A DNA stretch of 64,000 nucleotides, taken from positions 1 to 64,000 of the forward strand of contig NZ_CAMLJQ010000010.1 of NCBI RefSeq assembly GCF_946480305.1, given 5' to 3'. Positions 1 through 64,000 of this stretch are shown here, piece by piece (position 1 is the stretch's first letter; each line of letters opens with the position of its first letter). This DNA is from an uncultured Caldimonas sp. GTDB lineage: Bacteria > Pseudomonadota > Gammaproteobacteria > Burkholderiales > Burkholderiaceae. The position numbers were made by a program, and so were the translations under genes. The notes beneath the pieces were generated by a model. That model was not told where the DNA came from and did not search any database. It saw only the letters and a program-made list of their open reading frames with translations.

Positions 1-47
1 CCCCCACCATGTCAAGGTGGTGCTCTAACCAGCTGAGCTACGCGCCT
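1..47 (-). tRNA. tRNA-Val (anticodon GAC), 3' part outside the window
   Basis: Read on the minus strand from position 47, the sequence gives a 7-base acceptor strand, TA at positions 8-9, a D-arm (GCTC...GAGC) and an anticodon arm with stem CCACC/GGTGG and loop TTGACAT. The anticodon is therefore GAC, decoding valine GUC. The variable and T arms and the 3' acceptor strand lie beyond the left edge. It is on the same strand as relA and 46 bases downstream of its stop. Confidence 0.93.
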
Positions 48-93
48 AAAGAAGCCGAGACTATAGCACGATTCGAAACGCGTTGACCAGCCG

Positions 94-2346
94 CTACTTG
101 CGCCGCGCCACACGCACGCCTGGAATCTGCGAGACCAGACCCAGCACGTGGGCAAGGCGCGCCGAGTCGGACACCTCCACGGTGAACGTCATCCATGCCG
201 TTTCGCGAACCGATTGCGTGTGCACGCCCGTGACGTTCATCTTCTCTTTCGCAAAGACTTCCGAGATGTCTCGCAGCAGCCCCTGGCGGTCGTTCGCCTC
301 CACGGCCACGTCCACCGGGTACACCGCCGGCTTGTCGGTCGGACCGGTTCCCCACTGGACCGCGATCACGCGCTCCGGTTGACGCCCGGCCATCTGCCTG
401 AAGTTGGAGCAATCGACACGGTGCACGGCCACGCCCTTGCCCTTGGTCACGAAGCCGCCGATGGGGTCCGGCGGTGCCGGCTTGCAGCAACGCGCCAGTT
501 GCGTCAGCAGCGACTCGATGCCGACCACGAGCACGCCGCCCTTGGGCGAAAGCCCGTCGCTGCGCGACTTCTTCAGTGCGATGAAGTCGTCTTGCGGAAT
601 CGGCGGCTCGCTGGGGCGCAGCACGTTCTCGATGTTGCGCAGCGAGTATTCGTCCTTGCCGACCACGTCGAACAACGCATCGGCGTTCTTGAAGCCCAGT
701 TGCGCTGCCAGATCCTCGAGCTTGGTCGCCGTGCGTCCTTCGCGTTGGAGCAGCTTTTCGACCAGCTCGCGGCCTTTGGCGATGGTCTGTTGCTGCGCGA
801 GCGCGTTGAACCAGGCCCGCACCTTGGCTCGCGCACGCGAGCTCTTCAGGTAGCCCAGCTCGGGGTTGAGCCAGTCCATCGACGGCCCCCCTTCCTTCAG
901 CGCGATGATCTCCACTGTCTGGCCGCTCTGCAGCGGCGTGTACAGCGGCACCATCGCACCGTCCACCTTGGCACCTCGGCAGCGATGGCCCAGGTCGGTG
1001 TGCAGCGTGTAGGCGAAGTCGACCGGTGTCGCGTCCTTCGGCAGCTCGACGATGGCCGCCTGGGGCGTGAACACGTAGATGCGATCGTCGAACACCGCCG
1101 CCCCTGCTTCGCCGCCCTGCCCTGCGAAGTCGCGCTCCCAGGCGAGCAACTGCCGCAGCACCGCCTTGCGCGCTTCCGCGACCTGCGCCTCGAAGTCGCC
1201 CGAGGCGCTCACACCACCGTAGCCTTTGGTACCCGCCTCCTTGTAGGCCCAATGTGCCGCCACGCCATGCTCGGCATGGTCGTGCATCTCCCGCGTGCGG
1301 ATCTGGATTTCGATAGCGCGACCCCGCTCGTCGTACACCACCGTGTGCAGCGACTGGTAGCCGTTGGGCTTGGGGCGGGCGATGTAGTCGTCGAACTCCT
1401 CGGGCAACGGCCGGTACGCCTCGTGCACCACGCTCAACGCGGCATAGCAGTCGCGCACGGTCGGCACCACGACCCGCAGCGCGCGGATGTCGAACACGTG
1501 GTCGAAGTCCAGCTGCTTGCCGCGCATCTTCTTCCAGATGCTGTAGATGTGCTTGGGGCGGCCCTGCACTTCCGCGTTGATGCCATGCCGCTTCAACAGC
1601 TCGCTGACCTGCTCGCGCAGCGTGTGCACCACCAGTTCGCGCTCGACGCGCTTCTCGTCGAGCATGCGGGCGATGGTCTTGTAGGCCTCGGGCTCGAGGA
1701 AGCGGAACGACAGGTCTTCCAGCTCCCACTTCAGCTGCCAGATGCCCAAGCGGTTGGCGAGCGGCGCGAACACCTGCAGCGACTCGCGCGCCAGCACCAG
1801 CGGGCAATCGCGCTTCGACTGTGCGTAGTAGCGCAGGGTTTGCAGCCTCGATGCGAGTCGCAACAGCACCACGCGCAGGTCTTTCGAGAACGCGAGCAGC
1901 ATCTTGCGCACGCGTTCCGTCTGCTCGGCGCGCATTTCCTCGTCCACCAGCGCATCGCGCGCATTGCGCTGGATCTGCACCAGCTTGCGTGTGGCGCCCA
2001 CCAGCCCGGCATAAGAGCTGCCAAAGGCCTTGCCGATCGCTTCTTCCGGCCGGGTCAGGTATTCACCGACATAGACGAGGTATACCGCGGCGAGCATCGA
2101 GGGTGATGCGCCAATGCTCTTCAGGATGGCTGCAACGCCTTCCGTGTGATGTAGCGCTTCCTCGCCGGTGTCCAGCAGTTGGCCGGTGAGCAACGGCACG
2201 GCAAAGGCGCGGGCACGTTCGAGCCGCGCGTGTTCCTCGGCCATCACCTCCGGCGTGGCCTTCTGTGCAAGCGAGCGATCGACGTCGCCCGCCAATGCAA
2301 CGATGGCCGCGGTGTCGCGGCCGGCGTCCTGCAATCCGGTTTTCAT
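94..2346 (-). CDS. relA: RelA-type (p)ppGpp synthetase
   Basis: A 750-residue RelA/SpoT-family enzyme that makes (p)ppGpp from ATP and GTP/GDP during amino-acid starvation, working on stalled ribosomes. The synthetase domain lies at about 240-365, with GRPKHIYSIWKKM near 262-274 and the acidic EFDD motif near 317-320 followed by RPKPNGYQSLH, as in monofunctional RelA. A TGS domain follows near 420-480 and an ACT domain near 670-745. The N-terminal hydrolase region (about 60-110) lacks the HD and ED metal residues (AAVYLVYVGEYL where active enzymes have a HDxxED motif), so it is synthase-only by inference. The ATG overlaps the stop of the upstream hydrolase (ATGA), so the two are probably co-transcribed. 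Confidence 0.95.
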   Translation of the reverse strand: MKTGLQDAGRDTAAIVALAGDVDRSLAQKATPEVMAEEHARLERARAFAVPLLTGQLLDTGEEALHHTEGVAAILKSIGASPSMLAAVYLVYVGEYLTRPEEAIGKAFGSSYAGLVGATRKLVQIQRNARDALVDEEMRAEQTERVRKMLLAFSKDLRVVLLRLASRLQTLRYYAQSKRDCPLVLARESLQVFAPLANRLGIWQLKWELEDLSFRFLEPEAYKTIARMLDEKRVERELVVHTLREQVSELLKRHGINAEVQGRPKHIYSIWKKMRGKQLDFDHVFDIRALRVVVPTVRDCYAALSVVHEAYRPLPEEFDDYIARPKPNGYQSLHTVVYDERGRAIEIQIRTREMHDHAEHGVAAHWAYKEAGTKGYGGVSASGDFEAQVAEARKAVLRQLLAWERDFAGQGGEAGAAVFDDRIYVFTPQAAIVELPKDATPVDFAYTLHTDLGHRCRGAKVDGAMVPLYTPLQSGQTVEIIALKEGGPSMDWLNPELGYLKSSRARAKVRAWFNALAQQQTIAKGRELVEKLLQREGRTATKLEDLAAQLGFKNADALFDVVGKDEYSLRNIENVLRPSEPPIPQDDFIALKKSRSDGLSPKGGVLVVGIESLLTQLARCCKPAPPDPIGGFVTKGKGVAVHRVDCSNFRQMAGRQPERVIAVQWGTGPTDKPAVYPVDVAVEANDRQGLLRDISEVFAKEKMNVTGVHTQSVRETAWMTFTVEVSDSARLAHVLGLVSQIPGVRVARRK

Positions 2347-3227
2347 GGCGCGGTCAGGAACTCCTGCACCACGGCGATCTGCTCGGGCGTTACCAGCGTC
2401 GGCGCGTGGCCCACGCCTGGGAACTCGTGCACCGCAGCCTTCGGTCCCCGCTGCGCCATGGCCATCGCAGTCTCGTGCGTCAACAGATCCGATTCAGCGC
2501 CGCGTATCACCAGGGTGCGGGCCTTCACTGCGTCATAGCGCTGCCACAACAGCTCCTGCAGTGCCCCCACGGCCTTGGGGTCGGTGGCGTGGAACGGCAC
2601 CGCGATGCGCGGATCGTAGTGCGGCACGAACCCCTCACCCTTGTCGTCGGACAGCGGCCGCAGCATCGGTTCGGTCAGGGCCAGCCACTGCTCTCGCGTG
2701 TGCGGCCCGAAGCCCTGCGAGATCGACCACATGTAGTCGGCCGCTTCTTCCAAGGTGGCGAACCGGGGTGCATGCCCCACATAGGTGCCGATGCGCGCCA
2801 GCGCTTGCGCCTCGATCACCGGCCCCACGTCGTTCAACACCAGCCGGCGCACAGGGCTGCCGGGCAGCGAGGCCAGGCCGAGGCCGATCAGCCCGCCCAT
2901 GGACGTGCCGAGCCAGTCGAGAGTCCTGGCATTGAGCCGTGCCAGGAGCGTCACCATGTCGGCCACGTAGGTCGGGATCTGGTAGCCCATCGGGTCGCCC
3001 AACCAGTCGGAGCGCCCTCGGCCCACCACGTCCGGGCAGACCACACGGTATTCGTCGCGCAACGCCTTCGCCAGGCTGTCGAAATCGCGTCCCTGGCGCG
3101 ACAGCCCATGGGCACACACCAGCACCTTCGTGTTGGCCGGATCGCCCCATTCCCAGTAGGCCATGCGGTGCAGTCCCTGGGCATCGAGACATTGCACGAA
3201 GTCCAGGCGGGGCTCAGTCATTTTCAA
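2343..3227 (-). CDS. Alpha/beta hydrolase
   Basis: A 294-residue cytoplasmic alpha/beta-hydrolase-fold protein with no signal peptide. It has the oxyanion-loop HGLSRQGRDF near 40-49, the nucleophile elbow GTSMGG, and a late histidine in GVGHAPTL that would complete the Ser-Asp-His triad. The substrate cannot be read from the sequence; esterases, lactonases and dehalogenases share this fold. Its stop overlaps the start of relA by four bases, suggesting translational coupling. It is divergent from the 3-hydroxybutyrate dehydrogenase gene, about 60 bases away, so a polyester or hydroxyacid-ester substrate is conceivable but unproven. Confidence 0.85.
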   Translation of the reverse strand: MKMTEPRLDFVQCLDAQGLHRMAYWEWGDPANTKVLVCAHGLSRQGRDFDSLAKALRDEYRVVCPDVVGRGRSDWLGDPMGYQIPTYVADMVTLLARLNARTLDWLGTSMGGLIGLGLASLPGSPVRRLVLNDVGPVIEAQALARIGTYVGHAPRFATLEEAADYMWSISQGFGPHTREQWLALTEPMLRPLSDDKGEGFVPHYDPRIAVPFHATDPKAVGALQELLWQRYDAVKARTLVIRGAESDLLTHETAMAMAQRGPKAAVHEFPGVGHAPTLVTPEQIAVVQEFLTAP

Positions 3228-3288
3228 GAAACCTCACTCGTCATAATGCGGCGAACGCCTATCGCAACGATATCAAAGAGGACTGCAC

Positions 3289-4059
3289 ATGTTGAAAGGA
3301 AAAACGGCACTCGTCACGGGATCGACCAGTGGCATCGGCCTCGGCATTGCCAAGTCGCTCGCCCAACAGGGTGCCAACATCGTGCTCAACGGCTTTGGCG
3401 AGGTCGATGCAGCCAAGGCCGAAGTGGCAGCGCTCGGCGTCAAGGTGGGCTACCACGGCGCCGACATGAGCAAGCCGGCCGAGATCGAGGATCTGATGCG
3501 CTATGCGCAGTCGGAGTTCGGTGGCGTCGACATCCTCGTGAACAACGCCGGCATCCAGCACGTGGCGAATGTCGAGGATTTCCCCGTGGAGAAGTGGGAC
3601 GCGATCATCGCGATCAACCTGACGTCGGCCTTTCACACCACACGGCTGGCCCTGCCTGGCATGAAGGCAAAGGACTGGGGACGGGTCATCAACGTCGCCT
3701 CCACCCACGGGTTGGTGGCTTCGGCACAGAAGTCGGCTTATGTCGCCTCCAAGCACGGCATCGTCGGTTTCACCAAGGCGGTGGCGCTGGAAACCGCCAC
3801 CACCGGTGTCACGGTCAATGCCATCTGCCCCGGCTGGGTGCTGACGCCCCTGGTGCAGAAGCAGGTCGACGCCCGCGCGCAGAACGAAGGCGTCGCGGTG
3901 GACGAAGCCAAGCGCCGGCTGCTGGCCGAGAAGCAGCCTTCGCTGCAGTTCACGACACCGGAGCAACTCGGCGAACTGGCCGTGTTCCTGTGCTCCGATG
4001 CCGCATCGAACGTGCGCGGCGTCGCGTGGAACATGGATGGCGGCTGGGCCGCGCAATAG
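3289..4059 (+). CDS. bdhA: D-3-hydroxybutyrate dehydrogenase
   Basis: A 256-residue short-chain dehydrogenase that oxidises D-3-hydroxybutyrate to acetoacetate with NAD, feeding polyhydroxybutyrate breakdown products into central metabolism. It has the Rossmann motif TGSTSGIG at 10-17, NNAG near 84, the catalytic serine in NVASTHG, and the YVASK tyrosine-lysine pair. The C-terminal region (CPGWVLTPLVQKQ, then GVAWNMDGGW) is characteristic of the hydroxybutyrate dehydrogenase subgroup. AGAGGA lies 7-8 bases before the ATG. The gene is monocistronic and converges on the SIMPL gene. Assignment within the large SDR family rests on overall resemblance. Confidence 0.9.
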   Translation: MLKGKTALVTGSTSGIGLGIAKSLAQQGANIVLNGFGEVDAAKAEVAALGVKVGYHGADMSKPAEIEDLMRYAQSEFGGVDILVNNAGIQHVANVEDFPVEKWDAIIAINLTSAFHTTRLALPGMKAKDWGRVINVASTHGLVASAQKSAYVASKHGIVGFTKAVALETATTGVTVNAICPGWVLTPLVQKQVDARAQNEGVAVDEAKRRLLAEKQPSLQFTTPEQLGELAVFLCSDAASNVRGVAWNMDGGWAAQ

Positions 4060-4095
4060 CAGGCGCTCCTGCCCAGGGCCCGCCACAGCACGCAA

Positions 4096-4117
4096 CGGCG
4101 GCATCCGAGTGCCGCCG
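4096..4117. terminator. Hairpin between convergent genes
   Basis: An 8-bp perfect stem (CGGCGGCA / TGCCGCCG) with a six-base loop lies between the convergent bdhA and SIMPL genes. There is no T-tract on either side, so it is at best a Rho-assisted or bidirectional stop. The remainder of this 126-base gap shows nothing else. Confidence 0.35.
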
Positions 4118-4185
4118 CAGTCCGGCTCGGCCGGCCTGCCGGCAGCACCTCCTCGCGCGGGCGGCCGAAGAACGTGGGAGGTGGC

Positions 4186-4902
4186 CTACTTCAGCGCCAC
4201 GCTGCCACTGACCGTGACCGTCACGACCGCCTTGCCCGCCTCCACCGGCACGGCGGCATCCTCGGCCATCGCTGATTTGGCCCGCATCAGCATCGGTTGC
4301 GGGTAGCCGCCCGGTTCGCTGGTCGACACGTTCACCTCGCGCAGCACGTACCCTGCAAAGCCGAACTGTTTTGCGTATTCCTGCGCCTTGGCCTTGTAGT
4401 TCGCGATCGCCCGTGCCGCCGCCTCCGCCGCGTGGCGCTCCCGCGCTTCGCGCGACAGGCTCTGCGTGATGTTGGCGATCGTCACGGTGTTCAAGCGGCC
4501 GGCCACCTGCGCGATGCGGGGCAGGTCCTTGCCCTCGAGCACCAGTTCTGCGGTGCCTTGCCAACCGGTGATGCGGCCTTGCGAGTTGTGGCGCGGGTAG
4601 AGCGAAAAGTTGCCGGTGCGCACCTCCATCAGCCCGGGTTGCGCCGCCTTGCGCGCTTCCGCCAGCGCAGCATCCAGCGCCTGCTTCAACCCGTTCTGGA
4701 CCGAGGCCGCTTCGCTGCCTTCTCTGGTCGTGTGCAACGTGATGGTGAGTTGGTCGTTGGTGACCTCGACGCTGGCATTGGCGTCGAGGCTGACGACATT
4801 TTGCGGCTCGGCAAGCACGGCAACGGTGGACTGCGCCGATGCGGCGGTCGAACCCAATACGGCCGCCAACACGACAGGGGCCACGACGAAACGGAGTGCC
4901 AT
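4186..4902 (-). CDS. Periplasmic SIMPL (DUF541) protein
   Basis: A 238-residue exported protein of the SIMPL/DUF541 family. The N-terminus (MALRFVVAPVVLAAVLGSTA) is a classical signal peptide with cleavage near ASA-Q. The mature part carries the family pattern: a beta-rich start (VSLDANASVEVTNDQLTITL), a helical middle of repeated alanine-rich turns, and a closing VTVTVSGSVAL strand. Family members resemble E. coli YggE, linked to oxidative-stress tolerance, but the biochemical role is unknown. The ATG at 4902 is preferred over an in-frame TTG at 4917 because AAAGGAAG precedes it at good spacing. Confidence 0.85.
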   Translation of the reverse strand: MALRFVVAPVVLAAVLGSTAASAQSTVAVLAEPQNVVSLDANASVEVTNDQLTITLHTTREGSEAASVQNGLKQALDAALAEARKAAQPGLMEVRTGNFSLYPRHNSQGRITGWQGTAELVLEGKDLPRIAQVAGRLNTVTIANITQSLSREARERHAAEAAARAIANYKAKAQEYAKQFGFAGYVLREVNVSTSEPGGYPQPMLMRAKSAMAEDAAVPVEAGKAVVTVTVSGSVALK

Positions 4903-5052
4903 TCTTCTTCCTTTCAACAGGCGAACGTGAAGATTTTCACTTCCTAACGCAGCCCGGAGCGCAATGGGGTCACGCCGACGACTTCAGTTGATATTTATCT
5001 GTCGGAGGGCGGGGAGAATCCTCTGGACACGCGATGAAGTTAGGCGCAAGAT

Positions 5053-5118
5053 TTGTAACAGTTGGTCAGACCGGGCAAAAATGCTCAGTTGCGCCGCACA
5101 AAATCCCGCCTGTTACAA
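5053..5118. promoter_or_regulatory. Inverted TTGTAACAG / CTGTTACAA sites upstream of ompR
   Basis: Two perfect 9-base half-sites, TTGTAACAG at 5053-5061 and CTGTTACAA at 5110-5118, face each other across 48 bases directly before the ompR start. The GTAAC/GTTAC core resembles the core of enterobacterial OmpR boxes, so autoregulation is plausible. This is inference from motif resemblance; another regulator could use the sites. Confidence 0.4.
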
Positions 5119-5135
5119 GTTCGGGAGCTTTGCTC

Positions 5136-5873
5136 ATGACATCTCAAACGCCCAATGCCCGCATGGACCGTGTCGTGGTCGTCGATGACGACGCGCGTAT
5201 TCGCGACCTGCTTCGCCGCTACCTGACCCAGGAAGGCTTCGAAGTCCTGCTGGCCGAGGACGCCAAGGCACTGAACCGCGTGCTCACCCGCGAGACGGTC
5301 GACCTGATCGTGCTCGACCTGATGCTGCCGGGGGAGGACGGCCTGTCGATCTGCCGCCGCCTGCGTGCAGCCAACGACGCCACGCCCATCATCATGCTCA
5401 CCGCGAAAGTGGAGGACGTGGACCGCATCGTCGGCCTCGAAGTCGGCGCGGACGACTACCTGCCCAAGCCCTTCAATCCGCGCGAACTGCTGGCCCGTAT
5501 CCACGCCGTGCTGCGCCGCCGCCCCACGCTCGAGGCGCCTGGCGCCCCCGCCAAGGAGCCGCAGAGTGTCGTGTTCGGCCCGTTCGAGTTCGACCTCGCG
5601 CTGCGCCGCCTGACCAAGGACGGCGAGCCCATGCCACTGACCACCGGCGAGTTCTCGATGCTGAAAGCGCTGGTACGCCACCCGCGCCAACCGCTGTCGC
5701 GCGACAAGCTGGCCCAACTGGCCCGCGGCCGCGAATTCGAGCCCTTCGACCGCAGCCTGGACGTGCAGATCTCGCGCCTGCGCAAGATGATCGAACCCGA
5801 TCCGTCCCAGCCGCGCTACATCCAGACCGTCTGGGGCGTCGGCTACGTCTTCGTGCCGGACGGCACGGCCTGA
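5136..5873 (+). CDS. ompR: OmpR-family response regulator
   Basis: A 245-residue two-component response regulator. The receiver domain (about 10-128) has the acidic pair in VVVVDDD, phospho-acceptor Asp61 in VLDLMLPGEDG, the conserved Thr in IIMLTAK, and Lys in YLPKPFNP. The C-terminal OmpR/PhoB winged helix (about 145-240) ends with RYIQTVWGVGYVFVPDG. The ATG at 5136 is chosen because GGGAG lies 7-8 bases upstream; the frame stays open to 5034 but that stretch is not protein-like. It lies 116 bases before envZ, its likely partner. In Burkholderiales such pairs answer envelope or osmotic cues; the exact signal is not visible. Confidence 0.93.
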   Translation: MTSQTPNARMDRVVVVDDDARIRDLLRRYLTQEGFEVLLAEDAKALNRVLTRETVDLIVLDLMLPGEDGLSICRRLRAANDATPIIMLTAKVEDVDRIVGLEVGADDYLPKPFNPRELLARIHAVLRRRPTLEAPGAPAKEPQSVVFGPFEFDLALRRLTKDGEPMPLTTGEFSMLKALVRHPRQPLSRDKLAQLARGREFEPFDRSLDVQISRLRKMIEPDPSQPRYIQTVWGVGYVFVPDGTA

Positions 5874-5912
5874 GCTTCCTCCGCCCGCGCGGCCTCTCGC
5901 CGCGCTCTGCCT

Positions 5913-5975
5913 GACTGCCCCGACCTCTTCCTTGCCGCAGCCGTGCGGCAGGAAGGGGCATACTCCGGGGCAGTC
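5913..5975 (+). repeat. Nested hairpin in the ompR-envZ gap
   Basis: The outer arms GACTGCCCCG (5913-5922) and CGGGGCAGTC (5966-5975) are perfectly complementary over 10 bases. They enclose an inner hairpin, CTTCCTTGCCGCA against TGCGGCAGGAAG with one bulged T and a GCCG loop. The structure ends 14 bases before the envZ ATG, which has no obvious Shine-Dalgarno. It could lower envZ translation or partly terminate the message, setting a high regulator-to-kinase ratio. This function is inferred. Confidence 0.55.
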
Positions 5976-5989
5976 GCTTTTCCTCGTTC

Positions 5990-7324
5990 ATGGCCCGTAA
6001 ACGCGTCACACTCAGCCTCTTCTGGCGTACCTTCATCCTGCTCGGCGTCCTGCTGGGCTTCGGCATCTTTGCCTGGGTGCAGACCTTTCGGGCCCTGGAA
6101 TTCGAACCCCGCGCGGTGCAGGCGGCGCAGCAGCTTGCCAGCCTGGTGAACCTGTCACGTGCGGCGCTCCGCTATGCCGACAGCATCAACCGCGTCACGC
6201 TGCTGAAGACCATCTCGGAGCAGGAGTCCATCAAGCTGCAGCCGAGCGAAAAGACCGACCGCTACGAACCCTTCGAGACAGACCGGTTCACGCGCCGCAT
6301 CGGCCAGGAACTGCGCTCGCGCCTCGGGCCCACGACCATCGTCGCCACCAGCGTCAACGACACCCCGGGCCTGTGGATCGACTTCACCATCGAGAACGAC
6401 CGCTACTGGCTGCAGGTCGACCCCGGCCGCGTGCAGGCGGTGGCAGGCCGCACCTGGTTCATCTGGGTCAGCATCGCGCTGCTGGCCACCATCCTCGGCT
6501 CGGCCGGGGTGGCAAGGCTGATCAACCAGCCGCTGAAGCAGCTGTCGTTCGCCGCCAGCCGCATCCGCGAAGGCGAGTTCGAATCCCGCCTTGACGAAGA
6601 AACGCTGACCAGCGAGATCCGCGAGGTCAACATGGGCTTCAACCGGATGGCGAGAGAACTGGCCAAGGTGGAAGAAGACCGCGCGGTGATGCTGGCCGGC
6701 ATCTCGCATGACCTGCGCACGCCGTTGGCGCGGCTGCGCCTCGAAGCCGAGATGAGCGTCAACGACGAGGAGGCGCGGCGCAACATGGCGGCCGACATCG
6801 ACCAGCTCGACGCCATCATCGACAAGTTCATGGACTACGCCCGCCCGGGCGAGGTCAAGCTGGTGCCGGTGCACCTGAGCAGCATCGTCGATCGCGAGAT
6901 CGCTGCCTTCCGCGACACCAACCAGATCCGCATCGTCTCGCGCGTGGCCATCGACACCAAGGTGATGGCCGACGACACCGAACTCGGTCGCGTGCTCGCC
7001 AACCTGTTCGAGAACGCGCGCCGCTATGGCCGCTCGGCCAACAGCGGCATCGCGCGAGTGGAAGTGACGTATGCGCGCACCGGCCCCTGGGTGATCATCA
7101 CCGTGCGCGACCACGGCGCCGGCGTGCCGCCCGAGAAGCTGCCCCAGCTCACCACGCCGTTCTTCCGCGGTGACGCGGCGCGCACCGCGGCCACCGGTGC
7201 CGGCCTGGGTCTGGCCGTCGTCGAAAAGACCGTGATGCGCATGGGCGGCACGTTCGAGCTGTCGAACGCGATGCCCCCTGACACGGGCCTGATCGCCCGC
7301 ATCCGGCTCAAGAAGGCGCCCTGA
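5990..7324 (+). CDS. envZ: EnvZ-like sensor histidine kinase
   Basis: A 444-residue inner-membrane histidine kinase. There is a first membrane segment at about 10-30 (FWRTFILLGVLLGFGIFAW), a periplasmic domain to about 155, a second membrane segment near 158-178, and a HAMP linker beginning LINQPLKQLSFAASRIREG. The HisKA box is AGISHDLRTPLARLRLE, with His240 as phosphorylation site. The ATPase part shows an N-box (NLFENARRYG), DHGAGVPP, and a G2 box (GAGLGLAVV). It pairs with the upstream OmpR regulator. The gene ends 12 bases before the convergent ispF stop. Confidence 0.92.
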   Translation: MARKRVTLSLFWRTFILLGVLLGFGIFAWVQTFRALEFEPRAVQAAQQLASLVNLSRAALRYADSINRVTLLKTISEQESIKLQPSEKTDRYEPFETDRFTRRIGQELRSRLGPTTIVATSVNDTPGLWIDFTIENDRYWLQVDPGRVQAVAGRTWFIWVSIALLATILGSAGVARLINQPLKQLSFAASRIREGEFESRLDEETLTSEIREVNMGFNRMARELAKVEEDRAVMLAGISHDLRTPLARLRLEAEMSVNDEEARRNMAADIDQLDAIIDKFMDYARPGEVKLVPVHLSSIVDREIAAFRDTNQIRIVSRVAIDTKVMADDTELGRVLANLFENARRYGRSANSGIARVEVTYARTGPWVIITVRDHGAGVPPEKLPQLTTPFFRGDAARTAATGAGLGLAVVEKTVMRMGGTFELSNAMPPDTGLIARIRLKKAP

Positions 7325-7336
7325 ACGCTTCCGCGC

Positions 7337-7819
7337 TCAGGCGGCGCGGCGAAGCAGCGCGACCGCCCGCGCCTCGATCGATTCCTGACGCCCGACGGGC
7401 CCGAGCTTCTCCGCCGTCTTCGCCTTTACGTTGACCTGCTGCGGTTCGCACCCCAGCGCTGCGGCCACGCGCTCGCGCATTGCCGGGATGTGCGGCGCCA
7501 TCTTCGGCGCCTGCGCCACGATGGTGCTGTCCACATTCACCAGCTCCCACCCCTGCTCGCGGACCCGTCGCATCGCCTCGCTCAGCAGCACCGAAGAATC
7601 CGCCCCCTTGAAGCGCTCGTCGGTATCCGGGAAGTGTCGACCGATATCACCCAGGCCCGCCGCGCCAAGCACTGCGTCGGTGATCGCGTGCAGCAGCGCA
7701 TCGGCATCCGAATGGCCCAGCAAACCCAGCGTGTGGGGAATCTCCACGCCGCCGAGGATCAGCTTGCGCCCTGCCACGAGTGCGTGGGTGTCCCAGCCCT
7801 CACCGATACGGAAGTCCAT
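7337..7819 (-). CDS. ispF: 2-C-methyl-D-erythritol 2,4-cyclodiphosphate synthase
   Basis: A 160-residue enzyme of the MEP isoprenoid pathway that cyclises CDP-methylerythritol 2-phosphate with loss of CMP. The metal site residues are in GWDTHAL (Asp8, His10) and [11 protein letters not shown] (His near 42), and [10 protein letters not shown] plus the C-terminal [13 protein letters not shown] are family signatures. The length matches the roughly 160-residue family norm. The ATG shares one base with the ispD stop (TGATG), so translation is probably coupled. ispD-ispF adjacency is common in proteobacteria. Confidence 0.97.
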
Positions 7820-8511
7820 CAGCGCGTCCTCAGCAAACGTTCCGCCAGCTCGAAGTCCTGCGGATAGGTGACCTTGAAGTTTTCCAGCGAACCACGGACC
7901 AGCCTCGGGGCATGCCCGAGCATCTCGATGGCGCTCGCTTCGTCGGTGACGGCAGCGCCCGCCTGTGCGAGTGCCGGCCGCAGCAGACCCAGGCGGAACA
8001 TCTGGGGCGTCTGCGCCTGCCACTTGCCGGCACGCTCCACCGTGCCGGTTGCGCGTCCGTCGGCTTCCTGCTTCAACGTGTCGGGGACCGGCAAGGCCAG
8101 CAAGCCGCCGACCTCATCGTCCTGGCAGGCATCGATCAGTGCGTCGACCCACGCGGGCTGCAGCAGGCAGCGTGCTGCATCGTGCACCAGCACCCAGTCG
8201 TGAGGCTGCACGCCGCGCTCGACCAGCGCGGCCAGGCCATTGGCGACGGATTCGGCACGCGTTGCACCGCCCACCCGCTCGACCCAGCCCGTGAAGCCCG
8301 GCGCTGCGTGCTCGAACTGCACGTCGCCGGCCGACAGCACCACCATCACCCCCGCCAGCCGTGGCACCGCCTGCAGCGCGGCCAGCGTGTGCGCGACAAG
8401 CGACCTCCCGGCCACCTGCGCATACTGCTTCGGCCCGCCGGCCCCTGCACGCTCGCCGACACCGGCACATGGCACGAGAGCGAATAGGCGCGGAGGCTCG
8501 GTGGAATACAT
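7819..8511 (-). CDS. ispD: 2-C-methyl-D-erythritol 4-phosphate cytidylyltransferase
   Basis: A 230-residue cytidylyltransferase joining CTP to methylerythritol 4-phosphate, the third step of the MEP pathway. The N-terminal nucleotide-binding motif is [19 protein letters not shown] (about 12-30), where the usual GxGxRxG...PKQ pattern is kept. VHDAARCLL and a C-terminal EASAIEMLG also match the family. It is the promoter-proximal gene of ispD-ispF and is divergent from mfd with about 100 bases between starts. Confidence 0.96.
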
Positions 8512-8543
8512 CTGGGCGGCCGGGTGGAGGAAGGGCGGAATTC

Positions 8544-8590
8544 TATAATTCAGCGTCTTTTTCGCCCCGGGACAAACGCTCCCGGGGCGA
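8544..8590 (+). promoter_or_regulatory. -10 box followed by a GC hairpin in the mfd leader
   Basis: A consensus TATAAT stands at 8544-8549, inside the near-palindrome GAATTCTATAATTC; no good -35 is seen. About 12 bases on, TCGCCCCGGGA (8562-8572) and TCCCGGGGCGA (8580-8590) form a perfect 11-bp stem with a seven-base loop, followed by TTTGCATTTG. A transcript from this promoter would begin almost at the hairpin. It may be an attenuator ahead of mfd, a 5' stabiliser, or the terminator of a very short RNA. Confidence 0.5.
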
Positions 8591-8612
8591 TTTGCATTTG
8601 TCGTCCATCTGC

Positions 8613-11600
8613 ATGCTCATCCCTTCCATCGCTCCTGGCAAACGCTACACGCTGCCGCGCCCGCCGGGTTCGGCCGATGCCCTGCTGCTCGCCCAGTACG
8701 CCCGCCAGCAGGCCGCGAACAAGGCGCTGACGGCCATCGTCACCGCGGAGCCGGCCGATGCGCAGCGGCTGCACGACGAACTCGCCTTCTTTGCGCCGGA
8801 GCTGCGCTGCGCGGTGTTCCCCGACTGGGAGACGCTGCCCTACGACACCTTCTCGCCCCACCAGGACCTGATCTCCGAGCGCCTGGCCACGCTGTGGCGA
8901 GTGCGCCAGGGCGACGTCGACGTGGTGCTGCTGCCCGCCTCCACGGCACTGGTGCGGCTGGCGCCGCCGTCGTTCATGGCCGGGTACACCTTCCACTTCA
9001 AGCAGAAGGAAAAACTCGACGAAGCCTCGCTGAAGGCCCAGCTCACGCTGGCCGGCTATCAGCACGTGAGCCAGGTCGTCTCGCCCGGCGAATACGCGGT
9101 GCGCGGCGGCCTGATCGACCTGTTCCCGATGGGCTCGGCCGTGCCCTACCGCGTCGACCTGTTCGGCGACGAAGTGGATTCCATCCGTACCTTCGACCCG
9201 GACAGCCAGCGCAGCCTCTACCCGGTGCCCGAGGTGCGCATGCTGCCCGGGCGCGAGTTCCCGATGGACGAGGACTCGCGCGCGAAATTCCGCTCGCGCT
9301 GGCGCGAACGCATGGAAGGCGACCCGAGCAAGGCGCGCATCTACAAGGACATCGGCAACGGTATCGCCACCGCCGGGATCGAGTACTACCTGCCGCTGTT
9401 CTTCGACGAAACGGCGACGATCTTCCACTACTTGGGCGACAAGGCCGCGCTGGCGCTGCACGGCGAGATCGATGACGCGCTCAAGCGCTTCTGGACCGAC
9501 ACGCGCGAGCGCCATCGCTTCCTGCAGCACGATCCCGAGCGGCCCATCCTCCCGCCCGAGGACCTGTTCCTCAAGCCCGAGGACTTCTTCACCCGCTGCA
9601 ACGAGCACGCGCAACTGGCGGTGCGCGGCAGCGAAGCCGTCGACTGGGCTCGGCCGCTCCCCGACCTGAGCGCCGACCGAGGTGCGACCGAGCCGCTGCG
9701 CCGCCTGCAGGTGCACGTGGGCACCACGCCGCACCGTGTGCTGCTCGTGGCCGAATCCGCCGGCCGGCGCGAGAGCCTGCTGGAGCTTTTGCGCGACAAC
9801 AAGATCGAGCCGCCCAGCGTGGAATCGCTCGCGGCGTTCCAGGCAGGCGACGAAAAGTTCGCCATCGCGGTCGCCCCGCTTGCAGCCGGCTTCCATTGGG
9901 CAATCGAGGGCCGCGAGCAAGGCCTGCAGTTCGTCACCGAGACCGAGCTGTTCGCCACCGGCCCCTCTGCGCGACGCCGGCGCAAGCAGGAACAGGTCAG
10001 CAACGTCGACGCGCTGATCAAGGACCTGTCGGAGCTGAAGGTCGGCGACCCGGTGGTGCACGTGAACCACGGCATCGGCCGTTACCAGGGGCTGCTGAAC
10101 ATCGATCTTGGCGAGGGGCCCAGCGAGTTCCTGCATCTGCAATACGCGGACAAGGCAACGCTCTATGTGCCGGTCGCGCAGTTGCACCTGATCAGCCGCT
10201 ACACCGGCGTCAGCCCGGAAGAAGCACCGCTGCACCGGCTCGGCTCGGGGCAGTGGGAAAAAGCCAAGCGCAAGGCGGCCGAACAGGTGCGCGACACCGC
10301 CGCCGAGTTGCTGAACCTCTACGCGCGCCGCGCGGCGCGCGAAGGCTACGCGTTCCGTTTTTCGCCGCACGACTACGAGGCCTTCGCCGCCAGCTTCGGT
10401 TTCGAGGAAACGCCGGACCAGAATGCCGCGATCCATGCGGTGATCCAGGACCTCGTCTCGCCCAGGCCGATGGACCGCCTCGTTTGCGGCGACGTGGGCT
10501 TCGGCAAGACCGAGGTCGCGCTGCGCGCCGCCTTCGTCGCCGTCACCGGTGGCAAGCAGGTCGCGCTGCTCGCGCCGACGACGCTGCTGGCCGAACAGCA
10601 CTTTCAGACCATCAGCGACCGCTTCGCCAACTGGCCCGTGAAAGTGGCCGAGCTGTCGCGGTTCCGATCGACGAAGGAAGTGAACCAGGCGCTCAAGGGC
10701 CTGGCCGACGGTACCGTCGACATCGTCGTCGGCACGCACAAGCTGCTGTCGCCGGACGTGAAGTTCTCGCGCCTGGGCCTGCTGATCATCGACGAGGAAC
10801 ACCGCTTCGGCGTGCGCCACAAGGAAGCGATCAAGGCGATGCGTGCCGAGGTCGACGTGCTGACGCTCACCGCGACCCCCATTCCACGCACGTTGGGCAT
10901 GGCGCTGGAAGGACTGCGCGACCTGTCGGTGATCGCGACCGCGCCGCAACGCCGTCTGGCCATCAAGACCTTCGTGCGCAACGAAACCACCGGCACCATC
11001 CGCGAGGCGGTGCTGCGCGAGCTGAAGCGCGGCGGGCAGGTCTACTTCCTGCACAACGAGGTCGAAACGATCGAGAACCGCCGCAACAAGCTCGCCGAGC
11101 TGTTGCCCGAGGCGCGTATCGCCGTCGCGCACGGCCAGATGCCCGAGCGCGAGCTGGAACGCGTGATGCGCGACTTCGTGGCCCAGCGCTACAACGTGCT
11201 GCTGTGCTCGACCATCATCGAGACCGGCATCGACGTGCCGACCGCCAACACCATCGTCATCTCGCGCGCCGACAAGTTCGGCCTCGCGCAGCTGCACCAG
11301 CTGCGCGGGCGTGTCGGCCGTTCGCACCACCAGGCCTATGCCTACCTGCTGGTGCCCGATGTCGAGGGCCTCACCAAGCAGGCCGCGCAGCGGCTGGAAG
11401 CGATCCAGAACATGGAGGAGCTGGGCTCCGGTTTCTACCTCGCGATGCACGACCTCGAGATCCGCGGCGCGGGCGAGGTGCTGGGCGAGAACCAGAGCGG
11501 CAACATGCAGGAGGTCGGCTTCCAGCTGTACAACGACATGCTGTCCGAGGCGGTACGTTCGCTGAAAGCCGGCAAGGAGCCCGACCTGCTCTCGCCACTG

Positions 11601-12056
11601 GCGGTGACGACCGAGATCAACCTGCACGCCCCTGCCCTGCTACCCGACAGCTATTGCGGCGACGTGCACGTGCGACTCAACCTCTACAAGCGACTTGCCT
11701 CTGCCGAAAAGGCGGACCAGATCGACGCGCTGCTCGAAGAGATCACCGACCGCTTCGGCAAGCTGCCGCCCCAGGGCCAGACGCTGTTCGACGTGCACCG
11801 CCTGCGCGTGCTCGCCAAACCCTACGGCGTGGTCAAGATCGACGCGGCACCGGCGGCGATGAGCATCGCCTTCCGCCCCAACCCGCCGATCGAGCCGATG
11901 CGCATCATCGAGCTCGTGCAGAAGAACCGGCACATCAAGCTCGCCGGCAACGACAAGCTGCGCATCGACAAGCCGACCGAAGACCCCAAGGACCGCGCAC
12001 AGTTCATCCGCGACGTGCTGCGCTCGCTCGGCACGCCGACCGCGCAACCCGCCTGA
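8613..12056 (+). CDS. mfd: Transcription-repair coupling factor Mfd
   Basis: A 1147-residue DNA translocase that removes RNA polymerase stalled at lesions and recruits UvrA; E. coli Mfd is 1148 residues. In order it has a UvrB-like N-terminal module (about 1-350), the RNA-polymerase interaction domain near 470-560 (VGDPVVHVNHGIGRYQG), and a RecG-like helicase with Walker A GDVGFGKTE near 625, DEEHRFG near 725, and motif VI QLRGRVGRS. The C-terminal TRCF domain begins near LLPDSYCGDVHVRL. The ATG at 8613 is the first sensible start; the longer frame runs back into the opposing ispD gene. No clear Shine-Dalgarno is visible. Confidence 0.97.
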   Translation: MLIPSIAPGKRYTLPRPPGSADALLLAQYARQQAANKALTAIVTAEPADAQRLHDELAFFAPELRCAVFPDWETLPYDTFSPHQDLISERLATLWRVRQGDVDVVLLPASTALVRLAPPSFMAGYTFHFKQKEKLDEASLKAQLTLAGYQHVSQVVSPGEYAVRGGLIDLFPMGSAVPYRVDLFGDEVDSIRTFDPDSQRSLYPVPEVRMLPGREFPMDEDSRAKFRSRWRERMEGDPSKARIYKDIGNGIATAGIEYYLPLFFDETATIFHYLGDKAALALHGEIDDALKRFWTDTRERHRFLQHDPERPILPPEDLFLKPEDFFTRCNEHAQLAVRGSEAVDWARPLPDLSADRGATEPLRRLQVHVGTTPHRVLLVAESAGRRESLLELLRDNKIEPPSVESLAAFQAGDEKFAIAVAPLAAGFHWAIEGREQGLQFVTETELFATGPSARRRRKQEQVSNVDALIKDLSELKVGDPVVHVNHGIGRYQGLLNIDLGEGPSEFLHLQYADKATLYVPVAQLHLISRYTGVSPEEAPLHRLGSGQWEKAKRKAAEQVRDTAAELLNLYARRAAREGYAFRFSPHDYEAFAASFGFEETPDQNAAIHAVIQDLVSPRPMDRLVCGDVGFGKTEVALRAAFVAVTGGKQVALLAPTTLLAEQHFQTISDRFANWPVKVAELSRFRSTKEVNQALKGLADGTVDIVVGTHKLLSPDVKFSRLGLLIIDEEHRFGVRHKEAIKAMRAEVDVLTLTATPIPRTLGMALEGLRDLSVIATAPQRRLAIKTFVRNETTGTIREAVLRELKRGGQVYFLHNEVETIENRRNKLAELLPEARIAVAHGQMPERELERVMRDFVAQRYNVLLCSTIIETGIDVPTANTIVISRADKFGLAQLHQLRGRVGRSHHQAYAYLLVPDVEGLTKQAAQRLEAIQNMEELGSGFYLAMHDLEIRGAGEVLGENQSGNMQEVGFQLYNDMLSEAVRSLKAGKEPDLLSPLAVTTEINLHAPALLPDSYCGDVHVRLNLYKRLASAEKADQIDALLEEITDRFGKLPPQGQTLFDVHRLRVLAKPYGVVKIDAAPAAMSIAFRPNPPIEPMRIIELVQKNRHIKLAGNDKLRIDKPTEDPKDRAQFIRDVLRSLGTPTAQPA

Positions 12057-12081
12057 TCTCCCCACCCATTTCATCCTGCTC

Positions 12082-12786
12082 ATGCCCACCGAAATCGCGC
12101 CCGGCCTCGTCATCCAGATCGCCACCCCGCCGCTGCAACTCGCCGACTTCAAGGTCATTGCGTTCGACATGGACTCGACGCTGATCAACATCGAATGCAT
12201 CGACGAGATTGCCGACGCTGCAGGCAAGAAGGCCGAGGTTGCCGCGATCACCGAAGCGGCCATGCGCGGCGAGATCACCGACTTCAAGGAAAGTCTGCGC
12301 CGCCGGCTCGCACTGCTCGCTGGCGTGCCCGCGACGGCGCTGCAGCAGGTCTATGAGCAGCGGCTGCGGCTCAACCCCGGGGCAATGGAACTGGTGGCCG
12401 CTGCTCGCGCCGCCGGGCTGAAGACGCTGCTCGTCTCCGGCGGGTTCACCTACTTCGCCAACCGGGTGAAGGAAACGCTGCACATGGACGTGGCACGCTC
12501 CAACGAACTCGAGATCGAGAACGGCCACCTCACCGGGCGCGTGCTGGGCGACATCGTCGACGGCGAAGAAAAGAAGCGCCAGTTGCTTGCGCTGTGCGAG
12601 CAGGTGGGTTGCTCCGCATTGCAGGCCATCGCCGTCGGCGACGGCGCCAACGACCTGCCGATGATGGGCGCCGCGGGCTTGAGCGTGGCCTACCGTGCCA
12701 AGCCCAAGGTGCGCGAGCAGGCCATGGTCGCCATCAACGAAGGCGGACTCGACCGGCTGCTGGACGTGGTGCATCCCGCGCGCTGA
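12082..12786 (+). CDS. serB: Phosphoserine phosphatase
   Basis: A 234-residue HAD-family phosphatase for the last step of serine synthesis, phosphoserine to serine. The catalytic motif I is FDMDSTLIN, with Asp29 as nucleophile and Asp31 as acid/base. Motif II is LVSGGFTYFA, and motif III/IV is VGDGANDLPMMG. It is the short form, lacking the N-terminal ACT-like extension of the 322-residue E. coli enzyme. It starts 25 bases after mfd on the same strand, so may share its transcript. A weak CCCCCT/GGGGGG hairpin follows at about 12830-12840. Confidence 0.94.
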   Translation: MPTEIAPGLVIQIATPPLQLADFKVIAFDMDSTLINIECIDEIADAAGKKAEVAAITEAAMRGEITDFKESLRRRLALLAGVPATALQQVYEQRLRLNPGAMELVAAARAAGLKTLLVSGGFTYFANRVKETLHMDVARSNELEIENGHLTGRVLGDIVDGEEKKRQLLALCEQVGCSALQAIAVGDGANDLPMMGAAGLSVAYRAKPKVREQAMVAINEGGLDRLLDVVHPAR

Positions 12787-12972
12787 CCGGCGCAGCCTTG
12801 TCCCCTGCCGTGTCCCCTGCCCGCGCCCCCTGTTGGGGGGTTAAGAAGTCTTTACGGTCGGCGTAAGGAAGATTTAGCGGCATCCATCCTCCTCGATTCC
12901 TACAGTCTCGCCATCCCGTCGCCGCAGCCGTTGCGCGGCGGCGCCCCGCAAACCGAGACCCACGAGGACACG

Positions 12973-13725
12973 ATGGAACACACCACAGCCACCCGCGCGG
13001 CCCGAGCCGGCACCCCCCAGGTCCAGCGCCTGGATCTCTACGCCGGCATCCACAAGGCCTTGCGCCTCTTCCTGACCGAGACGCTGGTCAAGGTCGGGCA
13101 GACCGACGCGGCCGACCCAGCGCACATGCGCGACACGCTGGCCCAGGTGCGCGCGCTGCTGGCCGGCATGCGCAAGCACCTGCAGCATGAGAACGACTTC
13201 GTGCACCCCGCTCTGGAGCGCGCGCGGCCGGGCACGTCGGCCCAGATCGTCGCGGAACACCAGATGCACCTCGACGCGATCGACGAACTCGAGGACCTGG
13301 CCGGCGTGGCAGAGGCGGCGGACGGCGAGGCGCGCGCCACGGCGACGAGCCGGCTGTACCGGGCGCTCGCGCTGTTCGTCGCCGACAACCTGGAGCACAT
13401 GCACTATGAGGAAACCGAGCACAACGCCGTGCTGTGGGCTCACTACACCGATGCCGAACTGCTCGAACTGCACGGCGCGCTGGTCGCCTCCATCCCGCCC
13501 GACGAGATGACCCAGACGCTGTACTGGATGCTGCCGTCACTGGCTGCCCACGAGCGCCTCGCGATGTTGGCGGAGATGCAGCAGCACGCTCCGGCGCCGG
13601 TGTTCGATGCCGTGCTCGGGTTGGCCCGCTCGCGACTCACGCCCACCGACTGGGGCAAGCTGGCTCGCGGGCTCGGCGTGCCGGTGGCCCCCCAGATGTG
13701 GCCCGAATACGTGGTGGCGCGCTGA
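12973..13725 (+). CDS. Hemerythrin-like HHE-domain protein
   Basis: A 250-residue cytoplasmic protein with a hemerythrin HHE cation-binding fold. The expected di-iron ligands are visible in the pattern HKALRLFL, HLQHENDFVHPALE, HQMHLDAIDELE and HMHYEETEHNAVLW. Such proteins bind oxygen, nitric oxide or iron, or sense redox state. The C-terminal 80 residues (from about 170) have no recognised motif and look helical. The ATG at 12973 is chosen because ACGAGGA precedes it; an upstream TTG in frame is less likely. It converges on the PNPOx-GAF gene with one base between stops. Confidence 0.82.
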   Translation: MEHTTATRAARAGTPQVQRLDLYAGIHKALRLFLTETLVKVGQTDAADPAHMRDTLAQVRALLAGMRKHLQHENDFVHPALERARPGTSAQIVAEHQMHLDAIDELEDLAGVAEAADGEARATATSRLYRALALFVADNLEHMHYEETEHNAVLWAHYTDAELLELHGALVASIPPDEMTQTLYWMLPSLAAHERLAMLAEMQQHAPAPVFDAVLGLARSRLTPTDWGKLARGLGVPVAPQMWPEYVVAR

Positions 13726-13726
13726 A

Positions 13727-15079
13727 TCAGGCCGGCTGCAGTTCGAGCGGCCGGGACAGCTCCAGCCGGAAGCGCCCCCGGCCGGTCTTTTCGATGCGCA
13801 CGCAGGCATTGCGCTCGACGAGCCGGCGCGCCAGCAGCACCAGCCGGGCTTCCAGGTTGTCGCTCACGTCGGGCAGGCGGATCTGCGGATCGAGCCGAAG
13901 CTCGCGATTGGTGAACTCGGTGCGTCCCAACTCGGCGTGGTCGCGCAGCAGCTTCCACAGGATGGCCCCTGCAACGCCCTTGATCAGGTAGTCGTTGTCG
14001 AGGAACACGCTGCTGTCAGCGGCGTAATAGCGCACCGCGAGCGGCTCCACCCCGGTACGGCTCGGTGGCGGGGCGTCTTCTCGCATCGCGTCGCGCCCGG
14101 CGTCGTCGGGCAGCTCCGCGCACGACTGGAACTGCCGGATCGTGAGGCCGAGTTGCGCCGCAAGACTCACCAACGCATCCTCGTCGTCGTAGCTGAAGCG
14201 CAGGTCCTGCAGGCTCTCCACGAACAGCACCCCCACCAGTTCACCCCCGGCGCAGACGGGCACGGCGAGTTGACTGTGCGGCTCGGCCAGCCCAGGCCAC
14301 GGAATCGCCAGCTCCAGTGCCTCGGCGCGCCCGCTGCGTGCAAGGCTGTCACGGATGGCGCGGCTGTAGGTGTACTCGGCGGTCATGTGGCTGATGCGCA
14401 CCGGCGTGCGCTCGCGCGCCGCCACGCCGATCACGCCCTGCCCGATTGGGATCTCCGAGCCGATACCCGAGGAGCTGTAGCCCCGGCTGGCCACGGTGTA
14501 GAGCCGCTCACCCTGCCCGTCCGATATCAACAGCATCGCGTGCTGTACCTCGAACTCAGTCTCTAGGCAGGCGAGCGTGGTCTCGAACAGGGAATCGAGG
14601 TCGTTGCAACGCGACAGGCGCTCGCTGCACCGGCGTAACGCCGACAGGCGCGAGCGCCCGGCCGATGGTTGTGGCAGGTCAGGCTTGTTCACGTGCTCCA
14701 GCGCGACCACGTGGTAAATGTCGGCCCCCTGCAACTTGAACACGCCGCTCATGCCGGTGTGCGACGCAATGCCCGACAGGCGGGCCTTCATGTTCTCGAA
14801 CAACGGCCCGCTCGTCTCGGTGCGCAGGTAGCGCGCACGGATGCGGTAGATCGCCGCGGTCAGCGGGTGCACCACCAGGATCTCGACCTGCGGGTTGGCG
14901 AGTACGTTGCGACGCGTGGTGTTGAAGAACTGGAACGACAGCGCGAGGTGCTCGCTGTCCACGTACTCCACCTGCGACAGGTAGGCCACGTTGGGCGTGC
15001 CGTCGGGCGCGCACGTGGCCATCATCGCGGGGATCGCGCCTTCGAAGCACGGGCGCAGGTCATCGAGCGACAGCGGCAT
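13727..15079 (-). CDS. PNPOx-GAF fusion protein with C-terminal helical domain
   Basis: A 450-residue protein in three parts. Residues 1-130 resemble the split-barrel flavin/pyridoxamine-phosphate-oxidase fold (MATCAPDGTPNVAYLSQVEY, then TTRRNVLANPQVEILVVHP). About 150-300 is a GAF domain (LFETTLACLE, LYTVASRGYSSSGIGSEIPIGQGVIGVAA, LAVPVCAGGELVGVLFVES). Residues 350-450 form a conserved basic, probably winged-helix-like tail (LARRLVERNACVRIEKTG). There is no signal peptide or membrane segment and no output enzyme domain, so it looks like a flavin- or ligand-sensing regulator. One base separates its start from the stop of the next small PNPOx protein, so they form an operon. The role is inferred. 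Confidence 0.72.
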   Translation of the reverse strand: MPLSLDDLRPCFEGAIPAMMATCAPDGTPNVAYLSQVEYVDSEHLALSFQFFNTTRRNVLANPQVEILVVHPLTAAIYRIRARYLRTETSGPLFENMKARLSGIASHTGMSGVFKLQGADIYHVVALEHVNKPDLPQPSAGRSRLSALRRCSERLSRCNDLDSLFETTLACLETEFEVQHAMLLISDGQGERLYTVASRGYSSSGIGSEIPIGQGVIGVAARERTPVRISHMTAEYTYSRAIRDSLARSGRAEALELAIPWPGLAEPHSQLAVPVCAGGELVGVLFVESLQDLRFSYDDEDALVSLAAQLGLTIRQFQSCAELPDDAGRDAMREDAPPPSRTGVEPLAVRYYAADSSVFLDNDYLIKGVAGAILWKLLRDHAELGRTEFTNRELRLDPQIRLPDVSDNLEARLVLLARRLVERNACVRIEKTGRGRFRLELSRPLELQPA

Positions 15080-15080
15080 C

Positions 15081-15572
15081 TCAGGCCTCCACCGGCGCGG
15101 CGGGCCGCACGCCGGGCGTCTGGTCGAACGAGGCACGCGGCGTGAACGTCACCGCCACGATGCCGCCCGGCTCGCTCGTCAACATGCCACGGATCAGTAC
15201 CTCAGGGTAGCCGAGCTGGCAGATCTCGGCCGTCAGGCGTTCGACGTAGTCGTCCAGCAGTTGCAGGTCGGCACGGGCGGCGGGTGCAATGTGGATCTCG
15301 TCGCCCTTGATCTGCACCGTGCGGTGGGTGCTGGGCTCACTGAACACCACCGCGATCTGGTCGCTCGTGCGCATGTCGGTCAACAGGTCCTCGCAGGCCT
15401 TGCCGGGCAGCAGCACCGTCACCCGCAGCGGCTGCCGCTGCACCCGGCAGCCGAGCCCCCGCATCACGCTTGGCTGCAGCGTCGCGGAACGTGTACCGAC
15501 GATGATCGACACCCGCCGTTCCAGGTGCGCCAGGTGCTCGCGCGGAATGGGTGATGCGGGACGGGTCGCCAT
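15081..15572 (-). CDS. Small PNPOx-like flavin-binding protein
   Basis: A 163-residue protein resembling the pyridoxamine 5'-phosphate oxidase split-barrel superfamily: LERRVSIIVGTRSATLQPSV at the start, then LLTDMRTSDQIAVVFSEPSTHRTVQIKG, which matches the flavin-binding barrel strands. It is probably a small cytoplasmic FMN- or haem-binding protein. AGGAGA lies seven bases before the ATG. It is the first gene of a pair with the PNPOx-GAF fusion, so the two barrel proteins may act together. Enzymatic activity is not deducible. Confidence 0.7.
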   Translation of the reverse strand: MATRPASPIPREHLAHLERRVSIIVGTRSATLQPSVMRGLGCRVQRQPLRVTVLLPGKACEDLLTDMRTSDQIAVVFSEPSTHRTVQIKGDEIHIAPAARADLQLLDDYVERLTAEICQLGYPEVLIRGMLTSEPGGIVAVTFTPRASFDQTPGVRPAAPVEA

Positions 15573-15611
15573 GGCCGCTCTCCTGCTGTTGGACGTGTCC
15601 TGCGCTCTTGG

Positions 15612-16112
15612 TCAATTTGCGGGGGATGCCATCACGACGATGCCATCCTCGTCGGCATACAACCACTCGCCCGGCCGCACCCACACGCCCTCCACCTGCA
15701 CCGGCACGTCGCGCTGGCCTTCGTTGCGCTTTTCGGTCGGCAGCGGCATCGGAGCCAGTGCGCGGATGCCGGTGTCGCACTCGGCGAGTTCAGCCACGTC
15801 ACGCACGCAGCCGTAGACAACCACGCCGGCCCAGCCGTTCTTGGCCGCTGCGGCGCCGAGGTTGCCTCCGACGAGGGCACGTCGCAGCGAACCGCCGCCA
15901 TCGACCACGAGCACGCGGCCGTGCCCCGGGGAGTCGACGGCGGCCTTGACGAGCGAGTTGTCCTCGAAGCACTTCACCGTGCTCACCGGCCCGGCAAAGC
16001 GTCGGCGCTTGCCGAAGTCGCGAAACACCGGGGGCAGCACGCGGAAGGCGCCGTCGCTGTCGTTCTTGTGGGCGTCGCACAGGTCGCAGGTGGCGAAGTC
16101 TGGGGTGCTCAT
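15612..16112 (-). CDS. rraA: RraA family protein (RNase E inhibitor / HMG-type aldolase family)
   Basis: A 166-residue RraA-family protein. E. coli RraA binds RNase E and slows mRNA decay, while close relatives are metal-dependent 4-hydroxy-4-methyl-2-oxoglutarate/oxaloacetate aldolases. The conserved core is [23 protein letters not shown]...GCVRDVAEL, containing the Arg and Asp used by aldolase members, so either activity is possible. The length is normal. The ATG overlaps the stop of the upstream Lrp/AsnC regulator by four bases, indicating one operon. Confidence 0.87.
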
Positions 16113-16594
16113 GCGTCGATCACTTTCTTGATGGGGGGTTTTACGTCTTCGCGCCGGGGCGGCAGCATGGTCTGGTGCTCGCGCGCGGCGTTCAGGATGA
16201 TGGAGGTCGAGGTCTCGGTGAGGATGCAGAACTTGGTGACCACGGCGTCGAGGTGTGCCACGTCGATCACCGCGATCTCCAGGATCCAGCTGTCCTCGCC
16301 GGTGACGTTGTGGGCGTTCACCACCTCCGGCGTCTGCTGGATCAGCTTCACCACCCGTGCATAGTCCGCGCGGCCCACGCGCACCATCGCGCGGATGCCG
16401 TAGCCCAGCTTGTTCAGGTTGACGGTCGCGCGGTAGCCGGTGATCACGCCCGCCGATTCGAGCTTGCGCACGCGTTCGGTCACCGCCGGCTGGCTGAGGT
16501 GTACCCGGCGGCCCAGTTCCGTCATTGAAAGGCGTGCATCGGCCTGCAATTCGGCCAGGATGCGGGTGTCGTAGTGGTCGAGGTCGATGTTCAA
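16109..16594 (-). CDS. Lrp/AsnC family transcriptional regulator
   Basis: A 161-residue regulator with an N-terminal helix-turn-helix ([20 protein letters not shown], then [17 protein letters not shown]) and a C-terminal RAM/AsnC ligand domain (about 68-145, including [16 protein letters not shown]). The family binds amino acids and acts locally or globally. The start is taken as TTG at 16594, where the normal family N-terminus [12 protein letters not shown] begins; the frame stays open further upstream to 16816, so a longer start is possible. It is divergent from an EamA exporter, a common arrangement in which the regulator controls the exporter. Confidence 0.88.
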
Positions 16595-16721
16595 GGCAAC
16601 AGACGCTGTCAGCTTTGCGATCCGAAAGATTATCTGCCTGCATTCCTTCAAACGCCACTTCATCGCTGCCGCACGCTTTTCTAACATCGGCGCATCGACG
16701 AACCCGATCCGAGCTCCACCC

Positions 16722-17630
16722 ATGACCGCAGCCGCCTCCACCGTCCGCGCCTCCGGCACGCTGACGCCGCTCATCACCCTGTGTCTTGCCGCCACCTGGC
16801 TGGTGTGGGGCTCCACCTACCTGGCGATCAAGTACGCGCTCATCAGTTTCCCGCCCTTTTTTCAGATGGGCACTCGCTTCCTGCTGGCCGGGGCCGTCCT
16901 GCTGGCCTGGATGCGCTGGCGTGGCAAGCCGCTGCCGAGCTTGCCGCAGTGGCGCAACGCGCTTGTCGTCGGCACCTTGATGCTGGGCGGCGGCATGGGG
17001 GGCACCGCTTATGCCGAACAGACGGTGGGCTCGGGCCTGGTGGTGGCCTTCATCGCCGTGGTGCCGCTGATGATCGCGGCCTTCAACCTGCTGTGGCGCA
17101 TCTACCCGAGCCGACCGGAAATGGCGGGCATCGTCGTCGGCCTCGCCGGGGTGCTGATGCTCACCCAGGGCGCCGGCTTCCAGGCTTCGCCTGCCGGGCT
17201 GACAGCCATCGCGATTGCCTGCGTTACCTGGTCGCTCGGGAGCGTGCTGAGCCAACGCACCTTGCCGATGGCGCCAGGCGCCATGGGCTTTGCGAGCGAG
17301 ATGATCTGCGGCGGCGCGGTACTGATGGCGCTTTCGCTGTGGGCCGGCGAAACACCTCAATGGCCGCCGCGACCCGTGGCCGCCGCGGCGTGGTTCTACC
17401 TCGTGGTGTTCGGTTCACTGATCGCATTCAACGCCTACATGCTGCTGCTTAGCCAGGCCAGCGCGGCACTCGCGTCGAGCTACACCTTCGTCAACCCCGT
17501 CATCGCGATGCTGCTCGGCGTTGCGGTAGCTGGAGAGCACATCACCGGCTATGAATGGCTGGCCGCCGGCATCGTGCTGTGCGGGGTGGTGCTGATGCTG
17601 CGCGGCGCCGCAACGCGCACGCGCAGCTGA
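16722..17630 (+). CDS. EamA/DMT family exporter
   Basis: A 302-residue inner-membrane protein with about ten predicted helices in two EamA repeats. The first helix contains [18 protein letters not shown], a strong family signature, and the second repeat starts near [22 protein letters not shown]. Drug/metabolite transporters of this type export amino acids, nucleosides or drugs. Its divergence from an Lrp/AsnC regulator points to an amino-acid-related substrate, which is inference. The start is the ATG at 16722; the weak GAGCTCC is the only ribosome-binding candidate. Confidence 0.88.
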
Positions 17631-17639
17631 CCTCCTTGC

Positions 17640-20201
17640 TCAGCGGCCGAAGATCTCCACCTCCGTGAGGGACAACGGGTTCTCGCCGTTGAGCCACACG
17701 CGCACGTAGCGCCCGGCAACGCCCTCGGCAAACGCGATCTCCACCGCCCGTTTGCCGTTGAGCGAAGCCACGTGGTGCGCGCTCACCCCGGGGCGGGTCA
17801 GCTCGAGGGCCAGCATGTTCGTCGGGAAAGGAATGTCGGACACCAGCACGTAGAAGTCCGAGAGATGGCTCTGGCAGCAGCTGTCGATGCGATTCCAGAC
17901 GCGGACGCTGCTCAACGGATGCACGGCACCCAGATCGACCTCCCACCAGGGCTGGAAGCTGCTCTGTGTATGGGTCACCGAGCCGGCGCCGAGGCCACCG
18001 TTGAAGTTGTTGTCCACCGCGCGCGACGGCCATGCATAGAACTGCGTGCTCGACTGCTTGGTGGGCTTTTTGAGCGCCAGATTGACCGGCCCCCCGTGAA
18101 CCTCCACCTCCGCCATCGACAGCACGTTCTTCTCGTCCGTGCCGCCAGCGCCCGCTGTGCCTGAAAGATCCGGGTCCGACTTGCGCGTGACCTTGATGGA
18201 CTTGCCCTTGACCGCAGTGCCGAGCTGTTGGGTGATGTCGACCAGCAGCCGGTCGGGCGAGTCCAGCTCGTTCTCCGGGTTCAGCAGCTCCGAATTCCAT
18301 ACGGCGGCCCCGGTCTCGTCGAGCACCGAGACGGTGACGTCACGCAACCTCGTACGGCAGTCGCCGGTGCCGGAGCACGTGCCGTGGCGATTGAACAGGC
18401 TCACGCTGGAGATCGACCGCGGCTCAGGGAAGGTCAGTTGCCACCAGGGATTCGCGTTGCTGCTGTTGGTGTGCGTGAAGTTGGTGAGCAACCCGTCCTT
18501 CCCCTTGTAGGCCTCGGACTGTCGGCTGGACTGCGTCGCCGTGCCGGACTTCGCGACGTTGCCCGCCTGTGAGCGAAACTCGACGATGGCTGCAGCCGAC
18601 GGTACCCCCTGCTGGTCCACCACGTGCAGTTGGTAGTAGCCCGGCGGCACGATGCGATCGTTCAGCTTGCTGAATTGCAACGTCAGTTGTGCGCCGGATT
18701 GCGTGAACTCCACCGGCACATAACGCAGGTTGGTGCTGTGACTATGGGTCACTGCGCCCGCAGAGATCAAGGCCACCGATTGGATGGGCCGGCTGTCGGC
18801 CAGCGTGACAGCCGCATTGGACGCACCACCATAGGTGAGGTAGTTGGGCAGCTTGACGATGGCCGGGCGGTCCGCCCACACGACCTGCCCATTCGGCATC
18901 TGCTGGAAGAAATACGGCGGGAAATACACCTGCGCGTTCTTTGCATGCACCGGGCCCGGAGCCCCGCCACCGGAGTTGAGTACCGCGCCGTTGGGCAGCA
19001 GCATCGCGCTCGAGTGGTAGACGCGGATCTCCGACGCGCTCGCCATCTGCGTCCATGTTCCGGTGTCCGGATCCCACATCTCGGCGGCGTACACCGCCCC
19101 ACTGCCTGAATTGCCGTAGCCAGTGCCGCCGGTCACGAGCACCTTGCCGTCCGGCAACATCATCGCGTTGGCATAGTTGCGCGCGAATTTCATCGGGCTG
19201 ACTGGCGTGACGACGGGCGCGTCACCGTTGATGTCGATGAGGGTGGCCTGCTTGTGCGCTGCCTCGGAATTGAACGTGACCTCGCCGCCACCGGCCAGCA
19301 ACAGCTGCCCCGGCCGGTACATCACGCTCATGCCGGTCATCCCCAGGCGATGTCCGGCACTGCCGTGCAGCGTGAGCGCGCCTGCACCGCCGGTGTCCAG
19401 CGTCCACATCAGGTCGTTCGACACCCCCACGATCTTGCCGCTCGGTGCCAGGTAGGCCCGCGGGTAGAACCAGCGACCGTCAAACGCGCCGAACGTCTCG
19501 GGACTCTTGGCGCCTTCGAGCAGTTGCCAGCCCGAGGCGGGGTCGAAGATCTCGGGTGTGTCGCCGTACACGGCAGGCAGGTTGCTGATGTTGTTGCCCC
19601 CGACCACCACGACGCGGTTGTCCGGCATGCGCACGATGGTTCCATACCATCGCGGTTGATGCAGTTGCTGCGCCCGCACCACGAGCAGGCTGCGGTCGGG
19701 ATCCCACTGCGAGGTGCGCCAGAACTTGTTGCCGCCGACGATCAACAACAACCCGTCCGCTCCCAGCACGGTCGCGCTGCAGAAGGCGTCCACCGTGGTC
19801 GGGCTCGGCACCGTCTTGTGCGCCACGTCGGAAAAGCCGAGCGCCGGATCCCACTCGTCGAAGTCGAGCGCCTTGGGCAATTCGTTGCTCGCCAGGCTCG
19901 AACCGAAGGTCAGGATCTTGCCGTTGGGCAGCACGTTGGCGTGGATCGCCAGCAGAGGCCAATTGACCAGCGGCGTCCACATGCCGACCAAGTGCGCGTT
20001 GGAAGTAGGCGTGAAGGCGCCGACGAGCGCATCGGTCTTCGGCGTGATGACGGCCGCCTGGCCGATCTCGCGTGATGCACTGCCGCGATATGACTTGGCT
20101 GCAGGCGTGGTGCTCTCGGGGTCGCCACCGCCACCACCGCACGAGACGAGGGCAAGGGTTGCGACGGACAACAGACTGCGAAACAGACGTTGCGTGAACA
20201 T
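17640..20201 (-). CDS. Galactose-oxidase-like copper radical oxidase lipoprotein with discoidin domains
   Basis: An 853-residue secreted lipoprotein. The signal ends in a lipobox (ATLALVSC, Cys21) followed by a glycine run. Residues 70-540 form a kelch propeller and Ig-like cap of the galactose oxidase/glyoxal oxidase type. All copper-radical residues can be placed: Cys141 in AFCSATVLG and Tyr186 in PRWYGTIVRMP (the crosslinked pair), Tyr395-His396 in RVYHSSAMLLP, and His486 in AVTHSHSTN. An oxidase making aldehyde and hydrogen peroxide from an alcohol or sugar is therefore likely. Two discoidin-like (F5/8 type C) domains follow (about 550-700 and 705-853), suggesting glycan attachment. GGGAGAA precedes the ATG. 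No maturation gene lies nearby, and the substrate is unknown. Confidence 0.85.
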   Translation of the reverse strand: MFTQRLFRSLLSVATLALVSCGGGGGDPESTTPAAKSYRGSASREIGQAAVITPKTDALVGAFTPTSNAHLVGMWTPLVNWPLLAIHANVLPNGKILTFGSSLASNELPKALDFDEWDPALGFSDVAHKTVPSPTTVDAFCSATVLGADGLLLIVGGNKFWRTSQWDPDRSLLVVRAQQLHQPRWYGTIVRMPDNRVVVVGGNNISNLPAVYGDTPEIFDPASGWQLLEGAKSPETFGAFDGRWFYPRAYLAPSGKIVGVSNDLMWTLDTGGAGALTLHGSAGHRLGMTGMSVMYRPGQLLLAGGGEVTFNSEAAHKQATLIDINGDAPVVTPVSPMKFARNYANAMMLPDGKVLVTGGTGYGNSGSGAVYAAEMWDPDTGTWTQMASASEIRVYHSSAMLLPNGAVLNSGGGAPGPVHAKNAQVYFPPYFFQQMPNGQVVWADRPAIVKLPNYLTYGGASNAAVTLADSRPIQSVALISAGAVTHSHSTNLRYVPVEFTQSGAQLTLQFSKLNDRIVPPGYYQLHVVDQQGVPSAAAIVEFRSQAGNVAKSGTATQSSRQSEAYKGKDGLLTNFTHTNSSNANPWWQLTFPEPRSISSVSLFNRHGTCSGTGDCRTRLRDVTVSVLDETGAAVWNSELLNPENELDSPDRLLVDITQQLGTAVKGKSIKVTRKSDPDLSGTAGAGGTDEKNVLSMAEVEVHGGPVNLALKKPTKQSSTQFYAWPSRAVDNNFNGGLGAGSVTHTQSSFQPWWEVDLGAVHPLSSVRVWNRIDSCCQSHLSDFYVLVSDIPFPTNMLALELTRPGVSAHHVASLNGKRAVEIAFAEGVAGRYVRVWLNGENPLSLTEVEIFGR

Positions 20202-20455
20202 GAGTTCTCCCTGTCCGGAACGCAAACGCACCGGTTGCCGACAAGCGGATTCGAGCCGACCCGATGCAGATGCACTGCGGATGTTGGTTGTTCGTGTGAC
20301 ACACGATAGGTGAGCGGAGCGAATTGCACCTCCACCTATTCAAGTGACGCGTTGTTGCATGGGAGGGCCCGCCATTTGCTCACGGATACGACCGAGTGCA
20401 GCCCGCTTTGCTGCAACGCAAACGAGCTGACGATGGCCGGCTCTTACAATCCGCA

Positions 20456-20672
20456 CCGTTGGTGCTCGCGCCGCCGCCCGGCGGTGCAGTTAAACGGGAA
20501 GCAGGAAGAAGCCACCGAGCGCCTCGGTCTTCCAACCTGCGCTGCCCCCGCAACGGTAAGCAGACGGAGCACTTCGTCGCTCCTGCTCCAGTCCACGACC
20601 ACTGGCTTGCTCCTGCAAGCTGGGAAGGTGACCGGGGTTCGCTCTGCCAGCCCGGATACCGGCCAGCAGGGG
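20456..20672 (+). ncRNA. Cobalamin riboswitch
   Basis: A cobalamin riboswitch in the leader of btuB. Hallmarks in order are GTTGGTGC at the start, AAACGGGAAGCAGG, the B12-box core GCTGCCCCCGCAACGGTAAGC at 20541-20561, and the closing AGCCCGGATACCGGCC near 20650. Binding of adenosylcobalamin normally shuts off expression of the downstream receptor. A -10-like TACAAT lies at 20445-20450. The 250 bases between this element and the oxidase gene show nothing else I can name. Confidence 0.95.
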
Positions 20673-20742
20673 GACGCGCTCGCGCGTCCATTGGGTTCGT
20701 GCCTGCGGGGAAGCAGGCGCGGACGTGCTGTTGTTCACTCCC

Positions 20743-22638
20743 ATGAAAACTGTCGTTTCCGCTCGTCGCCACGCGCGATGGATCGCTGCTGCGCCGCTGT
20801 GCGCTGCCCTGCCGCTTGCCGCGCTTGCGCAAGAACGTGTCTCCCAGGCTCCGCTTGAAACCATCGTGGTCACCGCCACACGGCTGCCGCAACCCGTGCA
20901 AGACGTGGTGGCCGACGTCTCGGTGATCGGTCCGGCCGAGCTCGAGCGTGCCGGCCAATCGACATTGCGCGAACTGCTGCAACGACTGCCCGGCGTGCAG
21001 ATGAGCACCAACGGCAGCTATTCGTCGAACACCACCGTCTTCATCCGCGGAGCCGAAACGGCGCGGGTCCTGGTGTTGGTCGACGGCGTGCGCATCGGGT
21101 CGGCAACCAGCGCGACGGCCCCGCTGGAAAGCATTCCGCTTGCGCAGATCGAACGCATCGAGGTGCTGCGCGGGCCGGCCACTACGTTGTATGGCGCCGA
21201 TGCCGTCGGCGGCGTGATCCAGATCTTCACGCGGCGCGGGGAGCCGGGAGTGCGGGTCAGTGCCGAAGCCGGGGTGGGTACGCACGGACTCGCGAAGTCG
21301 TCGGCCTCCATCGATGGTGCACAAGGCGATTTCGCGTACGCCTTGGGCGTCTCTGCCGAACGCGCGAACGGCATCAGCACGCTGAACAACCGGGCCGACT
21401 TCGACTTCAACGAAGACGATGACGGCTACCGCAACACGGGGGTATCCGGCTCGCTGCGCTGGGCGCTGGCGCCGGGGCATACGCTGTCGACGCAGTTCCT
21501 CGCTGCAAACAGCCGCAGCGAGTTCGACGGAACGGACTTCAGCTCCATGGATTCCACGGGCGCCAACACCGCCGCCCGCAACAAGGCGCAGGTGTTCACT
21601 TGGGGGGTGACGCTCGACAACCGCCTCACCGAGCGCTGGCAGTCGTCGCTCCGGCTGAGCCTCAGCGATGACAAGAGCAAAGCCACCTACCGCGACGCCG
21701 ACACCGGGCAGCCCTTCAACGACTTCCGCTTCGACACCCGACGCCGCCAGCTGGTCTGGCAGAACACCGTCAACGTCGGCCCCGATCGCGTCATCGCGTC
21801 GCTCGAGCGGCTGGAGGACGAGGTCGACAGCACCGTGACCTACACCGTCGACGAACGCCACACCGACACCGTGCTGCTGGCCTATGCCCTCGACCGCGGG
21901 CCGTGGTTCGGCCAGGTTGCCGCGCGTCATGACGACAACTCGCAGTTCGGCTCCTTCACCACGGGCAGCGCCGCGCTCGGCTACCGCCTCACCAAGGCGT
22001 TGCGGCTGGTGGGCACCTACGCAAGCAACTTCCAGGGTCCGAGCTTCAATCAGCTCTACTACCCGGACTTCGGCAACCCCGAGCTGGAGCCGCAACGCAA
22101 CCGTGGACACGAGCTTGCGTTGAAGTACGACGACGGGACGGCCCGCGCATCGCTCACCCTCTACCGCAACCGCATCCGCGGCTTCATCGACCCGGGCACC
22201 AACGTGCAAACGAGCCGCGCCACGCTGGAAGGCGCGACGCTGGAAGGCGGTTGGCGCCATCGTGAATGGGCCATCGGCGGCTCGGTCGACCTGCTCGATG
22301 CCGACGAGGAGCCCTCCGGCCGCCGGCTGATCCGCCGGGCCGGCAAGACGGCGCAACTGCACGTGGAACGACACGCGGCGTGGGGCAGCGCCTTTGCCGA
22401 GTGGCTGGCGGTGGCCGACCGCGTGGACAACGACTTCACGAGCTTTCCGTCGCGCCGCGTGCGCCTGGGCGGCTACGGCCTGCTCAACCTCGGCGCACAG
22501 TGGCGCGTTGCGTCGGACTGGACGCTGCTGGCCCGCGTGAACAACGCCACCGACAAGGACTACACCAGCGCGTATGGCTACTCCACGCTGGGCCGCACGG
22601 TCTTCGTCGGCGTGCAATACCGCGGCACCGTGCGCTGA
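20743..22638 (+). CDS. btuB: TonB-dependent vitamin B12 receptor BtuB
   Basis: A 631-residue outer-membrane TonB-dependent receptor. A signal peptide (cleavage near ALAQE) is followed by a TonB box-like ETIVVTATRLPQPVQD, a plug domain (about 45-160, with VFIRGAETARVLVLVDGVRIG and LRGPATTLYGADAVGGVI), and a barrel ending in aromatic residues. Size, the TATRL box and the cobalamin riboswitch upstream identify it as BtuB. The ATG at 20743 is preferred; a GTG at 20725 in frame is the alternative, and neither has a strong Shine-Dalgarno. It leads the operon btuB-btuC-btuD-cobO. Confidence 0.93.
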   Translation: MKTVVSARRHARWIAAAPLCAALPLAALAQERVSQAPLETIVVTATRLPQPVQDVVADVSVIGPAELERAGQSTLRELLQRLPGVQMSTNGSYSSNTTVFIRGAETARVLVLVDGVRIGSATSATAPLESIPLAQIERIEVLRGPATTLYGADAVGGVIQIFTRRGEPGVRVSAEAGVGTHGLAKSSASIDGAQGDFAYALGVSAERANGISTLNNRADFDFNEDDDGYRNTGVSGSLRWALAPGHTLSTQFLAANSRSEFDGTDFSSMDSTGANTAARNKAQVFTWGVTLDNRLTERWQSSLRLSLSDDKSKATYRDADTGQPFNDFRFDTRRRQLVWQNTVNVGPDRVIASLERLEDEVDSTVTYTVDERHTDTVLLAYALDRGPWFGQVAARHDDNSQFGSFTTGSAALGYRLTKALRLVGTYASNFQGPSFNQLYYPDFGNPELEPQRNRGHELALKYDDGTARASLTLYRNRIRGFIDPGTNVQTSRATLEGATLEGGWRHREWAIGGSVDLLDADEEPSGRRLIRRAGKTAQLHVERHAAWGSAFAEWLAVADRVDNDFTSFPSRRVRLGGYGLLNLGAQWRVASDWTLLARVNNATDKDYTSAYGYSTLGRTVFVGVQYRGTVR

Positions 22639-22669
22639 CACCAGGCGCCACCGCGTGCACACTGCGACG

Positions 22670-23668
22670 ATGCGCTCCGCCACGCCTATCGCCCTGCTGC
22701 CGCTCGGCCTCGCCGCCGGTGCCAGCCTGCTCATCGGCGTGGCGCTCGGCAGCCAGGGTTTGACGCCGGCGGAGGTGTGGGCGGCGTTGTCCGGCCAGAG
22801 CGAAGGCGTGTTGCGCGACATCGTGCTCACGCTGCGCCTGCCTCGCGTGCTCACCGCCTTTGCGTGCGGCGCGTTGCTTGCACTCTCTGGAGCGTTGCTT
22901 CAGACGCTGCTGCGCAACCCGCTGGCCGAACCCTATGTGCTGGGCGTCTCCGGCGGCGCGTCGTCGGGCGCGCTGCTGGCGCTGTGGGCGGGCGCCGGCT
23001 GGTGGTGGGTGAGCGCCGGTGCATCGGCGGGCGCCATCGTGGCGACGACGCTGGTGTTCCTGCTCGGTGCGCACGCCTTCCGCCGCCAGGCCGACAGTAC
23101 CGGCGCCAGCGTGCAATTGCTGCTCGTCGGCGTCATCGTCGGTGCCGGCTTCAGCGCCGTGGTCGCGTTCATCCTGGCGATCGCACCCGAGAGCCAGCTG
23201 CGCGGCATGGTGTTCTGGCTGCTCGGCGATCTGAACGGCGCCGACCGCTACGGCCTGCCGCTTGCAGGAGCGGCGGCTCTCGTGGTCGCCTCGCTGTGGC
23301 TTGCGCGCGATCTCAACCTGATGCTGCTGGGCGATGCGCAGGCATGGTCGCTGGGCGTGGACGTGCGACGCGTGCGCATCGTCGTGGTCGTGCTGGCCTC
23401 GCTTGCCGCAGGGCTGGCCATCACCGTGGCAGGCAGCATCGGCTTCGTCGGCCTGGTGGTACCGCACGCGTTGCGCCTGTTGCTGGGCAACGACCAGCGC
23501 GTGCTGCTGCCGGCATGTGCGCTCGGTGGCGGCTCATTCCTGGTGCTGGCCGACACGCTCGCCCGCACGGTGGTCGCGCCCGCTCAACTGCCGGTCGGTG
23601 TGCTGACCGCCTTCATCGGCGTGCCGGCCTTCCTGTGGCTGCTGCTGCGGCAAGGGGCACGGCGGTGA
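22670..23668 (+). CDS. btuC: Vitamin B12 ABC transporter permease
   Basis: A 332-residue FecCD/BtuC-family inner-membrane permease with about ten helices. Signatures include LRLPRVLTAFACGALLALSG, NPLAEPYVLGVSGGASSGA and, near the end, GSIGFVGLVVPHALRLLLG, the region that contacts the ATPase. With BtuD and the periplasmic BtuF it imports cobalamin or precursors. Its stop overlaps the btuD GTG start (GTGA), implying coupled translation. The start is 31 bases after btuB. Confidence 0.94.
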   Translation: MRSATPIALLPLGLAAGASLLIGVALGSQGLTPAEVWAALSGQSEGVLRDIVLTLRLPRVLTAFACGALLALSGALLQTLLRNPLAEPYVLGVSGGASSGALLALWAGAGWWWVSAGASAGAIVATTLVFLLGAHAFRRQADSTGASVQLLLVGVIVGAGFSAVVAFILAIAPESQLRGMVFWLLGDLNGADRYGLPLAGAAALVVASLWLARDLNLMLLGDAQAWSLGVDVRRVRIVVVVLASLAAGLAITVAGSIGFVGLVVPHALRLLLGNDQRVLLPACALGGGSFLVLADTLARTVVAPAQLPVGVLTAFIGVPAFLWLLLRQGARR

Positions 23669-24444
23669 CGGCACCACTGCTTCTTTCCACGCACGCACTG
23701 CAGGTGGATGCGGGCCGTCGAACGCTGGTGCAAGGCCTTGCGTGGCACGTCCAACGCGGCGAGCGCTGGGCCCTGCTGGGGCCGAACGGCTGCGGCAAGA
23801 CCACGTTGCTGCGCACCGTGGCAGGCCTGCTGCCGCCGGCCGGCGGCGATGTGCGGCTCCTCGGGCGCAGCGTGACAAGCATCGGCACCCGCGAGCTGGC
23901 GACGCTGCGTGCGTGGTGTCCGCAACACCATCACGACGCCTTTGCACTGTCGGCACTCGACGTGGTGCTCGCGGCGCGCCAGCCCTATGCCGGCCGTATG
24001 GGCTGGCTCGGCGCCGAAGACGAGGCGATTGCCCACGCCTGCCTGCGCCAGTGCGACGCCGACCATCTGGCTTCACAGGACGTCCGCAGCCTCTCCGGCG
24101 GCGAGCGCCAACGCGTCGCACTCGCCGCGGCACTGGCCCAGCAGACGCCGCTGCTGCTGCTCGACGAACCCACCGCGCACCTCGACGTGCACCATCAGCT
24201 CGACGTGTGCTCGCTGGTCTCGTCGCTTGCCGAGCGTGCGGTGCTGATGTCGCTGCACGACGTGAACCTGGCCTTGCGTTGCTGCACTCATGCACTGCTG
24301 TGCATCCCGGGCAACCCACCGACCTGGATCGCCGGACCACTGCGCGACGTGCTGACCCCGGAACACCTGCAACGCGCCTATGGCAGCCGCATGGTGCCCG
24401 TCACACTCGAATCCCACACCTACTACCTGCCCGCCGACACATGA
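23665..24444 (+). CDS. btuD: Vitamin B12 ABC transporter ATP-binding protein
   Basis: A 259-residue ABC ATPase with Walker A GPNGCGKTT, a Q-loop near WCPQHHHD, signature LSGGERQRV, Walker B LLLLDEPTAHLD and switch His in SLHDVNLALR. It belongs to the FecE/BtuD iron-siderophore and B12 group. The start is GTG, overlapping the btuC stop by four bases; its own stop overlaps the cobO ATG (ATGA). Together with BtuC and BtuF it drives cobalamin import. Confidence 0.93.
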   Translation: MTAPLLLSTHALQVDAGRRTLVQGLAWHVQRGERWALLGPNGCGKTTLLRTVAGLLPPAGGDVRLLGRSVTSIGTRELATLRAWCPQHHHDAFALSALDVVLAARQPYAGRMGWLGAEDEAIAHACLRQCDADHLASQDVRSLSGGERQRVALAAALAQQTPLLLLDEPTAHLDVHHQLDVCSLVSSLAERAVLMSLHDVNLALRCCTHALLCIPGNPPTWIAGPLRDVLTPEHLQRAYGSRMVPVTLESHTYYLPADT

Positions 24445-25064
24445 ACGACCAAGCTCCCGCAGACGATGGCCTCGCCGACCGCCACCGCGAACGCATGCAA
24501 CGCAAGAAGGCGGTGGTCGACGCCCGCATCGAGGCGGCTGATCGCGACTGCGGCCTCATCGTGATCACCACCGGCAACGGCAAAGGCAAGAGCTCCAGCG
24601 CCTTCGGCATGGTGGCGCGAGCGCTCGGCCACGGCATGAAGGTGGGCGTGGTCCAGTTCATCAAGGGCGCGGTGCCGACCGGCGAAGAGCAGTTCTTCCG
24701 CCGCTTCCCCGACGAAGTGCGTTTTCATGTGATGGGCGAAGGCTACACGTGGAACACGCAGGACCGTACGCGAGACACCGAGAAGGCCCGTGCCGCATGG
24801 GAAGTCGCCCGTCAGATGCTGCGCGATCCCGGGCTCGCGATGGTCGTGCTCGACGAACTCAACATCGCGCTGAAATACCGCTACCTCGACGTGCAGGAGG
24901 TCATCTCCGACCTGCTCGCGCGCCCGGCGATGCAGCACGTGGTCATCACTGGCCGGGCCGCACCGCCCGAGCTGCTCGAGGTGGCGCACACGGCCACCGA
25001 CATGGGGCTGGTGAAACACGCCTTCTCGCAGGGCATCCGCGCGCAGCCCGGCATCGAGCTGTAA
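24441..25064 (+). CDS. cobO: Cob(I)alamin adenosyltransferase (CobO/BtuR type)
   Basis: A 207-residue ATP:corrinoid adenosyltransferase that attaches the 5'-deoxyadenosyl ligand to cob(I)alamin or cobyrinate. The P-loop variant TTGNGKGKSSSAFG is near 44-57; VQFIKGAVPTGEE, VVLDELNIALKY and VVITGRAAPPEL are family signatures. It overlaps btuD by four bases and closes the riboswitch-led operon, so import and adenosylation are made together. The opposing btuF gene ends 34 bases downstream. Confidence 0.95.
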   Translation: MNDQAPADDGLADRHRERMQRKKAVVDARIEAADRDCGLIVITTGNGKGKSSSAFGMVARALGHGMKVGVVQFIKGAVPTGEEQFFRRFPDEVRFHVMGEGYTWNTQDRTRDTEKARAAWEVARQMLRDPGLAMVVLDELNIALKYRYLDVQEVISDLLARPAMQHVVITGRAAPPELLEVAHTATDMGLVKHAFSQGIRAQPGIEL

Positions 25065-25097
25065 GGCCGCCACCGGAGCCGGGCAGGCGCCGGCCGC

Positions 25098-25994
25098 CTA
25101 CCGTTTGCTGCGCGCCTCGTCCAGTGCGTGGCACACGCGCTCTGCGCCCTGCAGCAGGCGTGGCGTGGGCCGGTTCAGCAGGTCGCCATCGATCGCGTAC
25201 AGGTTGCCGCGCATCACGGCCTTCAGGCGGGCAAAGCGCTTCCACGTTTCGAGGTCGCCAACGCCCTGCCGGCTCTGCGTTGCGCCCATGGCCGCGGTGA
25301 GCATCACTTCCGGGTCGGCCTGCAGCACGGCCTCTTCGTTCAGCGTGGGCACGAGTGCGTCGAGCTGGCCGAACACGTTCACGCCACCGCACAGACGGAT
25401 CACGTCGCTCACCATGTGGGTGTCGTTGAGGGTCATCAACGGCGAACGCCACACCTGGTAGAACGTCGGCACCGGTGCGCGCCCGGCGTACTGCTTGCGC
25501 AATGCGGCCAGACCGTCATCGAAAGCCTGCGCTTCGCGTCTCGCGGCGTCTTCGGTGCCCATCAGGCGGCCCAGGCGTTCGAGCGCCCGCCCGATCTGCT
25601 CCAGCCGCTTGGGCTCGCTCTGGTAGATGGGCACGCCCAGCTGTGCCAGCTTCTCCAGCTGGCGTTGTGCATTGCCATGCCGCCAGACGACGATGAGATC
25701 GGGTTTGAGCGCGGTGATCGTTTCGAGATCGAGCGCCTTGTTGTCGCCCACGCGCCGGATGGCGCGCGCAGCCGGGGGGTAGTCGCTGTATTCGACCGCG
25801 CCTACGACACGATCGCCTCCGCCGGCCGCGAACAGCAGCTCGGTCACGTGCGGGGCCACGCTGATCACGCGCCGAGCGGGCGCAGGCAGCGCCACGGTGC
25901 GCCCATGATCGTCCACCACCGAAACCGGCTGCGCGTGCGCAAGGCCCAGCGCAGAACCGAGCACCGCCGCAAGCAGGCCGTGCAGCTTCATCAT
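25098..25994 (-). CDS. btuF: Periplasmic B12-binding protein BtuF
   Basis: A 298-residue periplasmic substrate-binding protein. The signal peptide is [21 protein letters not shown]. The mature part has the cluster-A fold: RRVISVAPHVTELLFAAGGGDRVVGAVEYSDYP, then LDLETITALKPDLIVVW and a long connecting helix. It should deliver corrinoid to BtuCD. AAGGAGA precedes the tandem ATGs at 25994 and 25991; the first overlaps the cobC stop. It is transcribed against btuB-cobO but belongs to the same pathway, in an operon with cbiB and cobC. Confidence 0.92.
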   Translation of the reverse strand: MMKLHGLLAAVLGSALGLAHAQPVSVVDDHGRTVALPAPARRVISVAPHVTELLFAAGGGDRVVGAVEYSDYPPAARAIRRVGDNKALDLETITALKPDLIVVWRHGNAQRQLEKLAQLGVPIYQSEPKRLEQIGRALERLGRLMGTEDAARREAQAFDDGLAALRKQYAGRAPVPTFYQVWRSPLMTLNDTHMVSDVIRLCGGVNVFGQLDALVPTLNEEAVLQADPEVMLTAAMGATQSRQGVGDLETWKRFARLKAVMRGNLYAIDGDLLNRPTPRLLQGAERVCHALDEARSKR

Positions 25995-27010
25995 CGAATC
26001 TCCTTCGTCGCGTTTCGCAGCGCCGCATCGAGCCGGTGCAAGCCGGCATCGTCCGCCGGCAGGCCGAATCGCACCGCGCGGTACGACACGGGTGGCTCGA
26101 GTTGGAAGCAACGCGTCCACACGCCTGCTCGTGCGAGCGCTTCATGCAATGCCAGCGCATGCGATGTCTCTACCGTGCGGAACAGCGCGGTGCCCGTCGA
26201 CGGCCAGCCGTGCCGCGACAGCAGCTCGCTCAGTGCCGCGCTCTGCCGCTGCAACCACGCGTGCGTTTCGCGCTGCCACGGATCATCGCTCAATGCCATG
26301 GCCGCGAGATGCAGTCCCGGGCCGTTGACCGCCCAGGGCCCGAGTTCGGCGTCCAGCGCATGCTGCATCCACTGGGGCGCCAGCACGGCGCCCACCCGCA
26401 GGCCGCCCAGGCCAAAGAACTTGCCGAGCGAGCGCAGCACCACGACGTTGGCTCCCACGTCGAGCAGCGAGCCGATGGGCAACACGTCGCCAAAAGCGGC
26501 GTCGATCACCAGCAGCTCGCAACGTTGCGCAAGGCGGCGCAGGTGGCTCTGAGTGAAGTGTTCGCCCGTGGGGTTGTTGGGCTGAGCGACGACGATCACG
26601 TGGGCCCCGGGGGCATCCAGCCGTTCGGCCGGGAGGCACCGCACATCGTGCCCCTCCAGCAACCAGCGCGCGGGGTGTTCGCCATAGCCCGGCGCCAGCA
26701 CGTTCACGACGGCCTGCCCCCTTGACAGGCGCCACACGCGGGGCAACGCCTGGATCACCGCCTGCGACCCCGCTACCGGCCTGGCGCCGCCGCCGTAGTA
26801 GCGCTCGAAGGCATCGATGATCGCGGTCGATGCGGCCGGCAGGTCGCGCCACACCGCTTCACTCAACAGCACGGCGTTGCGTTGCGCGGGCCACCCGCGG
26901 GGGTTGATGCCGGTGGACAGGTCGAGCCACCCCTGCGGCGGCTCGCCATGAACGAGCTGCGCCCGTGCCAGATCGGCGCCGTGCGGCACCACCTGCCATG
27001 GGCCGTTCAC
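25991..27010 (-). CDS. cobC: Threonine-phosphate decarboxylase (CobC; CobD of Salmonella)
   Basis: A 339-residue PLP-dependent class I/II aminotransferase-fold enzyme that decarboxylates L-threonine O-3-phosphate to the aminopropanol phosphate of the B12 side chain. It begins with [12 protein letters not shown], has [12 protein letters not shown], and the PLP lysine in [15 protein letters not shown]. The start is GTG at 27010, overlapping the cbiB stop by four bases (GTGA). cbiB, whose product uses this amine, is directly upstream, which supports the assignment. Confidence 0.92.
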
Positions 27011-27954
27011 CGCGCCACCCCGAGATGCAGCAGGCTCAGCACGACCAGCCACAACAGCATCGTGCTGGCGACGAGCGCCAAGGCACGGGGCACGTCGCGC
27101 GCTTCGGGCGCCCGCCCTGCCCCCAGCACCGGCCGCATCTCGGTGCGGCCGTGATAGCGCGCAGGCCCGCCAAGCCGCACGCCGAGCGCGCCGGCACCGC
27201 TGGCCATCACCGGACCGGCGTTGGGGCTCTCCCACAGATGGGCCTGGTGCCGCCAGCACCACAGCGCGAGCTTCGTGTAGCCCAGCACCGCGTAGCTCAG
27301 CGCGGTGAGCCGCGCAGGCAGCCAGTTCAGCACGTCGTCGAGCCGCGCGGCGGCCCAGCCGAAGCGCAGGAAACGTTCGTCCTTGTAGCCCCACATCGCG
27401 TCGAGCGTGTTGGCCAGACGGTGCAGCAGCACGCCCGGCGCGCCGGCGAGGGCGAACCAGAACAGCGTCGCGAAGATTGCATCGCTGCCGTTCTCGAGTG
27501 CCGATTCGATCGCGGCGCCGGACACAGCCTGCACGTCGAGCTGCGTGCAGTCACGCGTGACGATGCACTGCACCGCCTCGCGCGCGGCGGCCAGGTCGTC
27601 GCCGCCCAGCGCCCGCTGTACCCGCGCCACATGTTCATGCAGGCTGCGCGCGCCGAGCGCCGCATACAACGCCACACCATCGACCAGCCAGTGCCATGCC
27701 TCGCCAGCCCACCACTGCACGGCGAGCAACAACAGCAACAGCGGCACCACCAGCAGCAGCACGGCCATCAGCCCTGCAAGGCGCGAGCCGCCCGCGCGGT
27801 TGAAGCGCGCCTCGACCCACTGCGCCAGGCGGCCAAAGCCCACCAGCGGGTGCCAGCGTCGCGGCTCGCCGAACGCCACATCGAGCCCGACGCCCAACAG
27901 CAGCGCCCAGGCCCAATGGGCATCGAACAGCGAAGGCAAGGTGGGGAAGTTCAT
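27007..27954 (-). CDS. cbiB: Adenosylcobinamide-phosphate synthase CbiB
   Basis: A 315-residue inner-membrane enzyme (CobD in Pseudomonas nomenclature) that joins aminopropanol phosphate to adenosylcobyric acid. It starts with the family motif [26 protein letters not shown], has several membrane helices (near 55-80, 155-175 and 200-215), and [23 protein letters not shown] near 240-262. It is first in the operon cbiB-cobC-btuF and divergent from cobQ, with 32 bases between the start codons. Confidence 0.95.
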
Positions 27955-27986
27955 GCGAGGCGAAACGGGAAATCATAATCCGGCCG

Positions 27987-29480
27987 ATGCCCTCTTCCTC
28001 GAGCTTCTACCGCACCTTCCACGGGACGCTGATGGTGCAAGGCTGCACCAGCGATGCCGGCAAGTCGACCCTGGTGGCCGCGCTCGGTCGCATCTTCCGC
28101 CGGCATGGCCGGCGCGTGGCGCCGTTCAAGCCACAGAACATGGCATTGAACTCGGCCGTCACGGCAGACGGTGGCGAGATCGGCCGTGCGCAGGCGCTGC
28201 AGGCCCAAGCGTGCGGGCTGGAGCCGCACACCGACATGAACCCGGTGCTGCTCAAGCCCAACAGCGACACCGGTGCGCAGGTCATCATCCAGGGCCGGGC
28301 CCGCTTCAATGCAGACGCCCTCGCCTATCACGAGTACAAGCCCCTCGCGATGCCCTACGTGCTGCAAAGCCACGAGCGCCTGCGTGCCGCGCACGAGGTG
28401 GTGCTGGTCGAAGGCGCAGGCAGCCCGGCCGAGGTGAACCTGCGTGACCGCGACATCGCCAACATGGGCTTTGCCGAAGCGGTGGACTGCCCGGTGATCC
28501 TGGTGGCCGACATCGACCGCGGCGGCGTGTTCGCGCACCTCGTCGGCACCCTCGCCTGCCTGAGCGAAAGTGAACAGCGCCGCATCCGGGGCTTCGTGAT
28601 CAACCGTTTCCGCGGCGACATCGCGTTGCTGGAGCCGGGTCTGCGTTGGCTGGAGCAACGCACCGGCAAGCCGGTGTTCGGTGTGCTGCCCTACCTGCAA
28701 GGCCTGGCGCTCGATGCCGAGGACGCGTTGCCCGCCACGATGCAGGACGGGCCGCGCCCGCAAGCGCGACTCAAGGTGGTGGTGCCGGTGCTGCCTCGCA
28801 TCTCCAACCACACCGACTTCGACGCGCTGCGTCTGCACCCGCAGGTGGAACTGGTGTTCGCCGGCCCGGGCCGGCGCCTGCCGGGTGCCGACCTGATCGT
28901 GCTGCCCGGCAGCAAAAGCGTGCAGGCCGACTTGCAGGCGCTGCGAGAGCAAGGCTGGGACAGCGACCTGCTGCGCCACCTGCGTCATGGCGGCAAGATG
29001 ATCGGCATTTGCGGCGGGTTGCAGATGCTGGGGCGCCGCTTGCACGACCCGGCGGGCATCGAGGGAGCCGTGGGCTCGATGGCCGGTCTGGGTCTGCTCG
29101 ATCTCGAAACCGTGCTCCGGCCTGAGAAACAGCTGCGGCGCGTGCAAGGCCGTCTTTCGTGGGTCGACGCCCGCATCGAAGGCTACGAGATCCACGCGGG
29201 CGTCAGCACCGGGCCCGCGTTCGAACACCCCGCGCTCGAACTCGACGGCCAACCCGAGGGGGTGCTCGATCCTGCCGGGCAGATCCTCGCCACCTACGTG
29301 CATGGCCTGTTCGACACGCCGCAAGCCGTGCAGGCCCTGCTGCGGTGGGCCGGCCTGGAGGATGCCGGCAGCAACGACCTGAACGCGCTGCGCGAGCAGA
29401 ACCTGGAGCGGCTGGCCGACGCGACCGAGGCAGCGCTGTCGCAGCAGCCGCTGTGCGCGGCTTTCAGTCCACGGGGATGA
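27987..29480 (+). CDS. cobQ: Cobyric acid synthase
   Basis: A 497-residue ATP- and glutamine-dependent amidotransferase that amidates four carboxylates of adenosylcobyrinate a,c-diamide. The N-terminal dethiobiotin-synthetase-like ATPase domain has [17 protein letters not shown] near 19-35 and [13 protein letters not shown]. The C-terminal class I-type glutaminase domain has Cys342 in [10 protein letters not shown] and His439 in YVHGLFD. The region upstream is short, with TCATAAT as a possible -10, so it may share a divergent promoter with cbiB. Confidence 0.96.
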
Positions 29481-29562
29481 AGAGCGTGGAAAGCGTCACT
29501 GCCGCCGGCTCGCTGCTTGTGCCATAGTGACGCGATCGCCACATCGCCGTTCGCTTCCTGCC

Positions 29563-29844
29563 GTGATCGAGAAGAGCTTCGCCGCCACCGTGCTGGCCGT
29601 CTGCGTCGTCATGCTGCTGCGCATGGTGATCGGCGAACGACGCCGGCATCGGATGGACACGGTGGCCCTGCGCCTCTGGGGCGGCTGCCGACGCACGGTG
29701 CTGCGCGCCTGGAACTGGTGGCCGTCACGACGCCAGGCCGCCAAGGTGGCCGATGAAGCGATCCGCCGCGCGCGCAGCGAAGGCGAATGGGACGGCAACG
29801 TCTACCGCCCGAGAAGCTTTCGCAAACCCCGCAAGCCCCACTGA
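29563..29844 (+). CDS. Small basic membrane protein, conserved type, unknown function
   Basis: A 93-residue protein with one hydrophobic helix near the N-terminus (FAATVLAVCVVMLLRMVIG), then a strongly basic tail containing VADEAIRRAR and ending RPRSFRKPRKPH. The frame is open from GTG 29527; GTG at 29563 is preferred because the protein then begins MIEKSFAATV just before the helix. No Shine-Dalgarno is clear. It stands alone between cobQ and a terminator. The function is unknown; it is probably anchored in the inner membrane with the basic tail in the cytoplasm. Confidence 0.7.
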   Translation: MIEKSFAATVLAVCVVMLLRMVIGERRRHRMDTVALRLWGGCRRTVLRAWNWWPSRRQAAKVADEAIRRARSEGEWDGNVYRPRSFRKPRKPH

Positions 29845-29867
29845 GCGCATCGCGAAGTGCTCAAGGA

Positions 29868-29891
29868 AAACGGCGCCCTCGGGCGCCGTTT
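29868..29891. terminator. Bidirectional intrinsic terminator
   Basis: AAACGGCGCCC (29868-29878) and GGGCGCCGTTT (29881-29891) form a perfect 11-bp hairpin. It is preceded by A-rich and followed by T-containing sequence, so it can stop transcripts from the small membrane protein gene (+) and from the M28 peptidase gene (-). Confidence 0.85.
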
Positions 29892-29910
29892 CTCATGCGT
29901 GCATCGGATT

Positions 29911-31533
29911 TCAGCGATGCAGGCCGCGGTGCTCGTGGAACTTCTCCTTCGAGGCGGAGAACTTGCCCTTGCCCTGCTTCATGCGCTTGCCGCCCTTGCG
30001 CTCCTTCTCCATCGCGTAGTAGAGCGTGGCATAGGCCACCGCGTCGGAGTTCACGTCGAGCGCGAACAGGTTGACGTTCTGCATGTTGTCGCAAGCCTGG
30101 TGGTAGCACGGGTCATAGGCTTCCCCGGCCGTGCCGCCCCACAGTACCGCCTCTTCTTCGGTCTTCACCCCTTCGGCACCCGTGAACAGGCCGCCGGCGG
30201 CTATGCCTTCGTCCATGAACGGGCCGTAGTCGGAGCGGCCGTCGAAGTCCGTGCCCTTGGTCGGCAGCCCGCGCCAGTCGAAGTAGCGCTCGAAGGTCTT
30301 CTCGATCTCGTCCGAGCGACCCGGGCCAGGGCCGGCACCCGTGGCGTCGGAATCGTCACCGTCATAGACGAAGAAGACATGGTTGGGCGAACCGATCATG
30401 TCGAAGTTGAGGTACAGCGAAATGCGGTCCTTCTCGTCCTGGGTCAGGTTCTCGACATAGTGGGTGGCACCGACCAGCCCGGACTCCTCGGCGCCCCACA
30501 ACGCGAAGCGCACCTTGTTGCGCGGCTTGACCTTGGCCATCTGCACAGCGGTCTCGAGGATCGCTGCCGCACCGGAGCCGTTGTCGTTGATGCCCGGGCC
30601 CTCGTTCACCGAGTCGAGGTGGGCACCGACCATCACGACCTTGCCGGCATCGCCATGCCGCGATTCGGCGATCACGTTGCTGGTGGTCGCAAGGCCGCGG
30701 AAGGTCTCGGTCTTCAGGTGCAACACGAGCCCCGCGGTTGCGGCAAGCTGCTGCCCGATTGCCTGCGACACGCCGGTCACCGGGATGTCCAGCGTGAAGT
30801 CGGCGCCCAGGGTGCCGTTCAGGTCTTCCGGTACGTTGTTGTAGATCACCACGCCCGCCGCTCCGGCCGCGTGCGCATTGGTCGCCTTCTGCGCAAACGT
30901 GCACTCGCCCCGACTGATGAGTGCAATATGCCCCGCCGTGAAGCCGGCGAAGTCAGCAGGCGCACAACCGGTGACGGCACCGCTCGGTGCGCTGACGGGT
31001 GCCGTCACGTCACCGCTGCCGGAATACGACAACACGTGGTTGTCGATGGCTCCGCCGGGTGCCGGCGCGACCTGCTCAAGCACGGTGGGCGACACCTGCA
31101 CGAAGGTCTGGAACTGGAACTCCTGCCGTGTGACCAGATAGCCGGCGTTGCGGAACACCCGCTCGGCATAGGCGGCCGACAAGTCGTATCCGCGCGTGCC
31201 GGACGCCCGGTGTCCGTTGTTGGCATCTGCGATGTTCTGCAAGGCCTGCTGGTGCTTGCGCACGTTCTCCACCCGCACGCACTCGAGCAGCTTGCGGACC
31301 GTGTTGTTGACGCGCTGTTCGCATCGGCGCCACGGGTCCGGATCGTGCCGCTGCGCCTGTTCGACTTCGCCCTCGGCTGCTTCGAGCAGTTCAAGGTCCG
31401 TCTCGGCCGCTGTTTCCACGCTGCCGTCGTCACCGCCACCGCCGCAACCGGCCAGGACGAGCGCCACGGCAGAGAACGAGGCACCCAGCCATGTTCTCAG
31501 TCTGTTGTTGGGACAAGCGAGAGTTCGCTGCAT
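29911..31533 (-). CDS. M28 family zinc aminopeptidase lipoprotein with PA domain
   Basis: A 540-residue exported metallopeptidase. The signal ends with a lipobox (VALVLAGC) followed by glycines. A protease-associated (PA) domain lies at about 150-270 (GHIALISRGECTFAQKATNAHAAGAAGVVIYNN). The M28 catalytic domain has zinc ligands in VGAHLDSVNEGPGINDNGSG, the EES pair in WGAEESGLVGA, an Asp in FDMIGSP and a late His in DPCYHQACDN. It probably releases N-terminal amino acids from peptides at the outer membrane. AGGAG lies seven bases before the ATG at 31533. The C-terminus is lysine-rich. Confidence 0.9.
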   Translation of the reverse strand: MQRTLACPNNRLRTWLGASFSAVALVLAGCGGGGDDGSVETAAETDLELLEAAEGEVEQAQRHDPDPWRRCEQRVNNTVRKLLECVRVENVRKHQQALQNIADANNGHRASGTRGYDLSAAYAERVFRNAGYLVTRQEFQFQTFVQVSPTVLEQVAPAPGGAIDNHVLSYSGSGDVTAPVSAPSGAVTGCAPADFAGFTAGHIALISRGECTFAQKATNAHAAGAAGVVIYNNVPEDLNGTLGADFTLDIPVTGVSQAIGQQLAATAGLVLHLKTETFRGLATTSNVIAESRHGDAGKVVMVGAHLDSVNEGPGINDNGSGAAAILETAVQMAKVKPRNKVRFALWGAEESGLVGATHYVENLTQDEKDRISLYLNFDMIGSPNHVFFVYDGDDSDATGAGPGPGRSDEIEKTFERYFDWRGLPTKGTDFDGRSDYGPFMDEGIAAGGLFTGAEGVKTEEEAVLWGGTAGEAYDPCYHQACDNMQNVNLFALDVNSDAVAYATLYYAMEKERKGGKRMKQGKGKFSASKEKFHEHRGLHR

Positions 31534-31616
31534 TCCATGTCTCCTACGTGTGTTGACGTTAAGACCGCTCCGCACGTCGTGCGTGCGTCGCTGGCCGAGC
31601 CAGTATCTGGAGCGTT

Positions 31617-31630
31617 CGAACGGTCGTTCG
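31617..31630. promoter_or_regulatory. Perfect palindrome, TetR-operator-like
   Basis: CGAACGGTCGTTCG (CGAACG-GT-CGTTCG) is a perfect palindrome, overlapped at its left by a second one, CGTTCGAACG at 31613-31622. It lies between the divergent M28 peptidase and MurA-like genes. The spacing and size resemble TetR-family operators. No TetR gene is in the window, so the binder would be encoded elsewhere. Confidence 0.45.
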
Positions 31631-31775
31631 TTATGAATCGGTAACGCGGGCAGTAACTGCTGGCAAGAAGGTTTTCCAAACCGCGATGCGCCTGTCAGTT
31701 CACACAGGCTTCATGTCGACTTCACCCCATCGCCGGACACTGCGCCGCGTTCACCCACCACATGCAGGAGTCCGG

Positions 31776-33077
31776 ATGTCCAACCTCATCGTCCACGGCG
31801 GCACGCCGCTCGTCGGCAAGATCCTTCCCTCGGCCAACAAGAACGCCGTGCTGCCCGTCCTGTGCGCCACGCTGCTGACGCGCGAGCCGGTGCGCCTGAA
31901 GCGCGTTCCAGAGATCACCGACGTGAAGAAGATCCTCGAGGTGTTTCGCGCCCTGGGCAGCTCCGTGCAGGTGGACTTTGCGCGCGGCGTGCTCGACATC
32001 CAGCACCGCCACACGCTGTTCGATGAAAAGCGCCACCGGCTGCCCGAGGCGATGCGCTCGTCGGTCATGCTGGTGCCGCCGCTGCTGGCTCGATTCGGCA
32101 GTGCGCGCATCGAAAACGACGTCCAGGGCTGCACGCTCGGCGTGCGCGAGATCGACCCGCACGTCGAGGTGTTCGAGCGCTTTGGCGCGCGCATCGAGCG
32201 CAGGGCCGACGCGCTCATCGTGCGCAGCAACGGCCCGCTGCATGCCACGCAGCACTGGCTCGACTACGCCTCCGTCACCACCACCGAGAACTTCGTGCTG
32301 TGCGCTGCGCTGGCTTCAGGTACTTCGACCTTGATGAACGCCGCGTCGGAACCGCATGTGCAGGAGTTCTGCGAGTTCATGAAGCGCATGGGGGCGCGCA
32401 TCGAAGGCGTGGGCACCTCGCGCCTGACGATCACGGGGGTCGACTCGCTCGGCGGCTGCGAGTTCACGTTCGCCGAAGACTTCCACGAGATCGTGACGTT
32501 CCTCGCGCTCGGCGCGATCACCGGCGGCGACGTTCGCGTCAAGAACTCCACGCCCGAGCAATTCCCGCTGATCGACCGCACGTTTGCCAAGTTCGGCATC
32601 CACGTCACCCACGAGGCGGGCTGGTCACGCGCCCGGCTCGACGGCCCGTTGAAGGTGCGCGAGCCGTTCACCACCAACATGCTGCAGAAGGTGGAGGCAG
32701 CACCCTGGCCCTACCTGCCGGTCGACCTGTTGCCGATCTTCGTGGCGCTGGGCGTGCGCGCGCACGGAAGCATGATGTTCTGGAACAAGGTCTACGACGG
32801 TGCGATGGGCTGGACCTCGGAGCTTTCCAAGTTCGGCGCCCACGCCTTCCTGTCGGACCCGCACCGGCTCGTCACCTTCGGCGGCAAGCCATTGGTGCCC
32901 GCCGAGGTGGACAGCCCCTACATCATCCGGGTCGCGATCGCGCTGCTCATGGTGGCAGCGGGCATCGAGGGCCGCTCGGTGATCCGAAATGCAGCGCCCA
33001 TCCGTCGCGCACACCCGCGCTTCGTCGAAAACCTGTGCCAGCTTGGCGCGCGCATCGAGTGGGAAGGCGGCCAATAG
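31776..33077 (+). CDS. MurA-like enolpyruvyl transferase
   Basis: A 433-residue EPSP-synthase-fold protein of the UDP-N-acetylglucosamine 1-carboxyvinyltransferase family. MurA catalyses the first committed step of peptidoglycan synthesis. Key residues are kept: Lys22-Asn23 in SANKNAVLPV, Cys119 in VQGCTLG (family PGGCAIG) and an Asp in LPVDLLP. The sequence is noticeably divergent from standard MurA around these motifs and stands alone, not near hisG or the cell-wall genes where the housekeeping copy usually lies. It may be a second, specialised copy. GCAGGAG precedes the ATG. A murA symbol is withheld because of the divergence. Confidence 0.8.
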   Translation: MSNLIVHGGTPLVGKILPSANKNAVLPVLCATLLTREPVRLKRVPEITDVKKILEVFRALGSSVQVDFARGVLDIQHRHTLFDEKRHRLPEAMRSSVMLVPPLLARFGSARIENDVQGCTLGVREIDPHVEVFERFGARIERRADALIVRSNGPLHATQHWLDYASVTTTENFVLCAALASGTSTLMNAASEPHVQEFCEFMKRMGARIEGVGTSRLTITGVDSLGGCEFTFAEDFHEIVTFLALGAITGGDVRVKNSTPEQFPLIDRTFAKFGIHVTHEAGWSRARLDGPLKVREPFTTNMLQKVEAAPWPYLPVDLLPIFVALGVRAHGSMMFWNKVYDGAMGWTSELSKFGAHAFLSDPHRLVTFGGKPLVPAEVDSPYIIRVAIALLMVAAGIEGRSVIRNAAPIRRAHPRFVENLCQLGARIEWEGGQ

Positions 33078-33155
33078 AGATCTACGAATTTCCACAGTTG
33101 ACGACAACGGCCACCCTCGGATACTCGTGCGCATCCTTCCCCCTCGGAGACTCGC

Positions 33156-33647
33156 ATGGAGCAAGTGGCAGCGCAGCAGCAGCACCGGTGGCTGCAGCAG
33201 ATGGTGGGTGACTGGACATACCAGGGCGAGGCGGCTCAGGCCGAGCCCGGCAAGCCGGTCGAGACATGGAGCGGCGCCGAGCAGGTGCGCATGCTCGGCG
33301 AGATCTGGGTGATCTGCGAGGCCAGCGGGGAGATGCCGGGCGGCGGCACCGCGTCTTCCCAGCTGGTGCTCGGCTACGATCCAGGGAGGTCGCGCTTCAC
33401 CGGCACGTTCATCGGCTCGATGATGACCCACCTGTGGGTTTACGACGAAGGCGAACTGGATGCCGAGGGCCGCGTGCTGACCATGCATGCAGACGGGCCG
33501 GACTTCACCGACCCCGGCAAGATGCGGCGCTACCGCGATGTGTTCACGATCAAGAACGCCGACGAACGGCTGCTCGAAGCCTACCTCCAGGGCGACGACG
33601 GGCAGTGGCAACCGATGATGCGCAACACCTACCGGCGCAACAGGTAG
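33156..33647 (+). CDS. DUF1579 family protein
   Basis: A 163-residue cytoplasmic protein of the DUF1579 family: HRWLQQMVGDWTYQGEA at the N-terminus, SQLVLGYDPGRSRFTGTFIGSMMTHLWVYDEGEL in the middle, and a calycin-like all-beta pattern with RYRDVFTIKNADERLLEAYL. The function of the family is not established. It starts 78 bases after the MurA-like gene on the same strand and ends one base from the convergent metallophosphoesterase stop. Confidence 0.8.
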   Translation: MEQVAAQQQHRWLQQMVGDWTYQGEAAQAEPGKPVETWSGAEQVRMLGEIWVICEASGEMPGGGTASSQLVLGYDPGRSRFTGTFIGSMMTHLWVYDEGELDAEGRVLTMHADGPDFTDPGKMRRYRDVFTIKNADERLLEAYLQGDDGQWQPMMRNTYRRNR

Positions 33648-33648
33648 A

Positions 33649-34404
33649 TCACGCCTTCGCCTCGTCCTCGACTGCCGGCACATCAAAGATGCGGAAGGCC
33701 GGTTGGTCGGGGTAGGAGCGTTGCAGCAACGGCTTTGCCACGTTGTAGACCGGAATGTCGTTGACGGTGCGACCCTCCGGGTGCCCGCGGTGCGCATGGC
33801 CATGGAACACCGCTGCCACGGGGTAATGGATCAAAGGGTCCTCGAGCCGGCTGGTGCCGAGGAAGGCGAAGATCTCGACCGGTTCGCCCTGCACCGTGCC
33901 GACGATCGGCGAGTAATGCAGCAATGCGATGCGTTGCGGCGTGCGCAGCTTGGCGAGCGCCGTCTCGAGCTTCAGCGCCTCCTGGAGTGCCTCGTTGACG
34001 AAGGACTTGATGACCCCCTCGCCCCACGGACCGAGGGCATGGCGGCCATACCCGCCGCAAAAGCCCTTCGCCCCGGCGATGCCGACGCCGTGCACCTCGC
34101 AGGCCTCGCCGTCGAGCACCGTCACCCCGGCCTCGGTGAGGATCTTGCGCACGGCATCCGGCTGGCCGGATTCGAAATCATGGTTGCCGAGCACCGCAAC
34201 GATCGGCACCTCCGCCGCCGCCAGTTCTTCGGCCAGCACGTGCGCCTCTTCGGGCAGGCCGTAGTCGGTGAGGTCGCCGCACAGCAACAGCGCGTCGGCC
34301 ATCTCGGCCGCCTGCGAGAACAGCCCTCTGAGCGTGCCGGCCGAATCCTTCTTGCAATGAAGGTCGCCTACCGCCGCGAAGCGGACCTTGCCCTGTAAGA
34401 CCAT
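33649..34404 (-). CDS. Calcineurin-like metallophosphoesterase
   Basis: A 251-residue cytoplasmic metallophosphoesterase. The dinuclear metal motifs appear in order: GDLH near 14-17, GDLTDYG, GNHDFESG, and GHAH in VFHGHAHRGHPEG. The substrate is not determined; relatives act on cyclic nucleotides, nucleic acid ends or phosphoproteins. It is divergent from a nucleotidyltransferase with about 165 bases between starts. GGAAAGGA precedes the ATG. Confidence 0.88.
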   Translation of the reverse strand: MVLQGKVRFAAVGDLHCKKDSAGTLRGLFSQAAEMADALLLCGDLTDYGLPEEAHVLAEELAAAEVPIVAVLGNHDFESGQPDAVRKILTEAGVTVLDGEACEVHGVGIAGAKGFCGGYGRHALGPWGEGVIKSFVNEALQEALKLETALAKLRTPQRIALLHYSPIVGTVQGEPVEIFAFLGTSRLEDPLIHYPVAAVFHGHAHRGHPEGRTVNDIPVYNVAKPLLQRSYPDQPAFRIFDVPAVEDEAKA

Positions 34405-34568
34405 GTACTGTCCTTTCCTTGTAAAACGCGGCGCGGCCAGGTAGGAAACGCCTCGCAAGCCGGCGCCTGCGCTGGGCAAGGGCCCTTCTTCTCGGCGCCA
34501 TCCCTCGGGCCTCGTGAAGGCACGCCGTTTGCGTCAGTGGAGCAATCAGCATTCCTCAAGCAGTTGCC

Positions 34569-35396
34569 ATGTCACAAGCGCCCCTGACGCCTCCTTCCTG
34601 CGAAGACATCACTGACGAACTTGCCGCGTTTTACCGGCACGTGCTGGAAACCCTGGACGCGGCGGGCGTGCCCTTCCTTGTGGGAGGGGCATATGCCTTC
34701 GCGTGCTGCACGGGCATCGAGCGGCAGACGAAGGATCTGGACCTGTTCCTGCGACGCAGCGACTACGAGCGCGCGGAGCAGGCGCTGCGTGAGGCGGGCT
34801 ACGACACCCGTCTGGCCTACCCGCACTGGCTGGCCAAGGCGTATGCGGGCGATGACTTTATCGACCTCATCTTCAACTCCGGCAACGGCGTGACGGAAGT
34901 CGACGACGACTGGTTCAAGCACGCCGGCGAAGTGGAGCTGCTGGGCCACCGGGTGAAGGTGTCACCGGTCGAGGAGATGCTGTGGTCCAAGGCCTTCATC
35001 ATGGAGCGGGAGCGCTACGACGGCGCCGACGTCGCGCACCTGCTGAAGGCCCGCGCGCACGACATCGACTGGCACCGGCTGCTCGAGCGCTTCGGCAGCC
35101 ACTGGCGGGTGCTGATGAGCCACCTCGTGCTGTTCGGCTTCATCTACCCGGACGAACGCGCGCTGATTCCCGCTTGGGTCATGAAGCGGCTGCTCGATCG
35201 CACGCGACAGGAACTGGACACGCTGCCGCCGCAGGACAAGGTCTGTGAAGGCACGCTGCTGTCACGCGAGCAATACCTCACGGACGTGGAGCAGCAGGGC
35301 TACCAGGATGGACGCGCCGCGCCGCATGGCACGATGACCGAGGAACAGATCGCCATCTGGACGGATGCGATCCCCACACGACAGGAAGCGCACTGA
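34569..35396 (+). CDS. Nucleotidyltransferase-fold protein
   Basis: A 275-residue protein with the polymerase-beta-like nucleotidyltransferase core: GVPFLVGGAYAFACCTGIER with the GG motif, then QTKDLDLFLR giving the two metal-binding acids, and a later acid in DDFIDLIFNSGNG. Residues 130-200 form a helical region (EMLWSKAFIMERERYDGADVAHLLK) seen in related DUF-type nucleotidyltransferases. It may transfer nucleotides to a small molecule or macromolecule. It is divergent from the metallophosphoesterase, so a modify/remove pair is conceivable. There is no antitoxin-like small gene beside it. Confidence 0.75.
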   Translation: MSQAPLTPPSCEDITDELAAFYRHVLETLDAAGVPFLVGGAYAFACCTGIERQTKDLDLFLRRSDYERAEQALREAGYDTRLAYPHWLAKAYAGDDFIDLIFNSGNGVTEVDDDWFKHAGEVELLGHRVKVSPVEEMLWSKAFIMERERYDGADVAHLLKARAHDIDWHRLLERFGSHWRVLMSHLVLFGFIYPDERALIPAWVMKRLLDRTRQELDTLPPQDKVCEGTLLSREQYLTDVEQQGYQDGRAAPHGTMTEEQIAIWTDAIPTRQEAH

Positions 35397-35487
35397 AGCG
35401 CCGCGCTCCCTTCCTCTGTCACGAGACAGACAGCCCTCAGCGTCGCCCCGCCCACGAAGCTGCTCCAGACAGAGCGGCATCGCATCA

Positions 35488-35582
35488 GACGGCAGGGCGC
35501 GCAGTCGCGGGACGTAAAGGAGGAGGCGCCGGTCGCAAGGCCGGCGCCGGGGGACAGTCCCGCGACTGCGCGCCCTGCCGTC
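35488..35582. repeat. Perfect 26-bp inverted repeat enclosing an inner hairpin
   Basis: Bases 35488-35513 and 35557-35582 are exact inverse complements over 26 bp, an unusually long perfect stem. The 43 bases between hold a second hairpin, GGCGCCGG (35525-35532) against CCGGCGCC (35541-35548), and the purine run AAAGGAGGAGG. No reading frame of note exists in it. It lies 90 bases after the nucleotidyltransferase stop. It may be a miniature inverted-repeat element, a strong transcript-end structure or a structured RNA. Outside the repeat the gap to 35787 shows nothing recognisable. Confidence 0.85.
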
Positions 35583-35787
35583 CGCCCCGCCAGCCTGGCG
35601 TTCTCCCCACCCACCTCCTGCGTACGCCAGGCCATCATCGCCACTGCCATGGTGGATGGACCTCGTGAACATTCGGCGGGGATCGCCCCCGTACCCGTTA
35701 CGGGGAAGTCCGCCCGCCATGAGACATACCTCACAACTGCCGCGCCCCCTATACCCAAGGACGGTCCCATATGAAATTTCTACGCAA

Positions 35788-35817
35788 TTGACACCCCCAG
35801 GTGGCCGCTTCTATAAC
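35788..35817 (+). promoter_or_regulatory. Sigma-70 promoter of the YcbK-like gene
   Basis: A consensus TTGACA at 35788-35793 and TATAAC at 35812-35817 are separated by 18 bases. The predicted start of transcription near 35824 rules out the in-frame codon at 35801 and supports GTG 35864 as the start of the following gene. Confidence 0.75.
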
Positions 35818-35863
35818 TTCGCCTTCGCCCTCCTGCCCACCCCTCCTTGCCATTGCCCTTGCC

Positions 35864-36403
35864 GTGATCCCTTCCCTGTCCCGCCGCCGTTTCGTTACAG
35901 CACTTGCCGCTGCCCCCGCGCTCGCCGCGCCCGCCTGGGCCAAGGCCGCTGCCACTGCGCCACGCGTGTTGAGCTTCAATCACCTGCACACCGGCGAACG
36001 GCTGCGCAACGTCGAGTACTTCAGCGGCGGGCGCTACCTGCCCGACGCCTTGACGGAAATCAACCAGCTGCTGAGAGACTTCCGCACCGGCGACGTGGCG
36101 GACATGGACCCCACGCTGCTCGACCTGCTGCATGGCTTGCAGCAACGTACGGGCAGCGCGCAGGCGTTCCAGATCATCTCGGCCTATCGCTCGCCGCGCA
36201 CCAACGAGATGCTGCACCGGCGAAGCAGCGGCGTCGCCAGCGGCAGCCTGCACCTGAAGGGCCAGGCCATCGACATCCGGCTGGGCGACGTACCCTTGGC
36301 CCAGCTGCGCAAGGCCGCACTGTCGATGAAGGCGGGAGGCGTGGGCTACTACCCTGGCTCGAACTTCGTGCATGTCGATACCGGCCGCGTGCGGCAGTGG
36401 TGA
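35864..36403 (+). CDS. YcbK-like DUF882/M15-type peptidase, Tat-exported
   Basis: A 179-residue exported protein of the DUF882/YcbK family, related to M15 zinc peptidases acting on peptidoglycan. The N-terminus SRRRFVTALAAAPALAAPAWA is a Tat signal. The mature domain has SAYRSPRTNEMLHRR, the zinc-site motif SLHLKGQAIDIRL and FVHVDTGRVRQW at the C-terminus, matching H, D and H ligands. The frame is open from 35801, but the promoter position favours GTG 35864. It converges on the LdtD-like gene; E. coli ycbB and ycbK are also neighbours. Confidence 0.85.
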   Translation: MIPSLSRRRFVTALAAAPALAAPAWAKAAATAPRVLSFNHLHTGERLRNVEYFSGGRYLPDALTEINQLLRDFRTGDVADMDPTLLDLLHGLQQRTGSAQAFQIISAYRSPRTNEMLHRRSSGVASGSLHLKGQAIDIRLGDVPLAQLRKAALSMKAGGVGYYPGSNFVHVDTGRVRQW

Positions 36404-36452
36404 AGCCGGCCCCAGGGAATCGTCCGCCCCTGGGCGCGTTCGACTCGAGCAT

Positions 36453-38138
36453 TCAGGACGCGCTGAGCTTGGCGAGCGCCCGGTCGAGCCTGGCGTCGTG
36501 TCCGTAGATGTCCTGGGCGAAGTGGATGCGACCGTCCTCCGGGGCCACGACGGCAGTCACGTAGAAGAGCAGCACCTGTATCGGCTGCGGCAGATCCACG
36601 CGCTGTGAAGGCGGCCCGTCCTGCATGGCGGCGACGATGCGCTCGCGGTTCCACTCCGGCAGGTCTTTCAGTACCCATTGCGCCAGAGCCACCGGGTCTT
36701 CGACGCGTACGCACCCATGGCTGAAATCGCGACGCACGCGGCTGAAGAGCTGCTGGGCCGGCGTGCCGTGCAGGTACACGGCTTCGTCATTCGGAAAGAT
36801 GAACTTCACCAGCCCCAGGGAGTTGTGCGCGCCCGGTTGCTGGCGCAATCGCAACCGGCCTTCGGCCAACGCAGCGATCGACTCGGGCGTGGTCGCCACG
36901 GGCTTCGCATCGTCGCCCGGGCCGTTGACGATCTCCATGTGCTGGCGCGCCAGGTAGCCTGGATCGGCCTGCAGTTTGGGCAGGATCTCGCCGCGCAGGA
37001 TGGAGCGCGGGATGTTCCAGTAGGGGCGGAACACGACGTAGCGCATCTCTTCCATCATCACCGGCGTCTGCGTGTCGAGCGCCTTGCCGACGACCACGTT
37101 CATCTGCGCCGCGGTGGACAGCCCCGAGGGCGCCATGTCAGCCGCCCACAGCCGGTACATCGGAATGTTGATGCCGATGAATCGCTTGCCGCCGATTGCC
37201 GGCAACCACCGCAGCCGCTCCATGGCCAGTTCGATCTGGCGCAGGCGGGCCGCGGGCGGAGCGTTCAGCGCCGCCTGGGTTGTCTTGCCGAGCACGCCAT
37301 CGGCTGCGAGCCCGTGCCGGCTCTGGAACCGCTGCACGCCATCCACGATCTCGCCCTCGTACCGGCCCGCAGGAACAGCGGCGGTCGCGGGAAGATCCCC
37401 GTACGCCACCAGCTTGCGGTACAGCGGCTCCAGCGCCGGATACGGATCGCCAGGCCGCACGCTCGCGCTGGCCGGCAGTGGCGCCTGCAAGGCGGGTTCA
37501 CCGGCAAGTGACCGATAGCGAGCCAGCTCCCCGCGCAGGCTCGCGTACTGTGCAAGTTGCGGTCGCAGGGCTTCGACCGCAGCGGCGAGCCGTCCCTGCT
37601 GCAGGGCCGCGCGCAGCGCCCCGGGCACGTTGGCGGGGTCGGCACGCGGTGGCACCCGAAAACCCACCGACTGCGGCGCGACCCGGCCTGCGTGCACATG
37701 GCGCAGGTACCGCAGCACTGCGCGGCTCATTGACAATTCGAAGCGTGCGCGCGCCTCGTCGCTGACGTCTTCACGCGCCGCCTGCCCGGCTTGCTGGGCC
37801 AGCGCATCGCCGCCATAGGCGGCCGGCTCCATGCCTTCCACATGGGCAGACCGCAGCATCGCGATGGCGGCTTCAACCTGAGGACCGGGCCGACCCTCGG
37901 CGTCCAACCACAGCGCTCCACCGTCGGCATACAGCTGGCGCACCGCCTCGGGCAGGGACGGGTCGGCGAGCAGTTGCCGCAAGGCGGGCATGAAGGCCGG
38001 CTCTGGGGCACGCGCCACCTGGGTCACCGGTTCGGCTGCCGGCGGCATTGGCCGCTCCCCGCAGGCAGACAACGCAGTGGCAAGCACGAGGCCGCTCGAA
38101 AGCGCCCGTGCACGGATTCGATCGTTCAGCAGAAACAA
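36453..38138 (-). CDS. LdtD (YcbB)-like L,D-transpeptidase
   Basis: A 561-residue envelope protein. The N-terminal signal ends in a lipobox-like ATALSAC. A scaffold domain (about 40-220) and a peptidoglycan-binding domain near 250-290 (VDGVQRFQSRHGLAADGVLGKTT) lead to the YkuD catalytic domain (about 320-510), with the motif FSHGCVRVEDP carrying the active Cys, and an upstream His in VYLHGTP. Such enzymes make 3-3 crosslinks in peptidoglycan. The size and domain order match E. coli LdtD. The roughly 200-base gap upstream, to 38344, shows no feature I can name. Confidence 0.92.
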   Translation of the reverse strand: MFLLNDRIRARALSSGLVLATALSACGERPMPPAAEPVTQVARAPEPAFMPALRQLLADPSLPEAVRQLYADGGALWLDAEGRPGPQVEAAIAMLRSAHVEGMEPAAYGGDALAQQAGQAAREDVSDEARARFELSMSRAVLRYLRHVHAGRVAPQSVGFRVPPRADPANVPGALRAALQQGRLAAAVEALRPQLAQYASLRGELARYRSLAGEPALQAPLPASASVRPGDPYPALEPLYRKLVAYGDLPATAAVPAGRYEGEIVDGVQRFQSRHGLAADGVLGKTTQAALNAPPAARLRQIELAMERLRWLPAIGGKRFIGINIPMYRLWAADMAPSGLSTAAQMNVVVGKALDTQTPVMMEEMRYVVFRPYWNIPRSILRGEILPKLQADPGYLARQHMEIVNGPGDDAKPVATTPESIAALAEGRLRLRQQPGAHNSLGLVKFIFPNDEAVYLHGTPAQQLFSRVRRDFSHGCVRVEDPVALAQWVLKDLPEWNRERIVAAMQDGPPSQRVDLPQPIQVLLFYVTAVVAPEDGRIHFAQDIYGHDARLDRALAKLSAS

Positions 38139-38344
38139 GACTTTTCGACTCCTTCGGCTCGTGGCGCCGCGCGCCTGTGCGCAAAGCCCGCAACGGCCGT
38201 CACTCGATGCTGCAGTGGCACGTTGCGTACCTACCCGGGCGCAGTCCGCACGAGCGGAGAAGCGACGCGGTACTGCGAGCTTTGCGCGGGTCGGGCCGCC
38301 CCGGCTTGACGCGAATCAACCGTCGTTTCCGGCTGCGCTCGTCG

Positions 38345-39628
38345 TCACGCCGACACCTGGCGGTTCACCCAGGCCACCACACCCTGTCCCGCAGCCTTGC
38401 CACTGGCGAAACAGGCGGTGAGCAGGTAACCACCGGTGGGCGCCTCCCAGTCGAGCATCTCGCCGGCGCAAAAAACGCCGGGCATCGAGCGACACATCAG
38501 GGCTTCGTCGAGCGCCTCGAACGGCACGCCGCCCGCCGTGCTGATGGCCTCTGCCACCGGCCGCGCGGCCACCAGCGTCAGCGGCAGCGACTTGATGGCC
38601 GAGGCCAGTGCGTGCGCGTCGTCGAACACCTCACGGGGCAACAGTTCGCGCAGCAGGCCCGTCTTCACGCCGGCAAGGCCCAGCCGGCTTTGCAGGTGGC
38701 TCGACAGCGAGCGCGAGCCGCGGGGGTGCGCCACCTCGCGTTGCACCTGCTCGGCACTCTTGCCGGGCAACAGATCGAGGTGCACCACCGCAGCGCCGCG
38801 CGCTTCGATCGCATCGCGCAGCACAGCGGAAAAGGCATACACGAGGCTGCCTTCGACACCGCTCTCCGTGACGACGAATTCGCCTTGCCGCCCCTGCACG
38901 CCTTCGGGGCCAACCACCGAAAGCGCGATCGTCTTCAGCGGCTGGCCCGCGAAGCGCTCGCGGAAGTGCTCGCTCCAGCCGGCTGCCAGGCTGCCGTCCG
39001 GCTGTCGGCGGGCGACATCGAAGCCGCAGTTGGCTGCACGCAGCGGCGCCACGGCAACGCCGCGCTGCTGCAGCAACGGCACCCACGCGCCGTCGGAGCC
39101 GAGCCGAGGCCAACTGGCCCCGCCCAGCGCCAGCAGCACCGCCCGCGCGGGTACGGAGATCGGCCCGTGGGACGTTTCGAACAGCAGTTCGTCGGCAGCG
39201 CCCCAGCCCACCCACCGGTGCCGCATGTGGAAGGTCACGCCCGTTTCGCGCAGGCGATGCATCCACGCTCGAAGCATCGGTGCCGCTTTCATGTCCTTCG
39301 GAAAGACCCGGCCCGAGGTGCCGACGAAGGTGTCCACTCCCAGCCCGTGCGTCCAGTCCCGCAATGCCTGCGGTCCGAGCACGGCCAGCAGTCTTTCGAT
39401 CTGGGGGCGGCGCGTACCGTATCGCCCGAGGAAAGCCTCGAGCGGTTCCGAATGGGTGAGGTTGAGGCCACCCTTGCCCGCGAGCAGGAACTTGCGTCCG
39501 GCCGACGGCATGGCGTCGTGCACATGCACTTCGAGGCCGGCAGCAGCGATGGTTTCGGCAGCCATCAGGCCGGCCGGCCCTGCACCAATGACGTGGACTG
39601 CGTTGGAAGAAGACGACGGAGACAACAT
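38345..39628 (-). CDS. HI0933/BaiN-family flavoprotein
   Basis: A 427-residue FAD-dependent oxidoreductase of the HI0933/YhiN/BaiN type. The dinucleotide-binding motif VIGAGPAGLMAAE lies near 13-25, followed by the family signature GRKFLLAGKGGLNLTHSEP and, near the C-terminus, GVFCAGEMLDWEAPTGGYLLTACFASGKAAG. The substrate of the family is poorly defined. The ATG at 39628 is chosen because it directly precedes the Rossmann domain. It lies downstream of the DUF3592 gene, with 35 bases between, on the same strand. Confidence 0.88.
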   Translation of the reverse strand: MLSPSSSSNAVHVIGAGPAGLMAAETIAAAGLEVHVHDAMPSAGRKFLLAGKGGLNLTHSEPLEAFLGRYGTRRPQIERLLAVLGPQALRDWTHGLGVDTFVGTSGRVFPKDMKAAPMLRAWMHRLRETGVTFHMRHRWVGWGAADELLFETSHGPISVPARAVLLALGGASWPRLGSDGAWVPLLQQRGVAVAPLRAANCGFDVARRQPDGSLAAGWSEHFRERFAGQPLKTIALSVVGPEGVQGRQGEFVVTESGVEGSLVYAFSAVLRDAIEARGAAVVHLDLLPGKSAEQVQREVAHPRGSRSLSSHLQSRLGLAGVKTGLLRELLPREVFDDAHALASAIKSLPLTLVAARPVAEAISTAGGVPFEALDEALMCRSMPGVFCAGEMLDWEAPTGGYLLTACFASGKAAGQGVVAWVNRQVSA

Positions 39629-39663
39629 CCGGCGAGTGTAGGCGGCACGCCGAGACACCCTCT

Positions 39664-40251
39664 TCAGAGCACGCGAGCGACGTCGGCCACCAGTCGGTCG
39701 TGGGCGCGCAGGCTGAACGCGGCCACGACGGCGCTTGCGAGCAGCACGGCAGCAGCCAGCGGCAGGCTCCAGCCAGGCAAGGCCGTGTCGGTGGTCTGTG
39801 CCAGCGCGTGGCTCACCACGAGCACCCCGACCATCAGCGGCGGCAGCCCGGCCAATGCATGCAACAGGCAATGGCGGTTCACGCCCGCGAGGATGGTTGA
39901 CTCCTGCGGCTGCTCGGGATGCACGTGCACGGCGATCACCGAGCCGGCCTGCAGCCGGTTCAGCACGCCCTTGTGCAGCACGCGCTTGTCCGACGCGTCA
40001 TAGCAATGGTGGATGCGCTCGCCGACGTAGGCCGCGTCACCATCGCGGTAGCGGTAGCTGACGAGCACGCGATAGCGCTCGCTGTCGCCGATGCGCTGCA
40101 GCACCATCGCCTGCAACGTGGCGGGCATCTTGCGCCAGCGGGTTGCACGCCAGGCATCGATTGCGGCCGGCAGGCGGGACGCAAGCAGCAGCACCCCGGC
40201 CGCGATCAGCAACCCGCCAGACACCCACTGCAGCACGACGCTCGCGCTCAT
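39664..40251 (-). CDS. DUF3592-type membrane protein
   Basis: A 195-residue membrane protein. There is one helix at the N-terminus (VLQWVSGGLLIAAGVLLLAS), a soluble beta-rich domain (about 40-120: MVLQRIGDSERYRVLVSYRY, then VIAVHVHPEQPQES) and two helices at 130-150 and 162-180. This is the DUF3592 layout; the function is unknown. It is upstream of the flavoprotein gene and downstream of the ThDP enzyme on the same strand. The 139-base gap to the ThDP enzyme shows nothing. Confidence 0.78.
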   Translation of the reverse strand: MSASVVLQWVSGGLLIAAGVLLLASRLPAAIDAWRATRWRKMPATLQAMVLQRIGDSERYRVLVSYRYRDGDAAYVGERIHHCYDASDKRVLHKGVLNRLQAGSVIAVHVHPEQPQESTILAGVNRHCLLHALAGLPPLMVGVLVVSHALAQTTDTALPGWSLPLAAAVLLASAVVAAFSLRAHDRLVADVARVL

Positions 40252-40390
40252 CCGTCTCCCCCGGTTCGACCTCGGGCCCTTCGGACCTCTGCTGCCGCTC
40301 TCCACGGCGAATCGGTCATTGTCACGAGCCCGGCCGCTGTCGGCCAGCCCGCGCAATGTAAGCAGGCGTGGGGCTCGGTGACTCGACGTA

Positions 40391-42109
40391 TCAGTCGCGT
40401 TGCATCGCGGCCGCCCGGATGGCGCTCAAGGTCGAGCGGCTGGTGCTCACCTCGGCGTCGAGCTTGAGATGCAGCAAGCACGGTCGCTCGGCCGCCAGCG
40501 CGTTGCGGAAGGCGGCCTCGAACTCCTGGGTCTGCGCGACCAGCGTGGACTCCCAGCCGAACGAACGGGCGAGCATCGCAAAGTCCGGATTGAAGAGATC
40601 GCTGCCGGAGACGCGCCCCGGGAACTCTCGCTCCTGGTGCATGCGGATCGTGCCGTAGGTGCCGTTGTCGACCACGATGACGATCGGTCGCCCCCCATAG
40701 CCGGTGGCGGTGGCCAGTTCCTGGCCGTTCATCAGGAAGTCGCCGTCGCCGGCGATGTTGATCACGGTGCGTCCGGGTTGCAGCAGGCTGGCTGCCACGG
40801 CGGCCGGCACACCGTAGCCCATGGCCCCGGCCGTCGGTGCCAGCTGCGTGCGCCCACCCAGGTGCATGCCCGGGTATTGGTAATACCGGTGCAGCCAGCC
40901 CGAATAGTTGCCGGCGCCGTTGGTGAAGATCGCGTCTTCCTTGCCGGCCTCCTGCAGCAGGCGCTGCATCGTCTTGACGACCTCGGCCATGTCGAGGGGA
41001 CCGGGTGCGGGGGTGGCTTCGAGGTTGGTCGAGTAGTCGGCATGGACGTCTGCCGACCACTGCGCCCACGGCACCGAAGGCGGCGCGGCAAGCGTCTCCA
41101 GCGCCTTGGCGGCGCAGGCCATCGACGATTGCAGCAGCAGGTCGGCCGCATACACGCGCCCCAGTTCCTCGGCACCCGCATGCACATGGATCAGCTTCTG
41201 CCGCGGGCGCGGCGCTTCGATCAGCGTGTAGCCGCCGGTCGTCATCTCCCCCAGCCGCGGGCCGATCGCGAGGATGAGGTCGGCCTCCTTGATGCGCTGC
41301 GCCAGGCGCGGGTTGATGCCGATGCCTACGTCGCCCGCGTAGAGCGGATGCCGGTTGTCGAACAGATCCTGGAAGCGGAACGCGCAACCCACCGGCAACT
41401 GCCAGTTCTCGGCGAAGCGTTGCAGGGCCTTGCAGGCTTCGGCGTCCCAGCCACTGCCGCCCGCGATCACGAGCGGCCTCTGCGCGGCCAGCAGCATGGC
41501 ACGCACCTCGCGCAAGGCGCCGGGTGCGGGCCAGGCGAGCGCCGGTTCCACCCGCGGCAGCACGGGGGTGGCCGTGGGCGTGACGAGCATGTCTTCGGGC
41601 AGCGCCAGCACCACCGGCCCGGGGCGGCCCTGCATCGCCACGTGGAACGCACGCGCGATGTACTCGGGCAGGCGGTCGGCACGGTCGACTTCGGCGACCC
41701 ACTTCGCAAACGCGCCGGTGTTCGGCCCGAACATCGCGCGGTAGTCCACCTCCTGGAAGGCTTCGCGGTCGCGCACGTCCGCCCCCACCTGGCCGATGAA
41801 GAGGATCATCGGCGTGGAGTCCTGCCACGCCGTGTGCAACCCGATGCTCGCGTTGGTCGCGCCCGGCCCGCGGGTCACGAAGCAGATGCCCGGCCGACCG
41901 GTGAGCTTGCCCTGCGCCTCGGCCATGAACGAGGCACCGCCCTCCTGCCGGCACGCGATGAAACGGATGCGATCGCGGTGCTCGTAGAAGCCGTCGAGCA
42001 CACCGAGGAAGCTTTCGCCCGGCACGCCGAAGGCCGTGTCGATGCCCTGCGCGATGAGGGCTTCGACCAGTGCGTGTCCGGCAATGCGCCAGCCGGTGCT
42101 GTCAGTCAT
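40391..42109 (-). CDS. Thiamine diphosphate-dependent enzyme, acetolactate-synthase-like
   Basis: A 572-residue ThDP enzyme with three domains: pyrimidine-binding (about 1-170, with the catalytic Glu in FGVPGESFLGVLDGF), central (190-330) and pyrophosphate-binding (380-560, with the metal motif GDGDFLMNGQELATATGYGG then N in VDNGTYG). It resembles acetolactate synthase, but no regulatory subunit gene is adjacent, so a decarboxylase or carboligase acting on another 2-oxo acid is equally possible. GGAGA lies six bases before the ATG. It is divergent from an alpha/beta hydrolase. Confidence 0.85.
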   Translation of the reverse strand: MTDSTGWRIAGHALVEALIAQGIDTAFGVPGESFLGVLDGFYEHRDRIRFIACRQEGGASFMAEAQGKLTGRPGICFVTRGPGATNASIGLHTAWQDSTPMILFIGQVGADVRDREAFQEVDYRAMFGPNTGAFAKWVAEVDRADRLPEYIARAFHVAMQGRPGPVVLALPEDMLVTPTATPVLPRVEPALAWPAPGALREVRAMLLAAQRPLVIAGGSGWDAEACKALQRFAENWQLPVGCAFRFQDLFDNRHPLYAGDVGIGINPRLAQRIKEADLILAIGPRLGEMTTGGYTLIEAPRPRQKLIHVHAGAEELGRVYAADLLLQSSMACAAKALETLAAPPSVPWAQWSADVHADYSTNLEATPAPGPLDMAEVVKTMQRLLQEAGKEDAIFTNGAGNYSGWLHRYYQYPGMHLGGRTQLAPTAGAMGYGVPAAVAASLLQPGRTVINIAGDGDFLMNGQELATATGYGGRPIVIVVDNGTYGTIRMHQEREFPGRVSGSDLFNPDFAMLARSFGWESTLVAQTQEFEAAFRNALAAERPCLLHLKLDAEVSTSRSTLSAIRAAAMQRD

Positions 42110-42257
42110 GAGGGGTCTCCTGCTTGGGGATCGGGGCATTATCACGAGGCCGTCCCGCAAAGGGGGGACAGCGGACTTCAAACAAGGGGGAGGCGCGTCC
42201 GCGCACAGCCAACTGCGAACAGAATGCGGCGCCAGCACATCCTTCCAGCGGACCACC

Positions 42258-43097
42258 ATGACCATTCACCATGTCGAAGTTCCCGGCGTCACGCTCCACG
42301 TGGACGACATCGGCCACGGCGAGCCCGTGCTGATGCTGCCCGGCATGCTGTGCGACACCCGCTTGTTCGAGTTCCAGGCCCGCGAACTGGCGCAGCATGT
42401 CCGGGTGATCCGCATCGACTGGCGCGGCCACGGCTACAGCACCCGGCCGAGCACGCCGTGGTCGCTGGACCGGCTTGCGGAAGACGTGCGGGCCGTCTGC
42501 AACGTGCTCGAACTCGACCAGGTCACGCTGGTCGGCTTCAGCCTCGGCGGCATGGTCGGCATGCGCTTCGCGCTCGCCCATCCGCAACGCGTGCGCGCGA
42601 TGGTGCTGATGAACACGAGCGGCGGGCGCGAAGACACCTGGCGGCGCATCAAGTTCCATGCGCTTGCAGGCGGTGCCGGGCTGTTCGGGCCGGCGCCGTT
42701 GCTGACCGGCGAGGCGGCCAAGGCGATGTTCTCGGCCCCGTTCAGAAGGCGCCAGCCGCGCGCGGTATCGGCATGGCGACAGGCGCTCGGCCGCATGGAC
42801 GGCGGCGTGGTGCGCCGGGTCGTCGAGATGGTCGCCGACCGCGACAGCGTGCTGCCCAGGCTGCAGGCGCTCGACATCCCTGCGCTCGTGGTGGCCGGCC
42901 AGCTGGATACCAACACGCCCCCCGCTCACGCGCGTGCGCTCGCGCAGCACCTGCGACGCGCCCGCCTTGTGGTGCTGCGCGGCACCGGGCACGGCGCGCC
43001 GATCGAACAACCCGTGGCCACGCTGGCAGCCATCAGCGACTTCCTGAAGGAGTGCGCCGTCATCGGCGAGCCGCATCCCCTGCCGCTCGCGGCCTGA
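42258..43097 (+). CDS. Alpha/beta hydrolase
   Basis: A 279-residue alpha/beta-hydrolase-fold protein: LMLPGMLCDTRLFEFQA near 28-44, the nucleophile elbow GFSLGG near 94-99, an acid in VAGQLDTNTP and the late His in RGTGHGAPIEQP. It belongs to the 3-oxoadipate enol-lactonase-like branch, without a recognisable substrate. There is no signal peptide. It is divergent from the ThDP enzyme and converges on the cupin gene with 11 bases between stops. Confidence 0.85.
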   Translation: MTIHHVEVPGVTLHVDDIGHGEPVLMLPGMLCDTRLFEFQARELAQHVRVIRIDWRGHGYSTRPSTPWSLDRLAEDVRAVCNVLELDQVTLVGFSLGGMVGMRFALAHPQRVRAMVLMNTSGGREDTWRRIKFHALAGGAGLFGPAPLLTGEAAKAMFSAPFRRRQPRAVSAWRQALGRMDGGVVRRVVEMVADRDSVLPRLQALDIPALVVAGQLDTNTPPAHARALAQHLRRARLVVLRGTGHGAPIEQPVATLAAISDFLKECAVIGEPHPLPLAA

Positions 43098-43108
43098 CGC
43101 AGCGCGTC

Positions 43109-43438
43109 TCAATCGACGACGAACAGGCGCGCTCCCACCGACGTGGACGAGCGATGCGGCTCCGCGTCGTCTGCCACCTGGTAGCTCATGCCGGGGTGCA
43201 GCACGAAGCGCCGGCCGTCTTCCAGTTCGGTGTGCAGCTCGCCTTCGAGACACATCAGGATGTGGCCTTTGCGGCACCAGTGGTCCGCCAGGTAGCCCGG
43301 CGTGTACTCGACGATGCGCACGCGCACGTCGCCGAACCGCCGGGTGCGCCAATAGGCCTTGCCGGTTTCGCCGGCATGTTCGGTCACTTCCACGGCCGAC
43401 CAGTCGGTGGTGCCGAAAGGGATATCGCTCAACTTCAC
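43109..43438 (-). CDS. DHCW-motif cupin protein
   Basis: A 109-residue single-domain cupin. The central ADHWCRKGHILMCLEGELHTELEDG gives the histidine-rich metal motif and the DHWC signature that names this small family, and LHPGMSYQVADDAEPH is the second cupin motif. The function is not known. Its start codon is directly adjacent to the RidA stop, so it is the last gene of the MFS-RidA-cupin run. Confidence 0.87.
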   Translation of the reverse strand: MKLSDIPFGTTDWSAVEVTEHAGETGKAYWRTRRFGDVRVRIVEYTPGYLADHWCRKGHILMCLEGELHTELEDGRRFVLHPGMSYQVADDAEPHRSSTSVGARLFVVD

Positions 43439-43897
43439 TTACAGCACCTCCACGGACATCTCGATCTCGACGGCAAATCCCTTGGGCAACGAGCCCACCC
43501 CGATGGCCGAGCGGGCATGCCGGCCCTTTTCGCCGAACACCTGCAACAGCAGGTCGGAGCAGCCGTTGATGACTTCGGTGTGTTCGGTGAAATCCGGCAC
43601 CGCGTTCACCATGCCGAACACCTTGACGATGCGCCGTACGCGCTCCAGGTCGCCAAGCGCCTCTTGCATCACCGCGATCTGGTAGAGCGCCGCCTCGCGG
43701 GCATGGGCGGCCGCCTCGGCCACTGTCACCTCACGCCCCACCTTGGGCACCGGTCCGGTGCCGTCACGCAGCGGCGCGCCCTTGCCGGAAAGATGCAGCA
43801 CATCGCCCTGCAACGCCCAAGGCACGAAGCTGCCCCGGGGCGGTATGACCTTGGGCAACACGAGACCCAGTTCGCGCAGCCTGTCTTGGACCTTCAT
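43439..43897 (-). CDS. RidA family protein
   Basis: A 152-residue RidA/YjgF-family protein of the longer, YjgH-like type (VQDRLRELGLVLPKVIPPRGSFVPWALQGDVLHLSGKGAP). Classical RidA hydrolyses reactive enamine/imine intermediates of PLP enzymes using an Arg in a C-terminal stretch; here the corresponding region reads HARSAIGVGSLPKGFAVEIEMSVEVL, with Arg present. GAGGAG precedes the ATG at 43897. It lies 10 bases after the MFS gene and next to the cupin, probably one transcript. Confidence 0.88.
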   Translation of the reverse strand: MKVQDRLRELGLVLPKVIPPRGSFVPWALQGDVLHLSGKGAPLRDGTGPVPKVGREVTVAEAAAHAREAALYQIAVMQEALGDLERVRRIVKVFGMVNAVPDFTEHTEVINGCSDLLLQVFGEKGRHARSAIGVGSLPKGFAVEIEMSVEVL

Positions 43898-43907
43898 CGT
43901 CGGCTCC

Positions 43908-45164
43908 TCACGCATGCGCCGCCGCCGGCAGGCGTGCGCGCTGGCGGCTTCCCACCAAGGTGGCCGACAGCACGCCCATCACCAGCGTGAGCGCTGCGCC
44001 ATAGAACACCCAGCTCGGGTGGCCGCGGTCGAGCAGCATGCCGAAGGTCGGTGCCGCCACGGCAAAGCCGAGATCGAGCCCCGAATAGACCGTGCCATAG
44101 ACGCGCCCGGTGGCCCCCGGTGGCGCGGCACGCTTGATCAGCATGTCGCGCGACGGGCCGGCCAGCCCGGTGCCGAAACCAGCCAGCGACGCCACGACGG
44201 CCGCCGCCACCCCCGTCACCAGCCCGGTGCCCGCCAGCGCCAGCAAGGTGGCACCGATCAACAGCGCGACGCCGATCGTGAACTCCAGCCGTTCGACCTT
44301 GGCGACGAGAAAGCCGCCCACCACCATGCCGGCCGCACCGCACAGCATGAAGCCGGTGACGACCAGCGCCGTGACGGACAGCGGCAGGCCGTAGAGCTGC
44401 TGCAGCGCGGGGCTCGCAAAACTCTGCACCGCGCTCAGCGCGCAGGTCGACCAGAAAAAGAACGAGAAGCACAGCCAGACCGACGGCAGGCGCAGGAAGG
44501 CAAGCGGGTGCTCCGGGGCGGCAGCAGCCGCGCCCTTCTTGGCTTCGTGCGCCCAGGCGCCGAGTCGGTCGTCGATCGCATCACGATTCACCAGTAGCAG
44601 CACCAGCACCACGCTCGCGACGGCTGCTGCACACAGGTAGGCCACCCGCCATGAGCCGGTCGCGTGCGTGATCCCGGCCAGGAAGACCGGCGCCAGGGCC
44701 CAGCCCAGGTTGCCGGTGATCCCATGCACCGAGAACGCGTGCCCGAGCCGCGGGCCGGAGACGCGCTTGTTGAGGATGGTGAAGTCGACAGGATGGAACG
44801 GCGCGTTGCCCAGCCCGGCCAAGGCGGCAGCCAGCATCAGCCCCCAATAGCCCTGCGCGGAAGCGGCTGCCAACGCCGCGCAGGCAAAGCTGACGAGCGC
44901 AGCGAACAGCACCGGCCGCGCGCCCACCTTGTCGACCAGAAAGCCGGACAGCGCCTGGCCGATCCCGGAGATCACGAAAAACACGGTCACCAGCAGGCCC
45001 AGTTCCGAGTAGCTCAGCGAAAAGTCGCTGATGAACCACGGGAAGAGCGGCGGCAGCAGCATGTGGAAGAAGTGCGAGGTGCCGTGCGCCAGGCCGATGA
45101 GGCCGATGGTGCGCGCGTCCTGCCGCAGCGGCACGGGGTTGGGGGACGTGGAAGCCGTGGTCAT
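43908..45164 (-). CDS. MFS transporter
   Basis: A 418-residue major facilitator with about twelve helices and the loop motif GFLVDKVGARPVLF near 72-85. It resembles the fosmidomycin-resistance/YfkF-like branch (HGTSHFFHMLLPPLFPWF in the first helix). The substrate is unknown. It is divergent from an AraC regulator, about 90 bases away, and heads a run with RidA and the DHCW cupin, so the regulator probably controls all three. The ATG at 45164 is chosen as the first that directly precedes the cytoplasmic N-terminus. Confidence 0.87.
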   Translation of the reverse strand: MTTASTSPNPVPLRQDARTIGLIGLAHGTSHFFHMLLPPLFPWFISDFSLSYSELGLLVTVFFVISGIGQALSGFLVDKVGARPVLFAALVSFACAALAAASAQGYWGLMLAAALAGLGNAPFHPVDFTILNKRVSGPRLGHAFSVHGITGNLGWALAPVFLAGITHATGSWRVAYLCAAAVASVVLVLLLVNRDAIDDRLGAWAHEAKKGAAAAAPEHPLAFLRLPSVWLCFSFFFWSTCALSAVQSFASPALQQLYGLPLSVTALVVTGFMLCGAAGMVVGGFLVAKVERLEFTIGVALLIGATLLALAGTGLVTGVAAAVVASLAGFGTGLAGPSRDMLIKRAAPPGATGRVYGTVYSGLDLGFAVAAPTFGMLLDRGHPSWVFYGAALTLVMGVLSATLVGSRQRARLPAAAHA

Positions 45165-45225
45165 GAGTACAGGCGAGTGAGGTGGATTGGACGGAATGGT
45201 AGGCAGCCGTCGCACGGCGCAGTTA

Positions 45226-45248
45226 CGATAGCGGGACAATTTCTATCG
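45226..45248. promoter_or_regulatory. Candidate operator between MFS and AraC genes
   Basis: CGATAG (45226-45231) and CTATCG (45243-45248) are inverted repeats with 11 bases between them, the size expected for a dimeric regulator. The right arm ends five bases before the araC-type ATG, so binding could both repress the regulator and activate the transporter operon. This is inference from position and symmetry. Confidence 0.4.
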
Positions 45249-45253
45249 AGAAC

Positions 45254-46129
45254 ATGCCAAGCCGCCCACGCCGCCCCTCCGCCCGCGCGCTCGAACGGAT
45301 CGGCCCGCTCACTCCTCATCTGTTCACCCCCACCGCGCAGCGGCCGGTGCGGGCCAAGTCGCACGGGCTGCGCGCCGACTTCCACGTGACGCCGCACACC
45401 CACCCGTGGGGGCAGCTCACTTTTTCCGCCACCGGCGTGCTGCGGCTGAGCACCGCGCGCAGCACCTACATCGTGCCGCCGTCGCGGGTGGTGTGGGTGC
45501 CACCCGGCGTGGAGCACGCCATCACCGTCATCGAAGATGCGGACATGCGCACCGTCTACTTCCACCAGCCGGGCGGAAGCTGCGGGCCGCAACCCTTGCA
45601 GGGCAGCGACGCCGAATGGCGCCAGTGCCGGGTGCTCGAGGTGTCCGACCTGCTGCGCGCGCTGGTGCTCGAACTCGACACCCGGGCCGACAGCGACAGC
45701 ACGGCCCTGACACCCGAAGAACTGCGCCGCGAGCACCATCTGAGTGCGCTGGTCTGCGATGAACTGCGTCGCGCTCGGGCCGTGCGCCTGGGGGTGGACC
45801 TGCCGAGCGACAAGCGACTGCGTTCGCTGTGCCAGGCGGTGCTCGACGACCCGGTCCGCCACGCGACGCTCGACGCCTGGGCGCAGGACGTCGGCGCCAG
45901 TCCGCGCACCATCGCCCGGCTGTTCCGGCAGGAGCTGGGCTCGAGCTTCGTGCAGTGGCGCCAGCAGGTGCTGCTGGCCAAGGCACTGTCGCTGGCGGCC
46001 CACAAGCTGCCCATGAGCCACATTGCCGCAGAACTGGGCTATGCCAGCGCCAGCGCCTTCACCGCCATGGTGCGCCGCTCGGTCGGCACGCCGCCCAGCC
46101 AGTTCTTCGGCGCCCAGACGGCGCGTTGA
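45254..46129 (+). CDS. AraC family transcriptional regulator
   Basis: A 291-residue regulator. The N-terminal cupin-like effector domain (about 40-110) contains HTHPWGQLTFSATGVLRLST and VPPSRVVWVPPGVEHAI. The C-terminal double helix-turn-helix (about 195-285) has DAWAQDVGASPRTIARLFRQELG and HIAAELGYASASAFTAMVRRSVGTPPSQF. It is divergent from the MFS-RidA-cupin genes and likely controls them. The effector is unknown. Confidence 0.91.
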   Translation: MPSRPRRPSARALERIGPLTPHLFTPTAQRPVRAKSHGLRADFHVTPHTHPWGQLTFSATGVLRLSTARSTYIVPPSRVVWVPPGVEHAITVIEDADMRTVYFHQPGGSCGPQPLQGSDAEWRQCRVLEVSDLLRALVLELDTRADSDSTALTPEELRREHHLSALVCDELRRARAVRLGVDLPSDKRLRSLCQAVLDDPVRHATLDAWAQDVGASPRTIARLFRQELGSSFVQWRQQVLLAKALSLAAHKLPMSHIAAELGYASASAFTAMVRRSVGTPPSQFFGAQTAR

Positions 46130-46361
46130 CAGCCTCGCGCTTGCGCAAGACCGTTCATCGACGTGCGATGACCGCCCGACCATCGGGCCTGATGCCCCCA
46201 CTTCGGGTGACATGACCGGCCGGGTTTGGGTGACTAAACTGCAACCGAACGTCACGTTGCGCCGGTTGTCGTTGCGGCCCGGCGCCTCATGGCATCCCGC
46301 TTGCCACCGCAGCAAGACCGCGCGCCGCGCCGCGCACATTTCAAGGACGAGAGGACGCAGC

Positions 46362-47651
46362 ATGCTCACCTCCCTCTTCGGCGACCTCGGCTCCCCCAAT
46401 GAACCTCGGGGGCGCGGCCGTCGCGCGGCAGCGGAAGGGCCGGACTTCGCGGCCACCGCCATCCTTGAAAGCACCGCGACCGAGGTCAGCGACCAGGGGC
46501 ACATGGTCGACAAGCACACGCGCGACCTGTTCATCACCGGCTCCCCTTCCGAGGCAATCCGTCAGCAACTGAAGGCGACCCGCGCCGACCTCGACACCGC
46601 CACGCGGCAGATCACGCTGTTCGACCCGGCCCGCATGTGGGCCAGCAGTGTGATCAAGGCGCTGTCGGACGCCTCCGGTCAACCCATCGAGCGGCTGCAC
46701 CTGAGGCACCAGAACACGCTGGCGACCATCGCGCTGATCGAGCGAACCGCGCTGCCCCGGCGGGTGGAAGACCCGCTGAAGGTCTATCACACCGATGTGC
46801 GCGATGCCGGCAGCGACGCGCAGACCATCCCCGTGGCGCTGATGGAAAGCAGCCATCTCACGGCCGTGATCGTGGCGCCGATGCCGCAATCGGCGCTCGA
46901 GCAGATCGTCGGCATGCTGAACGCCGCCACCCGTGGCACCCACTGGCGCTGCCCCAACCTGCTGTTCATGCTGTCGACCCCGGTGGCGCAGATGGCCCCG
47001 CGCATCGCCGCCATGCCGTGGCCGGAGCGGCTCAACGTGATGGTGACGACCGAGCCGATGACCAGCGCGTCGGCCGTATGGAACAACGTGCTGAACGTGT
47101 GGAACAAGGTCAAGGGCCTGCCCAAATGGGAGGGGGCCGCCCTGGTGGACAACGACTTCCCGATCAAGGTGGCTGACCTGGAGCCGCCGGTGGCCGGCAA
47201 AGTGCCGCGCACCCCGCCCTCCACGGCGCCCGCGCCGACAGTCACCGCTTTGCAGGCCGATGTGCCGCGCCCGTCGCTCGACGGCACACGCCTCGTGCGC
47301 ACGCTCGATCAGCTGATGCAGGTCGAGGGCATGCTCGCCTGCTGCGTGGTCGACTCCACCACCGGCATGGTGCTCGGCAGCCAGATGGCCGACGACACCG
47401 ACGACCTGAACATCGGGCTGGCGGCCGCCACCCACACCGAAGTGTTGAAAGCGCACCGCCGTGCCTCGCTCGACATGGGCTGTGGCGACCGGGTCGACGA
47501 GATCATCGTCACGCACGCCAAGCGTCACCAGGTGCTGCGAACCGTCTCTGCGCACCCGGACGTCTTCGTGCTGGCCATCCTCGACAAGCTGCGCACCAAC
47601 CTCGCGCTCGCACGCTTCAAGATCATGGACGCAGAAAAGTCCTTGGGATAA
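46362..47651 (+). CDS. Uncharacterised two-domain protein, Roadblock-like C-terminus (paralogue A)
   Basis: A 429-residue cytoplasmic protein I cannot name. Residues 45-270 form a mixed alpha/beta domain (RDLFITGSPSEAIRQQL, ALMESSHLTAVIVAPMPQSAL, WRCPNLLFML, WNNVLNVWNKV). After a proline-rich linker (about 280-300), residues 306-425 look like a Roadblock/LC7 domain (LDQLMQVEGMLACCVVDSTTGMVLGSQM, then HQVLRTV and LDKLRTNLALARFKI). GAGGAC precedes the ATG. A second copy of the same length and layout lies at 59614-60891, divergent from nadB; this one is 105 bases upstream of nadA. Roadblock proteins commonly regulate small GTPases, but none is seen here. A link to NAD synthesis is inferred from location only. 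Confidence 0.75.
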   Translation: MLTSLFGDLGSPNEPRGRGRRAAAEGPDFAATAILESTATEVSDQGHMVDKHTRDLFITGSPSEAIRQQLKATRADLDTATRQITLFDPARMWASSVIKALSDASGQPIERLHLRHQNTLATIALIERTALPRRVEDPLKVYHTDVRDAGSDAQTIPVALMESSHLTAVIVAPMPQSALEQIVGMLNAATRGTHWRCPNLLFMLSTPVAQMAPRIAAMPWPERLNVMVTTEPMTSASAVWNNVLNVWNKVKGLPKWEGAALVDNDFPIKVADLEPPVAGKVPRTPPSTAPAPTVTALQADVPRPSLDGTRLVRTLDQLMQVEGMLACCVVDSTTGMVLGSQMADDTDDLNIGLAAATHTEVLKAHRRASLDMGCGDRVDEIIVTHAKRHQVLRTVSAHPDVFVLAILDKLRTNLALARFKIMDAEKSLG

Positions 47652-47679
47652 CGCCCGAGCCACCCCATATCCATGTGCG

Positions 47680-47700
47680 CGAGCGCCCGGCGGGCGCTCG
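47680..47700 (+). promoter_or_regulatory. Hairpin upstream of nadA
   Basis: CGAGCGCCC (47680-47688) and GGGCGCTCG (47692-47700) form a perfect 9-bp stem with a three-base loop, 57 bases before nadA. There is no T-tract, so it is not a standard terminator; TACCAT just after it could be part of a -10 box. Confidence 0.4.
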
Positions 47701-47756
47701 GCTACCATTTCGGTCCACCTCCGCCACGCAGGCACGTTGTTGCGCCTGCCCGCCAC

Positions 47757-48869
47757 ATGGAACAAGTGATCTTCGACTACACCCGGCAGGACGCCTCCGG
47801 CGCCAGCTGCACCGCTCACGCCTGGGCCAAGGTGCCCGAGCCGCTCGGCCCCGACCAGCGCCGGCAGTGGAAAGAGCGCGCCAAGGCGCTGCTCGCCCGC
47901 CACAACGCCGTGCTCGTCGCGCACTACTACGTCGACGGCGACCTGCAGGACCTGGCACTCGAGACCGGCGGCTGCGTCGCCGACTCGCTGGAAATGGCCC
48001 GCTTCGGCCGCGATCACGCGAGCAAGACGCTGGTGGTGGCGGGCGTGCGCTTCATGGGCGAGTCGGCCAAGATCCTGTCGCCCGACAAGCGGGTGCTGAT
48101 GCCCGACCTTGACGCGACCTGCTCGCTCGACCTCGGTTGCCCGCCGGACGAATTCGCCGCCTTCTGTGACGCCCACCCGGACCGCAAGGTCGTCGTCTAT
48201 GCCAACACGAGTGCCGCCGTGAAAGCGCGCGCCGACTGGATGGTGACGAGTTCCTGTGCGCTGGCCATCGTGCAGCACCTGAAGGATCAGGGCGAGAAGA
48301 TCCTGTGGGCGCCCGACAAGCACCTGGGTCGCTACATCCAGGAGCAGACCGGCGCCGACATGCTGATGTGGAACGGCGCCTGCATCGTGCACGACGAGTT
48401 CAAGGGCATGGAGCTGGAACTGCTCAAGCGCGAGCACCCCGGCGCGAAGGTGCTGGTGCACCCGGAATCGCCGCGCAGTGTGGTCGAGCAGGCCGACGTG
48501 GTCGGCTCCACCTCGCAACTGCTGCAGGCCGTGGTGCAGGGCAGCGCGACCGAATACATCGTCGCCACCGACAACGGGATCCTGCACCGCATGCGGCAGC
48601 TCGCGCCCGACAAGGTGCTGATCGAAGCCCCCACTGCCGGCAACAGCGCCACCTGCAAGAGCTGCGCCCACTGCCCCTGGATGGCGATGAACGCGTTGCA
48701 GGGTGTGGTGGCCTGCCTCGAACAAGGCACCGGCGAGATCACCGTGCCCGAACCCACCCGCAGCCAGGCGCTGGGCTGCATCGAGCGCATGCTCGACTTC
48801 GTCGCCCGCCACCCCGCCAGCATCTCGAAGCCTGCGCAAGGCTTTGTTCCCAACGTCGGCGCGGCCTGA
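47757..48869 (+). CDS. nadA: Quinolinate synthase
   Basis: A 370-residue [4Fe-4S] enzyme that condenses iminoaspartate with dihydroxyacetone phosphate to quinolinate. The cluster cysteines are in [17 protein letters not shown] and [29 protein letters not shown] and [20 protein letters not shown] are family signatures. The 370 residues fit the larger proteobacterial subtype. nadC follows after 15 bases, so the two form an operon; paralogue A lies just upstream on the same strand. The partner nadB is about 9 kb away, near 57.8 kb. Confidence 0.97.
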
Positions 48870-48884
48870 GGCGCCTTCTTACCC

Positions 48885-49751
48885 ATGTTTGACTTCAACG
48901 AAACCCTTGAGCAGGCGCGCGAGCGCAACGTCCGCGATGCACTGATGGAAGACATCGGCCGCTGCGACTGGACCGGCCAATTGGTGCCAGCCGGGCAACG
49001 CGTGAAGGCCCGCGTGCTGGTGCGCGAGGACGCGGTGCTGTGCGGGCGCGAGTGGTTCGAAGGCTGCGTGAAGGCGCTGGATGCCGGGGCGCGCATCGAC
49101 TGGCACTACGACGAAGGTGCCCGCATGGCGCCCGACACCCTGGTCTGCCACATCGAGTCCGACGCGCGCGCGCTGCTGGCCGCCGAGCGCCCCGCGCTGA
49201 ACTTCCTGCAGTTGCTGTCGGCCACCGCCACCCTCACCCGCCGCCACGTCGATGCGATCGAGGGTGCCTCGCCCAACCCGCGCGGCTGCGCCATTCTCGA
49301 TACCCGCAAGACCATCCCCGGGCTGCGGCTGGCCCAGAAGTACGCCGTGCGCGTCGGCGGCGGCCAGAACCAGCGGCTGGCGCTCTACCACGGCATCCTC
49401 ATCAAGGAAAACCACATCGCGGCCGCCGGCGGCATCACGCAGGCGCTGCGCAACGCGCAGGCCCTGAATGCGGGCGTGGACATCCAGATCGAGGTCGAAT
49501 CGATCGGGCAACTGCGCGAAGCGCTCGCGGCGGACGCGACGAGCGTGCTGCTGGACAACTTCTCGCTCGAGCAGATGCGCGAAGCCGTCTCGGTCAACCA
49601 GGGGCGTGCGCTGCTGGAAGTGTCGGGCAGCGTGCAACTCGATCAGGTGCGAGCCATCGCCGAAACCGGCGTCGACCGCATCTCGATCGGTCGCCTGACG
49701 AAAGACATCAAGGCGGTCGACTACTCCATGCGCGTGCTCGAACGCCTCTGA
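48885..49751 (+). CDS. nadC: Nicotinate-nucleotide diphosphorylase (carboxylating)
   Basis: A 288-residue quinolinate phosphoribosyltransferase that converts quinolinate and PRPP to nicotinate mononucleotide. Family signatures include RALLAAERPALNFLQLLSATAT, ILDTRKTIPGLRLAQKYAVRVGGG and QIEVESIGQLREAL, with VSGSVQLDQVRAIAETGVDRISIG at the end. It is the second gene of nadA-nadC. Confidence 0.97.
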   Translation: MFDFNETLEQARERNVRDALMEDIGRCDWTGQLVPAGQRVKARVLVREDAVLCGREWFEGCVKALDAGARIDWHYDEGARMAPDTLVCHIESDARALLAAERPALNFLQLLSATATLTRRHVDAIEGASPNPRGCAILDTRKTIPGLRLAQKYAVRVGGGQNQRLALYHGILIKENHIAAAGGITQALRNAQALNAGVDIQIEVESIGQLREALAADATSVLLDNFSLEQMREAVSVNQGRALLEVSGSVQLDQVRAIAETGVDRISIGRLTKDIKAVDYSMRVLERL

Positions 49752-49893
49752 ACGCCTGATCGCCCCCCGCAAGCCGGGGCCCTCGACGACCGCCACCTCT
49801 CCTAGAATCCGCCAGCCCGGCAACGGGCGGAGGGGGAGCCGGCCTGCCCGCTCCCACCACAACAACCAAATGTTCGCCCGGAGAGGGGCCATC

Positions 49894-51102
49894 TTGAATC
49901 AACAACTCGTCTATAAGCACGAGCGCGCGCTGGCGGCCATCTGCCTCGTGTTCTCGCTGTTCATCTGGGTGCCGCTGACCCTGCTCACCGCAGGCCTGGT
50001 GCTCTTCTACGGCTTCATCGCCTACCTGTTCGTCCACTCGGCGTTCATCTCGTACATCAAGGGCACGGCGGTCAAGCTGACCCCCACCCAGTTCCCCGAC
50101 CTGCACAAGCGCTTCGTCGAATGCTGCCGCAAGCTCGAGGTGCAGGAGCTGCCCGAGGCCTACGTGCTGCATGGCGACGGCCTGTTCAACGCGTTTGCCA
50201 CCCGCTTCCTGGGCCGGCACTTCGTGATCCTGCTGTCGGACGTGGTCGACGCATTCGACGACCAGCCCGAGGCGCTGGACTTCTACATCGGCCACGAACT
50301 GGGCCACATCCGCCGCGGTCACCTCACCGGCGCCATCTGGCGTGCGCCGGCCGCCCTGTTGCCGCTGCTCGGTGCGGCCTACTCGCGTGCCCGCGAATAC
50401 ACCTGCGACCTGCACGGACTGGCCTGCTGCCCCAACCCCGAACATGCGGCCCGTGGGCTGGCCGCCATTTCGGCGGGCGGCAAGCGCTGGGCCAACGTGA
50501 ACCTGCGCGAACTGGCGCAGCAGTCGCAGCATTCCGGCGGGTTCTGGATGTCGTACCACGAGCTGACGGGCGACTACCCGTGGCTGGTGAAGCGGCTGGC
50601 CCGCCTCCTCGACGGCGACAACGTGCAGTTCCCGAGGCGCAGCGGTTTCGCCTGGCTGTTTGCGTTCTTCACGCCGCGGGTCGGGGGTCATGGCAGTGGC
50701 GCGGTGGGCATCTTCGCAATGGTCGCGGTGGTCGGCATCCTGGCGGCAGTGGCCCTCCCGGCGTACCAGGACTACACCAAGCGCACGCAGGCGTCTGAGG
50801 CATACCAGTACGGCATGCAGGCCGCGAAGCTCGTCGAGGGCTATTACGTGCAGAACGAGGAAGTGCCGGAATCGCTGGAGCAGGCAGGCTTCACGAGCGG
50901 CGCGCTGCCTGCAGGCCTGGACAGCATCGCCTACTCGGGCGAGGACGTGAACGTCGTCCTGGTGATGAAGGACGAGACGACGATCAGGCTGATTCCCCGC
51001 CTCGACGACGAAGGCAACGTGCACTGGTCGTGCGAATCCGACATGGCGCACAAGCACCTGCCGCCGGCATGTCGCATCGAAGCAGAGGCCGAGCAGGAAT
51101 AA
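49894..51102 (+). CDS. M48 metalloprotease fused to a type IV pilin-like segment
   Basis: A 402-residue membrane protein. One or two helices near 15-55 (AAICLVFSLFIWVPLTLLTAGLVLFYGFIAYLF) precede an M48 zinc protease domain with HELGH at 134-138 and the third-ligand region RAREYTCDLHG. From about 272 there is a pilin-like piece: GIFAMVAVVGILAAVALPAYQDYTKRTQASEA, as in the N-terminal helix of type IV pilins, followed by a short globular domain with paired cysteines. Fusion of a protease and a pilin module is unusual. The TTG at 49894 is preferred because GAGAGGGG precedes it; ATG 49870 has none. The role is unknown. Confidence 0.85.
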   Translation: MNQQLVYKHERALAAICLVFSLFIWVPLTLLTAGLVLFYGFIAYLFVHSAFISYIKGTAVKLTPTQFPDLHKRFVECCRKLEVQELPEAYVLHGDGLFNAFATRFLGRHFVILLSDVVDAFDDQPEALDFYIGHELGHIRRGHLTGAIWRAPAALLPLLGAAYSRAREYTCDLHGLACCPNPEHAARGLAAISAGGKRWANVNLRELAQQSQHSGGFWMSYHELTGDYPWLVKRLARLLDGDNVQFPRRSGFAWLFAFFTPRVGGHGSGAVGIFAMVAVVGILAAVALPAYQDYTKRTQASEAYQYGMQAAKLVEGYYVQNEEVPESLEQAGFTSGALPAGLDSIAYSGEDVNVVLVMKDETTIRLIPRLDDEGNVHWSCESDMAHKHLPPACRIEAEAEQE

Positions 51103-51126
51103 GCGCGGCTCTTCGCTCCGCTCAGG

Positions 51127-51159
51127 AAAAGGCCAGCTGTTCATTCAGCTGGCCTTTTT
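51127..51159 (+). terminator. Intrinsic terminator after the M48-pilin gene
   Basis: AAAAGGCCAGCTG and CAGCTGGCCTTTT form a perfect 13-bp hairpin with the loop TTCATT, ending in a T-run (CCTTTTTG). It separates the protease gene from the hut operon. Confidence 0.92.
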
Positions 51160-51217
51160 GCCTTGCGCCTCCCCTGCAACGAGTTCCAACCCCTGAGTGA
51201 CATCGAAAATTCCTGTA

Positions 51218-51245
51218 TTGACCTGTATATACAAGTTGATATGAT
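51218..51245 (+). promoter_or_regulatory. hut promoter with overlapping HutC operator
   Basis: TTGACC (51218-51223) and TATGAT (51240-51245) are spaced by 16 bases. The palindrome TGTATATACA at 51224-51233 lies inside the spacer and resembles the CTTGTATATACAAG operator of known HutC repressors. Repressor binding would block RNA polymerase directly. The hutC ATG at 51255 is only nine bases after the -10, so the transcript is nearly leaderless. Confidence 0.8.
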
Positions 51246-51254
51246 GCGCCGATC

Positions 51255-51983
51255 ATGTCGACCCAAGCTGCCCCCGAATACCTCAAGCTCAAGCGCCACA
51301 TCCTGGGCCGCATTGCCGCAGGCGACTGGCGGCCGGGCGAGCGCATCCCCAGCGAAGGCGAACTGACCCGCGAATTCGGCCTCTCGCGCATGACGGTCAA
51401 CCGCGCGCTGCGCGAGTTGGCCGCCAGCGGCGCAATCACACGGGTTCAGGGCGTCGGCTCCTTCGTTTCCGGCCCCAAGGCCGAGTCGACGATGGTCGAG
51501 GTGCACGGCATCCGCGACGAGATCCTGCAGCGCGGCCAGCGGCACCGTGCCTCGGTGCTGTCGCTCGGCTCGACGCAAGCCGATGCGGCGCTCGCCCAAG
51601 CCTTCGGATTGCCGGTGGGCACCCCGCTGTTCCATTCGCTGCTGCTGCACTTCGCCGACGAGCAGCCGCTGCAACTCGAAGACCGCTACGTCAACCCGGC
51701 GGCCGCCCCCGGTTACCTGGAACAAGACCTGGGCACCGATACACCGCATCACTACCTCTCGCGCGTGGCGCCTCTGGAGCAGGCCGAGCACGTCATCGAG
51801 GCCGACACGCCCGCGCCCGAGGTCGCACGGCACCTGCAGCTCGACGCTCAGGAACCCGTGCTGGTGCTGAACCGCCGCACCTGGTCCGGCGGCCGGGTGG
51901 TGAGCGTGGCCAAGCTGTTCCACCCTGCGCGCCGCTACAGGTTGAGCGGCCGTTTCTCGTTCACGCAGCCTCACCACGGCTGA
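51255..51983 (+). CDS. hutC: Histidine utilization repressor HutC
   Basis: A 242-residue GntR-family repressor. The winged helix (about 1-75) has [34 protein letters not shown] followed by [19 protein letters not shown]; the UTRA effector domain (about 90-235) follows, ending near [16 protein letters not shown]. HutC binds urocanate, which releases it from the hut promoter. It is first in hutC-U-H-G-I and downstream of its own operator, so it is autoregulated. Confidence 0.95.
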
Positions 51984-52017
51984 CCCGCCCTCCACCAGAA
52001 GGCACCCAGGAGACCCC

Positions 52018-53697
52018 ATGAGCACCCCACCCCGCACCGTCCGCGCGCCCCGCGGCCCTGAACTGCATTGCAAGAACTGGCTGATCGAGGCCGCCTACCG
52101 GATGATCCAGAACAACCTGGACCCGGAGGTGGCCGAGCGGCCGGAGGACCTGGTCGTCTACGGCGGCATCGGCAAGGCGGCCCGCAACTGGCCGGCCTTC
52201 GAGGCCATCCTCGAGTCGCTGCGCCAGCTGCAGGCCGACGAGACGCTGCTCGTGCAGTCCGGCAAGCCGGTGGCCGTGCTCAAGACACATGCGGACGCGC
52301 CCCGCGTGCTGCTGGCCAATTCGAACCTGGTGCCGAAATGGGCCACGTGGGAGCACTTCCACGAACTCGATCGCAAGGGCCTGATGATGTACGGCCAGAT
52401 GACGGCCGGCTCGTGGATCTACATTGGCTCGCAAGGCATCGTGCAGGGCACGTATGAGACCTTCGTCGAGCTGGGCCGCCAGCACTACGGCGGCGACTGG
52501 TCCGGCAAGTGGATCCTGACCGCGGGCCTGGGTGGCATGGGCGGCGCCCAGCCGCTGGCGGCCGTGCTGGCCGGTGCACACTGCATCGTGATCGAGTGCC
52601 AGGAGTCGCGCATCGACTTCCGCCTGCGCACGCGTTACGTGGATCACAAGGCGCACAGCATCGACGAGGCGTTGCAGATCATCGCCAACGCCAAGCAGCC
52701 GACCTCGGTGGCATTGCTCGGCAATGCGGCCGACCTGCTGCCGCAATTCGTCGAACGCGCACGGCGCGGCGGCCAGCGCCCGCACGCGGTGACCGACCAG
52801 ACCTCGGCCCACGACCTCGTCAACGGCTACCTGCCGCGCGGCTGGACGGTCGAGCAATGGCAGGCTGCCCGCGCAGGGACCGACGCACAACGGCTGCAAC
52901 TGGTGCAGGCCGCTGCCGCCTCGTGTGCCGAGCACGTGCGCGCGATGCTCGGCTTCCATGAAATGGGGGTGCCGACCATCGACTACGGCAACAACATCCG
53001 CCAGGTCGCGCTCGACCAGGGCGTTTCGAACGCGTTCGACTTTCCCGGCTTCGTGCCCGCCTGCATCCGCCCGCTGTTCTGCGAGGGCAAGGGCCCGTTC
53101 CGCTGGGTGGCGCTGTCGGGCGACCCGGAAGACATCTACAAGACCGATGCCAAGGTGAAGGAGCTGTTCCCCGACAACGCGCACCTGCACCGCTGGCTCG
53201 ACCAGGCGCGCGAGCGCATCGCCTTCCAGGGGTTGCCGGCACGCATCTGCTGGCTCGGCTTGGGCGAGCGGCACAAGGCGGCGCTCGCCTTCAACGAAAT
53301 GGTGCGCAACGGCGAGCTGAAGGCGCCTGTCGTGATCGGCCGCGACCACCTCGACTGCGGCTCGGTCGCCAGCCCCAACCGCGAAACCGAAGCCATGCGC
53401 GACGGCTCGGATGCAGTGTCGGACTGGCCGCTGCTCAACGCACTGACCGCCACCGCCGGCGGCGCCACCTGGGTCAGCCTGCACCACGGCGGCGGGGTCG
53501 GCATGGGCTATTCGCAGCATTCGGGGGTGGTGATCGTCTGCGACGGCTCGCGCGAGGCCGATGCCCGCCTCGAACGCGTGTTGTGGAACGACCCCGCCCT
53601 CGGCGTCGTGCGCCATGCCGACGCCGGCTATGAACTGGCGATACGCACTGCGCGCGAACAAGGCGTGCGCATCCCCCTGCACGGAGGTGCCCTGTGA
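52018..53697 (+). CDS. hutU: Urocanate hydratase
   Basis: A 559-residue NAD-dependent urocanase that hydrates urocanate to imidazolonepropionate. The N-terminal motif [27 protein letters not shown], the NAD-binding [11 protein letters not shown] and the C-terminal [18 protein letters not shown] are diagnostic. The length matches the family. It overlaps hutH by four bases (GTGA), so translation is coupled. Confidence 0.98.
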
Positions 53698-55241
53698 ACC
53701 CGGCCGACCGTCTGATCCTGCATCCCGGCAAGCTCGACCTGCTGACCCTGCGCGAGGTGGCCGCCGGCTTCATGCCGATCGAGCTTGACCTCGAATGCCG
53801 TGCCGGCATCGCCGCCAGCGCCGCCACGGTGCAGCGCATCGGCGAAGGCAGCGAGCCGGCCTATGGCATCAACACCGGCTTCGGCAAGCTCGCGAAGGTG
53901 CAGATCCCCCGTGAGCAGCTCGCGCTGCTGCAGGCCAACCTGGTGCGCTCGCATGCGGTGGGCGTGGGCCCGCTGCTCGACGACGACACGGTGCGGCTGA
54001 TCCTGCTGCTGAAGATCGCTTCGCTCGCACGCGGCTATTCCGGCATACGGCCGGAGGTGCTGGATGCGGCCATCGCGATGTACAACGCGCAGATCTGGCC
54101 ATGCATTCCCTCCCAGGGCTCGGTCGGTGCCTCGGGCGACCTGGCGCCACTCGCCCACCTGACATTGCCGTTGATGGGCGAAGGCCAGGTGCGCGTCGAA
54201 GGTCACGTGATGGATGCAGCACAGGCGCTGAAGCAGGCTGGGCTGCAACCGGTGACGCTGGCGGCCAAGGAAGGTCTCGCCTTGCTGAACGGCACGCAGG
54301 TGTCGACCGGCATCGCGCTGATCGGCCTGCTGCGCGCCGAGCAGGTGTTTGCAGCAGCTGTGGTAGCCGGCGCGTTGAGCGTGGACGCGGCCAAAGGCTC
54401 GGACGCCCCCTTCGACGATCGCATCCATCAAGTGCGCGGGCACGCAGGCCAGATCGAGGTGGCCCGGTTGTACCGCCAACTGCTCGATGGCAGCGCGATC
54501 CGCGCCTCGCACCGCACCGGAGACGACCGCGTGCAGGATCCCTACTCGCTGCGCTGCCAGCCGCAGGTCATGGGCGCCTGCCTGGAGCTGATCCGCAATG
54601 CGGCGAAGACGCTGGTCATCGAGGCGAATGCGGTGTCCGACAACCCGCTCGTGTTCACCGACAGCGGCGAAGTGCTCTCGGGGGGCAACTTCCACGCCGA
54701 GCCGGTGGCCTTTGCAGCCGACACGCTGGCGCTCGCGATCGCCGAGGTCGGGGCGCTGTCGGAGCGCCGCATCGCACTGCTGATCGATGCCACGCTCTCG
54801 GGCCTGCCGCCCTTCCTGGTGGCTGACCCGGGCATCAACTCCGGCTTCATGATTGCGCACGTCACGGCTGCGGCATTGGCCAGCGAGAACAAGACGCTCG
54901 CCCACCCCGCCAGCGTGGACTCGCTGCCGACCTCGGCGAACCAGGAAGATCATGTGAGCATGGCCACCTTCGCTGCCCGCAAGCTTGCCGACATGGCACT
55001 CAACGTGCGCCACATCATCGCCATCGAGCTGCTCGCGGCTGCCCAGGGCATCGACTTCCACCGGCCGCTCGCATCGTCGGTGCCGCTCGAAGAAGTGCAC
55101 GCGGCGATCCGCAGCCGGGTGCCTCACTACGCGCAAGACCGCTACTTCGCGCCGGACATCGCAGCCGTCGAGCAACTGATCGACGCCGGCACCTTCACAC
55201 GCTATGCGGGCGGCGTGCTGCCCTCATGGAGCGCGGCGTGA
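53694..55241 (+). CDS. hutH: Histidine ammonia-lyase
   Basis: A 515-residue lyase that removes ammonia from histidine to give urocanate. The electrophilic MIO cofactor forms from Ala146-Ser147-Gly148 in [23 protein letters not shown] near the N-terminus and [15 protein letters not shown] are family signatures. The start is GTG within the hutU stop overlap. It acts first in the pathway but is third in gene order. Confidence 0.98.
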
Positions 55242-56221
55242 GCACCGCGCACGGGCCGCAATGGCGGGTGCCGTGGCAGGGCCGCGTCGACGCGCTCGAT
55301 GGCGAGGCGGGCCATCGCTGGCACCAGGTGGTGCAGCCGTGGCATGAGAACGCTGCGGCGGGCGTCGCGTTGCTTGGCCTGGCCAGCGACGAGGGGGTGC
55401 GGCGCAACCAGGGCCGCGCGGGCGCCGACCAGGGCCCGCTGGCTCTGCGGCGCATGCTCGCCAACCTGCCCGTCCACCGGCCTCTGCCACTGTATGACGC
55501 TGGCGACGTCGCCTGCCTGGACCAGCAGCTCGAAGCCGCGCAGCGCGAGTACGCCGCGCGTGCATCGCGACTGCTCGACGGCGGCCATCTGGTGCTCGGG
55601 CTGGGCGGTGGGCACGAGATCGCGTGGGCCAGCTACCAGGGCCTTGCGGCCTCGCAGCATGCGCCGCGCAGTGGCGAGCGCCTGGCCATCGTCAACTTCG
55701 ACGCCCACTTCGACCTGCGTCGAGACACGCAGTCCACCTCGGGCACCGGCTTCCTGCAGGCGCTCGACCACGCGCAGACGCAGGGCTGGAACGTGGCGTA
55801 TCGCTGCCTCGGGCTCAGCGTCACGTCGAACACACGCGCCCTTTTCGAACTTGCCGGCGAACGTGGTGCTTCGTGGGTGCACGACGACGAACTGACCGCC
55901 GCCACCTTGCCCCAGCGCTGGGAAGAGCTGCAACGCTGGCTCGCAGGGTTCGACCATGTCTACCTCACGGTCTGCCTCGACGTGCTGCCCGCCTGCGTGG
56001 CCCCCGGTGTGAGCGCGCCCGCCGCACGCGGGGTGCCGATGGACGTGCTGGAGCCGCTGGTCGCCTGCGTCGCCGGCTGCGGCAAGCTGCGCATCGCAGA
56101 CATTGCCGAGTTGTGCCCGGCGTTGGACATCGACCAGCGCACCGCGCGCACCGCCGCGCGCCTGGCGTGGCGCGTCGTCGACAGCTGGCAGAAAGCCGCC
56201 GCATGCAAACCGACCTGCTGA
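55238..56221 (+). CDS. hutG: Formimidoylglutamase
   Basis: A 327-residue arginase-superfamily enzyme that splits N-formimidoylglutamate to glutamate and formamide. Metal-site motifs are [12 protein letters not shown] and [11 protein letters not shown]. In the third site the sequence is TVCLDVLP, where arginase has SFDID, so the first Asp aligns with a Cys. The GTG at 55238 is preferred over ATG 55226, because GGAG precedes it and it gives the four-base overlap (GTGA) used throughout this operon. No hutF is present, so the pathway runs by this direct route. Confidence 0.92.
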
Positions 56222-57417
56222 TCCGCAACGTGCACCTGGCAACGCTTGCCGACCCGAGCGGCTATGGCGAGTTGCACGACGCAGCCCTCGCGATCGTCGA
56301 TGGCCGCATCGCGTGGCTCGGACGAGCACGAGACCTGCCACGCGACCTGCGCGCCGAGCGTGAAGTCGACGGCCACGGCGGCTGGCTCACGCCAGGACTG
56401 ATCGACTGCCACACGCACCTCGTCTGGGCCGGCAGCCGCGCGGCCGAGATCGAGCAACGCTGGCAGGGCGCGAGCTATGAGGAGATCGCGCGCGCCGGCG
56501 GCGGCATCGTGTCCACCGTGCGTGCGACCCGCGCCGCGTCGCTGGACGATCTGATCGAAGCAGCAACGCCGCGCATGCTCTCGCTGGTACGCGAAGGCGT
56601 CACGACGCTGGAGATCAAGTCCGGCTACGGGCTGGACCTGGAAACCGAGCTGCGCCTGCTGCGGGCCGCGCGACGCCTGGGTGACCTGCACGCCATCCGG
56701 GTGAAGACCACCTTCCTGGGCGCGCACGCGGTGCCCCCCGAATACCGCGGTCGGGCCGACGAGTACGTCGACTTCGTCTGCCACGAGATGCTGCCGGCGG
56801 CGCACCGGGAAGGGCTGGTCGACGCGGTCGACGCGTTCTGCGAAGGGATCGGCTTCTCGCCCGCCCAGACCCGGCGGGTCTTCGAAGCGGCCCGCTCGCT
56901 CGGCCTGCCGGTCAAGCTGCACGCCGACCAGCTCAGCGACCTGGGCGGCGCCGCGCTGGCAGCCGAATTCCAGGCCCTGTCGGCCGACCACATCGAGTAC
57001 AGCTCGCGCGACTCCATCGCCGCCATGGGCCGCATCGGCACCGTGGCCGTGCTGCTGCCCGGTGCGTTCTACTGCCTGCGCGAAAAGCAGTTGCCCGACG
57101 TGGCCGCGCTGCGCGAGCACGGCGTGCCCATCGCCCTGTCGACGGACTGCAACCCGGGCACCAGCCCATGTACGTCACTGCTGCTGATGCTGCACATGGG
57201 CTGCACGCTGTTCGGGCTGACCCCGGCCGAAGCCCTGACAGGGGTGACGCGCCATGCCGCACGCGCGCTGGGCCTGCAAGACGAAACGGGCCGCCTGGCG
57301 CCCGGCCTGCAGGCCGACCTGGCTCTCTGGGCCATCGACCATCCACGCGATCTGGCATGCCGCTTCGGCTTCAACCCGCTGGCAGCCTCATGGCGAGGCG
57401 GGCGCAGCGTGATCTAA
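56203..57417 (+). CDS. hutI: Imidazolonepropionase
   Basis: A 404-residue amidohydrolase that opens imidazolonepropionate to N-formimidoylglutamate. The metal-site motif [15 protein letters not shown] is followed by [10 protein letters not shown] and the late Asp in [12 protein letters not shown], all typical of HutI. The ATG overlaps the hutG end by 19 bases. It completes the hutC-U-H-G-I operon. Confidence 0.97.
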
Positions 57418-57488
57418 GGCGCACCGGGTCTGCACTTCGGGCTACAGCTTCGGCCACCACGGCCGATACTGCCCACGAGGAGCCCGCC

Positions 57489-57779
57489 ATGCGCATCACC
57501 GACGACTTCGCCACCATCCACAACTACTACGAACGCCCCGTGATGCAGGCCATCTCGGACGCGACCGCCCGCTATCCGCACATGAAGGCGGACTTGCTCC
57601 CGGACGTGCTGTGCGTGGCGCTCAACCGCCTGCCGCCGCGCTACATCCGCCACGAGGTGGATCTGGTGTTCTATCTGACCGAGAAAGAACGCGCCGAGAT
57701 CGAACGCGCCGTGGAAGAGGCCGTCACCTTCGCGTTCGAGTTCGTGCAGGCCCGCGCCGCGATGCGCGCGCGCGGCTGA
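57489..57779 (+). CDS. ComFB-like late competence protein
   Basis: A 96-residue protein of the ComFB family: YYERPVMQAISDA at the N-terminus and LLPDVLCVALNRLPPRYIRHEVDLVFYL in the core, which is the family signature. Some ComFB proteins bind cyclic di-GMP or cyclic di-AMP; the role here is unknown. It lies 71 bases after hutI on the same strand and six bases from the convergent nadB stop. It could be read through from the hut operon or have its own promoter. Confidence 0.85.
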   Translation: MRITDDFATIHNYYERPVMQAISDATARYPHMKADLLPDVLCVALNRLPPRYIRHEVDLVFYLTEKERAEIERAVEEAVTFAFEFVQARAAMRARG

Positions 57780-57785
57780 CGCGCC

Positions 57786-59423
57786 TCACATTCCGAGGAA
57801 GTTCGGCACCGGCGCCCCGTTGCCGCCGCGGCGCCCGGCCGGGCGCACGAGGATGGTCGGGAAGCTGGCCGGCAAGGTCTGCGGAAAGTCGCGGCTGTAG
57901 TGCAGCCCGCGGCTTTCGTGCCGCACGAGCGCCGAACGCACGATCAGCTCGGCGCAATCGACCAGGTTGCGCAACTCCAGCAGGTCGCGCGTGACGCGGA
58001 AGTTGGCGTAGTAGTCGTCGATCTCGGTGCGCAGCAGCTTGATGCGGTGCAGCGCCCGCTCCAGACGGCGCGTGGTACGCACGATGCCGACGTAGTTCCA
58101 CATCAGCAGTCGCAACTCGTCCCAGTTGTGCGAGATGACGACCTGCTCGTCGGCGTCTTCCACCTGGCTTTCGTCCCACGCCGGCAGCAAGGGCGGTGCA
58201 TCGCCCGCGTGCTCGCGGATGTGCTCGGCCACCGTGCGCCCCAGCACCACGCATTCCAGCAAGGAGTTGCTGGCCAGCCGGTTGGCGCCGTGCAGGCCGG
58301 TGTAGCTGGCTTCGCCCACCGCGTACAGCCCCGGGAGGTCGGCACGGCCGCTCAGGTCCGTGACGATGCCGCCGCAGGTGTAGTGCGCGGCCGGCACCAC
58401 GGGTATCGGTTGGCGCGTGATGTCGATACCGAGCTTCAGGCACCGTGCGTGGATGGTCGGGAAGTGTTCCTTCAGGAAGTCGGCGCCCAGGTGCGTGGCG
58501 TCGAGCCACACATGGTCGAGGCCGTGCTTCTTCATCTCGAAGTCGATCGCGCGAGCCACGATGTCGCGCGGGGCCAGCTCGCCGCGGGCATCGTGCGCAG
58601 GCATGAAGCGGGTGCCGTCGGGCAGCTTCAGTTGCGCGCCCTCGCCGCGCAACGCCTCGGTGATCAGGAAGCTGCGCTCCTGTGGGTGGTACAGGCAGGT
58701 GGGATGGAACTGGATGAACTCCATGTTGCCCACCCGGCAGCCCGCGCGCCACGCCATCGCGATACCGTCGCCGGTGGCGGTGTCCGGGTTGCTGGTGTAG
58801 CGGTAGACCTTGCCCACGCCCCCGGTGGCGAGCACCACCGCGGCGGCGGGCAGCGTCTCCACGCGGCCCTGGTCGATGTCGAGTGCATAGACGCCGTAGC
58901 AGCGCGATGGCTCGTCGCGCTTCAAATGGCGGGAGGTGATCAGGTCGACCGCCATCCAGCGCTCGCGCAAGTCGACGTTCGGATGCGCCTTGACCTGCGC
59001 CAGCAGCACGTCGTGGATGGCCTTGCCGGTCGCGTCGGCCGCGTGCGCGATGCGGCGCACGGCGTGCCCGCCTTCACGCGTGAGATGCAATCCAAGCGGG
59101 CCGGAAGGGTCAGCCGAGAACGGCACGCCGCGCTGCACCAGCCATTCCACGGCGCTAGCACTGTGCTCGGCGATGAAGCGGGCGGTCTGCTCGTCGACCA
59201 GCCCGGCGCCGGCATCCTGCGTGTCGCGGACGTGGCTGTCGACGCTGTCGTCGCTGCCCAGCACGCCCACAATGCCGCCCTGCGCCCACGCCGTCGCCGC
59301 CTCGTCCATGTTCCGCTTCGCCAACACCACCACCGGCTGATGGTCGGCCAGATGCAATGCCACGGTCAGCCCGGCGAGCCCGGCGCCAACAATGACGACG
59401 GGGGCTTGTGAAGTCGCTTGCAT
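57786..59423 (-). CDS. nadB: L-aspartate oxidase
   Basis: A 545-residue FAD enzyme that oxidises L-aspartate to iminoaspartate, the substrate of NadA. The N-terminal dinucleotide-binding motif is [16 protein letters not shown]; further motifs are [52 protein letters not shown] and [15 protein letters not shown] with the catalytic-region residues of the succinate dehydrogenase/aspartate oxidase family. It is separated from nadA-nadC by about 8 kb and is divergent from paralogue B (190 bases between starts). Confidence 0.97.
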
Positions 59424-59563
59424 GCGAGTCCTGTTGTGTTGGCGGAGATGGAGGGCCGATTCTATCGGCGGCCTTCGCAGCCAAGCCCCGGCGGGGTGGG
59501 GCCGCCCTGCGCGGTCAGCGCACGCGGCGCTCGCCTCACCCCCAATTCAGGTGGAACAGGAGA

Positions 59564-59653
59564 ATGAAACAAGTGGTTACACTGAATTTCATCCGCCCCA
59601 ACCCCCCTCCGCCATGTACCAGCCTCCCCTCCAGGACACCAACGGCCGGGTAA
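59564..59653 (+). CDS. Possible 29-residue proline-rich leader peptide
   Basis: A short reading frame (MKQVVTLNFIRPNPPPPC...) begins at an ATG with AGGTGG about nine bases upstream and overlaps the start of paralogue B in another frame. The four-proline run PPPP could slow ribosomes. It could be chance; no conservation evidence is available from one sequence. Confidence 0.2.
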   Translation: MKQVVTLNFIRPNPPPPCTSLPSRTPTAG

Positions 59654-60891
59654 AGCACGGCCGAAGCCTTCAACCGGACCAAGCCACCGAGTGGGCCGCC
59701 ACCCGACCATCGGACGGCAGCCACACGGCCATCATGGACGAGGAGGACGAATACCTCAGCGGCCACCCAAGGGACATCGGCCGCCCGGTAGGAGGCGACA
59801 CCTGGGAGCTGTTCGTCTCATGCGATGCGGCCGAGGCGCTGCGTCAGCAATTCGTGCATCTGGAGAGCCGCCACATCGCGCTGCACGATCTGGGCGACAC
59901 GCACTCACGCCAGTTCCTGCGCCAGCTCGCCGCCTTCGGGTGCAGCCCGGTGCAGCGGCTGGTGATCCGCCAGCAGGGTTACGGCACCACGCTCGCTTGC
60001 ATCGAGTACGTCACTTTCACCGACCAAGGCGGCGAGAAGACGCGGCTCTATTCCACCGCCGCCGACAGTACGCCCTCCGCCCAGCAGGCGCTGGCACGCG
60101 TGCTGATGGAACACAGCCAGGCCAGCGTGGTCCTGCTGGGTGAGATGGCCGGCCAAGGCAGCGCCAACGCGCTGCGGTCGATGATGCAACTGGTCCATGC
60201 CAGCACCTGGAGCTGCCCGAATCTGCTCGTGCTGCCGCTCGGCAGCCATGCGGCAGCGGCAGCCGCCTCGCAAGGCGAGCAGGTCGTCCAGCGTCACGGC
60301 CTGCTGGTCCGCGCTGCGTCAGCCCCGTCGCGTCCTGTCGACGCGTGGAACTACATCCTGGGGTTCTGGCAGAAGAACCATCTACGCGGCCGCCTTGCCG
60401 CCCCGGCCAGCAGCCATGAGCTGCGCCTGCTGGCGCTCGACCTCGAGCCGCCGGCACCGCCCCCAGCTGCCGTGCGCCAGGCTTTTGCGCCGGCACCGAA
60501 GGCACAGCCCTCGGTGGCGCTCCCGGTGGAGCTGGCGACCTATCTGCGGCTGGTGTCACAGCTTGCCGGCGTGCAGGCCTGCTGCGTGTTCGACATCAAC
60601 CAGGCCACCGCCCTCGCCCATGCCGGCAGCAGCCCCTCCGCTCTTCAAATGGCCCAGCAAGGTGCGGCGCTCTTCCAGGCACAGCACCTCGCCCGCATGG
60701 CGATGAGCATCGCCGAGCCCGCACAGGAGATGCTGCTGTCGTCCGAGCGTCACCATCAGGTGCTGCGCCCGCTGCCCGGCCGCCGCAACCTCGCCCTGCA
60801 CTGCCTGTTCGAACGCAGCAAGACCAACCAGTCGCTGATTCGTTTCCAGCTTCAAAAACTCGACGCCTGGCTGCAAAGCCAGCGGGGCTGA
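59614..60891 (+). CDS. Uncharacterised two-domain protein, Roadblock-like C-terminus (paralogue B)
   Basis: A 425-residue protein homologous along its length to the one at 46362-47651. Matching stretches include VLMEHSQASVVLL (A: ALMESSHLTAVIV), WSCPNLLVL (A: WRCPNLLFM), WNYILGFWQK (A: WNNVLNVWNK), LAGVQACCVFD (A: VEGMLACCVVD) and RHHQVLRPL (A: RHQVLRTV). The N-terminal domain covers about 65-265; a proline-alanine linker follows, then a Roadblock/LC7-like domain from about 303. The Roadblock part is more degenerate than in A. The ATG at 59614 has no Shine-Dalgarno; a later start near MDEEDEYLSGH is possible. It is divergent from nadB. Confidence 0.72.
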   Translation: MYQPPLQDTNGRVKHGRSLQPDQATEWAATRPSDGSHTAIMDEEDEYLSGHPRDIGRPVGGDTWELFVSCDAAEALRQQFVHLESRHIALHDLGDTHSRQFLRQLAAFGCSPVQRLVIRQQGYGTTLACIEYVTFTDQGGEKTRLYSTAADSTPSAQQALARVLMEHSQASVVLLGEMAGQGSANALRSMMQLVHASTWSCPNLLVLPLGSHAAAAAASQGEQVVQRHGLLVRAASAPSRPVDAWNYILGFWQKNHLRGRLAAPASSHELRLLALDLEPPAPPPAAVRQAFAPAPKAQPSVALPVELATYLRLVSQLAGVQACCVFDINQATALAHAGSSPSALQMAQQGAALFQAQHLARMAMSIAEPAQEMLLSSERHHQVLRPLPGRRNLALHCLFERSKTNQSLIRFQLQKLDAWLQSQRG

Positions 60892-60896
60892 AACGA

Positions 60897-60926
60897 CAAG
60901 GCCGTCCCTGGAAGGAGGCGGCCTTG
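60897..60926. terminator. Hairpin between paralogue B and clpB
   Basis: CAAGGCCG (60897-60904) and CGGCCTTG (60919-60926) pair perfectly around a 14-base loop in the 53-base gap between convergent genes. It lacks a T-tract and is a modest bidirectional terminator candidate. Confidence 0.5.
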
Positions 60927-60944
60927 CTGGAGAGCTCGCGCGCG

Positions 60945-63548
<2,604 letters not shown>

Positions 63549-63647
63549 GGAAAATCCTCCGAATTGCGAAGGAAATGAGGCAGGCGTTGCACATTTCAAG
63601 TGCAAGCGCCGTGCCTCGACATGCGCTGGATCAATCCAGCGCCGCGA

Positions 63648-64000
63648 TCAGCCCAGCAGCAGCCTCATGCCGCGAAAACCGAGTGCGGCGCAGCCCAGTG
63701 CGCCCAGCACGTGCGCCATCGTGTGGGCCACGGCCAGGCCCCATTGGTCCTTCTGCACCATATGCAGCGATTCGAGCGAAAAGGCGGAGAACGTGGTCAA
63801 TCCGCCCAGGAAGCCGGTGACGAACAGGAGGCGCCAGAACTCGTCCGGCGAGCGACTGAACCACACCAGTGCGCCGCCGATCAGCAATCCGCCCACACAG
63901 TTGACTGCCAGCGTGCCGAGCGGAAAGCCGCCCCAGCTAGGGTTCAGCCACATGCCCACCAGCCAGCGCAACACGGCCCCGACGGAGGCGCCCGCCGCCA
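63648..64000 (-). CDS. crcB: Fluoride channel CrcB/Fluc, 5' end outside window
   Basis: About 116 residues of a CrcB fluoride-exporting channel; the frame stays open to the right edge, with [15 protein letters not shown] matching the family N-terminal region, so only the first few residues are missing. Four helices are apparent, with the conserved [16 protein letters not shown] and [18 protein letters not shown] motifs that carry the pore Asn and Phe residues. The protein acts as a dimer in the inner membrane. It is on the same strand as clpB, 99 bases upstream. Confidence 0.93.

Follow-up and report, generated by a model that had tools for sequence, protein, structure and literature searches.

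Roadblock-domain paralogues with a predicted Ras/Arf-like half beside the NAD synthesis genes of Caldimonas and its relatives

The locus and its split nad cluster

The DNA analysed here, referred to as the window, is a stretch of 64,000 nucleotides from an uncultured Caldimonas sp. (contig NZ_CAMLJQ010000010.1 of assembly GCF_946480305.1). It carries genes of de novo NAD synthesis in two places, each flanked by one of two genes that we call RB1 and RB2 (Table 1). An earlier sequence-only reading had placed one copy before nadA-nadC and the other divergent from nadB, which coordinates and Pfam matches confirm, with 105 bp between the end of RB1 and nadA and 190 bp between the divergent starts of RB2 and nadB. 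Scans for promoters and terminators near RB1 and RB2 returned nothing. RB1 and RB2 are true paralogues, homologous from end to end: a single BLASTP comparison gives 25% identity over 409 columns (E 7e-25), profile-profile alignment gives a probability of 100% (E 7e-41) over 383 columns spanning both halves, and the N-terminal domains (N-domains) by themselves align with an E-value of 3.7e-23. The description of two paralogous proteins alike in layout, given in the same reading, is thus borne out.

Table 1. Features of the window around the nad genes
Feature	Coordinates	Strand	Evidence and remarks
RB1	46362..47651	+	429 aa; open frame confirmed; disordered N-tail (conserved MLxSLFGxL, FAATAIL), predicted Ras-like pseudo-G domain ~81-250, linker, roadblock domain ~307-429
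nadA, quinolinate synthase	47757..48869	+	Pfam NadA 4.3e-103; start chosen at MEQVIF
nadC, quinolinate phosphoribosyltransferase	48885..49751	+	Pfam QRPTase_C 3.3e-49
Splitting block: M48 peptidase-pilin gene and hutC, hutU, hutH, hutG, hutI	49752..57499		Absent at the matching place in G444
comFB-like gene	57489..57779	+	Pfam ComFB 1.7e-20; frequent nad-cluster member in the family
nadB, L-aspartate oxidase	57786..59423	-	Pfam FAD_binding_2 and Succ_DH_flav_C; place in nad cluster
RB2	59614..60891	+	425 aa; open frame confirmed; RB1 paralogue; predicted pseudo-G domain ~84-259, roadblock domain ~303-425
clpB	60945..63605	-	Frequent RB2 neighbour, also in genomes without nadA and nadB

In the close relative G444, whose nadA and nadB are 94% and 93% identical to those of the window, the genes stand in the compact order RB1-nadA-nadC-comFB-nadB-RB2-clpB-crcB (L125). 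The window DNA matches this genome at 46003-49751 and 57500-59467, and just 115 bp separates both matches in G444; the nad genes of the window are therefore split because a 7.7-kb block, composed of the M48-pilin gene and the hut genes, stands between nadC and comFB. The block is found at the equivalent place in Caldimonas mangrovi (L001, L126). The hut genes are next to comFB-nadB in Aquabacterium sp. A7-Y (L130), where nadA-nadC lies on a different contig with other DNA past nadC (L002), so that this genome was rearranged further. Among the 12 genomes searched for hutU, two (G001, G002) have the gene beside nad genes and eight have it on a different contig or at a distance of over 1 Mb; in two (G444, G003) it was not found. 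The simplest reading would be an insertion within one sub-lineage, and the earlier suggestion that the locus descends from a rearranged nad cluster is supported by these comparisons. Inside the block, the protein encoded at 49870-51102 combines an M48 metallopeptidase domain (Pfam 8e-16) with a type IV pilin-like stretch at its C-terminus (Pfam Pilin 3.2e-5), an odd fusion.

Domain architecture of RB1 and RB2

As single sequences, RB1 and RB2 of the window have no significant match in Pfam and NCBIfam scans. At the family level, the RB1 profile matches the roadblock protein MglC (E 2.2e-4), and Pfam Robl_LC7 matches 7 of 24 RB1 relatives (E up to 1; best 1.1e-4) and one of 20 RB2 relatives (E 0.05); the RB2-family profile has no significant match in the PDB. 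A C-terminal roadblock fold (alpha-beta-beta-alpha-beta-beta-beta-alpha), closest to the MglB and MglC types, is present in the predicted models of both proteins, and many RB1 relatives carry source names such as 'roadblock/LC7 domain-containing' or 'predicted regulator of Ras-like GTPase activity'. The roadblock-like label first given to the two proteins has thus held up.

The domain that precedes the roadblock domain in RB1 and RB2 is predicted to have a Ras/Arf-like fold, which would give both proteins the domain order of Rag/Gtr proteins; the first half of the RB1 N-domain is modelled with low confidence. With the G motifs as defined in PMC4316618, the P-loop GxxxxGK[ST] (G1) occurs in none of 96 sequences, a set that excludes second copies of one gene, fragments (L070, L071, L093) and the RB1 of L004, which is broken by a stop. 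GK[ST] by itself is present in 4/96, and a string matching NKxD or [NT]KxD (G4) in one sequence only (L044_RB1). DxxG, counted at any position of the N-domain stretch, is found in 48/50 RB1, 28/43 RB2 and 3/3 RB3 sequences, and some of these strings may be G3 remnants. The place of the P-loop is occupied by conserved non-canonical stretches (commonest residues DPxxxWAxxVIKALSDA in RB1 and HDxGTxSSRxLL in RB2), and R119, G122 and G124 of RB2, which follow the second strand, are at least 95% conserved. Since conservation of the N-domain is no lower than that of the roadblock domain (0.74 vs 0.62 in RB1, 0.65 vs 0.62 in RB2), the N-domain is not decaying. The N-tails, modelled with low confidence, keep short motifs (WxATR and ATQ in RB2; for RB1 see Table 1), as binding motifs would.

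Aligned with hhalign to a profile built from 30 P-loop GTPase domains, which were taken from Pfam Arf search loci of relatives and not picked for Ras, Arf, Rag or MglA proteins, either N-domain reaches a probability of 0.2, and the RB2-family (A2) profile matched no GTPase in the PDB. With no sequence kinship to GTPases detected, the Ras/Arf-like fold of the N-terminal halves is a claim from predicted models. The earlier statement that no small GTPase is encoded at the locus is incomplete, a GTPase-like domain being predicted inside each of the two proteins.

Distribution and descent of the family

At an E-value of 1e-3, RB1 has 1094 relatives among 7997 candidates scored and RB2 has 61 among those scored for it, one of them an RB1. 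In the samples examined, the RB family is concentrated in one family of the Burkholderiales. The nearest relative of the window RB1 (86% identity) is that of Caldimonas mangrovi S2-27, of the family Sphaerotilaceae, and full-length RB2 was found in 2/300 genomes of an order-wide sample (at most five candidates scored per genome), one of them G004, from a genus whose loci are labelled Sphaerotilaceae. On a tree of the 96 sequences, the labels RB1 (50), RB2 (43) and RB3 (3) need one change each; support is 99 for RB2, 100 for RB3 and 1 for the RB1 branch, and long branches converge near the RB1-RB2 split. RB2 forms one group across genera that also have RB1, and the duplication therefore predates these genera.

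RB3 is a third, very divergent paralogue of Sphaerotilus-like genomes, where it separates RB1 from nadA (L036 from 11427, L037 from 10051, L087 8700-10022); its search returned 84 relatives, of which those named to genus are Sphaerotilus. In RB1 of Caldimonas manganoxidans (L004 10001-11338), an in-frame stop parts the N-domain from the roadblock domain, through either decay or sequencing error.

Association with the nad genes

Adjacency was scored in a sample of 200 genomes of the family, in which RB1 and RB2 were counted only when the match covers the N-domain, with cut-offs of E 1e-50 for nadA and 1e-100 for nadB. RB1 is present in 27 genomes, RB2 in 34, both in 24 and either in 37, with only RB2 in ten and only RB1 in three; these tallies omit roadblock-only matches (the remainder of 56/200 and 49/200) and a second, weaker RB1-like match in G448, and they keep G421 although its RB1 match is partial and its genome, of 1.7 Mb, likely incomplete. 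Of the 26 genomes with RB2 as well as nadB, 24 have a gap below 500 bp; in the other two the gap is 815 bp and 3252 bp. For RB1 and nadA (19 genomes), it is below 500 bp in 15 and 1292-1768 bp in three, with the genes on separate contigs in one; the long gaps are filled by RB3 (G023, G385) or by comFB and RB2 (G458). The sampled genomes are related, and these counts are not independent events. The association proposed from the window is real across the family. Among 44 RB1 loci, nadA follows in the same direction within ~1.4 kb in 25 and is not visible in 19, five of which run out within ~2.6 kb of RB1. In genomes with a split cluster, RB1 keeps with nadA and RB2 with nadB, ~332 kb apart in G295, for example; six such genomes (L047-L049, L051-L053) fall in one group on the RB2 tree, and the split is therefore probably one event. 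In G025, nadA and nadB lie on a contig other than that of both RB genes.

The association is not obligatory, since neither nadA nor nadB was found, at the cut-offs used, in 10 of the 37 RB-bearing genomes, among them the likely incomplete G421; 'nad-less' is judged here on these two genes alone. In a second set, the 31 of 44 RB1 loci whose genomes were searched (the other 13 are mostly on short contigs), which partly overlaps the 200-genome sample, 9/31 genomes are nad-less and retain both RB1 and RB2, two of them isolates by title (Schlegelella koreensis ID0723 and Rhizobacter sp. Root404). Incomplete assemblies may lie behind some of these absences. On the RB2 tree (31 nad-positive and 11 nad-less rows), at least five changes are needed to account for nad presence (bootstrap trees give 5-6), and two of them are forced by well supported branches. 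We regard the association as best read as real but dispensable, the RB genes being syntenic with the nad genes without depending on them. In this respect the reading of the locus is corrected.

No partner gene stood out in the nad-less neighbourhoods. RB1 and RB2 are adjacent in G418 (L084), the order in G425 is MFS-AraC-comFB-RB2-clpB (L082), and RB1 lies by comFB in G340 (L085). RB2 adjoins clpB in nine of the ten RB2 loci from L054 to L073, and L070 ends before that point. Downstream of RB1 in L021 are genes that we take to encode a methyltransferase, GloB-like and MltD-like proteins, RecR, YbaB and DnaX, to which L031 presumably adds RNase HI, and other loci show genes of similar size and order. 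No MglA-type GTPase was recognised in the neighbourhoods read, where many neighbouring ORFs stayed unlabelled; Pfam Arf matches, judged by frame size only, occur in 24 of the 31 genomes.

A functional module RB1-comFB-RB2, hinted at by L086, L082 and L085, was considered and dropped after a census of ComFB. Of the 44 comFB-bearing genomes without RB, 29 have comFB within 5 kb of nadA or nadB, as do 23 of the 25 with RB, and only two of the ten nad-less RB genomes contain the gene; comFB thus belongs to nad and not to RB. The ComFB family is reported to bind c-di-AMP and c-di-GMP (PMC12313861).

A proposed role and its alternatives

We propose, with a probability of roughly 0.55 for the explanation as a whole, that RB1 and RB2 stem from an ancient duplication and form a bacterial pair with the two-domain build of Rag/Gtr proteins and a Ras-like domain that carries no nucleotide-binding motifs. 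Most likely they would pair through their roadblock domains, forming a heterodimer in genomes that have both and homodimers in the rest, and the dimer would serve as a nucleotide-independent scaffold, whose conserved pseudo-G surfaces and N-tail motifs would bind partner proteins or a ligand. The RB genes would be held around nadA-nadC-comFB-nadB of the Sphaerotilaceae by synteny, perhaps with co-expression, and their work would not require de novo NAD synthesis. Rag/Gtr pairs, and the pair encoded in an operon of the Asgard archaeon MKD1 (PMC10933270), make a heterodimer of RB1 and RB2 plausible by analogy. No RB1 match was found in 10 of the 34 RB2 genomes, of which contig ends may conceal some, and the room upstream of nadA is below 1 kb in at least three of these (L075, L076, L078); the heterodimer is therefore not obligatory and homodimers must also work.

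The short conserved distances to the nad genes could still be a sign of shared function, and the pair would then act on or sense NAD supply, binding to Nad enzymes or to a pyridine metabolite in order to adjust quinolinate or NAD synthesis. This fits the tight RB2-nadB and RB1-nadA gaps and the way in which each copy keeps with its own nad gene in split clusters. The latter, however, probably reflects one event, and the ten nad-less RB genomes, the repeated switches between nad-positive and nad-less on the RB2 tree, the separate contigs of G025 and the absence of RB from 117 of the 144 nadB-positive genomes of the 200-genome sample all stand against it. We therefore consider it unlikely, and the suggestion made from the window, of proteins that take part in NAD supply or sense it, is not supported as it was put, also because comFB is tied to nad more widely.

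Two further explanations concern the N-domain. The proteins might be regulators of roadblock type that act on a small GTPase encoded at an unlinked site of the genome, with an unrelated alpha/beta module in front; the closeness of the C-terminal domain to MglB and MglC types and the lack of detected kinship between the N-domain and GTPases would suit such a role, which we nevertheless hold to be quite improbable. Alternatively, the G-like domain might still bind nucleotide through non-canonical motifs, or its pocket might be re-used for a cyclic dinucleotide or NAD(P), as the conserved replacements of the P-loop (DPxxxWA in RB1, HDxGTxSSR in RB2) and the near-invariant R119, G122 and G124 of RB2 would allow; with G1 in none of the 96 sequences and G4 in one, this seems very unlikely to us. 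Compared with these, the nucleotide-independent scaffold remains our preferred explanation. A more far-reaching version, which we consider doubtful, would make the pair the bacterial equivalent of the Rag heterodimer, a nucleotide-free scaffold for metabolic signals that stood among the NAD genes and was retained for another signal after their loss, and thus a non-GTPase branch of the Rag architecture in Betaproteobacteria.

Comparison with known systems

Rag proteins report nutrients in our cells. Like RagA-RagC, Gtr1-Gtr2 and the Lokiarchaeal LokiRagO, RB1 and RB2 are predicted to place a Ras/Arf-like domain before a roadblock domain in a single chain; they are likewise two divergent paralogues, and Rag/Gtr proteins are the best Foldseek matches of the RB2 model. 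In contrast to Rag/Gtr proteins, they are bacterial, their N-domain has no detectable sequence kinship with P-loop GTPases, the whole-chain rmsd of RB2 is 15-18 A, so that the domain arrangement is unmatched, and heterodimer formation is an inference. Since G1 and G4 fail, they are to be described as roadblock proteins whose architecture is predicted to be Rag-like, and not as Rag GTPases. The combination of GTPase and roadblock domains is described from eukaryotes and Asgard archaea (PMC10933270). The dynein light intermediate chain, a eukaryotic protein likened here by description only, also has a Ras-like fold, and bridges motor and cargo according to PMC4359372. Among the papers listed on roadblock proteins and pseudoGTPases, judged by titles and the beginnings of abstracts, no paper on RB1 or RB2 proteins was found.

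If the predicted fold holds, a numerous bacterial family has the Rag domain order without G1 or G4, which would mean that this architecture is useful without GTP, and its cultivable members offer a way to ask what a roadblock-dimerised pseudo-GTPase does.

MglC is a roadblock protein that works on a separate GTPase, MglA. The same is described for MglB of Myxococcus. RB1 and RB2 share the roadblock fold with these proteins, and differ from them in the predicted GTPase-like domain fused in front and in having no recognised MglA-type neighbour. Members of the family without RB1 or RB2 encode, at four loci where likewise no MglA-type neighbour was recognised (L090, L091, L092, L094), stand-alone roadblock proteins of ~119-146 aa that are close to the C-terminal domain of RB1.
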